From positions 1 through 40,014 of the forward strand of contig JAEERC010000034.1 of the NCBI GenBank assembly GCA_016285645.1: 40,014 nucleotides of DNA. Reading direction: 5' to 3'. The DNA comes from Clostridiaceae bacterium (GTDB lineage: Bacteria > Bacillota > Clostridia > Oscillospirales > Acutalibacteraceae). Of this stretch, positions 1 to 40,014 are shown in pieces. How positions within the stretch are numbered: the first letter of the stretch is position 1; each line of letters opens with the position of its first letter. The notes beneath the pieces were generated by a model. That model ran no database searches, had not been told where the DNA came from, and saw only the letters and a list, made by a program, of their open reading frames with translations. Position numbers and translations under genes: made by a program.

Positions 1-37
1 AATTTTGAAACAGAAATTTTTCGTCAGAACAATAAAC

Positions 38-73
38 AAAAAAGGGATAAGGCTTGCGCCTATCCCTTTTTTT
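38..73. terminator. Bidirectional intrinsic terminator at window start
   Basis: An A-rich/T-rich hairpin with arms around 38-53 and 58-73 has a GGC/GCC top, one bulged A and a TTGC loop. Its T-run on the plus strand would end a gene lying left of the window. The A-run on the left gives a T-run for minus-strand transcripts as well. No gene is supported between here and 137. Confidence 0.6.
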
Positions 74-137
74 GAAGCCGTTATGGCGGAAAAGAGCGTT
101 TCAAAATCTATTAAATCCCTTAGCTGCGCGCCCTTTA

Positions 138-174
138 AGAAAAAAGAAAGCGCCCTCCCGTCGGGGAGGGCGCT
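138..174 (-). terminator. Intrinsic terminator of the isomerase/acyl-CoA-synthetase gene
   Basis: A perfect 11-bp stem (149-159 with 164-174) with a four-base loop is followed on the minus strand by a T-rich tract (138-149). It starts 11 bases after the stop codon of the upstream minus-strand gene. Confidence 0.9.
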
Positions 175-184
175 GTTAATTCTG

Positions 185-2641
185 TTATTTCTTGAGTCCG
201 AGTTTTTCAATTGACTCTTCGCGCATTTTGTATTTGAGGATTTTGCCGGCGGCGTTCATCGGGAGCGCGTCAACAAACAGGAAATAGCGGGGAACCTTGT
301 GGCGCGCCATGAACTTGTTGCCGTATTCGCGCATTTCGTCCTCGGTTGAGGTCTGACCGTCGTGGAGCACAATCCAGGCGCACGCCTCCTCGCCGTAGCG
401 TTCATCGGGCACGCCGACAACCTGAACATCGCGTACCTTGTCATTATTGAGGTAGAACTCCTCAATCTCCCTCGGGTAGAGGTTTTCGCCGCCGCGTATA
501 ATCATATCTTTAAGACGGCCCGTTACCTTGTAATAGCCGTCCGCCGTGCGGCAGCAGATATCGCCCGAATGGAGCCAGCCGTCCGCGTCAATTGTCTCCG
601 CCGTGGCGCGGGGCATTTTGTAGTAGCCCTTCATAATGTTAAAGCCGCGGGCTACAAACTCGCCGTTTTCGCCGTCGGGCATATCTCTGCCCGTTTCGGG
701 GTCGATTATCTTGCACTCAACACCCGGGAAAGCGGAGCCGACGGTTTCAACTCTGTGGTCCTCGTCCTCGTTTACCTCGCCCATTGTGCTGCCGGGTGCG
801 GATTCGGTCATACCGTAAACCGAGAGAATCTCGCGCATGTTCATCTCTCTCGCCGCCTGGCGCATAAGGTCGGGAGGGCAGTTCGAGCCGGCCATAATGC
901 CCGTGCGCATGTGCGAAAAATCGGTTTTTCGGAAATCCTCGTGGTTGAACATACCTATAAACATTGTGGGCACGCCGTTGAAGCAGGTGATTTTTTCATC
1001 GTTCACGCAGGCGAGCGAGGATTTTGGCGAATAGTAGGGCATCGGGCAGAGCGTTCCGCCGTGAGTCATCATTGAAGTCATTGAAAGGGTCATACCGAAG
1101 CAGTGGAACATCGGCACCTGAATCATCATTCTGTCCGCGGTTGAAAGGTCCATACGGTCGCCTATGATTTTGCCGTCGTTTACAACGTTCCTGTGGGTGA
1201 GCATAACGCCCTTTGGGAAGCCAGTTGTGCCCGAGGTGTACTGCATATTGCAGACATCGTCGGGTTTTACGGCCGCCGCCCTGCGCAGCACCTCCTCGTG
1301 AGGCACGAGCGAAGCGCGCCTGAAGGTGTCCTCCCAGGTGAGCGCGCCTTCCATCTCAAAGCCGACGGTTATTACATTGCGCAGGAAGGGAAGATTCTTT
1401 GAATAGAGCGGCTTGTCGGGCGGGGTAGTGGCGAGCTCGGGGCAGAGTTCCTGTATGATTTCCTTGTAATTGGAGTCCTTGCAGGATTCAATCATTACAA
1501 GTGTGTGGGTGTCGGATTGGCGCAGAAGATACTCCGCCTCGTGAATTTTATATGCCGTGTTTACGGTGACGAGCACCGCGCCGATTTTTGTGGCTGCCCA
1601 GAAGGTGAGGTACCAGGCGGGCACATTGGTAGCCCATATCGCTATGTGGTGGCCGGGTTTCACGCCCAGTGAAATGAACGCCGCCGCGAGGTCGTCAACA
1701 TCCTTGCGGAACTGCGGATATGTGCGCGTGTAGTCGAGGGTGGTGTATTTGAACGCGAGCTGATCGGGATAAATCTCGCACATTTTGTCGAGCACCTGAG
1801 AGAAGGTCAGGTCGATCATCTCGTATTTTTTCCAGGGGAACGAGCCTGTGCCCGCGCGATTGTACTGAAGCGACGCCTTCGGAGCGGCAACGCCCTCAAT
1901 ATCCGCCATAAAGTGGATAAAATGAGTCAGCACTATGTCGGGGTCGGATATCTCGTCGTTCCAGTCAACGCAGACAAAGCCCTCGTAGTTGAGCGAGCTT
2001 ATCGCGTTTACGAAATCCTTTACGGGCAGCGAGCCCTCACCTATGAGGCAGTCTCCGCTTTCCGAACGGTCGCCGAGGCGCACATAGCAGATGTACGCGC
2101 CGAGGGTCTCAATCGTCTTTTCGGCGCTCTCGCCCGCTTTGAAATAAGTTTCTCTTACATTCCACGCTGCGCCCACGGGCACGGAGGCGAATTCGTTTAT
2201 CAATTCAAGCATCTTTCCGCTGTCCGCCAGAGAGCCGCTTGTTTCAAACAGAATGCGCACATCCGCCCTGTCCGCCTTTTCGATGGCGGGGGCGAGTTTT
2301 TCCTTGAGAAGGGCGTAGTCGGGTTCGGCTTCAACGCTTACTATAACCGCCTCAACGCCCGCGTCAAAAGCCCACTCGACATATTGGCGTATCATCAGCG
2401 CGCTCGCCTCCTCGCTTTCAACGGGGAAGGGGTAAACGAGGGCTGAAATCGCCAGTGAGCGGTTGCGCAGTTTGCGCTTCGCGTCCGCCGAGCCGTCCCT
2501 GAGAACGGAGTCGAAATGCTTTTTCTTCTCCGCCTTCGCGTCAAATATCTCAAAACCCGCGTAACCGTAGTCGTAGGCGGTTTTGCAGGTATCCGTAAAC
2601 GTGGAAAGGTCAACGTTTTTTGTTGAAAAACACAGTTTCAC
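185..2641 (-). CDS. Fusion protein: sugar-phosphate isomerase/epimerase-like TIM barrel + AMP-dependent acyl-CoA synthetase
   Basis: This is an 818-residue two-domain protein. Residues 1 to about 260 resemble the xylose-isomerase-like TIM barrel family (sugar phosphate isomerase/epimerase). Residues about 270-818 form a full-length AMP-forming acyl-CoA synthetase, with the adenylate-binding motif YTSGTTG at 468-474 and a late GRLKDMIIRGGENLYP hinge/A10-side region. The synthetase half would adenylate a carboxylate and transfer it to CoA; the FadD-like pattern suggests a fatty or medium-chain acid, but the substrate cannot be read from sequence. The start is GTG, chosen because AAGGAG sits seven bases upstream. 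It lies 27 bases after the LeuA-like gene and probably shares its T-box-controlled transcript. The fusion is odd, because the two domains are normally separate proteins. The individual domains are secure; the joint function is unknown. Confidence 0.85.
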   Translation of the reverse strand: MKLCFSTKNVDLSTFTDTCKTAYDYGYAGFEIFDAKAEKKKHFDSVLRDGSADAKRKLRNRSLAISALVYPFPVESEEASALMIRQYVEWAFDAGVEAVIVSVEAEPDYALLKEKLAPAIEKADRADVRILFETSGSLADSGKMLELINEFASVPVGAAWNVRETYFKAGESAEKTIETLGAYICYVRLGDRSESGDCLIGEGSLPVKDFVNAISSLNYEGFVCVDWNDEISDPDIVLTHFIHFMADIEGVAAPKASLQYNRAGTGSFPWKKYEMIDLTFSQVLDKMCEIYPDQLAFKYTTLDYTRTYPQFRKDVDDLAAAFISLGVKPGHHIAIWATNVPAWYLTFWAATKIGAVLVTVNTAYKIHEAEYLLRQSDTHTLVMIESCKDSNYKEIIQELCPELATTPPDKPLYSKNLPFLRNVITVGFEMEGALTWEDTFRRASLVPHEEVLRRAAAVKPDDVCNMQYTSGTTGFPKGVMLTHRNVVNDGKIIGDRMDLSTADRMMIQVPMFHCFGMTLSMTSMMTHGGTLCPMPYYSPKSSLACVNDEKITCFNGVPTMFIGMFNHEDFRKTDFSHMRTGIMAGSNCPPDLMRQAAREMNMREILSVYGMTESAPGSTMGEVNEDEDHRVETVGSAFPGVECKIIDPETGRDMPDGENGEFVARGFNIMKGYYKMPRATAETIDADGWLHSGDICCRTADGYYKVTGRLKDMIIRGGENLYPREIEEFYLNNDKVRDVQVVGVPDERYGEEACAWIVLHDGQTSTEDEMREYGNKFMARHKVPRYFLFVDALPMNAAGKILKYKMREESIEKLGLKK

Positions 2642-2668
2642 GTCAGTTCTCCTTCCGGACCGTTTTCA

Positions 2669-4063
2669 TCAGTCCTCGTCATAGACAATCTTGTTGAGGG
2701 CGTTTACATAAGCCCTGATGCAGGCGCCGACAATGTCGGTGGAAATGCCGTTGCCCGAGTAGAGTTTGCCGTTGTTGCGCAGCTTTATGAGAGCCGAGCC
2801 GAGGGACTCCTTGCCCTGCGTCACGGTGTTTATCTGGAAATCGTCAAGCTCGTAGTGGTAGCCGATGCCCTGTTCTATGGCGCTGAACGCCGCGTCAACG
2901 GGGCCGTCGCCCACACCCGTGCCCTCAATTCTCATTTCGCCGCCCTTTGAAAGTTCAACATAGGCAACGGCGGGGCTGTGGTTGTTGCTTGTGGCGGTGT
3001 AGGTTTCGAGGTGATAGGTGGAGGGCGCCTGCTGGGCGTAGGAGGCGATGAGCGCCTCAAATTCCCTCGCGCCTACACTGCTCTTCTTCTCGCACACGCG
3101 CTTTAAGCCTCTGAGAACATTGCCCGCGTCCTCCTCGGTGAGCGTGTAGCCGAGGCGCAGTGCCTCGTCGGATATCTTTTCTATTGTTGAGTTGCCGTCA
3201 AGCAGGATATCTATATTTTCTTTTTTATCCTCTTCGGGGGCTTCGTTTTCGGGGGTGTTGACCTTAGCCGAAAGGGAACGGACATCCGTCCTGATTCTCA
3301 GCGGATCAAGCGAGGTGCTCACGCCGAAGCTTTCGCCCTTCTGCGCTATTACGGAGGCGATGCGGTGGATTTTTAACTGATCCTTCGCGTCTATTACCGC
3401 CTTTACTCCGTCCGCGCCCGCCTTGATGCTCTCAAAGGCGGTGGCTGTTTCCATAAACAGTCTGGCGTTTACCTTTACGAACACGGGAACGGTCACATAT
3501 TCCTTAACGCCTTTTACGAATTCCGCGAATTCCGTGGGGAAGAGAGTGCCCGCGTCGTCGCTGAGAGTTACAGCCGTGGCTCCGCAGTTTACGGCGAGAG
3601 TCAGCGCCTCTTTAAGCACTTCGGGCTCGGCTCTTGTGGCGTCAACGGCTACGAACTCAACGTTTTCGCACTTTTCCTTAGCCGCCTTTACAAGCGATTC
3701 TATAAGCCCCATCATCCTGGGCGCCTTGAGGTGGAAGGTGTATTCCATCTGCACGGTGCTGAGAGGCAGTATTATCTGCAGAACGGGCGTTTTCGCCGTG
3801 CTCACGCACTCCCACGCCTCGCCGATTTCCTCAACCGTTGTGCCCGCGGGTATGGCTATTGCCGCGTTTTTTACGGCGGCGGAAATGGTTTTGCAGATTA
3901 TTCTGTCTTCCTTGAATTTCCTGACCGCGTCAAGTTCAATCACATCAACGCCCAGCGCGTCAACGGCGGTCGCTATATCGACCTTTTCCCTGAAGAGCAG
4001 GGGATTCTTCCTCTCCGAATTGATGTTTTTGAGAGTGAAGTCCGAAAATAAGATTTTTCTCAT
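2669..4063 (-). CDS. 2-isopropylmalate synthase-like protein with degenerate active site and LeuA regulatory domain
   Basis: A 464-residue member of the LeuA/HMG-lyase-like TIM barrel family. The barrel spans about 1-270, followed by an acidic linker (about 270-285), a helical linker, and a C-terminal LeuA dimer/allosteric domain (about 345-464, with GTGVGDGPVDAAF). DATR (141-144) and the DDAG/P strand (169-176) align with true LeuA. However, the N-terminal DTTLRDGEQ motif reads as D8-F-T-L-K-N-I-N-S, and the metal-binding HxHND motif reads as KVNAR (197-201). Both metal-ligand histidines and the catalytic Arg are therefore missing. The ATG at 4063 has AGGAGGA seven bases upstream; the in-frame extension upstream lies inside the T-box leader and is not coding. 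It may be a regulatory or neofunctional paralogue, not a working synthase. Confidence 0.75.
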   Translation of the reverse strand: MRKILFSDFTLKNINSERKNPLLFREKVDIATAVDALGVDVIELDAVRKFKEDRIICKTISAAVKNAAIAIPAGTTVEEIGEAWECVSTAKTPVLQIILPLSTVQMEYTFHLKAPRMMGLIESLVKAAKEKCENVEFVAVDATRAEPEVLKEALTLAVNCGATAVTLSDDAGTLFPTEFAEFVKGVKEYVTVPVFVKVNARLFMETATAFESIKAGADGVKAVIDAKDQLKIHRIASVIAQKGESFGVSTSLDPLRIRTDVRSLSAKVNTPENEAPEEDKKENIDILLDGNSTIEKISDEALRLGYTLTEEDAGNVLRGLKRVCEKKSSVGAREFEALIASYAQQAPSTYHLETYTATSNNHSPAVAYVELSKGGEMRIEGTGVGDGPVDAAFSAIEQGIGYHYELDDFQINTVTQGKESLGSALIKLRNNGKLYSGNGISTDIVGACIRAYVNALNKIVYDED

Positions 4064-4078
4064 AATTTTGTCCTCCTG

Positions 4079-4353
4079 AAAAAAGAAATCCCGCAGAGCA
4101 ACATAACTCTGCGGGATGATTATCAAAAATAACCACGGTACCACCCGTATTGCCGCCGAAAGGCGACCGCTCTGTAAGGTTCCATCAAACCTCTGACCTG
4201 TAACGGGCTCACCCGTAACTCCCTATGAATTCAGGAGTTCTGCTCCGATACGAGACAGCGGGACCGGATTCTTGCCGCCTTACACCGACCGACGGCTCTC
4301 TGTGAAGTTTGCCGGACTCACTTAATATCTTCACTGCATTTGTGCTATGCGAT
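4079..4353 (-). promoter_or_regulatory. T-box leader, probably leucine-specific (CUC specifier)
   Basis: Read on the minus strand, the leader has the AGAGAG K-turn signature (4294-4301), then GAA-CTC with CTC (4235-4237) as the likely Leu specifier. The T-box core GGGTGGTACCGTGG follows (4133-4146), and then a terminator hairpin (CCCGCAGAG 4090-4098 with CTCTGCGGG 4107-4115) and a T-rich tail. A nearby GAA-TTC (Phe) is a weaker alternative specifier. The expected behaviour is antitermination when the cognate tRNA is uncharged, raising expression of the LeuA-like gene and the gene after it. Confidence 0.9.
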
Positions 4354-4360
4354 TGTGGAA

Positions 4361-4389
4361 AGTATAAACCAAAGTTATTTGTTTGTCAA
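4361..4389 (-). promoter_or_regulatory. Sigma-A promoter of the T-box/LeuA-like operon
   Basis: On the minus strand TTGACA (4384-4389) is separated by 17 bases from TATACT (4361-4366). Transcription would start near 4354, just ahead of the first T-box stem. Confidence 0.85.
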
Positions 4390-4420
4390 GAAATATTTTG
4401 AGCGGAATATAATTGTTATA

Positions 4421-5278
4421 TTAAAGGAAAGACACACCCGCGAGGGATACGGCGGCGCCCACGGCGGTGCCGAGCAGCCACACAAGCAGGGCTATTCCTA
4501 TGTTTTCCTTTATATTTCTGTTGGTGCGGAAAAGCACAAGCAGACCTATGCCCGAGCCGGTAAGAAGCCCCGAGAGCATAGCCCCCGTGCTTATAACTCC
4601 CTGCAGGAAAAGTTCGGTTATTACAACGCTCGCCGCGCAGTTGGGAATAAGCCCCACAAGGCCCGCCACGGCGCTGCTTAAAACGGGAATGTCAACAAAC
4701 AGCCTGCCGAGATTTTCCTCGCCTATAAAGTGAATTGCCGTGTTGAGGGCGAAGGTGATAATCAGTATGAAAGCCGCGATTTTGACCGTGTGGTGAAGGG
4801 CGGAGCGGATTATGCCCTCCTCCTCGCAGTGGCAGTCGTCGTTTTCGCAAAGGCAGTGAATCGCCTCGGGCTTTTTGCCCTTTTTGAGAAGGAGCATAAC
4901 GGCGTCCGTCAGAAAGCCGAGTACAATTCCGGCAACCGCCTTGAAAGCGAGGATTTTCGCTATTACGGCGATGCCCGCCTGATGTGAAATGCAGATGGGG
5001 AGCATCTCGTCGGAGGTCGAGAGGAATACGGCAATGAGCGTGCCCAGGGATATGACCCTGCCGGCGTAGAAGCCCGAAGCGCTCGCCGAAAAGCCGCACT
5101 GCGGAACAATGCCGAGAACGCCGCCCGCGAGGGGGCCGATTTTGCCCGCGCGGCGGATTGCCGCCTCCGCCTTTTCGCCCGTTTTGTGCTCGATGTATTC
5201 CATAAGCAGATATGTCAGAAAAAGGAAGGGGAGCAGTTTTAAATTGTCAATGAGGGTGTCGATTATTACGTCTTTCAC
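4421..5278 (-). CDS. Putative heavy-metal/arsenic-type exporter, ArsP_2-like membrane protein
   Basis: A 285-residue polytopic membrane protein built as two similar halves. The motif PQCGFSAS (59-66) recurs in degenerate form as PNCAASVV (212-219), each within a hydrophobic hairpin. The pattern fits the putative ten-helix heavy-metal exporter family (annotated variously as arsenic efflux protein or putative manganese transporter). A loop at about 140-154 is rich in Cys and His (HCLCENDDCHCEE) and looks like a cytosolic metal-binding patch between the halves. The GTG start is supported by AAAGGAGG seven bases upstream. The gene has its own promoter and a short leader, so no riboswitch fits between them. 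The cargo metal cannot be told from sequence. Confidence 0.75.
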   Translation of the reverse strand: MKDVIIDTLIDNLKLLPFLFLTYLLMEYIEHKTGEKAEAAIRRAGKIGPLAGGVLGIVPQCGFSASASGFYAGRVISLGTLIAVFLSTSDEMLPICISHQAGIAVIAKILAFKAVAGIVLGFLTDAVMLLLKKGKKPEAIHCLCENDDCHCEEEGIIRSALHHTVKIAAFILIITFALNTAIHFIGEENLGRLFVDIPVLSSAVAGLVGLIPNCAASVVITELFLQGVISTGAMLSGLLTGSGIGLLVLFRTNRNIKENIGIALLVWLLGTAVGAAVSLAGVSFL

Positions 5279-5311
5279 GCTCTGCCCTCCTTTCTCAAAA
5301 ATCGCCTTTAC

Positions 5312-5339
5312 AGTATAGCATATAAATTTGCTCTGTCAA
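5312..5339 (-). promoter_or_regulatory. Sigma-A promoter of the exporter gene
   Basis: On the minus strand TTGACA (5334-5339), a 16-base spacer and TATACT (5312-5317) lie about 34 bases ahead of the GTG start. It is divergent from the deacetylase promoter. Confidence 0.8.
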
Positions 5340-5364
5340 CAAATTTTTTGTTACTTTTATCATA

Positions 5365-5392
5365 TTGACTTTTATATAAAATATGATATTAT
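5365..5392 (+). promoter_or_regulatory. Probable sigma-A promoter of the deacetylase gene
   Basis: TTGACT (5365-5370) is followed after 16 bases by TATTAT (5387-5392). The flanks are AT-rich and the start codon lies 37 bases downstream. Confidence 0.65.
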
Positions 5393-5428
5393 TGTGTTGT
5401 TAAATAATGACTTTTTAAAGGAGAAGTT

Positions 5429-6424
5429 ATGAAAAAACTCAGAGCGGCGGCGGCACTTCTGCTCGTTCCCCTTTTCCTGCTCGGCGGTTGCAAGGCCGAA
5501 AAGGGACCCGATGTGAGCACGGACGAGACAACATCGGAAATCACAACCACAGAGCCGCAGCCGAAATATACCGAAGAACAGCTTAATAAAATGATAGCGT
5601 TCACTTTTGACGACGGTCCCGCCAAGGAGTCCACCACGAAAATCCTCGATGTGCTCGAAAAATACAACTTCACAGCCACATTTTTCGTAATCGGCGAAAA
5701 CTGCGTCGATTCAAGGCAGGAACAGCTCAAGAGGGCAATTACTCTCGGCTGCGAAATCGGCAACCACACCTGGGACCACAGGACGAATCTCGGCAATTAT
5801 TCCGCCGAAAAAATAGATTCGGAACTTGAAAAGACGAGCGACGCCGTTGAGGAGGCAACGGGCTTGCGCCCGAAACTTATGCGCCCGCCCGGAGGGTCGT
5901 GGAAAGGGCTTGAAAACATCGCCTACCCGATTATCTACTGGAGCGTTGACACAAACGACTGGCGCAAGAAGTCGAACGCGGGTAACTACGAGGCGGCTGA
6001 AAATCTTGCCGAGTATATCATAAACCAGGTTGACGGCAATCCCGGCTCGATTGTGCTTATGCACGACATCTACAACTTCACCGCAGAAACGGTTGAAATA
6101 GTCGTTCCCCGCCTTGCGGAAATGGGCTACACAATCTGCTCCGTGTCCGACCTTGCGGAGGCGTACGGAGTCGAACTCAAAAACGGCGAGGTCTATTTCA
6201 GCATTGAGCGCGATATAAAGATTGAACCCGGCAGATATGTTGTGGCAACAAGAGAAACTCCCCTCACCCTGCGCGAAGGCCCGGGCAGCGAAAAACCCGT
6301 GCTTGAGAGAATCCCGAAGGGCACGATTGTAACCGTTGAGGACTGTGAAAACGGCTACGCCAAAATCACATATAACGGCGTGACCGGCTGGTCAAGCATA
6401 AAATATCTCGAAAAAGCAGAATAG
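5429..6424 (+). CDS. Lipoprotein polysaccharide deacetylase (NodB/CE4) with C-terminal SH3b domain
   Basis: A 331-residue exported enzyme. The N-terminus is a lipoprotein signal with lipobox LGGC, giving lipidated Cys21. A Thr/Glu-rich linker follows, then a NodB/CE4 domain (about 53-245). All five CE4 motifs are visible: TFDDGP (59-64), the zinc-binding HTWDH (113-117), RPPGG (152-156), DTNDW (174-178) and LMHD (210-213). Residues about 270-330 form a bacterial SH3 domain, which often binds peptidoglycan. Family knowledge points to N-deacetylation of peptidoglycan or another cell-surface polymer outside the membrane. AAAGGAG lies upstream of the ATG, and a terminator follows 18 bases after the stop, so the gene is monocistronic. 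Confidence 0.9.
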   Translation: MKKLRAAAALLLVPLFLLGGCKAEKGPDVSTDETTSEITTTEPQPKYTEEQLNKMIAFTFDDGPAKESTTKILDVLEKYNFTATFFVIGENCVDSRQEQLKRAITLGCEIGNHTWDHRTNLGNYSAEKIDSELEKTSDAVEEATGLRPKLMRPPGGSWKGLENIAYPIIYWSVDTNDWRKKSNAGNYEAAENLAEYIINQVDGNPGSIVLMHDIYNFTAETVEIVVPRLAEMGYTICSVSDLAEAYGVELKNGEVYFSIERDIKIEPGRYVVATRETPLTLREGPGSEKPVLERIPKGTIVTVEDCENGYAKITYNGVTGWSSIKYLEKAE

Positions 6425-6441
6425 AAAAATTATAAAAAAAG

Positions 6442-6479
6442 AGCCGCGATGGATGACCGCGCGGCTTTTTTTCTTTTTT
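6442..6479 (+). terminator. Intrinsic terminator after the deacetylase gene
   Basis: AGCCGCG (6442-6448) pairs with CGCGGCT (6460-6466), followed by a run of T broken by one C. Confidence 0.9.
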
Positions 6480-6527
6480 GGTAAATATACAGTCAATATG
6501 CTCTTTTTTGCAAATAATTTCCGGAAA

Positions 6528-6575
6528 ATGCAATAATTTTGCATAAAACGCCGAAATTTATGAATATAATCGCAT
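6528..6575 (+). promoter_or_regulatory. Candidate ArgR (arginine repressor) operators
   Basis: Two AT-rich sites stand just upstream of the arg promoter. One is the palindrome ATGCAA (6528-6533)/TTGCAT (6539-6544). The other is TGAAT-ATAAT-CGCAT (6561-6575), which resembles one and a half ARG boxes. The position fits repression by ArgR; this is inference from pattern and context. Confidence 0.4.
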
Positions 6576-6580
6576 TTCAC

Positions 6581-6609
6581 TTGACTTTTATAATATAAGG
6601 TTGTATTAT
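6581..6609 (+). promoter_or_regulatory. Sigma-A promoter of the argCJBD operon
   Basis: TTGACT (6581-6586), a 17-base spacer and TATTAT (6604-6609) lie 33 bases ahead of the argC start. Confidence 0.8.
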
Positions 6610-6642
6610 TATGCAACAGTTTAAAATCGGAGAGTATTTTTT

Positions 6643-7575
6643 ATGGCGAAGGTTTTTATTGACGGCAGCGCCGGCACAACGGGGCTGAGAATATATGACA
6701 GACTCAGCGCGAGGGACGACATTGAGCTGGTTACCCTGCCCGATGAACTCAGGAAGGATTTATCCGCGAGGCGCGAGGCGCTCAACAACTGCGACGCCGC
6801 CTTCCTCTGCCTGCCCGACGCGGCGGCTACAGAGGCGGCAGGGCTTATTGAAAACCCGGATGTCACGGTGCTCGACACCTCCACGGCTCACCGTACGGCT
6901 CCCGGCTGGGCATACGGTTTCCCCGAGCTCGGCACGGAGTTTCTTGATAACATTGTTACGGGCAGGCGGATTGCCGTGCCCGGCTGCCACGCGAGCGGCT
7001 TTGTTGCCCTTGTTCACCCGCTTGTGAAAAACGGGATTCTGCCCGCGGACGCCCTTCTGACCTGCCATTCGGTTACGGGTTACAGCGGCGGCGGCAAAAA
7101 GATGATTGCCCAATATGAGGAGGAAAACAGAGATATTGCTCTCTCCTCGCCGAGGCAGTACGCACTTACTCAGAACCACAAGCACTTAAAGGAAATGCAG
7201 GCGGTGTGCGCGCTTCAAAACGCGCCTGTATTCTGCCCGATAGTGGCGGATTATTACAGCGGAATGTGCGTTACGGTGCCGGTTTTCGCCTCGCAGTTGT
7301 GTGAAGGCAAAACGGCGGATGACATAAAGGCGCTCTATTCTCAGATTTACCGCGGTACGCTTGTGCGATACACCGAAAACGCGGGCGAGGACGGCTTTAT
7401 GAGCGCGAACGCCCTTTCTTATAAGGATTATATGCAGGTGACGGTTGAGGGAAACGACGAAAGAATCCTTCTGATTGCCCGCTTCGACAACCTCGGCAAA
7501 GGCGCCTCGGGCGCGGCGGTAGAGTGCCTGAACATAAAAATCGGCGCCCCCCGTGAAAAAGGACTCGATTTATAA
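6643..7575 (+). CDS. argC: N-acetyl-gamma-glutamyl-phosphate reductase
   Basis: This enzyme reduces N-acetylglutamyl-5-phosphate to the semialdehyde with NADPH, the third step from glutamate to ornithine. At 310 residues it belongs to the shorter ArgC type. The nucleotide-binding loop GSAGTTG is at 8-14, and the catalytic cysteine is Cys115 in VPGCHASGF. A conserved TGYSGGGKK segment follows. It is the first gene of an argC-argJ-argB-argD operon; argJ begins 27 bases later. The ATG has GGAGAG upstream at a slightly long spacing. Nothing is missing from the motifs seen. Confidence 0.95.
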   Translation: MAKVFIDGSAGTTGLRIYDRLSARDDIELVTLPDELRKDLSARREALNNCDAAFLCLPDAAATEAAGLIENPDVTVLDTSTAHRTAPGWAYGFPELGTEFLDNIVTGRRIAVPGCHASGFVALVHPLVKNGILPADALLTCHSVTGYSGGGKKMIAQYEEENRDIALSSPRQYALTQNHKHLKEMQAVCALQNAPVFCPIVADYYSGMCVTVPVFASQLCEGKTADDIKALYSQIYRGTLVRYTENAGEDGFMSANALSYKDYMQVTVEGNDERILLIARFDNLGKGASGAAVECLNIKIGAPREKGLDL

Positions 7576-7602
7576 ATTTTCAATGATATAAAGGTGAAGG
7601 AT

Positions 7603-8814
7603 ATGGAAAAAATCAACGGCGGCATCTGCGCCGCGAAGGGATTTACGGCAAACGGCGTTCACTGCGGAATAAGAAAGAACAAGGGCAAGCGCGACCTCTC
7701 CCTGATTTTCAGTGAGAAAAGGGCTGCCGCAGCCTGCGTTTATACAAAAAATCTTGTAAAGGGCGCGCCGCTGGCGGTCACAAAAAAGAATGTGGCGGAC
7801 GGTTACGCTCAGGCGGTTATCTGCAATTCGGGCAACGCTAACACCTGCAACGCGAACGGCGTTGAGATAGCCGAGCAGATGTGTACACTGTGCGCGGACG
7901 CTCTCTCAATCGACAGAAGCGATGTGGTTGTCGCCTCCACCGGTGTTATCGGCCAGCCGCTCGACATAGCCCCCATAGCGGCGGGAATACCCGCTTTGGC
8001 GCGAGGCCTCGGCAATTTCGGCAGCGAGGCGGCAGAGGGTATTATGACCACCGACACCGTCGAAAAACAGATTTCATACAGTTTTGAAATCGGCGGCAAG
8101 GAGTGCAGAATAGGCGGCATAGCGAAGGGCTCGGGTATGATTCACCCCAATATGGCTACAATGCTCGTGTTCGTCACCACCGACTGCGCCGTATCTCCTG
8201 CGATGCTTCAGAAAGCGCTTTCCGCCGATGTTGAGGATTCTTTCAATATGGTCAGCGTTGACGGCGACACCTCCACAAACGATATGGTCTGTGTGCTTGC
8301 AAACGGTATGGCCGGCAACAGCGAAATAACAGGCGAAGGCGCGGATTACGACGCCTTCTGCGCCGCGCTCGCGGCTGTGACGAAATATCTCTGCAGAATG
8401 ATAGCGGGCGACGGCGAGGGAGCCACGAAACTGCTCGAATGCAATGTCACGGGCGCAAAGGATGAGGCAACCGCGAAAACAGTCGCCAAATCCGTAATCT
8501 GCTCCTCCCTTTTGAAAGCGGCTATGTTCGGCGCCGACGCAAACTGGGGCAGGGTGCTGTGCGCCATCGGCTACAGCAAAGCGGACGTTGACGTAAATAA
8601 AGTTGATGTCAGTTTCAAATCCGTTTCGGGCGAAATACCCGTGTGCGAAAACGGCGCGGGCATAGATTTTTCCGAGGAAAAGGCGAAGGAAATACTGCTC
8701 GAAAAAGAAATTGAAATAAACATAAATCTCAATTCGGGCGAGGGCAAGGCGACCGCCTGGGGCTGCGACCTCACCTATGATTATGTAAAAATAAACGGCG
8801 ATTACAGAACCTGA
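7603..8814 (+). CDS. argJ: Bifunctional glutamate N-acetyltransferase / amino-acid acetyltransferase
   Basis: ArgJ transfers the acetyl group from N-acetylornithine to glutamate, recycling it. Bifunctional forms also start the pathway from acetyl-CoA, and the absence of a nearby argA or argE suits either reading. The 403-residue protein carries the self-cleavage site ATML at 185-188, where Thr186 becomes the N-terminal nucleophile of the beta chain. The STGVIG and KGSGMIHPNMATM motifs are present. I chose the ATG at 7603, with AAGGTGAAGG directly upstream, over an in-frame GTG at 7594 that falls inside that ribosome binding site. Confidence 0.95.
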   Translation: MEKINGGICAAKGFTANGVHCGIRKNKGKRDLSLIFSEKRAAAACVYTKNLVKGAPLAVTKKNVADGYAQAVICNSGNANTCNANGVEIAEQMCTLCADALSIDRSDVVVASTGVIGQPLDIAPIAAGIPALARGLGNFGSEAAEGIMTTDTVEKQISYSFEIGGKECRIGGIAKGSGMIHPNMATMLVFVTTDCAVSPAMLQKALSADVEDSFNMVSVDGDTSTNDMVCVLANGMAGNSEITGEGADYDAFCAALAAVTKYLCRMIAGDGEGATKLLECNVTGAKDEATAKTVAKSVICSSLLKAAMFGADANWGRVLCAIGYSKADVDVNKVDVSFKSVSGEIPVCENGAGIDFSEEKAKEILLEKEIEININLNSGEGKATAWGCDLTYDYVKINGDYRT

Positions 8815-8832
8815 GAATAAGAGGGAAAGAAA

Positions 8833-9702
8833 ATGGAAGGAAAAATCACAAACGCTCTGAGGGCTGAAATACTCGTAAACGCCCTGCCTTACATCAAGAG
8901 TTACACCAACAAAATAATTGTTGTGAAATACGGCGGAAACGCTATGATAAACGACGAACTGCGCGAGGCGGTCATGAGCGACATAGTTCTGCTCTCGACC
9001 ATAGGCGTAAAGGTTGTGCTTGTTCACGGCGGCGGTCCGGAAATCACCGACCTGCTTGACAGAATGGGCAAAAAGACCGAGTTTGTTGACGGGCTTCGCG
9101 TAACGGACGCCGAAACCGCCGAAGCGGCGCAGATGGTGCTCGCGGGCAAAATCAACAAGAATCTTGTCAATATGCTTCAGATAAAGGGCGGCCACGCGAT
9201 AGGCGTGTGCGGTCTGGACGGCCATCTGATTGAGGCGAAAAAGATTGACGAGCGCCTCGGCTTCGTGGGCGAAATCACAAAAATCGACCCCGAAATAATC
9301 TACGGCATTCTCGAGAACAACTACATCCCCGTTGTTTCAACCGTGGGCTGCGACAACGAGGGCAATGTCTATAACATTAACGCCGACACCGCGGCAGCGG
9401 CGATAGCGGGCGCTCTCAAGGCGGAGTGCTTCATTTCGCTGACTGATATAGCGGGCATTCTGCGCGACAAAAACGACGAATCCACTCTTATACCCGAAAT
9501 CTGCGTGAGCGACACGCCGCGCCTTATGGACGAGGGCATTATCGCGGGCGGTATGATTCCGAAGGTTGAGTGCTGCACGGAAGCGATACGCAGAGGCGTA
9601 AAAAAGGTGTTTATAATCGACGGCAGAGTGCCGCATTCCATACTTATAGAAATGTTCACAAACGCCGGCATCGGCACAATGTTCACGGGGGCGAATCAAT
9701 GA
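8833..9702 (+). CDS. argB: Acetylglutamate kinase
   Basis: This kinase phosphorylates N-acetylglutamate with ATP. The 289-residue protein shows the amino-acid-kinase fold signatures: VVKYGGNAM (31-38 region, with Lys32 for phosphate binding), LVHGGGPEI (64-71) and a late GGMIPKVE segment. It lies 18 bases after argJ with AGAGGGAAAG as ribosome binding site. Its stop overlaps the argD start (ATGA), so the two are translationally coupled. In many bacteria this is the arginine-inhibited step; the N-terminal helix associated with that (about residues 1-20, NALRAEILVNALPYI) is present here. Confidence 0.95.
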   Translation: MEGKITNALRAEILVNALPYIKSYTNKIIVVKYGGNAMINDELREAVMSDIVLLSTIGVKVVLVHGGGPEITDLLDRMGKKTEFVDGLRVTDAETAEAAQMVLAGKINKNLVNMLQIKGGHAIGVCGLDGHLIEAKKIDERLGFVGEITKIDPEIIYGILENNYIPVVSTVGCDNEGNVYNINADTAAAAIAGALKAECFISLTDIAGILRDKNDESTLIPEICVSDTPRLMDEGIIAGGMIPKVECCTEAIRRGVKKVFIIDGRVPHSILIEMFTNAGIGTMFTGANQ

Positions 9703-10862
9703 ATATAAGGGAAAACGACGCGAAATACATAGCCGGCACATACGGCAGATTCCCCGTGGCGCTTGTGAGCGGTCACGGTTCGCTGGCTTATGACGAGAAC
9801 GGAAAGGAATACATCGACCTCGGCACGGGCATAGCGGTAAATGTGTTCGGCATAGGCGACGGCGAATGGAAGGCGGCGGTTGAAAAGCAGCTCGACCTCA
9901 TTCCCCACGCCTCGAACCTCTACTACACCGAGCCCTGCGTAAAGCTCGCGGAAATGCTCTGCGAAAAAACGGGGCTTAAGAAAGTGTTTTTCGGCAACTC
10001 CGGCGCTGAGGCGAACGAGTGCGCAATCAAAGCGGCCCGCCGCTGGGGGCTTGTAAACAAGGGTGAGGGCTTTTCCGCGATTATCACGCTTAAAAACAGT
10101 TTTCACGGCAGAACGGTCACCACTCTCGCCGCCACGGGGCAGGATTCCTTCCACACCGATTTCGGACCTTTTACCGAAGGGTTTGTATATGCGGACGCGG
10201 ACGACGCTTCTGATGTAAAGCGGCTCGCGAAGGAAAACAAGTGCTGCGCCGTTATGATGGAACTCGTTCAGGGCGAGGGCGGAATTCACACGCTTTCAAA
10301 GGAATATGTGAACGCCGTGCTCGAAACCGCGAAGGAGGAAAACCTGCTTGTAATAGTTGACGAGGTGCAGACGGGCAACGGCAGAACGGGCGCCCTCTAC
10401 GCCTTTATGAATTACGGCTTCACGCCCGATATAGTCACCACGGCCAAGGGGCTGGGCGGCGGTCTCCCGATAGGCGCGTGTATGCTCGGCGAAAAGGTTG
10501 AGACAATACTCGGCGCGGGCTCGCACGGCTCGACTTTCGGCGGAAATCCCGCGGTGTGCGCCGGCGCGTGCAGCATTATTTCGAGAATCGACGAAGCGCT
10601 TTTAGAAGGCGTAAAGAAAAAATCGGAATATATAATGAGCCGCCTCGAGGGCGCGAAGGGCGTTGTGAGTGTGAGCGGTATGGGGCTTATGCTCGGCGTT
10701 GAGCCCGTCAGACCGAAAGCGGAAATCATAAACGAGTGTATGGAGAACGGAGTTCTCGTGCTCGGCGCGAAGAACAAAATCCGCCTCCTCCCCGCGCTGA
10801 ATATCCCCGATGAACTGCTTGAAAAGGGAATTGATGTGCTTGTTGATGCGCTCGGAAAGTGA
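9699..10862 (+). CDS. argD: Acetylornithine aminotransferase
   Basis: This PLP enzyme converts N-acetylglutamate semialdehyde to N-acetylornithine with glutamate as amino donor. The 387-residue protein has the class-III aminotransferase motifs: SGAEANE (101-107), DEVQTGNGRTG (221-231) and the PLP lysine Lys250 in TTAKGLGGG. The reading frame is open further upstream, but the ATG at 9699 overlapping the argB stop gives the family's normal N-terminus. It is the last gene of the operon and is followed by a terminator. argF, argG and argH are not in the window. Confidence 0.95.
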   Translation: MNIRENDAKYIAGTYGRFPVALVSGHGSLAYDENGKEYIDLGTGIAVNVFGIGDGEWKAAVEKQLDLIPHASNLYYTEPCVKLAEMLCEKTGLKKVFFGNSGAEANECAIKAARRWGLVNKGEGFSAIITLKNSFHGRTVTTLAATGQDSFHTDFGPFTEGFVYADADDASDVKRLAKENKCCAVMMELVQGEGGIHTLSKEYVNAVLETAKEENLLVIVDEVQTGNGRTGALYAFMNYGFTPDIVTTAKGLGGGLPIGACMLGEKVETILGAGSHGSTFGGNPAVCAGACSIISRIDEALLEGVKKKSEYIMSRLEGAKGVVSVSGMGLMLGVEPVRPKAEIINECMENGVLVLGAKNKIRLLPALNIPDELLEKGIDVLVDALGK

Positions 10863-10870
10863 AAAATAAA

Positions 10871-10905
10871 AACACCCTCTGTTTATTATAAGCAGAGGGT
10901 GTTTT
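10871..10905 (+). terminator. Intrinsic terminator of the arg operon
   Basis: AACACCCTCTG (10871-10881) pairs with CAGAGGGTGTT (10893-10903), with a short T-run after it. The A-run before the left arm could also serve the minus strand, where the InlB-repeat gene ends at 10921. Confidence 0.85.
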
Positions 10906-10920
10906 GTAAATAATCAGCTT

Positions 10921-12075
10921 TTAAAACGAGAAAAAATGACGAAAGAAATATTTTATAAGAATTGCTAACCGTTCAAAAAAACCGGGAATTCCAGTTTTTT
11001 GAGAAGAGTTAAATGTTACCGATGAGACTGCACATTTGATTTCTATTCCGAGAATATTCTCACTTCCGACTTTAATATTATATTTTTTTCCGTTAATATA
11101 AAACTTTAATGAGTTTGAAAAATCATAATAATCATTATTTAGCAAACATACAAAATTAAAAATATATAATGCTTCATCTTTATATGTCTCTGGTAATGAC
11201 AAAAAATAATCATGATATGTTCCAGTAGAAGTAAATTCATATAATTCTAAAACGACTATGGAATAACCTGCATTGTCGGGTATAGTCCATTCTTCAAAAG
11301 ATACTTTTTTCCCAGACGTTGGTTCATTAAAATTGTCAAGTCGTATTTCTTTTATTATTGAGTTTTCGGGTCTTTTATCCTTTTCAGTTATTACAAAAGG
11401 TTCAGAATGTGTTATATATACCCTGCTATCATCATATAAATGGTTCGTTTGAATAAGTAAACCGCAATCCACCTCGTCTATGAAGGCACGGGTTAAATTA
11501 GGATCTATTTTATAACTGTCCGAATATTTGTAATTGACATAAAACCTCAATTCCCAGCGATATTTACCTGTACCAATATTATCATCATTATTTTTTATAA
11601 AGTCGTCTGTCCACACACCATTGACATTTTTTTGAAGAGTTTCATTATATTCATATACAGCATTTTTAGGCAAACTTGCCTCTATAAGGCATTTGTTTAA
11701 TGGAACATCTGAATAAACTCGATTGATATATATATTCAACTCAACTTTTTCAAGAGGTATTTTACCGTCTTCCGGGTCTGCACCGGATATTTCTTCCCAT
11801 AATGCTTTTATAACGAGATTTTCGGATGGCATTTTTTCAGGCAAAGTTTTATCCCAGCCGATAAAAGTATATGCTTTTCTGGTCGGGGGCTGAATGTCGG
11901 AAATATCATCACCCGCGTGCAGATAAAACACCTTTTCGCTTTTGTTGTCGGAAAAAACTCCGCCGTTAGCGTCAAAAGTCAAGGAATAAAACTCGTCATT
12001 TTCGGCATATACGAAGGCTGAGCAGATACCCGAAATAATACATAAGCACAGTAAAACAGAAATCAGTTTTTTCAT
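10921..12075 (-). CDS. Secreted protein with InlB B-repeat (Listeria-Bacteroides repeat)
   Basis: A 384-residue exported protein of unknown role. A signal peptide (1-24) probably ends at VYA|E. Residues about 29-92 form one InlB-type beta-grasp repeat (LTFDANGG near 32-39, then GWDKTLP and ALW). The central 250 residues are rich in Asp, Asn and Tyr and match no family I recognise. The C-terminus is a short hydrophobic, aromatic and basic tail (about 365-384, FFERLAILIKYFFRHFFSF) that could anchor or sort the protein. The coding sequence is far richer in AT than its neighbours, which suggests transfer or relaxed selection. AGGAG precedes the ATG, and the gene stands alone, convergent with the arg operon. 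Confidence 0.7.
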   Translation of the reverse strand: MKKLISVLLCLCIISGICSAFVYAENDEFYSLTFDANGGVFSDNKSEKVFYLHAGDDISDIQPPTRKAYTFIGWDKTLPEKMPSENLVIKALWEEISGADPEDGKIPLEKVELNIYINRVYSDVPLNKCLIEASLPKNAVYEYNETLQKNVNGVWTDDFIKNNDDNIGTGKYRWELRFYVNYKYSDSYKIDPNLTRAFIDEVDCGLLIQTNHLYDDSRVYITHSEPFVITEKDKRPENSIIKEIRLDNFNEPTSGKKVSFEEWTIPDNAGYSIVVLELYEFTSTGTYHDYFLSLPETYKDEALYIFNFVCLLNNDYYDFSNSLKFYINGKKYNIKVGSENILGIEIKCAVSSVTFNSSQKTGIPGFFERLAILIKYFFRHFFSF

Positions 12076-12106
12076 AATAAACTCCTGCTTAAATTTTTAC
12101 TATTTA

Positions 12107-12135
12107 ATTATAACAAAGAAATATTAAAATCGCAA
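12107..12135 (-). promoter_or_regulatory. Probable promoter of the InlB-repeat gene
   Basis: On the minus strand TTGCGA (12130-12135), 17 bases, then TATAAT (12107-12112) lie about 31 bases ahead of the ATG. The -35 box is weak. Confidence 0.5.
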
Positions 12136-12166
12136 TATAATTATAAACTGTCATTATATCGAAAAC

Positions 12167-12425
12167 GGCGGGATTGGGGAATCCCGCCCTACGGTAAAAA
12201 ATATTGGAGCATTCTTAGCCCTCTCCGAGAACGGAGAGGGTGGCGGCGGAGCCGACGGGTGTGGCGAAATGGCACGGAAGAATCCGTGCCCTACGGTACA
12301 AAACAGGTTTGTGCTAAATAGGGTGTAAAGCAATATAATCGTTGTTTTACTCAAACTCCTTCCGTCACGGTGTTGCTTTGCAACGCCGTGCCACCTCCCC
12401 CATAGGAGGAGGCCGCAACGGACGG
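12167..12425. repeat. Palindrome cluster A
   Basis: Several short hairpins lie in a gene-free stretch. GGCGGGATT/AATCCCGCC (12167-12188) is followed by CTACGGTA. CCCTCTCCG/CGGAGAGGG spans 12219-12240. GGCACGGA/TCCGTGCC (12271-12290) is again followed by CTACGGTA. A CACGGTG/CGCCGTG-type hairpin spans about 12366-12391, and a CCTCC/GGAGG pair follows. The same cores recur at 14441-14606, 23701-23719 and 39693-39937. The remaining sequence to 12575 shows only AT-rich DNA with no gene. Confidence 0.75.
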
Positions 12426-12575
12426 AGACTTTTATGTGAACAGGCGGCGGGACAGGATAAAACTGCGGAAAAATAAAAAATTTTTTCACACACGGCTATA
12501 TATTGTATTAAAATATGCCCGGGGAAACGGGCAGGGTAAATTGCGAAAATCGAAAATATTTTTTCGGAAAAACTG

Positions 12576-12604
12576 TTGACAAAGCGAAAAAAATGTGATT
12601 AAAT
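12576..12604 (+). promoter_or_regulatory. Sigma-A promoter of the trp T-box/trpB transcript
   Basis: TTGACA (12576-12581), a 17-base spacer and TTAAAT (12599-12604) lie immediately ahead of the T-box leader. Confidence 0.75.
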
Positions 12605-12610
12605 GGGCTA

Positions 12611-12878
12611 AACCGATGAAGAAGAGTGAGTAAGATTTATCCACTTTATCACAGAGAGCCGCGGGTGCTGGAATCGCGGCATAAAGCATAAATCCGAATG
12701 GGCTTCCGAGGGCGAGCGGAAATGTTTTAACAGAGTATGCGAGACGGAGCGGGCTTCTCCGTAAACAAAGAGCGGCATATCACAGTGTATGCGTTGAGTG
12801 GGTGTGATTTCACACCAAGCAGGGTGGCACCGCAGATTTTTATCTGTCCCGGCAAATTATTGCCGGGACATTTTTGTT
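12611..12878 (+). promoter_or_regulatory. Tryptophan-specific T-box leader
   Basis: The leader has AGAGAGCC (12653-12660), a GGTGCTGGAA loop, then GAA-TGG with TGG (12699-12701) as the Trp specifier codon. The T-box core GGGTGGCACCGC follows (about 12822-12833), and then a terminator hairpin TGTCCCGGCAA (12845-12855)/TTGCCGGGACA (12860-12870) with a T-run. Uncharged tRNA-Trp should stabilise the antiterminator and let trpB be transcribed. Specifier and gene agree, which makes the call strong. Confidence 0.93.
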
Positions 12879-12962
12879 TTTCCGGCAAAGAAAGTAAAAT
12901 CGGTCGGCACGGCATCTCAGACAGCCGTCGGACTGAAAATAAAATGAAAGGAAGCACAGACC

Positions 12963-14339
12963 ATGGCAAACGAAAAAATCCCCTACAAAATCTATCTTGA
13001 AGAAAATGAGATGCCGAAGGCATGGTACAATGTCCGCGCGGACATGAAGAAAAAACCCGCTCCGCTTCTCAACCCCGGCACACTTGAGCCGATGAAGGCG
13101 GAGGAACTCGCTCCCGTATTCTGCGAGGAACTCATCGCTCAGGAACTCGACAACGACACCGCTTATGTTGAAATTCCGCAGGAAATCAGGGATTTCTACA
13201 AAATGTACCGTCCCTCTCCGCTGGTAAGAGCGTACTGCCTTGAGGAAAAACTCGGCACTCCAGCGAAGATCTACTACAAATTCGAGGGCAACAACACAAG
13301 CGGCTCTCACAAGTTAAACTCCGCAATCGCTCAGGCGTATTACGCGAAGAAGCAGGGCCTCAAAGGTGTTACAACCGAAACAGGCGCGGGTCAGTGGGGC
13401 ACGGCTCTTTCAATGGCGTGCGCTTATCTCGGACTCGACTGCAAGGTCTATATGGTTAAGGTATCCTACGAGCAGAAGCCCTTCCGCCGCGAGGTTATGC
13501 GCACCTACGGCGCGAGCGTGGTTCCCTCACCCTCAATGGATACAAACATAGGCAGAAAGATAAACGCCGAACACCCCGGCACGGGCGGCTCACTCGGCTG
13601 CGCCATTTCGGAGGCGGTTGAGGTTGCCACTTCAACACCCGGCTACCGCTATGTGCTCGGCTCCGTTCTCAACCAGGTTCTCCTTCACCAGTCGGTAATC
13701 GGCCTTGAGGCGAAGGCGGCTATGGACAAATACGGCATCAAACCCGATATGATTATCGGCTGCGCCGGCGGCGGCTCGAACCTCGGCGGTCTTATCTCCC
13801 CCTTCATGGGCGAAAAACTCCGCGGCGAAAACGATTACAGAATAATCGCCGTTGAGCCCGCGTCCTGCCCGAGTTTCACAAGAGGCGTTTACGCCTATGA
13901 CTTCTGCGATACCGGTATGGTATGCCCGCTCGCCAAGATGTACACCCTCGGCTGCGACTTCATTCCCGCCCCCAACCACGCCGGCGGTCTTCGCTACCAC
14001 GGCATGAGCTCCATTCTTTCCGAACTCTACGACCAGGGACTTATGGAAGCGAGAAGCGTTAAGCAGACGGATGTATTCGAAGCGGCTGAGTATTTCGCGA
14101 GATGCGAGGGTATCCTTCCCGCTCCCGAAAGCTCACACGCAATCCGTGTTGCCATTGACGAGGCGCTCAAGTGCAAGGAGACGGGCGAGGAGAAAACAAT
14201 CCTCTTCGGTCTCACAGGCACGGGCTATTTCGATATGGTCGCCTACGAGAAATACAACGACGGCATTATGGACGACTACATTCCCACCGATGAGGAACTC
14301 GCGAAATACAGAGAGAAACTCCCCAAGGTTGACAAATAA
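12963..14339 (+). CDS. trpB: Tryptophan synthase beta-like enzyme (TrpB2 type)
   Basis: This PLP enzyme condenses indole with serine to tryptophan. At 458 residues with an extended N-terminus it is of the long TrpB2 class, not the roughly 395-residue TrpB1. The PLP lysine is Lys117 in GSHKLNS, the catalytic glutamate is Glu139 in ETGAGQWG, and the phosphate loop is GCAGGGSNLGG. No trpA, trpC, trpD, trpE or trpF is adjacent, so it is solitary and under its own Trp T-box. TrpB2 enzymes are often proposed to salvage indole or to act without TrpA, and that would fit here. AAAGGAAG precedes the ATG. Confidence 0.93.
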   Translation: MANEKIPYKIYLEENEMPKAWYNVRADMKKKPAPLLNPGTLEPMKAEELAPVFCEELIAQELDNDTAYVEIPQEIRDFYKMYRPSPLVRAYCLEEKLGTPAKIYYKFEGNNTSGSHKLNSAIAQAYYAKKQGLKGVTTETGAGQWGTALSMACAYLGLDCKVYMVKVSYEQKPFRREVMRTYGASVVPSPSMDTNIGRKINAEHPGTGGSLGCAISEAVEVATSTPGYRYVLGSVLNQVLLHQSVIGLEAKAAMDKYGIKPDMIIGCAGGGSNLGGLISPFMGEKLRGENDYRIIAVEPASCPSFTRGVYAYDFCDTGMVCPLAKMYTLGCDFIPAPNHAGGLRYHGMSSILSELYDQGLMEARSVKQTDVFEAAEYFARCEGILPAPESSHAIRVAIDEALKCKETGEEKTILFGLTGTGYFDMVAYEKYNDGIMDDYIPTDEELAKYREKLPKVDK

Positions 14340-14347
14340 TCGGAAGG

Positions 14348-14376
14348 GCGGCTGTCGAAGGGCAGCCGCTGTTTTT
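14348..14376 (+). terminator. Intrinsic terminator of trpB
   Basis: GCGGCTG (14348-14354) pairs with CAGCCGC (14363-14369), followed by G and five Ts. The AATGAG-type repeat begins directly after it. Confidence 0.85.
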
Positions 14377-14660
14377 AATGAGAAATGAGGAGTGAGCGGT
14401 GAGGAGTCAAGGACGGGCTGCGCCCTCACCTGTTAATAACGGCGGGATGGGGTCATCCCGCCCTACGGTAAATACAAGACTCCCGTCCGTCGTGGGCTCC
14501 TCCTTTGGGGGAGCTGGCTTGTGAGCGCAGCGAACAAGACTGAAGGAGTCTGTTCAACAATTTTTCATTACACCCTTTCTTGCTGCGGCACGGAAGAATC
14601 CGTGCCCTGCATTTACATCAAATCATCCTTCCGTCGCGGGCTCCTCTTCATTCACTATCG
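14377..14660. repeat. Palindrome cluster B with AATGAG-rich lead-in
   Basis: The stretch opens with degenerate AATGAG/GAGGAGT-type repeats (14377-14409). GGCGGGATG/CATCCCGCC (14441-14462) with a CTACGGTA flank follows, and GGCACGGA/TCCGTGCC lies at 14587-14606. Both cores repeat those in cluster A. A CTCCTCC-TTTGGGGGAG segment near 14497-14513 and a CTTCCGTCG segment near 14629 also resemble parts of cluster A. Open frames over it are low-complexity and have no ribosome binding site. Confidence 0.75.
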
Positions 14661-14729
14661 CCCTTCCGCTTTATTTATAATGTTATTTTTTCTTTTGAGG
14701 CAAATCGCTTATTTGGTAAATATTCTCTA

Positions 14730-14758
14730 TTGACAAAGAAAAACATAAAAAATATAAT
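14730..14758 (+). promoter_or_regulatory. Consensus sigma-A promoter of the methyltransferase gene
   Basis: TTGACA (14730-14735), exactly 17 bases, then TATAAT (14753-14758). Transcription should start near 14765. Confidence 0.9.
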
Positions 14759-14809
14759 GTTATAAAGTAATTATAAGAATCAATATTATATTTAATTGAG
14801 TTATACGGG

Positions 14810-15574
14810 ATGGGCGAAATGGAAAACAACAAAGAACAGAAATATTTTGAACTGCTCTCAAAGGGCTTTCTTGACAAGGTCTGGTTTCTCGGAAAACTTG
14901 AACCGTGTGTTGACACCCTTGTTGACTTCGGCTGCGGCGACGGCTCGCTTTCGGTGATTATTGACAGGGTGTTTCCCGGCAAATACCGCTACATAGGCAT
15001 TGACAACAACCCCGATGTGCTTTCGGAGGCGCAGGCGCAGGGGCTTGAGGTTTATTCGTCTCTTTCCGAACTGCCCGAAATTGATTACGGCAGGTCCGCC
15101 ATTATACTCAACTCCGTTCTTCACGAGGTTTTTTCGTTTTCCGCGTTCGGCGAGGCATACGCACTTCTCGAAGAGATGGAGAGCAAAAAATTCAGGCATG
15201 TTGCCATACGCGACATGTGTCTCAACAGAAAAGACAAGCTTCCGAATTATACAAAAGAAATAATGGACAGCAGCTACGCGGACGCGTTCCGCTCGTTCCT
15301 GGAGAAGACTCCCACAGAGATTTATCCCGACATTGCCGACTATAAAGTGCTTGCGCTTGAGTTTATGCTCAAGTACCTTTACGCCGATGAAAGCGCAAAA
15401 AGCAAGGTTTATCTCTGGAGATGGCACGCGCACATTCCCGACATATTCAGCGGCTATGTAAAGGAGTTTGACTCAACCTGCCGCGTACCATGGACAATCA
15501 GACAGATAAGAAAAGATTTCGGCATCGACCTGCAGTTTGACACACACAGGAAAATGCTGCTCACAAGAATCTGA
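14810..15574 (+). CDS. Class I SAM-dependent methyltransferase, substrate unknown
   Basis: A 254-residue protein with a Rossmann-type methyltransferase core. Motif I is VDFGCGDGSLS (38-48), the acidic motif II is GIDNNPD (64-70), and a hydrophobic strand (SAIILNSVLHE) corresponds to motif IV. The C-terminal 120 residues are not recognised, so no substrate is proposed. A consensus promoter stands 50 bases upstream. The ATG at 14810 is used, but a second in-frame ATG at 14819 is possible because the ribosome binding site (GGGATGGG region) is weak. A terminator hairpin follows 15 bases after the stop and separates it from the aromatic operon on the same strand. Confidence 0.8.
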   Translation: MGEMENNKEQKYFELLSKGFLDKVWFLGKLEPCVDTLVDFGCGDGSLSVIIDRVFPGKYRYIGIDNNPDVLSEAQAQGLEVYSSLSELPEIDYGRSAIILNSVLHEVFSFSAFGEAYALLEEMESKKFRHVAIRDMCLNRKDKLPNYTKEIMDSSYADAFRSFLEKTPTEIYPDIADYKVLALEFMLKYLYADESAKSKVYLWRWHAHIPDIFSGYVKEFDSTCRVPWTIRQIRKDFGIDLQFDTHRKMLLTRI

Positions 15575-15589
15575 ATGAAAGTAATACGG

Positions 15590-15622
15590 GCGGCTTCAGC
15601 ACAGTGAAGCCGCTCTTTTTTT
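15590..15622 (+). terminator. Intrinsic terminator/attenuator between methyltransferase and pheA
   Basis: GCGGCTTCA (15590-15598) pairs perfectly with TGAAGCCGC (15605-15613), followed by CTC and eight bases of T-run. The T-run leads straight into AAGGAG, the ribosome binding site of pheA, and no separate promoter is visible between hairpin and pheA. Confidence 0.8.
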
Positions 15623-15635
15623 AAGGAGAACCTAT

Positions 15636-16736
15636 ATGAATGAAATGGAAAAGAACAGAAAAATCATATCCGAGACAGATGAACAGATGGCGGGGCTTTT
15701 CGAAAAGAGGATGAACGCGGCGCGCACAATAGCCGAGTTCAAGCGCGAGTTCGGTCTGCCCGTAACGGACACCGAACGCGAAAAACAGCTCCTCGCCGCT
15801 AACCGCAAATATATAAGCGACCCCGAAATTGAGGAATACTATGTTGAATTCCTGAAAAACACAATAAAAATCTCGCGCGAGTATCAGACGCGGCTCATAA
15901 ACGGCAGAAAGGTCGCCTACAGCGGCGTTGAGGGCGCGTTTGCCTACATAGCGGCGAAAAAACTCATACCCGAGGGCGAATACATCGCCTGTAAGGATTT
16001 CACCGAGGCGTACAGGGGCGTTGAAAACGGTGAGTTTGACTGCGCCGTGCTCCCCGTTGAAAACTCGGGCGCGGGCGAGGTAGGCGAGGTTGTTGACCTC
16101 ATTTTCTCGGGCAATCTGTTTGTAAACGGCATTATCGAACAGCCGATTCACCACAACCTGCTCGGCGTGAAAGGCGCGAAACTAAGCGATATAAAAACGG
16201 TTATCAGCCATCCGCAGGCGCTCTCGCAGTGCGCGGGCTTCATTCACGACCATTCGTTTGAAACGCTCGCATACACAAACACAGCGGCGGCGGCAAAGGC
16301 CGTTGTTGAAGGCGCGGACAAAAGCGTCGCGGCAATCGCCTCCGACGAGACAGCCGGGCTTTTCGGTCTCGATATAATCGAGCGCGAAATAAACGACAAT
16401 TTAAACAACACCACCCGTTTTGCCGTGCTCTCGCGTTCGCTCGCAAAACCGCAGGCGCCCGCGGACAAAAACGGCAACGAAAGTTCGATTCTTATGTTCA
16501 CCGTGCAGAACAGGGCGGGCGCTCTCGCGCAGACGCTCAACATAATCGGCGCTCACGGCTACAATATGAAGAGCCTGCGTTCAAGACCTATGCAGGGTCT
16601 GCAGTGGAACTACTATTTCTACATCGAGGTTGAGGGCGATTTAAGCACGCCCGACGGCAGGGATATGATTACCGAACTGTCGGCGCTGTGCGCCCGCCTC
16701 AAATATGTGGGCACATATTTTTCTTACGGAAAATAA
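15636..16736 (+). CDS. pheA: Bifunctional chorismate mutase / prephenate dehydratase (P-protein)
   Basis: This enzyme turns chorismate into prephenate and then phenylpyruvate, the precursor of phenylalanine. The 366-residue protein has an AroQ-type chorismate mutase helix bundle (about 1-85, with Lys36 and Arg48-Glu49 at the usual active-site places). A prephenate dehydratase domain follows (about 90-270, with the catalytic TRF at 260-262 in NNTTRF). The C-terminal ACT domain (about 284-362, GALAQ and SLRSRP motifs) is the usual site of phenylalanine feedback inhibition. It is the first gene of an eight-gene operon and has AAGGAG upstream. aroB begins 14 bases after the stop. Confidence 0.95.
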   Translation: MNEMEKNRKIISETDEQMAGLFEKRMNAARTIAEFKREFGLPVTDTEREKQLLAANRKYISDPEIEEYYVEFLKNTIKISREYQTRLINGRKVAYSGVEGAFAYIAAKKLIPEGEYIACKDFTEAYRGVENGEFDCAVLPVENSGAGEVGEVVDLIFSGNLFVNGIIEQPIHHNLLGVKGAKLSDIKTVISHPQALSQCAGFIHDHSFETLAYTNTAAAAKAVVEGADKSVAAIASDETAGLFGLDIIEREINDNLNNTTRFAVLSRSLAKPQAPADKNGNESSILMFTVQNRAGALAQTLNIIGAHGYNMKSLRSRPMQGLQWNYYFYIEVEGDLSTPDGRDMITELSALCARLKYVGTYFSYGK

Positions 16737-16750
16737 ACGGAGGGTCAATT

Positions 16751-17758
16751 ATGGTTATACCCGTAAAAACCGACACCCGCGATTATGATATCATCCTCGA
16801 AAGCGGCGCTCTCGCTAAGGTCGGCTCGCTTCTGAACTTAAACAGAAAAGTGCTTGTCGTCACGGATGACGGCGTGCCCGCCGGATATTCCGAAACGGTT
16901 GAAAAGGCGTGTAAGGAAGCGGTAAAGGTCGTTATCCCTCAGGGTGAGGGCAGCAAGAATATGGATTCTTTCAAAGCCCTGCTTTCCGCGATGCTCGGGG
17001 CGGATTTTACCCGCGCGGACTGCGTTGTCGCCGTAGGCGGCGGAGTTGTGGGCGATTTGAGCGCCTTCGCCGCTGCCTGCTATATGCGCGGAATTGAGTT
17101 TTACAACATTCCCACAACACTTCTGTCGCAGGTGGACTCATCCGTAGGCGGAAAGGCGGCTGTGGATTTTGAGGGTGTAAAAAACATTGTAGGCGCGTTC
17201 TGGCAGCCCTCAAGGGTTATAATCGACCCCGACACACTTAAAACGCTTGATGAAAGGCAGATTAACGCGGGGCTGTGCGAAGCGGTGAAGATGGCGGCAA
17301 CCTGTGACGGCGAACTCTTTGAGTTCATTGAAAAAAGCGAAAACCTCGCCGCTGACCTCCCCGAAATCATACGCCGCGCCCTGCTTATAAAAAGGGATGT
17401 TGTTGAAAAGGACACCCGCGAGCAGGGGCTTCGCAAGGTGCTCAACTTCGGTCACACCGTAGGTCACGCGGTTGAAAGCGCGGAGGGCGGCACGCTTCTC
17501 CACGGCGAGTGCGTGGGAGTCGGAATGCTCGTTATGAGCGAGGGCGAAGCGAGAGAGAGAATTGAAAAGGTGCTTGAAAAATACAACCTTCCCACGCGCA
17601 TAAATCAGACGGCAGACGAACTTATGCCCTATATTGTTCACGACAAAAAGGGCTCCTCGGGCGGCGTTACGGCTGTCCGCGTGAGCGAAATCGGCAAATT
17701 TGAATTTGTTAAAATGACAAACGGCGAAATAAAGGAACTGCTGGTGAAAAATATATGA
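16751..17758 (+). CDS. aroB: 3-dehydroquinate synthase
   Basis: AroB cyclises DAHP to 3-dehydroquinate, the second shikimate step, using NAD and a divalent metal. The 335-residue protein has the glycine-rich AVGGGVVGD (94-102), PTTLLSQVDSSVGGK (121-135), and metal ligands Glu177, His235 and His251 in AGLCEAVK, NFGHT and LLHGE. The frame is open further upstream inside pheA, but the ATG at 16751 has GGAGGG seven bases ahead and gives the usual N-terminus. Its stop overlaps the aroC start by four bases (ATGA). Confidence 0.96.
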   Translation: MVIPVKTDTRDYDIILESGALAKVGSLLNLNRKVLVVTDDGVPAGYSETVEKACKEAVKVVIPQGEGSKNMDSFKALLSAMLGADFTRADCVVAVGGGVVGDLSAFAAACYMRGIEFYNIPTTLLSQVDSSVGGKAAVDFEGVKNIVGAFWQPSRVIIDPDTLKTLDERQINAGLCEAVKMAATCDGELFEFIEKSENLAADLPEIIRRALLIKRDVVEKDTREQGLRKVLNFGHTVGHAVESAEGGTLLHGECVGVGMLVMSEGEARERIEKVLEKYNLPTRINQTADELMPYIVHDKKGSSGGVTAVRVSEIGKFEFVKMTNGEIKELLVKNI

Positions 17759-18849
17759 AAAACACTTTGGGCAACAGCGTCACACTCACACTTTTCGGCG
17801 AGAGCCACGGCGAGGCGGTCGGCGCGGTGATTGACGGCATCGCTCCCGGAATCGAGGTTGATGAAGAGGAAATAAAAAGAATGCTCTCACGCCGCAGACC
17901 CTCATCGTCAATCGACACGGCGAGAGTTGAAAACGACAATTTCAGAATCCTCAGCGGAGTGTTCGGCGGCAAAACTACCGGCTCCCCGCTGTGCATAGTC
18001 ATACCCAACGAAAATGTGAAAAGCGGCGACTACTCCTACGGCGCCGCGAGGCCCTCCCACGCCGACTACACCGCGTTTTGCAAATATCACGGGTTTGAGG
18101 ACTACCGCGGCGGCGGACATTTTTCGGGAAGAGTCACGGCGGCTCTTGTTGCCGCGGGGGGCATTCTGCTGCCCGCCCTCGAAAAGAAAGGGATAACCGT
18201 CGGCACGCACATCCTCGCATGCAAAAGCGCGCGCGACCGCGATTTTGAAAACGCCGAAGAGGATATAAAATCGCTTAAAAACGCGGATTTTCCCGTGCTT
18301 GACAAAAGCGCGGGGGATGAAATGATAAAGATAATCGAAGAGGCAAAGCAGAACGGCGACAGCATCGGCGGAATAATAAGCACCGCCGTATGCGGCTTGC
18401 CCGCGGGTCTCGGCGAGCCGTGGTTTGACAGCGTTGAGGGCGCTCTCTCACGCGCGCTTTTCGGCATAGGCGCCGTCAAGGGCGTGGAATTCGGCGCGGG
18501 CTTCGGCTTCGCTTTGAAAAACGGCTCGGAAAGTAACGACAAAATGAGAATGAGTGACGGAAAACCCGTTACTATCACTAACAATAACGGCGGCATAAAC
18601 GGCGGCATAACAAACGGTATGCCCGTACTGTTCAACTGCGCCGTAAAGCCCACACCGTCAATCGCCCTTCCGCAGGAGACGGTGGATTTCATAAAAAACG
18701 AGAACACCGAAATTTCAATAAAGGGCAGGCACGACCCCGCGATTATTCGCAGAATCTGCCCCGTGGCGGACAGCGTGACCGCTCTCGTGCTTTGCGACCT
18801 GCTGGCGCTTCGCTTCGGCACGGATTACCTCGCCGGAGGAGACAAATAA
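17755..18849 (+). CDS. aroC: Chorismate synthase
   Basis: AroC removes phosphate from EPSP to give chorismate, the last common step, and needs reduced FMN. The 364-residue protein carries the family signatures GESHG (15-19, with catalytic His18), RPSHADYT (99-106) and RGGGHFSGR (118-126). It starts inside the aroB stop and ends inside the aroE start, so it is coupled on both sides. Length and motifs are normal for the flavin-dependent bacterial enzyme. Confidence 0.96.
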   Translation: MKNTLGNSVTLTLFGESHGEAVGAVIDGIAPGIEVDEEEIKRMLSRRRPSSSIDTARVENDNFRILSGVFGGKTTGSPLCIVIPNENVKSGDYSYGAARPSHADYTAFCKYHGFEDYRGGGHFSGRVTAALVAAGGILLPALEKKGITVGTHILACKSARDRDFENAEEDIKSLKNADFPVLDKSAGDEMIKIIEEAKQNGDSIGGIISTAVCGLPAGLGEPWFDSVEGALSRALFGIGAVKGVEFGAGFGFALKNGSESNDKMRMSDGKPVTITNNNGGINGGITNGMPVLFNCAVKPTPSIALPQETVDFIKNENTEISIKGRHDPAIIRRICPVADSVTALVLCDLLALRFGTDYLAGGDK

Positions 18850-20087
18850 TGCAGTACGGACTTATCGGCGGGCGGCTCGGCCACAGCTATTCGGTCGAGA
18901 TTCACGCGGCTGCGGCGGACTATGAATATGAGTTAAAGGAACTCGCGCCGGGTGAACTTGGAGATTTTTTCAAAAAGCGCGAGTTCAAAGGAATAAATGT
19001 AACGATACCGTATAAACAGACGGTTATGCCCTTCCTCGACGAAATATCCGAAACGGCGAAGAGCATAGGCGCCGTCAATACCGTGGTAAACGAAAACGGA
19101 AAACTGACGGGGCACAACACCGATTTTTTCGGTATGTCGAGTATGCTCAGGGCGAACGGAATTGATTTAAAGGGCAGAAAGGTGCTTATTCTCGGCACGG
19201 GCGGCACATCGAAAACAGCCCGCTATACCGCGAAGGAACTCGGCGCCGATGAAATAATTGTTGTTTCGCGCAAAAAAAGCGCTGACACGGTGAACTACGA
19301 AGAGGCGGCTGCGCTTCATTCCGACGCGCGGGTTATCATAAACACCACTCCGGTCGGTATGTTCCCCGACGATTCGGGAGTGCCCGTTGACATATCCGCC
19401 TTTCCCGCTCTCGAGGGAGTCGCGGATGCGGTCTATCATCCGCTGAGGACGAATCTTGTTCTCTCTGCGCTCGAAAAGGGCATCCCCGCCTGCGGAGGGC
19501 TCTATATGCTCGCGGCTCAGGGCGTTCTCGCCTCGGCGCTGTTCCTCGGCAGAGGAGTTGACGAATCCCTCATTGAAAAGGCGTTCACGGCGGTTGAAAA
19601 ATCGAAAATGAACGTGGTGCTTACCGGCATGCCCACAAGCGGCAAAAGCAGTGTGGGTAAACTGATTGCCGAAAGAACGGGCAGGGAGTTCTTTGACACG
19701 GACGACATAACCCGGGAGGCGCTGGGCATGCCGATTCCCGATTATATAAGAATTTACGGCGAAGAGAGTTTCAGAAACGCGGAAACAGCCGCCATACAGT
19801 CCGTTTCGTCAAAAAGCGGAGCGGTTATCGCCACGGGCGGCGGAGCGGTTTTGAGGGATGAAAACGTGCGGGCTTTAAAGCGAAACGGCACTCTCGTTTT
19901 CCTCGACCGCTCGCTTCAAAATCTCACTGCCGCTAAGGACAGACCGCTTTCCGACAGCGCCGAAAAACTTAAAAATCTTTATGAAACACGGTTGCCGATT
20001 TACAGAAAAACCGCCGACTTTACGGCTGACTCGAACGTGAGCGTCACCGAAGTCGCCGACACAGTAACCGGGGAGCTGAAACTATGA
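18849..20087 (+). CDS. aroE-aroK: Shikimate dehydrogenase-shikimate kinase fusion
   Basis: A 412-residue fusion catalysing two consecutive steps. Residues 1 to about 250 are AroE (3-dehydroshikimate + NADPH to shikimate), with the SHSY-like substrate site GHSYS (11-15), catalytic Lys56 in PYKQ, Asp92 in NTDF, and the NADP loop GTGGTSKTA (116-124). Residues about 252-412 are AroK (shikimate + ATP to shikimate 3-phosphate), with Walker A GMPTSGKSS (260-268), the substrate-binding Asp pair in FFDTDD (281-286) and GGG (330-332). No linker of note lies between them. The start overlaps the aroC stop and the stop overlaps the aroQ start. Neither half has lost a key residue, so both activities are expected. 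Confidence 0.94.
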   Translation: MQYGLIGGRLGHSYSVEIHAAAADYEYELKELAPGELGDFFKKREFKGINVTIPYKQTVMPFLDEISETAKSIGAVNTVVNENGKLTGHNTDFFGMSSMLRANGIDLKGRKVLILGTGGTSKTARYTAKELGADEIIVVSRKKSADTVNYEEAAALHSDARVIINTTPVGMFPDDSGVPVDISAFPALEGVADAVYHPLRTNLVLSALEKGIPACGGLYMLAAQGVLASALFLGRGVDESLIEKAFTAVEKSKMNVVLTGMPTSGKSSVGKLIAERTGREFFDTDDITREALGMPIPDYIRIYGEESFRNAETAAIQSVSSKSGAVIATGGGAVLRDENVRALKRNGTLVFLDRSLQNLTAAKDRPLSDSAEKLKNLYETRLPIYRKTADFTADSNVSVTEVADTVTGELKL

Positions 20088-20527
20088 AAATACTTGTTCT
20101 CAACGGGCCGAATATCAATATGCTCGGCATAAGGGAGCCCGAAATCTACGGCAGGGAAACCTATGACGACCTTGTTGAAAAAATAAAAAAACACGCCCGC
20201 GAAAAGGGCGTGGAGGTCTCGTTTTACCAGTCCAACCACGAGGGCGATCTCGTTGATGCCATTCAGAAGGCGTATTTCGACAAAATTGACGGCATAGTCT
20301 TCAACCCCGCCGCTTACACCCACACGAGCGTGGCTATTGCCGACGCGGTCAAGGGCGTTATGATACCCACGGTTGAGGTGCACATAAGCGATGTAAACGG
20401 GCGCGAGGACTTCCGCAAGGTCAGTTTCATCGGCGATGTCGCCGTAAAAACGATTGCGGGGAAAGGGCTTGACGGCTACTGCCTCGCTGTGGATTTCCTT
20501 TTAAACGGAGAGAAAAATGAAGGTTGA
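20084..20527 (+). CDS. aroQ: Type II 3-dehydroquinate dehydratase
   Basis: AroQ dehydrates 3-dehydroquinate to 3-dehydroshikimate. At 147 residues it is the small dodecameric type II form. The LNGPNINMLG signature is at 6-15, catalytic Tyr22 lies in EIYG, Asn75 in FNPAAYTHTS, and His100 and Arg111 in VEVHISD and FRKVS. The start overlaps the aroK stop (ATGA), and the 3' end overlaps aroA by 11 bases. Confidence 0.96.
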   Translation: MKILVLNGPNINMLGIREPEIYGRETYDDLVEKIKKHAREKGVEVSFYQSNHEGDLVDAIQKAYFDKIDGIVFNPAAYTHTSVAIADAVKGVMIPTVEVHISDVNGREDFRKVSFIGDVAVKTIAGKGLDGYCLAVDFLLNGEKNEG

Positions 20528-21719
20528 AATAAAGCCGTGCAGGGCGCGCGGCACGGTCGGAGCGCCGCCGTCAAAGAGTTTCGCTCACAGGCAGCTCATC
20601 TGCGCCGCTCTCGCGGGCGGGGGCAGCGTAAACGGCGTTATCGGCAGCGGCGATATGAAAGCCACCTTGAACTGTATTGAGGCAGCGGGCACAGCCGTCA
20701 GGCGGGAAAACAACACGGTGTTTATTGAAAACTCACCGGCGGAGATTCCCGCGGGCGCGGTTTTTGACTGCCTTGAAAGCGGGAGCACGCTGAGGTTCTT
20801 CATACCCGTAGTGCTCGCGAAAGGCGCCGATGTTCTTTTCACGGGCAGTTCCCGCCTGATTGAACGGGGCGCGGGGGCTTATGAGCGTCTGCTTTCCGAA
20901 AAGGGCGCCGAAATAAGAAAAACTCAGGACGGCATTTATGTAAAAGGGCGGCTTGAAAGCGGAGAATACGAAATACCCGGCAGCGAGAGCAGCCAGTACA
21001 CGAGCGGTCTGCTTTTCGCCCTGCCTCTGCTTGAGGGCGACAGCGTGCTGAGGGTTCTGCCCCCGGTGAATTCGCGCCCGTATATCGACATAACGCTTGA
21101 GGTGCTGAAAAGCCGCGGCATTGAATTTTTTGAAAAAGAGGAAAACACTTTTTATATAAAAGGCGGTCAGACATACAGGGCGGTCGATTCGCCCGTTGAA
21201 GGCGACTGGTCAAACGCCGCTTTCCTGCTCGCGCTGAACGCCCTCGGAGGGGATGTTACCGTTACGGGTTTAAACGAAAACTCCGCCCAGGGCGACAGAT
21301 TCTGCGTTGAGGCGTTCGCAATGCTTGAAAACAAAAGCCCCGTAATCGATCTCTCCGCCTGCCCGGATCTGGCGCCCGTGCTTTTTGCCGTTGCCGCCGC
21401 GAAAAACGGAGCGGTGTTCACGGGCACGAAGCGGCTGAAAATCAAGGAGAGCGACCGCGCCGAAGCGATGGCGGAGGAACTCGGAAAATTCGGAGTTAAA
21501 TGTGAGATTTACGCCGACAGCGTGAAGGTCGGCTCGGGGCTGAAAACGCCCTGTGCGCAACTGAACGGTCACAACGACCACCGCGTTGTTATGGCGCTGA
21601 GCGTGCTCGCGACCCTCACGGGCGGCGTGATTGAAGGCGCTCAGGCGGTCAACAAAAGTTATCCCGCGTTCTTTGAGGATTTGAAGGCACTCTCCGCGGA
21701 GGTGAAAATCGATGCTTGA
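20517..21719 (+). CDS. aroA: 3-phosphoshikimate 1-carboxyvinyltransferase (EPSP synthase)
   Basis: AroA joins shikimate 3-phosphate and phosphoenolpyruvate to EPSP. The 400-residue protein is slightly short for the family, usually about 425-430. The N-terminal phosphate-binding motif is PPSKSFAHR (17-25), with Lys20, Ser21 and Arg25. The LESGSTLRFF and KESDRAEAMAEEL motifs are present. GGAGAG sits just upstream of the ATG inside aroQ, and the 3' end overlaps tyrA by eight bases. Class I versus class II (glyphosate response) was not judged. Confidence 0.95.
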   Translation: MKVEIKPCRARGTVGAPPSKSFAHRQLICAALAGGGSVNGVIGSGDMKATLNCIEAAGTAVRRENNTVFIENSPAEIPAGAVFDCLESGSTLRFFIPVVLAKGADVLFTGSSRLIERGAGAYERLLSEKGAEIRKTQDGIYVKGRLESGEYEIPGSESSQYTSGLLFALPLLEGDSVLRVLPPVNSRPYIDITLEVLKSRGIEFFEKEENTFYIKGGQTYRAVDSPVEGDWSNAAFLLALNALGGDVTVTGLNENSAQGDRFCVEAFAMLENKSPVIDLSACPDLAPVLFAVAAAKNGAVFTGTKRLKIKESDRAEAMAEELGKFGVKCEIYADSVKVGSGLKTPCAQLNGHNDHRVVMALSVLATLTGGVIEGAQAVNKSYPAFFEDLKALSAEVKIDA

Positions 21720-22581
21720 CAAAAATTTAAAAATCTGTATAGTGGGTCTCGGGCTTATGGGCGGCAGCTACGCCGAGGCGCTCAGTTCACGCGGCTATGA
21801 GGTAGGCGCCCTCGCAAGGCGGAGTCAGACGCTCGATTACGCCTTTCAAAAGGGCTGGATAACGAGCGGTGAGACCGAGGTCACAAAGGAATATATCGAA
21901 AAATTCGACCTTTTCGTGTTCGCCCTTTACCCGCACATTTTTATTGAATGGATTGAGAATTATCAGCAGTTTTTCAGACCCGGCACGCTCATCACCGATG
22001 TCACGGGCGTGAAGGGCAGCACGGTTTATAAAATACAGTCGATTCTGCGCCCCGATGTTGAGTTCATCGCCGCCCACCCGATGGCGGGCAGGGAAAAAAG
22101 CGGAATAGAATACGCCGACAGCGGCATTTTCGAAGCGGCGAACTACATTGTTACGCCCACGGAAAAGAACACCGAAAAGGCGGTTGCCGTCTGCGAGGAA
22201 CTCGGCAGAACGCTCGGCTTTAAATCCGTCTCCCGCCTGTGCCCCGAGAAGCACGATGAAATGATCGGCTTTCTGTCACAGCTTACGCACTGCATAGCCG
22301 TGTCGCTTATGACCTGCCGCGACACCGACGGTTTTGAGAAATACACGGGCGATTCGTTCAGGGACTTGACGAGAATAGCGAACATAAACGACGAAATGTG
22401 GAGCGAGCTGTTTTTGCAGAACAAAGAGCAGCTTTTAAAGCAGATGGAGCTTTTCAGCGGCACATTCGAAAAACTCAAAGAGGCAATAGAAAACGGAGAC
22501 ACGGAAGAGATGCGCGCGCTTATGCGCCTTTCAACCGAGAGAAGAAAAAATTTCAACAGGGAAGAAGGTACGAAAAAATGA
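21712..22581 (+). CDS. tyrA: Prephenate dehydrogenase
   Basis: TyrA oxidatively decarboxylates prephenate to 4-hydroxyphenylpyruvate, the tyrosine branch. The 289-residue protein has an N-terminal Rossmann loop GLGLMGGS (12-19) and the catalytic histidine His122 in AHPMAGREKSG. A helical dimerisation domain follows. There is no ACT or chorismate mutase domain, so the mutase activity must come from the PheA protein in the same operon. It overlaps aroA at its start and aroF at its end (ATGA). Confidence 0.94.
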   Translation: MLDKNLKICIVGLGLMGGSYAEALSSRGYEVGALARRSQTLDYAFQKGWITSGETEVTKEYIEKFDLFVFALYPHIFIEWIENYQQFFRPGTLITDVTGVKGSTVYKIQSILRPDVEFIAAHPMAGREKSGIEYADSGIFEAANYIVTPTEKNTEKAVAVCEELGRTLGFKSVSRLCPEKHDEMIGFLSQLTHCIAVSLMTCRDTDGFEKYTGDSFRDLTRIANINDEMWSELFLQNKEQLLKQMELFSGTFEKLKEAIENGDTEEMRALMRLSTERRKNFNREEGTKK

Positions 22582-23606
22582 ATATGGATTTCAGACGCGA
22601 GATGCCCACGGCGAGGGTTATAAAAGAGATGTATCCCTTAACCGCGGAAATGCAGGAATCAAAAAAGAAAAACGATAAAGAAATAACCTCTATTTTCACG
22701 GGGGAGAGCGACAAGTTCCTGCTTGTTATCGGCCCCTGCTCGGCGGACCGCGAGGACGCCGTGCTCGATTATATTTCACGCCTTCGCACGGTGCAGGACA
22801 AGGTCGGCGACAAAATCGTCATCTGCCCGAGAATCTACACAAACAAGCCGCGCACAACGGGCGACGGCTACAAGGGAATGCTCCACCAGCCGGACCCGAA
22901 CAACGCGCCCGATATGCTCAAGGGGCTTATCTCAATACGCAAGCTGCACATAAACGCGCTCAGTCAGACGGGCTTTTCCTGCGCGGATGAGATGCTCTAT
23001 CCCGAAAATCATCAGTATCTTTCGGACTGCCTCTCCTATGTCGCTGTGGGCGCGAGGTCTGTTGAAAACCAGAATCACCGCCTCACCGCGAGCGGTCTCG
23101 ATATACCCGTAGGCATGAAGAACCCCACGGGCGGCGACCTTTCCGTAATGATGAACGCCATAACGGCGGCGCACCACAGCCACACCTTCGTTTACTCAAA
23201 CTGGGAGGTGTGCAGCAAGGGCAATCCTCTTGCCCACGCAATACTGCGCGGTTATTCCGACAAGGCGGGAGCGAGCGTGCCGAACTACCACTATGAGGAC
23301 CTCGAATATTTAAACGAGCTCTATATAAAGAGCGGGCTCGAGAACCCCGCCGTTGTGGTGGACACCAATCACGCGAACTCCGGCAAAAAGTGGTTCGAGC
23401 AGCCCAGAATAGCCAAGGGCGTGGTTCACTCGATGTGCCACAACCCCGACCTGCGCAAACTTGTCAAGGGGCTTATGATTGAGTCGTATATTGAGGACGG
23501 CAACCAGAAGCCCGACGGCACAACCTACGGCCTGTCGATTACCGACCCCTGCCTCGGCTGGGAAAAGACCGAAAAAATGATTTACGAAATAGCGGATCTG
23601 CTGTAA
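22578..23606 (+). CDS. aroF: 3-deoxy-7-phosphoheptulonate (DAHP) synthase, class I AroFGH type
   Basis: This enzyme condenses PEP and erythrose 4-phosphate into DAHP, the entry step of the pathway, although its gene lies last in the operon. The 342-residue protein has IGPCSADRED, KPRTT-GYKG, VAVGARSVENQNHR and VVDTNHANSGKK, the typical class I motifs. The reading frame is open upstream inside tyrA. The ATG at 22578 overlapping the tyrA stop matches the normal N-terminus, and another ATG two codons on is possible. No extra regulatory domain is present. A strong terminator follows. Confidence 0.95.
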   Translation: MNMDFRREMPTARVIKEMYPLTAEMQESKKKNDKEITSIFTGESDKFLLVIGPCSADREDAVLDYISRLRTVQDKVGDKIVICPRIYTNKPRTTGDGYKGMLHQPDPNNAPDMLKGLISIRKLHINALSQTGFSCADEMLYPENHQYLSDCLSYVAVGARSVENQNHRLTASGLDIPVGMKNPTGGDLSVMMNAITAAHHSHTFVYSNWEVCSKGNPLAHAILRGYSDKAGASVPNYHYEDLEYLNELYIKSGLENPAVVVDTNHANSGKKWFEQPRIAKGVVHSMCHNPDLRKLVKGLMIESYIEDGNQKPDGTTYGLSITDPCLGWEKTEKMIYEIADLL

Positions 23607-23610
23607 AAAA

Positions 23611-23637
23611 AGCCGCCCGAAAGGGCGGCTTTTTTTA
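23611..23637 (+). terminator. Intrinsic terminator of the aromatic operon
   Basis: AGCCGCCC (23611-23618), a GAAA loop, GGGCGGCT (23623-23630), then seven Ts. Confidence 0.95.
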
Positions 23638-23790
23638 ATGAGAAGTTAGAAATGAGGAGTGAGGAGTTAAGGGGCGCAAAGCGCCGATTTTATAACGTAG
23701 GGGCGGATATCATCCGCCCGCCACAAGGACGTCCGTGAGGACAAAAATTTGCGCAGACTCCTTCCGTCTTGACCGCAAAGCGCCGATATT
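23638..23790. repeat. Palindrome cluster C with AATGAG-rich lead-in
   Basis: Directly after the aroF terminator come AATGAG/GAGGAGT repeats like those after trpB, then GGGGCGC-AAAGCGCC. CGTAGG precedes GGGCGGAT/ATCCGCCC (23701-23719). A GGAC-GTCC pair near 23727-23742 and a GACTCCTTCCGTC string follow, also found in clusters A and D. Up to 23815 nothing else is seen. Confidence 0.7.
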
Positions 23791-23815
23791 CAGGTGATGT
23801 GTTTTTATATTTTTA

Positions 23816-23845
23816 TTGAAAGTTTTAATCTATCTATGATATAAT
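23816..23845 (+). promoter_or_regulatory. Promoter of the restriction-modification operon
   Basis: TTGAAA (23816-23821), an 18-base spacer and TATAAT (23840-23845). The start codon is 46 bases downstream. Confidence 0.75.
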
Positions 23846-23891
23846 TTATTTATTATAGGATTATTTCGGTAAATGATGGAGGTGATGAATA

Positions 23892-24725
23892 TTGTCTTAT
23901 GGAAAAACCTCTCCGTTTGTAAAATGGGCTGGCGGTAAAACTCAGCTTTTAGAACAATTAAAGTTTAGATTACCCGATTCATATGATACATTTTATGAGC
24001 CGTTTATCGGCGGTGGAGCGTTTCTTTTTAGTATTCAGCCGCCAAAAGCAATTATTAATGACAGCAACGAACAGTTGATTAATGCGTTTAAACAATTAAA
24101 ATATAATACAGATTCTGTTATTAATATTGTAAAAGATTTTAATTCAAGAACTTGCGACAAAGATTACTATCTTAAATTAAGAGAACAATATAATAAAAAA
24201 ATCGCCTCGAATGAACTTGATGCCGAGTGTGCCGCTTTAATGATATGGATAAACAAACACTGTTTTAATGGCTTGTATAGAGTAAATTCAAAAGGTTTAT
24301 TTAATGTTCCTTATAATAATTCAGCAACAGCAAAAACAATCAGTGAAGAAAATCTTATAAATATCGGTCGATATTTAACGGAAAATGATGTTAAAATTCG
24401 TCTGGGTGATTTTGAAGCGGCTTGTTTTGATTGTTCAAAAAATGATTTTGTGTATTTAGATTCCCCTTATATTCCTGTGAGCAAGACGGCATATTTTACC
24501 GACTATACAAAAGACGGTTTTACTTATGAAGACCACAAACGACTTAGTGAATTGTTCCGGAATTTAGATAAAAAAGGCATTAAAGTAATGCTCAGCAATA
24601 ACGATGTTCCGCTTGTTTATGAACTGTATGACGGATTTAATATTGAGAATGTTGATGTTAGAAGAAATATAAACAGCAACGCAAAAAAACGAACAGGAAA
24701 AGAAGTTATTATAACGAATTATTAA
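23892..24725 (+). CDS. dpnM: DpnM-like N6-adenine DNA methyltransferase (Dam family, GATC)
   Basis: A 277-residue alpha-class (D12/Dam) adenine methyltransferase that should methylate GATC in double-stranded DNA. The SAM-binding motif is FVKWAGGK (9-16) and the second glycine-rich patch is EPFIGGGAF (36-44). The catalytic motif IV reads DSPY (190-193), not the usual DPPY. A one-base change (TCC for CCC) would account for it, and activity needs checking. The TTG start is chosen because GGAGGTGA lies seven bases upstream and no in-frame ATG is near. The coding sequence is AT-rich, unlike the aromatic operon. dpnA follows after one base. Confidence 0.88.
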   Translation: MSYGKTSPFVKWAGGKTQLLEQLKFRLPDSYDTFYEPFIGGGAFLFSIQPPKAIINDSNEQLINAFKQLKYNTDSVINIVKDFNSRTCDKDYYLKLREQYNKKIASNELDAECAALMIWINKHCFNGLYRVNSKGLFNVPYNNSATAKTISEENLINIGRYLTENDVKIRLGDFEAACFDCSKNDFVYLDSPYIPVSKTAYFTDYTKDGFTYEDHKRLSELFRNLDKKGIKVMLSNNDVPLVYELYDGFNIENVDVRRNINSNAKKRTGKEVIITNY

Positions 24726-24726
24726 T

Positions 24727-25551
24727 ATGGGAAAGTATTTTAAAGGTAAAAAAGCATATTATTATGACAGCACCTCCGCGTTGTTTTTGTCAGATGTTTT
24801 TGAAGCATTAGAAAAAATGACACCGGAATGCGTTGATATGATATTTGCAGACCCGCCATACTTTCTTTCAAATGACGGCATAACCTGTAGTGGTGGGAAA
24901 GCCGTATCTGTAAATAAAGGTGATTGGGATAAGATTTCATCTTTTGAAGAAAAGCACGCATTTAACAGACGGTGGATACATGAATGTAAAAGAGTCTTAA
25001 AGCCAAATGGTTCTATTTGGATAAGCGGAACTCTTCACAACATTTATTCTATCGGTATGGCATTGGAGCAGGAAGGGTTTAAAATAATAAACAACATCAC
25101 TTGGCAAAAAACAAATCCTCCTCCGAATCTTGCGTGTCGTTGTTTTACACACAGCACAGAAACCATTATCTGGGCACAAAAGAACGATAAAAAATCCCGC
25201 CACTATTTTAATTATGAATTAATGAAAGAACTTAACGGCGGAAAGCAAATGAAAGATGTTTGGACTGGAATGTTAACTCCGCGCCGGGAAAAAATATTCG
25301 GCAAACATCCTACGCAGAAACCCGTTTACCTCCTTGAAAAAATAATACAAGCTTCAACAAAAGAAAAAGATATTGTACTTGACCCGTTCTGCGGTTCTTC
25401 AACAACCGGAGTTGCGTGTAAAAAACTGGGAAGATACTATATAGGAATTGACAACTGTGAAGAGTACCTTCAACTGTCAATTAAAAGATTACAAAGTATA
25501 AAAACTAAAGAAGTGGAAGGTATAAAATATGTCATTGAGGAATTTTTCTGA
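24727..25551 (+). CDS. dpnA: DpnA-like N6-adenine DNA methyltransferase (beta class)
   Basis: A 274-residue second methyltransferase of the DpnII system. The catalytic motif DPPY (42-45) comes before the SAM motif DPFCGSSTTG (219-228), the permuted order of the beta class. In the pneumococcal system DpnA can also methylate single-stranded GATC DNA, protecting incoming plasmid strands; that role is inferred by homology. The last 23 bases overlap the endonuclease gene. It is AT-rich like its neighbours. Confidence 0.9.
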   Translation: MGKYFKGKKAYYYDSTSALFLSDVFEALEKMTPECVDMIFADPPYFLSNDGITCSGGKAVSVNKGDWDKISSFEEKHAFNRRWIHECKRVLKPNGSIWISGTLHNIYSIGMALEQEGFKIINNITWQKTNPPPNLACRCFTHSTETIIWAQKNDKKSRHYFNYELMKELNGGKQMKDVWTGMLTPRREKIFGKHPTQKPVYLLEKIIQASTKEKDIVLDPFCGSSTTGVACKKLGRYYIGIDNCEEYLQLSIKRLQSIKTKEVEGIKYVIEEFF

Positions 25552-26380
25552 TTGGCTTAATACATTTAGGGCTTCTATTAACGGTTACGGTTATTACACT
25601 GATTTTGAAAAAGTCTATGAAAACGCAAACTCATTAAAAATCGAAATAAGCATTCTCAGTTCACTTATCGGTTCAAAGAATATTGAAAAAGACTTTGAGG
25701 ATTTGTTAGAAAAATACCCTTCTTGTTTGAAAGCGATACCTATTTTATTAGCAGTAAGAGAAAACGAAATATACTGTCAGGATTCAAACGGCGCGATTAA
25801 TTACAACTTTGCTCGAAAGGTTCAGACTGTTGAGCAATACAAATATTTTATGCGCGCCACAGGTCTGTTTGATATGCTTGAAAACCATTTGATAAGCAAC
25901 TTGTTTGATTATGTAACAGGAGTTGAAGTCGGTTTAGGTTCAAACGGGAGAAAAAACCGCGGCGGTCATCAAATGGAAGATCTTGTTGAAAGTTATCTTA
26001 AAAAAGCCAGAGTTGAATATTATAAAGAAATGTATCTCACTGAAATTGAAAGCAAATGGGCTGTTGACCTGTCAGCAATTTCGGCGGAGGGCACTTCAAC
26101 AAAGCGCTGGGATTTTGTAGTTAAAACAAGCAATCATATCTATGTTATAGAAACAAACTTTTACACTAGCGGCGGTTCGAAACTAAACGAAACTTCAAGA
26201 AGTTATAAAATGATTGCCGAAGAATCAAAATCAATAAACGGATTCTCGTTCGTTTGGATAACGGACGGTGGCGGTTGGGTTAGTGCTCGGCGCAATCTTG
26301 AAGAGACCTTTAATGTGTTAGAGAATATCTATAATATTACCGATATGGAAAACGGCATTTTTACCACATTGTTTGTTTAA
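25529..26380 (+). CDS. dpnB: DpnII-like type II restriction endonuclease (GATC)
   Basis: A 283-residue endonuclease expected to cut unmethylated GATC. The C-terminal half holds the recognisable DpnII/MboI-type core: RWDFVV with Asp195, then IETN with Glu208 and Asn210 as a PD-(D/E)xK-like site, followed by FYTSGGSKLNE. The N-terminal half (about 1-140) is less conserved. GGAAGG precedes the ATG, inside dpnA. The order two methyltransferases then nuclease matches the dpnM-dpnA-dpnB cassette and would allow protection before cutting. A terminator follows. Confidence 0.92.
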   Translation: MSLRNFSDWLNTFRASINGYGYYTDFEKVYENANSLKIEISILSSLIGSKNIEKDFEDLLEKYPSCLKAIPILLAVRENEIYCQDSNGAINYNFARKVQTVEQYKYFMRATGLFDMLENHLISNLFDYVTGVEVGLGSNGRKNRGGHQMEDLVESYLKKARVEYYKEMYLTEIESKWAVDLSAISAEGTSTKRWDFVVKTSNHIYVIETNFYTSGGSKLNETSRSYKMIAEESKSINGFSFVWITDGGGWVSARRNLEETFNVLENIYNITDMENGIFTTLFV

Positions 26381-26389
26381 AATAAACCA

Positions 26390-26422
26390 AACCGGACTGA
26401 TCTTACGGTCAGCCCGGTTTTT
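26390..26422. terminator. Bidirectional terminator between dpnB and copA
   Basis: AACCGG-A-CTGA pairs with TCAG-C-CCGGTT across an eight-base loop. Five Ts follow on the plus strand and a T-rich tail follows on the minus strand. It serves both convergent genes. Confidence 0.85.
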
Positions 26423-26437
26423 GTTATTAATTATGTT

Positions 26438-28957
26438 TTATCCCTCTTTAATTCCCTTATAAACATAACCCGCTTCGGTTACGGCGGATTTTACCGCCTC
26501 CTCATCCGCGGGGGCGTTGAGGGAGATGACCGCCTGAGCCGCCTCGTGGCTCGGCTTTGCCTCGTCAACAAAGGGAAGCGCCTCAAGCGCCTGTTTCATA
26601 TGCGTCTCGCAGTGCGGGCACATCATTCCTTCAATCAGTACGGTTGCCGTCATTTTTGTTTTCTCCGTTTCGGTTATTTCAACCGGCGAATAATCGCCGG
26701 GTTTTATTTTTCTGTCCTTTGAGCCGTCAAAAACATTGAAAAGATTGAGGCGCAGGGCGTTCATAACCACGCAGAAGCTCGAAAGACTCATTGCCGCCGC
26801 GCCCACCATCGGGCTTAAGGACCAGCCCGTGAGCGGAATCCAAACGCCCGCGGCGAGAGGGATGCAGATAATGTTGTAGAAAAACGCCCAGAAAAGGTTC
26901 TGGTGAATTATTCTGAGAGTCGCGCGGCTGAGTCTTACAGCCGCGGGGGCGAAGCGGAGACCGTCCTTTATAAGCACTATGTCCGCCGCGTCAACGGCTA
27001 TGTCCGCGCCCGCGCCTATGGCTATGCCCGAATCGGCGAGAGTCAGCGCAGGGGCGTCGTTTATGCCGTCGCCCACCATAGCGGTTTTGCCCTGCTCTGA
27101 AAGCGCGCGGATAACCTCGCCCTTGCCGTCGGGCAGAACGCCGGATATAACCTCGTCAATGCCCACCTCATCGGCGACCGCCTGAGCGGTGCGGGCGTTA
27201 TCGCCCGTGAGCATGACAACGCGCACGCCCATATTTTTAAGCGAGTCAACCGCTTTTTTCGCGTCCGCTTTGACCGTGTCGGCAATGCCGAGAACGCCGA
27301 GAACTTTTTCTTTTGAGGCAACAAGCACGGGGGTTCTGCCGCGCGAAGCGAGACTTTCGCAGCGCTCCTTAATTTCTTCGGGAACGGGTGAAACGGCGCT
27401 TATATATTTAAGACTGCCCGCGTAATATGTTACGCCGTCAATCGCGCCCGAAAGCCCGTTGCCCGCCTTTTCGGCAAAATCCGTAACGGGCAGGGCGGCG
27501 ATTCCCTTTTCATTACAATATATATTTACCGCTTTCGCGAGGGGATGGCTGCTGAGCGCTTCGAGCGAGAAGGCATATTGCAAAAGTGTATTTTCATCCG
27601 TTTTGCCCGACACGGCAGCGTCGGTAACAACGGGCGCGCCGTTTGTGACAGAGCCGGTTTTGTCGAGCACGGCAATCTGCGTTTTGCCCGCCGTTTCAAG
27701 CGCCTCGGCGGTTTTGAACAAAATGCCGTTTTTCGCGCCCACGCCGTTGCCCACCATAATCGCCACCGGGGTAGCGAGCCCGAGGGCGCAGGGGCAGGAG
27801 ATTACAAGCACGGAAATACCTCTCGCGAGCGAAAAGCCGATATCCTTGCCGAGCAGGAGCCATACGGCGGCTGTAACAAGGGCAACAGCCATAACGCAGG
27901 GCACAAACACGCCCGAGACCTTGTCGGCAATTCTCGCTATGGGCGCCTTTGTGGCGGAGGCGTCGCTGACCGTTCTTATTATGCCGGCTAAGGTAGTGTC
28001 CTCCCCGACTTTCAGGGCGCGGCAGCGCATAAAGCCCGTTTTGTTGATTGTGGCGGCATAGACTTTGTCGCCCGGTGCCTTGTCAACGGGAATGCTCTCG
28101 CCCGTGAGCGCCGATTCGTCAACGCTGCCCGAGCCGTCGATTATCTCGCCGTCAACGGGAATACTTCCTCCCGCGCGCACAACGAAGATATCGCCATGCC
28201 GGACAGAGTCAATGTTTACTTCCTTTTCCGTGCCGTCAACCTCGATTACGGCGGTTTTCGGTTTTAATTTCATAAGCCCTTTGAGGGCGTTTGTAGTTCT
28301 GCCCTTTGAAACGGATTCGAGCAGTTTGCCCACGGTGATGAGCGTGAGAATCATACCCGCCGATTCAAAATACAGGTTGTGTATAAGGCCGTGGGCGGCT
28401 TCGGCGTTGCCTTTTAAATATTCCGAGCCGATTGTGAACAGAGTGCAGATGCCGTAGATATACGCGGCCCCCGCTCCGAGAGATACGAGAGTGTCCATAT
28501 TCGGGGCGCGGTGAACAAGCCCTCTGAACCCGCTTATGAAAAAGCGCCTGTTGATTATTATGATTATTGTTGTCAGCACAAGCTGTGCGATTCCCTGAGC
28601 AAAGGCGTTCTTTTCAAAAAACGCGGGCAGGGGGGCGCCGAGCATTGTGTGACCCATCGTGAAATACATCAGCACAAGCAGAAAAGCCGCCGAAAGAACA
28701 AGGCGCTTTTTAAGCTTCGGTGTTTCGCGGTCGGCGAGCAAGCTGTCCGCGTTCTCCTTTTCCTGAACGGAGGCGCCGTAGCCCGCCGCCTGCACCGCCT
28801 TTATTATGTCGCCGCTCTTCGCGCTGCCCGAGACGCTCATTGAGTTTGTAAGCAGACTTACCGCGACATCCTCAACGCCGTCAACGCCGCGCACCGCCTT
28901 TTCAACATGCGCCGCGCACGCGGCGCAGGTCATACCCGTTACATCGTATTTTTCCAT
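26438..28957 (-). CDS. copA: Copper-translocating P1B-type ATPase
   Basis: An 839-residue membrane pump that exports Cu(I) (or Ag(I)) using ATP. The N-terminal metal-binding domain has GMTCAAC (8-14). The transport-site CPC is at 388-390 (ISCPCALG), the phosphorylated aspartate is Asp432, and the GDGINDAP hinge comes later. A second heavy-metal-associated domain is fused at the extreme C-terminus (about 770-839, GMMCPHC), an uncommon place. The phosphorylation motif reads DKTGSVT, with Ser in place of the usual Thr after Gly. The start lies one base after the trmO stop, with AAGGAA as ribosome binding site, so the two are cotranscribed. Confidence 0.93.
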   Translation of the reverse strand: MEKYDVTGMTCAACAAHVEKAVRGVDGVEDVAVSLLTNSMSVSGSAKSGDIIKAVQAAGYGASVQEKENADSLLADRETPKLKKRLVLSAAFLLVLMYFTMGHTMLGAPLPAFFEKNAFAQGIAQLVLTTIIIIINRRFFISGFRGLVHRAPNMDTLVSLGAGAAYIYGICTLFTIGSEYLKGNAEAAHGLIHNLYFESAGMILTLITVGKLLESVSKGRTTNALKGLMKLKPKTAVIEVDGTEKEVNIDSVRHGDIFVVRAGGSIPVDGEIIDGSGSVDESALTGESIPVDKAPGDKVYAATINKTGFMRCRALKVGEDTTLAGIIRTVSDASATKAPIARIADKVSGVFVPCVMAVALVTAAVWLLLGKDIGFSLARGISVLVISCPCALGLATPVAIMVGNGVGAKNGILFKTAEALETAGKTQIAVLDKTGSVTNGAPVVTDAAVSGKTDENTLLQYAFSLEALSSHPLAKAVNIYCNEKGIAALPVTDFAEKAGNGLSGAIDGVTYYAGSLKYISAVSPVPEEIKERCESLASRGRTPVLVASKEKVLGVLGIADTVKADAKKAVDSLKNMGVRVVMLTGDNARTAQAVADEVGIDEVISGVLPDGKGEVIRALSEQGKTAMVGDGINDAPALTLADSGIAIGAGADIAVDAADIVLIKDGLRFAPAAVRLSRATLRIIHQNLFWAFFYNIICIPLAAGVWIPLTGWSLSPMVGAAAMSLSSFCVVMNALRLNLFNVFDGSKDRKIKPGDYSPVEITETEKTKMTATVLIEGMMCPHCETHMKQALEALPFVDEAKPSHEAAQAVISLNAPADEEAVKSAVTEAGYVYKGIKEG

Positions 28958-28958
28958 A

Positions 28959-29645
28959 TTATTCCTTTTCTATCTGCGTGACGGTCAGCACGCCGCCGTT
29001 CACGGTGAATTTAATGTTGAAGCCCGCGAATCTCATGCCGTAAACCCTGTCGCCGTCCTCCTTGTAGGCGGGGCGCGGGTCCTGCGAGAGCACCCCGAAA
29101 AGGGCGCTCCGTTTGTTTTCAGGGATTATGTTTATCAGCGTTTCGGGTATTTCCACCTTCACGCGGTAATCCTCACTGCCGGGGGCGAAACCGCCCGTCG
29201 CCTGCGCCTTGCAGTCCGTGTAGGGCAGGTAGGGCTTTATGTCATAAACCGGGGTGCCGTCCATAAGGTCGGCTCCGCCGATATGGAGCACGGGACCGTA
29301 TTTTTCGGTTTGCTCAACGCCGAGCAGTTTTACACAGGAGAGACCTATCGGATTCGGTCTGAAGGGTGAGCGCGTCGCGAAAACCCCGAGCCGCTCGTTT
29401 CCGCCGAGGCGCGGAGGGCGCACTGTGGGGCTCCAGCCATCGCGTATGTTTTCGGAAAACTGCCAGATGAGCCAGAGATGCGAAAAGCCCTCTATTCCCC
29501 TGAGCGCTTCGGGGGAACGGAAAGCTTTTTCAAAAATGACGGTCGCCCCGAGCTCGTCAACAATTCCGCTCTGGCGCGGAATGCCGAATTTTTCGGGGAA
29601 ATCGCTTTTTATTCTCGCTATTATCTGCATATCGGAACCGGACAT
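28959..29645 (-). CDS. trmO: tRNA (t6A37-N6)-methyltransferase TrmO (TsaA-like)
   Basis: A 228-residue member of the UPF0066/TsaA family. It uses SAM to methylate the threonylcarbamoyl-adenosine at position 37 of certain Thr tRNAs. The beta-barrel signatures RSPFRPNPIG (92-101) and DGTPVYDIKPY (129-139) are both present, and the C-terminal extension is of usual length. The ATG at 29645 has GAGG six bases upstream; an alternative ATG six codons in is possible. It is the first gene of a trmO-copA pair. No convincing promoter is visible in the AT-rich 200 bases upstream. Confidence 0.9.
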   Translation of the reverse strand: MSGSDMQIIARIKSDFPEKFGIPRQSGIVDELGATVIFEKAFRSPEALRGIEGFSHLWLIWQFSENIRDGWSPTVRPPRLGGNERLGVFATRSPFRPNPIGLSCVKLLGVEQTEKYGPVLHIGGADLMDGTPVYDIKPYLPYTDCKAQATGGFAPGSEDYRVKVEIPETLINIIPENKRSALFGVLSQDPRPAYKEDGDRVYGMRFAGFNIKFTVNGGVLTVTQIEKE

Positions 29646-29836
29646 ATTGACCTCATCTATTCAAAAATGAACAAAATTTATAAATTCTTAATATTTTTGG
29701 TATATCTTTTTAATATTTTCGGGTGTATAATCTAATTGTAAAACAGACATTATCTATTTTTGTTCCTGATATATTTGCGGCGATCCCACCGCCGCACTCT
29801 CCACTCCTTCTTTTGCTTGGCAAGAGCAAAACCGAA

Positions 29837-29857
29837 AGGCCGTCTTCGAGACGGTCT
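29837..29857 (-). terminator. Probable terminator of the rpe-rnf-fol gene run
   Basis: AGGCCGTCT (29837-29845) pairs with AGACGGTCT (29849-29857) with one G-U pair and a three-base loop, seven bases after the folK stop. On the minus strand the tail is only moderately T-rich. The rest of 29646-29836 is AT-rich and shows no gene. Confidence 0.6.
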
Positions 29858-29863
29858 TTTGGT

Positions 29864-30364
29864 TTATATGAGAGCCGCTGTTTTTATTACGATATCCGTT
29901 TTCACGACTCCGCTTTTATCGGCGGAGTTTATTTCTTTTTCAAAGTCGAAGCCCGCCGCCTTTCCGTTCGGGAAAAGGTCGGAAAAAGGGCAGAGCACAA
30001 AGGCGCGCTCAGCCATACGCGGATGGGGCAGTGTGAGCTCGGGGGTGTCGGATGTGAAGCCCTCACAGAGCAGAAGGTCGAGGTCAATCACTCTCGGCCC
30101 GTTTCTGAAAAGGCGCACCCTGCCCATAGCCGCCTCAATGCCCAGCAGGGCGCCGAGCAGGGCGGAGGGGGAAAGCCCCGTTTCAACCTCGCACACCGCG
30201 TTTAAAAAATCGGGCTGGTCGGCGTAACCCACGGGAGCGGTCTCATATACGGGAGACACGCGTAAAAGCTTTGTTCCGGGCAGAAGGGCGAGCGAATCGG
30301 CGGCGGCGGAGAGATTGCTGCGTCTGTCGCCCGTGTTTGTGCCCAAACCGATAATTGCCTTCAT
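29864..30364 (-). CDS. folK: 6-hydroxymethyl-7,8-dihydropterin pyrophosphokinase (HPPK)
   Basis: FolK moves pyrophosphate from ATP to hydroxymethyl-dihydropterin, making the DHPS substrate. The 166-residue protein has IIGLGTN-GDR near the start, SPVYETAPVG, and the HPPK signature RVIDLDLLL. I chose the ATG one base after the folB stop; the GTG three codons earlier lies inside the end of folB. It is the last gene of the folE-folP-folB-folK set. Confidence 0.95.
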   Translation of the reverse strand: MKAIIGLGTNTGDRRSNLSAAADSLALLPGTKLLRVSPVYETAPVGYADQPDFLNAVCEVETGLSPSALLGALLGIEAAMGRVRLFRNGPRVIDLDLLLCEGFTSDTPELTLPHPRMAERAFVLCPFSDLFPNGKAAGFDFEKEINSADKSGVVKTDIVIKTAALI

Positions 30365-30365
30365 A

Positions 30366-30731
30366 TCAATCACTGCGCTTTACTTTTATTTTCACCGCTA
30401 CATAGTCAAAATCCGCGTCAATCGGCGCCTCGGGCTTTTTGAGCAGGATTTTTACGCTTTCCACCCTGTCATATTCGCTGAGAATCGCCTGAGCCGTGCG
30501 GTAGGCGGCGCGTTCGATGAGATCGTTCTTCTCAGCCGGGAACACGCGCTTAACCGTCTTGATGATTTTCGCGTAGCTGACGGTGTCGTCGAGGCAGTCC
30601 GAAATGCCCGCCTCCTCAAGGTCCAGTTTGCATTCAATATCGAGGGCGAAATTCTGCCCGTTTATCTTTTCCTCCTCATTTACGCCGTGATATGCGAAGA
30701 GGCGGAGATTTTTTATGATTATTTTATCCAT
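30366..30731 (-). CDS. folB: Dihydroneopterin aldolase
   Basis: FolB cleaves dihydroneopterin to hydroxymethyl-dihydropterin and glycolaldehyde. The 121-residue protein has the typical opening IIIKNLRLFAYHGV, with the family's Tyr and Glu positions (YHGVNEEE), and a late KKPEAPI segment. It begins one base after the folP stop and ends one base before folK. Confidence 0.95.
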   Translation of the reverse strand: MDKIIIKNLRLFAYHGVNEEEKINGQNFALDIECKLDLEEAGISDCLDDTVSYAKIIKTVKRVFPAEKNDLIERAAYRTAQAILSEYDRVESVKILLKKPEAPIDADFDYVAVKIKVKRSD

Positions 30732-30732
30732 C

Positions 30733-31554
30733 TTATCTGAAAATCCTGTCCGCTACATCGCGCGCGCCCTTGGCGGCTTTTACATTGTGGACTCTTATTA
30801 TGTCCGCGCCTCCCGCTATGGCGGCGGTGTTCGCCACAGCCGTGGAATAATCGCGGTCGTCAACTCCCGCGCCCTCAAATGCGGTTACGCGCTTTCTTGA
30901 CACGCCGCAGAGCAGCGCGCAGGGGCTTATCTTAAGCTCGTTCATATTTTTGAGAATCGTGCAGTCGTCATCCCTGTTTTTCGAAAAGCCGACGCCCGGG
31001 TCGAGCACGAGATTTTCAAACGGCAGCTGCATTTTTACGGCTCTGCCGATACAGCTTAAGAAAAAGTCGCGCACGGCGGTAACAACCCCGTTGGGGTACT
31101 CGACCTTTGTGCCGGAGTTCAAGGGGTTGTGGGTTATTACATAGGCGGCGTTTTTCTGCTTGCAGAAGCCCGCTATATCCTCGCTGAAAAAGCCGTCCAC
31201 ATCATTTATGATTGAAGCGCCGTTCGCGAGCGCGTATTCGGCGACCTCGGGATAGAAGGTGTCAATTGAAAGAGGCACGCTGATTTTGCCCTTGAGAATT
31301 TCGAGCACGGGTTTGAGGCGCTCAAGTTCCTCGGCAGCCGTTATGTCGAGCGAGCCGGGTTTTGTTGACTGGGCGCCGATGTCGATTATATCCGCGCCGT
31401 CCTCAATCAGACTCAGGGCGTGGGCGAGAGCGGCGTCAGGGTCAAAGTATTTGCCGCCGTCCGAGAATGAATCGGGCGTAACGTTTACAATACCCATTAT
31501 ATAAGTCTTTTCGCCGAGAGGCAGAGTGAATTCGCCTGCGTTGAGGTTTACCAT
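30733..31554 (-). CDS. folP: Dihydropteroate synthase
   Basis: FolP joins p-aminobenzoate to hydroxymethyl-dihydropterin pyrophosphate and is the target of sulfonamides. The 273-residue TIM barrel has GIVNVTPDSFSDGG (21-34), DIGAQSTKPG, SIDTFYPEVA and DPGVGFSK. Its ATG overlaps the folE stop by one base (TGATG). No obvious resistance-type insertion is seen in the sulfa-binding loops. Confidence 0.95.
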   Translation of the reverse strand: MVNLNAGEFTLPLGEKTYIMGIVNVTPDSFSDGGKYFDPDAALAHALSLIEDGADIIDIGAQSTKPGSLDITAAEELERLKPVLEILKGKISVPLSIDTFYPEVAEYALANGASIINDVDGFFSEDIAGFCKQKNAAYVITHNPLNSGTKVEYPNGVVTAVRDFFLSCIGRAVKMQLPFENLVLDPGVGFSKNRDDDCTILKNMNELKISPCALLCGVSRKRVTAFEGAGVDDRDYSTAVANTAAIAGGADIIRVHNVKAAKGARDVADRIFR

Positions 31555-32120
31555 CAGTTGTTTCCTCCTTTTAAAAGTGACATAACTTCAGCCCTTGTGC
31601 GGGCGTCCGAGCGCATTGTTCCCCTGAGAGCGGAGGTTCTGGTCTGCGAACCCGACGCCCTCGCGCCGCGCATATTCATACAAAGATGCTCCGCCTCGAT
31701 AACCACAGCCACACCCTGGGGCGAGAGTTCCTCATAGAGAAAGTCCGCTATCTGCGCCGTCAGGCGTTCCTGAAGCTGGGGTCTGCGGGCAAAGGCGCCG
31801 ACTATTCTGGCGAGCTTCGAAAGCCCGATTACCTTGCCGTCAGCCGGTATATAGGCGATGTGCGCCTTGCCCATGAAGGGCAGAAGATGGTGCTCGCACA
31901 TCGAGTAGAGCGGTATATCGCGCACCACAACCATTTCATCGTTGTCGGGTTCATCGAAAAATTTTAGATGCTTTTTCGGGTCCTCCGTAAGGCCCGAGAA
32001 AATCTCCTCATACATCCTCGCCACGCGGGCGGGAGTTTCAACAAGACCCTCGCGGTCCGGGTCCTCGCCCACGGCGAGCAGTATTTCGCGCACAGCCGCT
32101 TCTATTCTTTCTTTATCCAT
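31554..32120 (-). CDS. folE: GTP cyclohydrolase I
   Basis: FolE opens GTP to dihydroneopterin triphosphate, the first committed folate step. The 188-residue protein has the zinc-binding residues Cys75 and His78 (CEHH) and Cys147 (HLCM). It also has the signatures [12 protein letters not shown] and [25 protein letters not shown] lies six bases before the ATG. It follows the transglutaminase-like gene by ten bases, so the folate genes appear to ride on the long upstream transcript. Confidence 0.95.
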
Positions 32121-32130
32121 AGCCGTCTCC

Positions 32131-33327
32131 TTACTTGAAATTCGGTATAAATGTCATAACGAGAGTCGTTCTGTTCTGCGAGAACGAGAGGTCGGAATGC
32201 GAAAAGCTCAAAGAGCAGTATTTGTCCGCCGAGGTGATAACATCATATATCGCGTATTCCTCTATAAGTGTGCGGTAGCCGGCGGAATAAGCCGTCATAT
32301 CGCTGAAGCGCAGTTCAATCGCCGTGTTGCCGGAGTCGAGCTCCTTCGCTATCGCGCGGGCAAGCTCCTCGTTGTTGGCGACGGAGTAGGATGTGAAATA
32401 AAAGCCCGCTTTATACGAATAACTCTGCGTGACCGAGGTGCAGTCGTAATCAAAACTCCAGTTGCTGTGGTCGCAGTTTATCTGCCTGTCGCTGAGATTA
32501 AAATACTCATAGGTTTTGTAATTGCCGTTTACGGGGTCGTCCCAGGTTAAGTCGAGATGGCAGTAACAGCCGTTTATTTTAACGACATTCCACATATGCG
32601 AGTCGGTGTCGCCGTCGGTGTCGGTCGCCTTGCCCGCGAGCACATAGGACTCTATGCCGAGATAATCGAGAATATATTTCATCGCCTTGGAATAGCCCTC
32701 GCAGGAGGCGGTGCCGTCCGCGAGCGCGCCGTAAATTGTTGAGAGATTGCTCTCGTCATCGGTGTAGTCGTAGCCGAGTTTTGCCGCGAGCGCGTCGTGC
32801 ACCTGTTTTTCCGTTTTCCATTCGTCGGAACGGTCGGTCACATTTGACAATATCTCGTCGCGGGTGTTCTCGATTTTTTTGAGCGCCGGCTTGTAATCGC
32901 TTTTCGAAACGCGGTAGTCGAGCGACAGAAGCCCCGTTCCGCCTATGCTTGACAGCGTGCAGTGCGAGCCGAGAAAGAACAGGTCGGGGTTGTCGTAGAG
33001 AAGCGCCTGAAACATCTCGTTGAGCTCGTCCTGATTGAGGGCGGGCACCTTCACCGTTGAGGGGAAGGAATAGACCTTCGCGAGCACATTATCGTACGCT
33101 TTTTTCTCATCATTGTTCAATTTGTAATAGTAATATTTATACGGGCTTCCCGCGGACTGTGAAGCGGCTTCGGACACCTCTGAGGAGTCCTCACCGCTGT
33201 CGGACAGCGCCTGCTGAACCTTTGTGACCGCCTCGGGAATGCTCACCGTATCCGACTCGCCGAGGAGCTTGAAAACTACGCCGAGCACGATAACGGCGAT
33301 AACCGCCGCCAGAACTTTCTTTTTCAT
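32131..33327 (-). CDS. Membrane-anchored transglutaminase-like protein
   Basis: A 398-residue protein with an N-terminal signal anchor (about 4-20), a Ser/Glu-rich stalk (about 40-60) and a transglutaminase-like cysteine protease core. The probable triad is Cys209 ([10 protein letters not shown]), His244 (SHMWNVV) and Asp259 (HLDLTWDD). Such domains in clostridia usually sit outside the cell and act as proteases or amide-forming enzymes; the substrate is unknown. The C-terminal 120 residues are unassigned. It lies four bases after the LCP-like gene and ten bases before folE. Confidence 0.8.
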
Positions 33328-33331
33328 AGAA

Positions 33332-34213
33332 TCAACCGTTTATGTATTCTTCCGCCGACGCGGCGGTTCTGTATTTTATGCTGCCGTTCATCATAACCTG
33401 AATTGTGGGCGACACGCCCGAGAACTCGACGATTGTAAGGTCCGTTTCCACAAGGTTCGCGAGTGTGGAATAGCGGGAAATGAGATCGTCGGAATTTTCC
33501 GGCACGAACGCCTGCGAGAGAATCAGTTTTATTATCTTCGTCTGCTCGCGGTAGCCGTGAAGCGTGTTTGTAAGCGGCAGCGCGCGGATGTATTTGAGCA
33601 GCATATCGCCGTTCATATTCTGTATGCCCTCGGCGAGAATAAGAGTGAAATCGCCCTTGTAGCTCAGGGCGGGGCTTACCGTTACGCTGTAGGGACCGTA
33701 TCTGTCGGCGATAACCCTGAACGAGGTTTCGTCAAAATAGATGTATTTGTCAAAGGTGACTCCCGTCGCGGCGAAAACGGCGTCCCTCATGGAACTTATG
33801 CCCTGCTCGAAAAACGCCTTTTCAACGGTTGTCTGCGCGCCGTTCAGATCTATCGGGCTTTCGGGTGAGAAAGAATAGACGCTCACTTCGCTTTCGGGCA
33901 TTTTTATATTGAAAAGCGAGATGAAATCCATTTTCTGATTCTCTTTGGATATACAGAACACAAGAATCTGCGAGTTGAGTTTTTCAACCTTGTCGTAGGG
34001 GAGGGGCGCCGTGGTCTCCTCCTCTTCCTGCTTTCTGCCCGCGCCGAACGCGCCCGAGATATTGTAGTTGTAATTTCTCAGGAAAATAAGAACGGACACG
34101 CTGCCTCCGATTAAGAGGGCGGCTATGAGGATAATCGTAAAGCGCCTCATCGGGTGCCCTCTGAGTTTTTTGCGGGGGCGGAAATCTATTGGCTGAAGTT
34201 TGTTTTCTTTCAT
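33332..34213 (-). CDS. LytR-CpsA-Psr (LCP)-like membrane protein, degenerate
   Basis: A 293-residue protein with a basic cytoplasmic tail, one membrane helix (about 24-45), a Glu/Thr linker and an extracellular domain. The overall strand order and late motifs (KYIRAL at 207-212, GYREQTKII at 220-228) resemble the LCP family, which attaches polymers to peptidoglycan. The usual SIPRD segment reads YSFSPES (113-119), so the phosphate-binding Arg there is absent. It may be a non-enzymatic LCP relative; the family call itself is tentative. It is part of the rpe-to-folK run, with GGAGC before the ATG. Confidence 0.5.
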   Translation of the reverse strand: MKENKLQPIDFRPRKKLRGHPMRRFTIILIAALLIGGSVSVLIFLRNYNYNISGAFGAGRKQEEEETTAPLPYDKVEKLNSQILVFCISKENQKMDFISLFNIKMPESEVSVYSFSPESPIDLNGAQTTVEKAFFEQGISSMRDAVFAATGVTFDKYIYFDETSFRVIADRYGPYSVTVSPALSYKGDFTLILAEGIQNMNGDMLLKYIRALPLTNTLHGYREQTKIIKLILSQAFVPENSDDLISRYSTLANLVETDLTIVEFSGVSPTIQVMMNGSIKYRTAASAEEYING

Positions 34214-34228
34214 ATTGAAGCTCCGCGC

Positions 34229-34450
34229 TTATCCCACGGGCAGTTCCGTTATGTTGAGAAGCGTTTCGGTAACGAAATAGCCGATTGTGATAAGCAAAAC
34301 TGTGATGAATACCGTGAATACCGCGGTCAGTATTTTTCTGCGCTTTCTGCGCATTTCATATTCTCTGCCCGAGCCGAAGGAGTCCGAGAATCCGGTTATG
34401 CTCTCCCTTTCGGAGGGGGACAGAGCGCGTTTAATCGTCTTTTTCTTCAT
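34229..34450 (-). CDS. Small single-helix membrane protein of unknown function
   Basis: A 73-residue protein with a charged N-terminal half (Lys/Arg/Glu/Ser rich, 1-40) and one hydrophobic helix (about 40-61), ending in a short external tail. It has AAGGAGG just before the ATG and is set nine bases after rnfA and 15 bases before the LCP-like gene, so it is very likely translated. No family is recognised. The RRKRRK stretch before the helix predicts the N-terminus stays inside. Confidence 0.7.
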   Translation of the reverse strand: MKKKTIKRALSPSERESITGFSDSFGSGREYEMRRKRRKILTAVFTVFITVLLITIGYFVTETLLNITELPVG

Positions 34451-34459
34451 AGCGCCTCC

Positions 34460-35053
34460 TTATGAGAAAACCGAATTGCCCGAAAACGCCGCGAATCCGA
34501 GCGAGAGAAGACTTATGTAAAGGAAGGTGACGGGGGTGCCCCTGAACACCTGCGGAATCTCCTTGTTTTCGGAGAGTTTGTGCACTCCCGCGGCTAAAAG
34601 AGCAGCCGCCACAACAAAGGCGACGCCCGCGCCGAGACCGGAACCGAGACTCGCGGGGAAGGAGTAGGCGCTTCTGCGGTTTATGAAGGGAATCGCCAGA
34701 ACGAGGGTGTTGAGAGCGGCGATGCCGAGATTTGTAAGGAAGTGGTCGCTCGCGCGGAAAATCACCTTGAGGATAATCGCCGCAACAAGATATACTCCCG
34801 CGAGAACCGCGGCATATACAAGCGCGTGCATGGAATCCGTAAGGGCGCTCACGCGGGGCAGACGGTCAAGCGGATGGCAGATTGCCGCCGTAACAACGGC
34901 AAAGCCCGAAATCATTACCGTAAACAGCCCGAAGGAGCGGGGCTTGAGCGAAACGCGCACGGCTTCGCTTGTGCCGTAGGCGAAGGAGAGAACGAGGTTC
35001 TGGAAAAACGCCGTATAGAGCGCCGTAATCATAAGATCGCCGAAAAGGTTCAT
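34460..35053 (-). CDS. RnfA/NqrE-like membrane subunit lacking the cluster cysteines
   Basis: A 197-residue six-helix protein of the RnfA/RnfE (NqrD/NqrE) family. The C-terminal PQVFRGTPVTFLYISLLSLGF matches the RnfA ending. In true RnfA, one Cys near the first helix (GLCP) and one in the TNCAV segment hold an intramembrane [2Fe-2S] cluster. Here those places read SFAYGTSE (23-30) and ALNTLVL (about 113-119), and the only Cys is Cys59 elsewhere. It starts within the rnfE-like stop codon (ATGA). It belongs to the Rnf fold, but an electron-transfer role is doubtful. Confidence 0.75.
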   Translation of the reverse strand: MNLFGDLMITALYTAFFQNLVLSFAYGTSEAVRVSLKPRSFGLFTVMISGFAVVTAAICHPLDRLPRVSALTDSMHALVYAAVLAGVYLVAAIILKVIFRASDHFLTNLGIAALNTLVLAIPFINRRSAYSFPASLGSGLGAGVAFVVAAALLAAGVHKLSENKEIPQVFRGTPVTFLYISLLSLGFAAFSGNSVFS

Positions 35054-36096
35054 TCATCTTCCCCCTTTCCGTCTTCGTCATCGTCAAACTCGAAATCCTC
35101 ACCGAAAATGTTTTCCGTGTGCGGCTCTTCCTCGGGCTTGAGCTCGACGGCGTCAAGGTCTTCGAAATTGAACGAGTCCTCAAGGGAGGTGAACATCTCC
35201 TCAACTCTCTGTTCCGTTTCCCTGTTGAACTGCTCGTGTTCTTTGCTCATGTTTTCCATATCGCTGACGACTTCCTGAGCGTCAACCTCGCCGGGAAGCC
35301 AGAATTCGGTGAATATTTCAAGTTCCTCCGGCTCGTTGCCGAAGAGGAATTCCATTTCGGTTATGCCTTCCTCCTGCGGTTCATCGGGTTCGGAAGAGGC
35401 GGAATCGTCACTGCTTTCCTCGGGTTCGTAAATCTTGCCCTTGCGCAGACTTACCTTTGTGCGCCTTATGCGCATTGCCGTCTGCTCGTTGTATTCGGGG
35501 CGGTATTTGTTGATATACCATTTGAGCGCCATAGCGAGATAGCCGAGCACTATGAACGCGCCGAATGGCATGAGCAGACCGCTGAGTTTTACGGTTATGC
35601 CTATGTCAAGCCCCGCGAAAGTGCCGTTGCCGAGCACCTCGCGAATCATACCGAGAATCATCATAACCGCGCCGAAGCCGACACTCACCGCGAAGGCGTC
35701 CTCAACCGCCTTGCCCACGGAGTGCTTTACAGCGTACTGCTCGCAGTGAACCGAGGTTACCGAATTGAGCGCGAGCAGAGGAAGATACATCTGCATACGG
35801 GGGTTTAAGGATATGCCCGTGATTTCCGAGGCGCGAGCCACGGGATATATGACCGCCGAGCCGATTATGAGGTAAAACGCCACTCTCAGCCAGCGGGGGA
35901 TTTTTTTGAGAAGAAGACTCGCCGTGAAACAGCAGATGAGGGTGTCCGCCATAAACACAACCGAGAAAACGAGGGCGGTTATAACATCCGAGGATGCCGC
36001 CGCGACAAGGCACAATCCCGCGAGCTGTATGAGCACGGGGTTGAATATGACGGCGCCTTTCAGAACTGTTCCGCCGGAATTTTTATTCTCCGCCAT
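35050..36096 (-). CDS. RnfE/NqrD-like membrane subunit with long acidic C-terminal tail
   Basis: A 348-residue protein. Residues 1 to about 198 are a RnfE-type six-helix domain (NPVLIQLAGLC near 19-29, MIREVLGNGT near 150-159). The first cluster cysteine is kept (Cys29), but the second, normally in VNCAI, reads LNSVT (Ser112); a Cys118 lies six residues on. Residues about 199-348 are a cytoplasmic tail of about 150 residues, very rich in Glu and Asp, which standard RnfE lacks. The ATG at 36096 has AAGGAGG at good spacing and overlaps the rnfD-like stop; a GTG one codon earlier is possible. Confidence 0.75.
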   Translation of the reverse strand: MAENKNSGGTVLKGAVIFNPVLIQLAGLCLVAAASSDVITALVFSVVFMADTLICCFTASLLLKKIPRWLRVAFYLIIGSAVIYPVARASEITGISLNPRMQMYLPLLALNSVTSVHCEQYAVKHSVGKAVEDAFAVSVGFGAVMMILGMIREVLGNGTFAGLDIGITVKLSGLLMPFGAFIVLGYLAMALKWYINKYRPEYNEQTAMRIRRTKVSLRKGKIYEPEESSDDSASSEPDEPQEEGITEMEFLFGNEPEELEIFTEFWLPGEVDAQEVVSDMENMSKEHEQFNRETEQRVEEMFTSLEDSFNFEDLDAVELKPEEEPHTENIFGEDFEFDDDEDGKGEDE

Positions 36097-37058
36097 CACT
36101 GCGCCTCCTTTTTCTTTTTGTCGGGGCGCTTACGGGCGATTCTGTCAACGGCGTTGGATATAGCGGGCCAGGAGCAGTTCGCGATTATTACCGCGAAGCA
36201 CACGCTCTCCTCGTAAATGCCGTAATATCTGCTGACCATACACAGAACGCCTGCGTATATGCCGTAGAAAAGGGCTCTTGACGGCTGACGCGGACAGGTC
36301 GCGGGGTCGGTGATAAAGAATACCGCCGCGAAAAACAGCGAGCCGGAGCAGAGTTCAAGTATGAGCGACGCGAGAGCGCCGGTGTTAACTCTCGGGAAAA
36401 GGAGAGCCATAACCGAGCAGGCAACCATAAAGCCGAAGGTGCTTATAAACGAGCGGGGTCTGCGGATAAGTAAAAAGACAAGGCAGCCGAGGAGCACTAC
36501 CGCGCAGGTGCCGAGAGGCCCGGACACGCTGCCCGTGAGAATATCCGACACGCTTATCGGCTCAAGGTGCATTGACGAACTTTTCTGAAGCATGCCCGCA
36601 AGCGAGGTGCCGCTTACGAACTGACCCGTGGCTGTCGTGCCCGAGGTCGGAAAACTGAACACCTGCGAGGGGAAGCAGACCGTCACAAAGGCGAAGCCCG
36701 CGGCGGCAGGCACAACGGGCGAGGTCAGCGACCCGCCGAACGGGATTTTGACGACAAATATCGCGAACGCGCAGGCGAGGGCGGGCACATAGTAGGGCAC
36801 GGTCGCGGGAAGCATAAGCCCCACGGCAAGCCCCGTGAATATAGCGCACAGATCCCTGAGGAGTATTTTATTGTAGAAAAGCAGACCGCCTACGAGGTCG
36901 CAGAAAACCGCCGTTCCCACGCTCGCGAGCAATACAAGTACAGCCCTGTGCCCGCAGTAATAAACGGCGGGTATGCACAGAGCGATGAGCATAAGTATGC
37001 AGTCGGCGAAAAGTGATCTGTTTTTTTCAATCAGAGTTTTTTTGTTCTGTTCAGCCAA
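36096..37058 (-). CDS. RnfD/NqrB-like membrane subunit
   Basis: A 320-residue polytopic protein of the RnfD/NqrB family: KIPFGGSLTSPVVPAAAGFAF matches the KQLFGG-N-FNPA segment, and a late TDPATCP matches TDPVTAP. The covalent-FMN motif (S/T-G-A-T) is not intact. The nearest match is SGTSLAG (149-155), so flavin binding is uncertain. The start is TTG at 37058 with GGGAG eight bases upstream; the frame runs on upstream into rpe, but that part does not look like an Rnf N-terminus. It follows rpe by 28 bases and overlaps the rnfE-like gene. Confidence 0.75.
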   Translation of the reverse strand: MAEQNKKTLIEKNRSLFADCILMLIALCIPAVYYCGHRAVLVLLASVGTAVFCDLVGGLLFYNKILLRDLCAIFTGLAVGLMLPATVPYYVPALACAFAIFVVKIPFGGSLTSPVVPAAAGFAFVTVCFPSQVFSFPTSGTTATGQFVSGTSLAGMLQKSSSMHLEPISVSDILTGSVSGPLGTCAVVLLGCLVFLLIRRPRSFISTFGFMVACSVMALLFPRVNTGALASLILELCSGSLFFAAVFFITDPATCPRQPSRALFYGIYAGVLCMVSRYYGIYEESVCFAVIIANCSWPAISNAVDRIARKRPDKKKKEAQ

Positions 37059-37086
37059 GGGTACATCTCCCGTGAGAAATAATAAT

Positions 37087-37764
37087 TCAGCCGTTGAAGG
37101 CGTGACCGTCCGCGGCGGATAGTATATCGGCAATTGCCTTTGCCGGGTCGTCCGACTTGAAAACGGAGGAGCCCGCCACAAAAACATTCGCGCCCGCGTA
37201 AGCGCTTCTGGCGGCTGTGAGCGGATTGATTCCGCCGTCAACCTCTATGTCCGTATTAAGGTTTCTCTTTATGATTTCACGCCTGAGAGCCGTGATTTTC
37301 GGTTCGGCGCTCTCCATATATTTCTGCCCGCCGAAGCCCGGTTCGACTGTCATGACAAGCACCATGGCGAGTCTGTCGAGGTACGGGAAAACCGCATCCG
37401 CGGGAGTGGCGGGTTTTATCGAAACGCCCGCCCTGCATCCGCAGGAGATTATCTTTTCGATCGTTTCATCCGCGGGGGAGGCGCTTTCAATGTGAAAGGT
37501 GATTATATCCGCGCCCGCTTTCGCGAAATCCTCAATGTAGTCAAGCGGGTGCTCAATCATGAGATGCACATCGAACACGGCGTCCGTGAGAGGGCGGATT
37601 GACGAGATGACTCCCGCGCCGAACGAGATGTTGGGCACGAAACAGCCGTCCATAACATCGAGGTGAAGATACTCCGCCCCGCCCGCGCGCACTTTGACCG
37701 CTTCACTGCCGAGAGCGGAAAAATCCGCCGCGAGAACAGAGGGCGAAACAATGCTTCTGCTCAT
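37087..37764 (-). CDS. rpe: Ribulose-phosphate 3-epimerase
   Basis: Rpe interconverts ribulose 5-phosphate and xylulose 5-phosphate in the pentose phosphate pathway. The 225-residue TIM barrel has its metal and catalytic residues: His34 and Asp36 (LHLDVMDG), His67 (DVHLMI) and Asp176 (EVDGGIN), plus the phosphate loop VEPGFGGQ. It is the first gene of an 11-gene minus-strand run. GGAGAGG precedes the ATG at slightly long spacing. In many bacteria rpe follows prpC-prkC-rsgA; here those genes are not present. Confidence 0.95.
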   Translation of the reverse strand: MSRSIVSPSVLAADFSALGSEAVKVRAGGAEYLHLDVMDGCFVPNISFGAGVISSIRPLTDAVFDVHLMIEHPLDYIEDFAKAGADIITFHIESASPADETIEKIISCGCRAGVSIKPATPADAVFPYLDRLAMVLVMTVEPGFGGQKYMESAEPKITALRREIIKRNLNTDIEVDGGINPLTAARSAYAGANVFVAGSSVFKSDDPAKAIADILSAADGHAFNG

Positions 37765-37794
37765 AAAAGGAAACCTCTCCTTTCAAAAAAGGCG

Positions 37795-37822
37795 ATACTG
37801 AACCAATATTACAGTTCAGTAT
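37795..37822. promoter_or_regulatory. Inverted repeat (possible operator) over the rpe promoter -10
   Basis: ATACTGAAC (37795-37803) and GTTCAGTAT (37814-37822) are perfect nine-base arms separated by ten bases. The right arm covers most of the -10 box and the left arm lies just past the expected start of transcription. Position and symmetry suit a repressor site; no regulator is named. Confidence 0.5.
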
Positions 37823-37847
37823 ATCACAAACACATAAATAAGGTCAA
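37818..37847 (-). promoter_or_regulatory. Promoter of the rpe-rnf-fol gene run
   Basis: On the minus strand TTGACC (37842-37847), 18 bases, then TATACT (37818-37823). It is divergent from the lipase promoter. Confidence 0.75.
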
Positions 37848-37911
37848 TAAAAAAGGTATAAAACTCTTTATAATTTATTTTTAAATATATGTGAACAAAG
37901 CGGACGGAATA

Positions 37912-37940
37912 TTGAAAAAAGAGCGCGTTTGGAATATAAT
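37912..37940 (+). promoter_or_regulatory. Promoter of the lipase gene
   Basis: TTGAAA (37912-37917), 17 bases, then TATAAT (37935-37940), 30 bases before the TTG start. Confidence 0.8.
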
Positions 37941-37970
37941 ATATCCATTGCAGACACGGAGGTGTTTTCG

Positions 37971-39410
37971 TTGAACAAAAAAGACGATGCCGCGAACAAA
38001 AAGAGCGGAAAAAATAAAAACAAAGACGAAGAAAAATTCGCGCCGTACGGTGAGGCGTACACTGAAGCGAAAGCCGAAAAGCCCGAACGGAAAAAACTGA
38101 GCGAGGGGCAGAAGGCGGCTCTCGCCATTGTCGCCTGTCTGCTTGTTGTGGCGATAATCGCGGGCTCGGTGCTTCACTTCACGGGCAAGGGCGTGCCGGG
38201 TATTTCAAAGGGCGGCGAAAACCGCACCGCTGCCGAAACGCAGAAAGAACTCGGTCCGTCCGGCTACGCCTTCGTTTTCGTGCACGGCGTGGGCGGCTGG
38301 GGCGACAGTTCCTCAATGAACGATGTCGGTCACTACTGGGGAGCCACCACGGGCGACCTCGCCCAATATATGCGCAACAAGGGCTATGAGGTCTGCGTGC
38401 CGACCGTAGGTCCGTATTCCTCCACCTGGGACAGAACCTGCGAACTCTACGCCCAGCTGACGGGCACAACCGTCGATTACGGCGAGGCGCACTCAAAGGA
38501 GCACAACCACGAGCGCTACGGCAGAAAATACGAAAAGCCCCTTGTTGAAAACTGGGGAAAGGATAAAAAGGTAAATCTTATAGGTCACTCCTTCGGCGGC
38601 GAAACGGTCAGAATGCTCGCTTCCCTGCTCGCCTACGGCGACGACGCGGAAAAGAAGGCGACGGGCGACGAGACCTCGCCCCTCTTCACGGGCGGCAAGG
38701 GCGACTGGGTGTTCAGCGTGACAACTCTCTCTTCACCCCACAACGGCTCGCAGCTTACCGAAATGGCTGAGGCGCTCGGCAGGCTGTTCGGGGTTGACAA
38801 CTCGGTCGATCTTATGGTGGCGATAGTTTACTCCGTGCTCGCCACATCGGGCATTGACGAAAACAAACTGAATCTTATGCTCGACCAGTTCGGCGTGGGC
38901 GAATACAAGAAGGTTCAGGACGCCCTCGACGCCTTCGTAAACGCAAACGACGACCACGCTTTTGCCGAACTCTCCCCCGACGGGGCGGCGGCGCTCAACA
39001 AGCGCATAAAGACGGTTGACGGAGTTTACTACTTCTCCTACGCCTACTCCACAACCAACAAAAACGAGTCAACGGGCTCATATTCACCGCAGAAAAAGAC
39101 TTTCGCCACTCTGTTTGTGCCCTCCTCTGCCATGTGCCGATACACCTGCACAACGCAGGGCGGAATCGAGATTGACGAAAAGTGGTTTGACAACGACGGA
39201 CTTGTCAGCGTTTACAGCGCGCAGTATCCGCGCAACGACAGCCACTGCGCTCTGCCCGCAAATCCCTCCGAAATAAAGACGGGCATCTGGAATGTCGCCC
39301 CGACACAGGACGGCGACCACGGCTCGCCCGTGGGGCTCGCGGAAGGCCCCGAGGCGGTGCACACCTTCTATGAAGGGCTTTTTGAGATGCTCGAAAAGGT
39401 TAACCGCTGA
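37971..39410 (+). CDS. Membrane-anchored lipase, family I.5-like
   Basis: A 479-residue alpha/beta-hydrolase. A lysine-rich cytoplasmic part (1-47) precedes one membrane helix (about 48-70) and the catalytic domain outside the cell. The oxyanion loop is FVHGVGGWG (103-111), the nucleophile Ser207 lies in GHSFGGE, and the segment VGPYSSTWDR-CELYAQL-GTTVDYG-AH is close to the thermophilic Bacillus/Staphylococcus family I.5 lipases. Its Asp and His partners and zinc-site residues probably lie in the C-terminal part. I chose the TTG at 37971 with GGAGGTG six bases upstream; a TTG 14 codons earlier lacks a ribosome binding site. No strong terminator is visible before the 5S promoter. Confidence 0.85.
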   Translation: MNKKDDAANKKSGKNKNKDEEKFAPYGEAYTEAKAEKPERKKLSEGQKAALAIVACLLVVAIIAGSVLHFTGKGVPGISKGGENRTAAETQKELGPSGYAFVFVHGVGGWGDSSSMNDVGHYWGATTGDLAQYMRNKGYEVCVPTVGPYSSTWDRTCELYAQLTGTTVDYGEAHSKEHNHERYGRKYEKPLVENWGKDKKVNLIGHSFGGETVRMLASLLAYGDDAEKKATGDETSPLFTGGKGDWVFSVTTLSSPHNGSQLTEMAEALGRLFGVDNSVDLMVAIVYSVLATSGIDENKLNLMLDQFGVGEYKKVQDALDAFVNANDDHAFAELSPDGAAALNKRIKTVDGVYYFSYAYSTTNKNESTGSYSPQKKTFATLFVPSSAMCRYTCTTQGGIEIDEKWFDNDGLVSVYSAQYPRNDSHCALPANPSEIKTGIWNVAPTQDGDHGSPVGLAEGPEAVHTFYEGLFEMLEKVNR

Positions 39411-39448
39411 CGGAAAATAAAAAGATTCAAAAAATTTTCGGAAAACTC

Positions 39449-39477
39449 TTGACAAAACAAAATCCTGTCGCTATAAT
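39449..39477 (+). promoter_or_regulatory. Full-consensus sigma-A promoter of the 5S rRNA gene
   Basis: TTGACA (39449-39454), 17 bases, TATAAT (39472-39477): a match to both consensus boxes with optimal spacing, about 37 bases before the mature 5S 5' end. Confidence 0.92.
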
Positions 39478-39513
39478 GGTCAAGCATTCGAAAAACGCAA
39501 CAAACGTTTTTCA

Positions 39514-39629
<116 letters not shown>

Positions 39630-39639
39630 ACAAAGCAAG

Positions 39640-39668
39640 CAACCGCCCAACAGGGCGGTTGTTTTTTT
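39640..39668 (+). terminator. Intrinsic terminator of the 5S gene
   Basis: CAACCGCCC (39640-39648), an AACA loop, GGGCGGTTG (39653-39661), then seven Ts. Confidence 0.95.
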
Positions 39669-40003
39669 GCAAAACTCCGTTTTGCAACGTAGGGGCGACA
39701 ACCTGTCGCCCGCCAATCTGACGCAATATTTATTTGAAAATGTAGGGCACGGATTCTTCCGTGCCGTTCGCCACACCCGTCACGGTTAAAACCGTGCCAC
39801 CCTCTCCGTTCTCGGAGAGGGCAACACCGTGACGGAAGGAGTCTGCACAAAATTTTGTCCTCACGGATGTCCATGTTGCGGGCGGATGATATCCGCCCCT
39901 ACGACGCAAAACTCCGTTTTGCCCGGAACGCGGAACCGCGTTCCCTACGATTATAATCGGCGAAGCCCCTTAATTGCTCATTTCTCCTTTCTCATTGCTC
40001 ATT
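39669..40003. repeat. Palindrome cluster D with inverted AATGAG-type end
   Basis: This gene-free tail is almost wholly made of short palindromes. GCAAAAC/GTTTTGC spans 39669-39685 and recurs near 39896-39912. CGTAGG precedes GGGCGACA/TGTCGCCC (39693-39711). GTAGG precedes GGCACGGA/TCCGTGCC (39746-39765). CACGGTT-AACCGTG-type arms lie at 39781-39796 and CCCTCTCCG/CGGAGAGGG at 39800-39821. GGGCGGAT/ATCCGCCC lies near 39880-39898 with CCTACG after it. GGAACGCG/CGCGTTCC spans about 39915-39934. It ends (39974-40003) with the reverse complement of AATGAG-rich repeats. Confidence 0.75.
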
Positions 40004-40014
40004 AACAAAGACGG

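Follow-up and report, generated by a model that had tools for sequence, protein, structure and literature searches.

The genome of a Clostridiaceae bacterium of the gut (GCA_016285645.1) encodes, on the contig analysed here (JAEERC010000034.1, whose whole stretch of 40,014 nt we call the window), the D-E-A membrane core of a second Rnf complex that lacks RnfB, RnfG and RnfC together with most of the redox ligands. Comparison with related sequences establishes the ancestry of this core, the joint losses, purifying selection and a wide conservation. The explanation we favour, if only tentatively, is that the core has been kept for a job that would not involve electrons. The first-pass annotation had proposed a neofunctional, redox-inactive complex. 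The joint loss of RnfB, RnfG and the cluster cysteines (in the window also of RnfC), the altered FMN motif, purifying selection and more than one origin all speak for this, but redox inactivity is unproven, since one of the cysteines and perhaps the FMN threonine persist in the window.

The three genes lie consecutively on the minus strand at 34460–37058 and overlap by their stop and start codons, in agreement with the first-pass annotation. They encode an RnfD-like protein of 320 aa (36096–37058; TTG start behind GGAGA; PF03116, E = 4.3e-53), an RnfE-like protein of 349 aa (35050–36099; PF02508, E = 2.1e-24) and an RnfA-like protein of 197 aa (34460–35053; PF02508, E = 1.3e-15). Pfam, matches to PDB chains and structure models all identify them as homologues of the Rnf membrane subunits, though they score far under the curated NCBIfam cut-offs for rnfD, rnfE and rnfA (125.7 vs. 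207, 73.7 vs. 213 and 46.6 vs. 229 bits, respectively). The best PDB chain for D is 7zc6_D (E = 8.8e-26), and the model of E matches 9eri_E with a TMt of 0.83. The RnfE-like protein consists of the membrane part and an acidic C-terminal tail of ∼150 aa, in which 51 of 151 residues are Asp or Glu. In the model of A, confidence is low at the kink (pLDDT 48) and helix IV is unbroken, which counts against the explanation favoured here. Upstream of the module lies rpe, encoding ribulose-phosphate 3-epimerase (37087–37764, minus strand; TIGR01163, E = 2.3e-74). Downstream, on the same strand, follow genes for a one-helix protein of 73 aa (34229–34450), an LCP-family-like protein (33332–34213; PF03816, E = 4.6e-09) and a transglutaminase-like protein (32131–33327; PF01841, E = 1.4e-06), the last two being neighbours at the genus level.

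A scan of the gene run at the window locus found D, E and A only and no RnfB, RnfC or RnfG, as had been noted before. The earlier statement that the usual gene order is absent holds for the missing C, G and B, but the remaining D-E-A is collinear with C-D-G-E-A-B. None of the eight scanned proteins of the run matched NqrA or NqrF in Pfam or NCBIfam, and D showed neither a PF00175 fusion nor an FMN-bind partner, only PF03116 and a weak PF14808 match below the cut-off. In the relatives checked, the gene between rpe and D was considered as an RnfC remnant and rejected, as it is mecA on the other strand. A complete rnfCDGEAB was found elsewhere in the same genome.

Of the four cysteines that ligate the membrane [2Fe-2S] cluster, three are substituted in the window (A Ser29, A Thr116 and E Ser113), while E Cys30 stays. 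The cysteine columns were read from alignments with the best matches to the canonical copy of the genome (29 sequences each for A and E), sets that include a few stripped outgroups. The loss of both cysteines in A and of one in E was thus predicted correctly from the letters, with the numbering of E shifted by one. Misalignment hiding a cysteine is rejected, as the sites align without surrounding gaps. At the kink of A the window reads G-x-Ser-Glu-Ala-Val-Arg, so that the cluster-bearing Cys-Pro has become Ser-Glu (Ser29-Glu30, 34964–34969).

To place the module we started from 153 loci with A or D, of which 27 were dropped because their A and D ends were identical. The group counts leave out L090 and L093 (odd sets) as well as L085 and L179, in which no B was found and where the contig ends ∼2.1 kb and the stretch <100 bases after A, respectively. 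Seventy-eight loci lack both B and G and are called stripped below. In the 73 of them with four readable cysteine sites, one cysteine is kept in 54, none in 19, and never more. All four are present in 41 of 44 loci that have both B and G (exceptions L074, L198 and L201). RnfA C26 is kept in 0/75 and RnfE C112 in 0/74 readable stripped loci, which excludes a chance loss. No close homologues of the window proteins were seen in standard rnfCDGEAB operons. Stripped loci of related lineages show other stages, namely rpe-CDEA, CDEA-DUF4015 and rpe-DEA-DUF4015. Where C is still present, its glycine-rich NAD loop is altered by alignment in 12/12 loci; a pattern test had marked many complete loci as lacking the loop, and the alignment was used instead. 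L148, with a weak C match (28 bits) 4 kb off and no C beside D-E-A, was left out of the C-bearing f1C count.

The module recurs in 32 of 36 genomes of the same genus, and an oddity of one assembly is therefore rejected. In the order, 70 of 395 genomes have an A match at 1.3e-35 or better, the locus having been inspected for a minority of them. A listing at 1e-30 gave 73 genomes, but G038 and the better match of G058 are complete-type A, hence the stricter cut. The dN/dS values are 0.06–0.20 between the window and three near relatives and 0.06–0.10 for the least diverged pair of the genus (L060/L062), with dS saturated in most pairs. Since dN/dS is well under 1 with this reservation, since D, E and A occur together in the mapped stripped loci wherever the contig extends, and given the order-wide A matches and a second origin in f7, a decaying remnant of a redundant operon is highly improbable, despite the graded losses in related lineages, a DUF4015 gene cut to its anchor in the window, the absence of the module from 4/36 same-genus genomes (two of them >90 percent complete) and a stop inside the match in 5/74 rows, of which the two inspected (L166 and L180) show an A reading frame of the usual length.

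That the stripped module arose more than once is well supported by these comparisons. In the f7 genus the position of a stripped locus is occupied in a congener by the complete operon, an indication of independent loss, and the flanks prmA and DUF4015 are common to both kinds of locus. Quick trees placed f7 outside the complete group, whose rows form one side of a branch with support 98.6, and would fit one loss. Forcing the stripped f7 loci together with the complete f7 loci, however, raised the log-likelihood by 32 (AU p = 0.855). A single origin is rejected on the basis of this constrained-tree likelihood and the flanks shared within one genus. As deep branches are long in the trees, we leave the exact number of losses unclaimed.

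The FMN motif of D is altered, as first described: window D reads GQFVSGTSLA where the canonical D of the same genome has VDAVTGATPLA. In the alignment columns, Ser stands where the flavinylated Thr would be, but a one-residue shift would put the Thr of GTSL in that place, and the protein may therefore retain an FMN Thr in spite of the altered motif. The pattern [ST]x[ASP]T[PTV]L occurs in 33/41 complete and 0/73 stripped D sequences, whereas a Thr followed by Ser or Pro and then Leu, Phe or Ile is found in 39/41 complete and 22/73 stripped segments, that of the window included. The Asn that contacts riboflavin (A. woodii N123) is Val in window D, and the Asp (D249) is retained.

In our explanation, D, E and A would still assemble as in Rnf. 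With RnfB, RnfG and RnfC the second complex would have lost its electron entry, its extracytoplasmic shuttle and its exit, and transmembrane electron transfer would have ceased. In the mechanism we find likeliest, the A/E pair, which in Rnf carries Na+ past the [2Fe-2S] cluster, would now be an ion-conducting or ion-sensing unit independent of redox. Window E keeps Arg72/Glu120, equivalent to A. woodii R67/E115, an Arg-Glu pair at which cytosolic Na+ enters according to the available text of PMC11889175. Both are kept in 50/50 readable loci of the genus-plus-sister group, and in 51/51 loci of this group A Pro27 is Glu. With the Ser-Glu, a negative charge, either fixed or protonatable, would lie close to the spot at which Na+ was drawn in by the reduced cluster. 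This swap is specific to the group of the window: in place of the Glu there is Arg in f1C and, in most cases, Val or Thr in f25. A single carboxylate mechanism therefore does not suffice for the whole stripped class. The E115 equivalent is kept in only 1/6 f1C loci, and in the group of the window RnfA has lost the equivalents of E88, T110 and T111, which belong to the Na+ pathway.

The output of the core may be at the cell surface. We propose this because a gene for a membrane-anchored DUF4015 protein (PF13200) comes next in several relatives, while the window seems to have the anchor only. The one-helix protein is probably the leftover anchor of such a protein. It resembles, in its N-terminus and TM segment, the product of a 374-aa gene in the same place at L115 (10628–11752; PF13200, E = 1.7e-26), and on the same contig, at L052, tblastn with the window protein gave 31 percent. 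DUF4015 also adjoins 15/41 complete loci, and the link is thus not specific to the stripped form; as order loci were picked partly for DUF4015 adjoining the A match, it is over-represented in this sample. At stripped loci, rpe is found in 46/52 of the genus-plus-sister, 7/7 of the f1C-group, 11/11 of the f25, 0/4 of the f7 and 3/4 of the other loci. The first-pass annotation had linked the module to the cell envelope. The LCP and transglutaminase genes are indeed kept in the genus and its nearest kin (43/52 and 40/52 genus-plus-sister loci, some of which run off the contig), but they were seen in 0/11 f25 and 0/7 f1C-group loci, which have rpe beside the module and, in f25, also the membrane-anchored DUF4015 protein, and this leaves the link weakly supported. 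A fuller version of our explanation, in which a redox-driven ion pump gave rise, on more than one occasion, to an ion carrier or channel that is free of redox chemistry and kept the Na+ entry pair, with the carboxylate permanently imitating the reduced cluster in the lineage of the window and an exported DUF4015 partner in several relatives, is rather unlikely as a whole.

The kept E Cys30 and a new Cys119 hint that a metal or redox site has gone unrecognised. In an alternative complex of this kind, E Cys30, His118 and Cys119 and cysteines of D would replace the four-cysteine site, perhaps with FMN on D, and the complex would continue to transfer electrons, or bind a metal, with other partners. 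E Cys30 is kept in 46/74 readable stripped loci. In the group of the window Cys119 is found in 50/50 and His118 in 42/50 readable loci, and the riboflavin-contact Asp in 37/49. Family-specific cysteines of D occur in 27–28 of 29 sequences; the possible FMN Thr of window D would fit as well. However, Cys119, six residues past Ser113, adjoins the entry-pair Glu on the cytosolic side and, judging from the published structure, probably does not form one site together with Cys30. Furthermore, f25, f7, L071 and L087 keep neither Cys, the locus has no RnfG or RnfB, and the strict ApbE-type motif Dxx[ST]xAT is lacking in 73/73 stripped D, although only 26/41 complete D have it. We consider such a complex unlikely.

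It is likewise improbable that the module is a solute channel, in which D, with its urea/ammonium transporter fold, would conduct a small solute without flavins and E and A would be accessory. RnfD is related to urea and ammonium transporters (PMC9588780 and PMC12174285, in the text available), and the f7 D is the closest of the three to the complete copy of the congener (63 percent, vs. 36 for E and 43 for A). On the other hand, RnfD is described as dry and not ion-conducting in the accessible part of PMC11889175, and A is more constrained than D in the window pairs. Even less probable is an alternative core for the canonical Rnf, with D-E-A joining its B, C and G as a redox-dead regulator or decoy. 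RnfB scores over the cut-off in 57 of 66 genomes searched, several of which are without the module; but four f7 genomes and G216 (in all G042, G065, G082, G124 and G216) carry the module with RnfB under the cut-off and one A match each, and the equivalents of RnfA K32 and R154, said to face the RnfB cluster, are mostly lost.

An electron-free D-E-A core would differ from the systems described so far. Compared with the Rnf complex (RnfABCDGE; 9eri, 7zc6, 8ahx), D, E and A are homologous over nearly their full membrane parts, the order is collinear, the fold of E is matched and the R67/E115 pair is retained, but B, C and G and three of four [2Fe-2S] cysteines are gone, the FMN motif is altered, and relatives that keep C have changed its NAD loop. 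A duplicated rnf minus rnfB recalls the origin proposed for Na+-NQR (NqrABCDEF) in the available text of PMC4014512. NQR, however, kept the cysteine site and the flavins and gained NqrF (PMC9588780, PMC12174285 and PMC4014512, as far as these texts are available), whereas no reductase was seen at the locus of the module, which lost redox ligands. Two-subunit NQR/RNF-like systems also have a partial Rnf set and an RnfD-like protein without the conserved FMN motif. In the accessible parts of PMC8238504 and PMC10979944 they comprise an RnfD fused to an NAD-binding domain and an RnfG-like flavoprotein in apbE flavinylation clusters, while the window module is D-E-A with no flavin domain and no apbE at the locus. 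Our literature search found no description of a redox-stripped Rnf D-E-A core.

Taken together, evolution removed the cluster ligands and the entry and shuttle subunits while selection retained D, E and A, and this seems to have happened more than once. Stripped genes may be mistaken for rnfD, rnfE and rnfA in annotation, and hence for energy conservation. Which subunit of Rnf and NQR carries the ion, and how electrons and ions are coupled, is disputed, with RnfD favoured in PMC9588780 and RnfA/E in PMC11889175 as far as the available texts go. Should the stripped core turn out to move ions, their path would be open to study without redox chemistry; if it moves none, the Rnf core would have a second role.

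Three genes on the minus strand of the window encode membrane proteins resembling RnfD (36096–37058, PF03116), RnfE (35050–36099, PF02508) and RnfA (34460–35053, PF02508), with overlapping stop and start codons between neighbours. Their profile scores are above the Pfam cut-offs and far below the NCBIfam cut-offs for RnfD, RnfE and RnfA. The rpe gene (37087–37764, minus strand) directly precedes D with no gene in between, and A is followed on the same strand by genes for a 73-residue one-helix protein, an LCP-like protein and a transglutaminase-like protein, then by folE and folP, two names assigned from sequence with no library scan behind them. At three fetched loci (L058, 8462–9022; L149; L181), rpe and D are separated by an opposite-strand mecA-like gene (PF05389); at L165, where rpe was not found, this gene lies ahead of D. 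The window, one of 73 contigs (number 48) in a 98 percent complete genome of 2.6 Mb, also carries a divergent lipase-like gene (37929–39410; PF24708, NF047351 below cut-off) and a low-GC island (23892–26380; GC 0.34 in 24001–26000) encoding a D12 class adenine methyltransferase, a second DNA methylase and a DpnII restriction enzyme.

The cluster cysteines of A and E were compared with 29 sequences each, the best matches of the canonical copy, and roles of redox and ion-path residues were taken from passages of PMC11889175 and PMC9588780. In A, Ser and Thr replace the two cysteines; in E the first is retained and the second is Ser. D has Val for the riboflavin-contact Asn and keeps the riboflavin-contact Asp. 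The FMN-attachment motif is not intact: the alignment columns put Ser at the Thr position, but a Thr would be retained if the segment were shifted by one residue. The first-pass annotation had described a D/E/A module without B, C or G and with most cluster cysteines gone. This is a real and conserved redox-stripped Rnf core, with window-type D and A matches in 32 of 36 same-genus genomes and none found in the other four (G016, G018, G024, G032). A search of the rest of the genome also yielded a second, complete rnfCDGEAB on contig 41, beside genes labeled from sequence as apbE and hepS-like, in which all four cluster cysteines and the FMN motifs are present.

The A alignment, run against genome contigs, matched 51 loci, mostly from MAGs, many of ruminant gut origin, titled Clostridia, Clostridiales, Clostridiaceae, Oscillospiraceae or Ruminococcaceae bacteria. 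Where the contig reaches, most have the order rpe-D-E-A-small-(alpha-amylase)-LCP-transglutaminase-folE-folP; the window and its closest relatives have no amylase gene in this run. At E 1e-30, 8 of 292 genomes of the class match, all from the window's order. Within that order, 70 of 395 genomes, 25 of the window's family and 45 of family f25, match at 1.3e-35 or better, a threshold at which f7-type loci are not detected. Of 66 genomes searched, 57 have RnfB above its cut-off and nine do not (G009, G042, G065, G082, G096, G123, G124, G209, G216), with G209 reaching 66.9 of 68.7 bits. The stripped module is the sole match to the A alignment in G042, G065, G082, G124 and G216. The dN/dS ratios of the window against three near relatives were 0.12–0.13 (D), 0.18–0.20 (E) and 0.06–0.09 (A), in pairs whose dS was close to 1 or higher; the genus pair of lowest divergence (L060/L062, dS 0.11–0.16) gave 0.08, 0.10 and 0.06. 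For f7 E, which has a long extension, the ratio was 0.37–0.44.

Loci were fetched and mapped by profiles. Among 126 non-redundant loci, 44 carry both B and G, 78 carry neither, and four were set aside from the group counts. The stripped loci comprise D-E-A without C in the genus and its sisters (53), C-D-E-A in the related group f1C (6), rpe-D-E-A-DUF4015 in f25 (11), C-D-E-A-DUF4015 in f7 (4) and four others (L071, L087, and L081 and L098, two contigs of one genome). One cluster cysteine is kept in 54 and none in 19 of the 73 stripped loci with four readable sites; by site, retention is 0/75 (A C26), 8/77 (A C114), 46/74 (E C29) and 0/74 (E C112). The D pattern [ST]x[ASP]T[PTV]L occurs in 33/41 complete versus 0/73 stripped loci, and T-[PS]-[LFI] in 39/41 versus 22/73. 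In the 12 stripped loci retaining C, RnfC has both 4Fe-4S motifs and an altered glycine-rich NAD loop. Cysteine loss and loss of B and G go together, though not strictly: only 41 of the 44 loci with B and G have all four cysteines. The exceptions, L198 (G123), L201 (G096) and L074 (G054), have C, D, G, E and A and are missing two or three cysteines; B adjoins the operon in L074 and L201, and L198 has only a weak B match, set apart. They may represent early steps in this loss. Two odd sets, L090 (G052; C-D-B only) and L093 (G055:C18; C-D only), encode C proteins without the NAD loop.

L076 and L199, from two genomes of one genus, are complete operons flanked by rpe upstream and by DUF4015 downstream, which suggests that the stripped rpe loci derive from such an arrangement. 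In the tree, a long branch, fully supported by SH-aLRT only, parts rpe-linked stripped loci from complete and f7 loci. In unconstrained quick trees f7 falls outside the complete loci, a placement compatible, on its own, with a single loss. However, a complete operon in the f7 genus, L177 (genome G097), has prmA upstream and DUF4015 downstream, as the f7 stripped loci do (70 and 53 percent identical); D of these stripped loci shares 63 percent identity with that of L177 and 34 percent with the window's; and constraining f7 stripped with f7 complete loci raises the log-likelihood by 32. We therefore read the data as at least two losses.

In L115 (on a contig shared with L052), A is followed by a gene for a 374-residue protein whose N-terminal TM segment is similar to the window's small protein, with PF13200 (E 1.7e-26) after that segment. 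DUF4015 genes hold this position in L149, L072, L081 and L087 (Pfam-confirmed) and in L145 (by profile, via its twin L144); a profile search found none in the C-bearing f1C loci. Because the L115 gene occupies the same place and has a similar N-terminus, the window's small gene is probably the retained anchor of a DUF4015 protein.

The closest solved structures are Rnf chains D, E and A and NQR chains B, D and E. The AlphaFold2 model of A (mean pLDDT 75) aligns with 9eri_A, 7xk3_E and 8a1v_E (TMt 0.54–0.60), and that of E (mean pLDDT 76) with 9eri_E (TMt 0.83). Two stripped lineages have long charged extensions on E, C-terminal and acidic in the window (35053–35500) and N-terminal in f7 (L072, 10857–12371).

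In the group formed by the window's genus and its sisters, A has Ser-Glu-Ala-x-Arg in place of the Cys-Pro-Phe-x-Gly of complete A (Ser and Glu in 51/51 readable sequences, Arg in 50/51). In E, both members of the Na+ entry pair, Arg and Glu, are retained (50/50 each), and Cys takes the place of Ala118 (canonical numbering) in 50/50. Glu88, the two Thr close to the cluster and the residues that face RnfB are mostly missing from RnfA. From this residue pattern we propose, with moderate confidence, a redox-free core that would handle ions and in which the three proteins may form a complex. The loci of f1C, f25 and f7 do not share the Ser-Glu feature, and the mechanism may therefore vary across the wider class. 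We found no account of a redox-stripped Rnf core in the literature searched.
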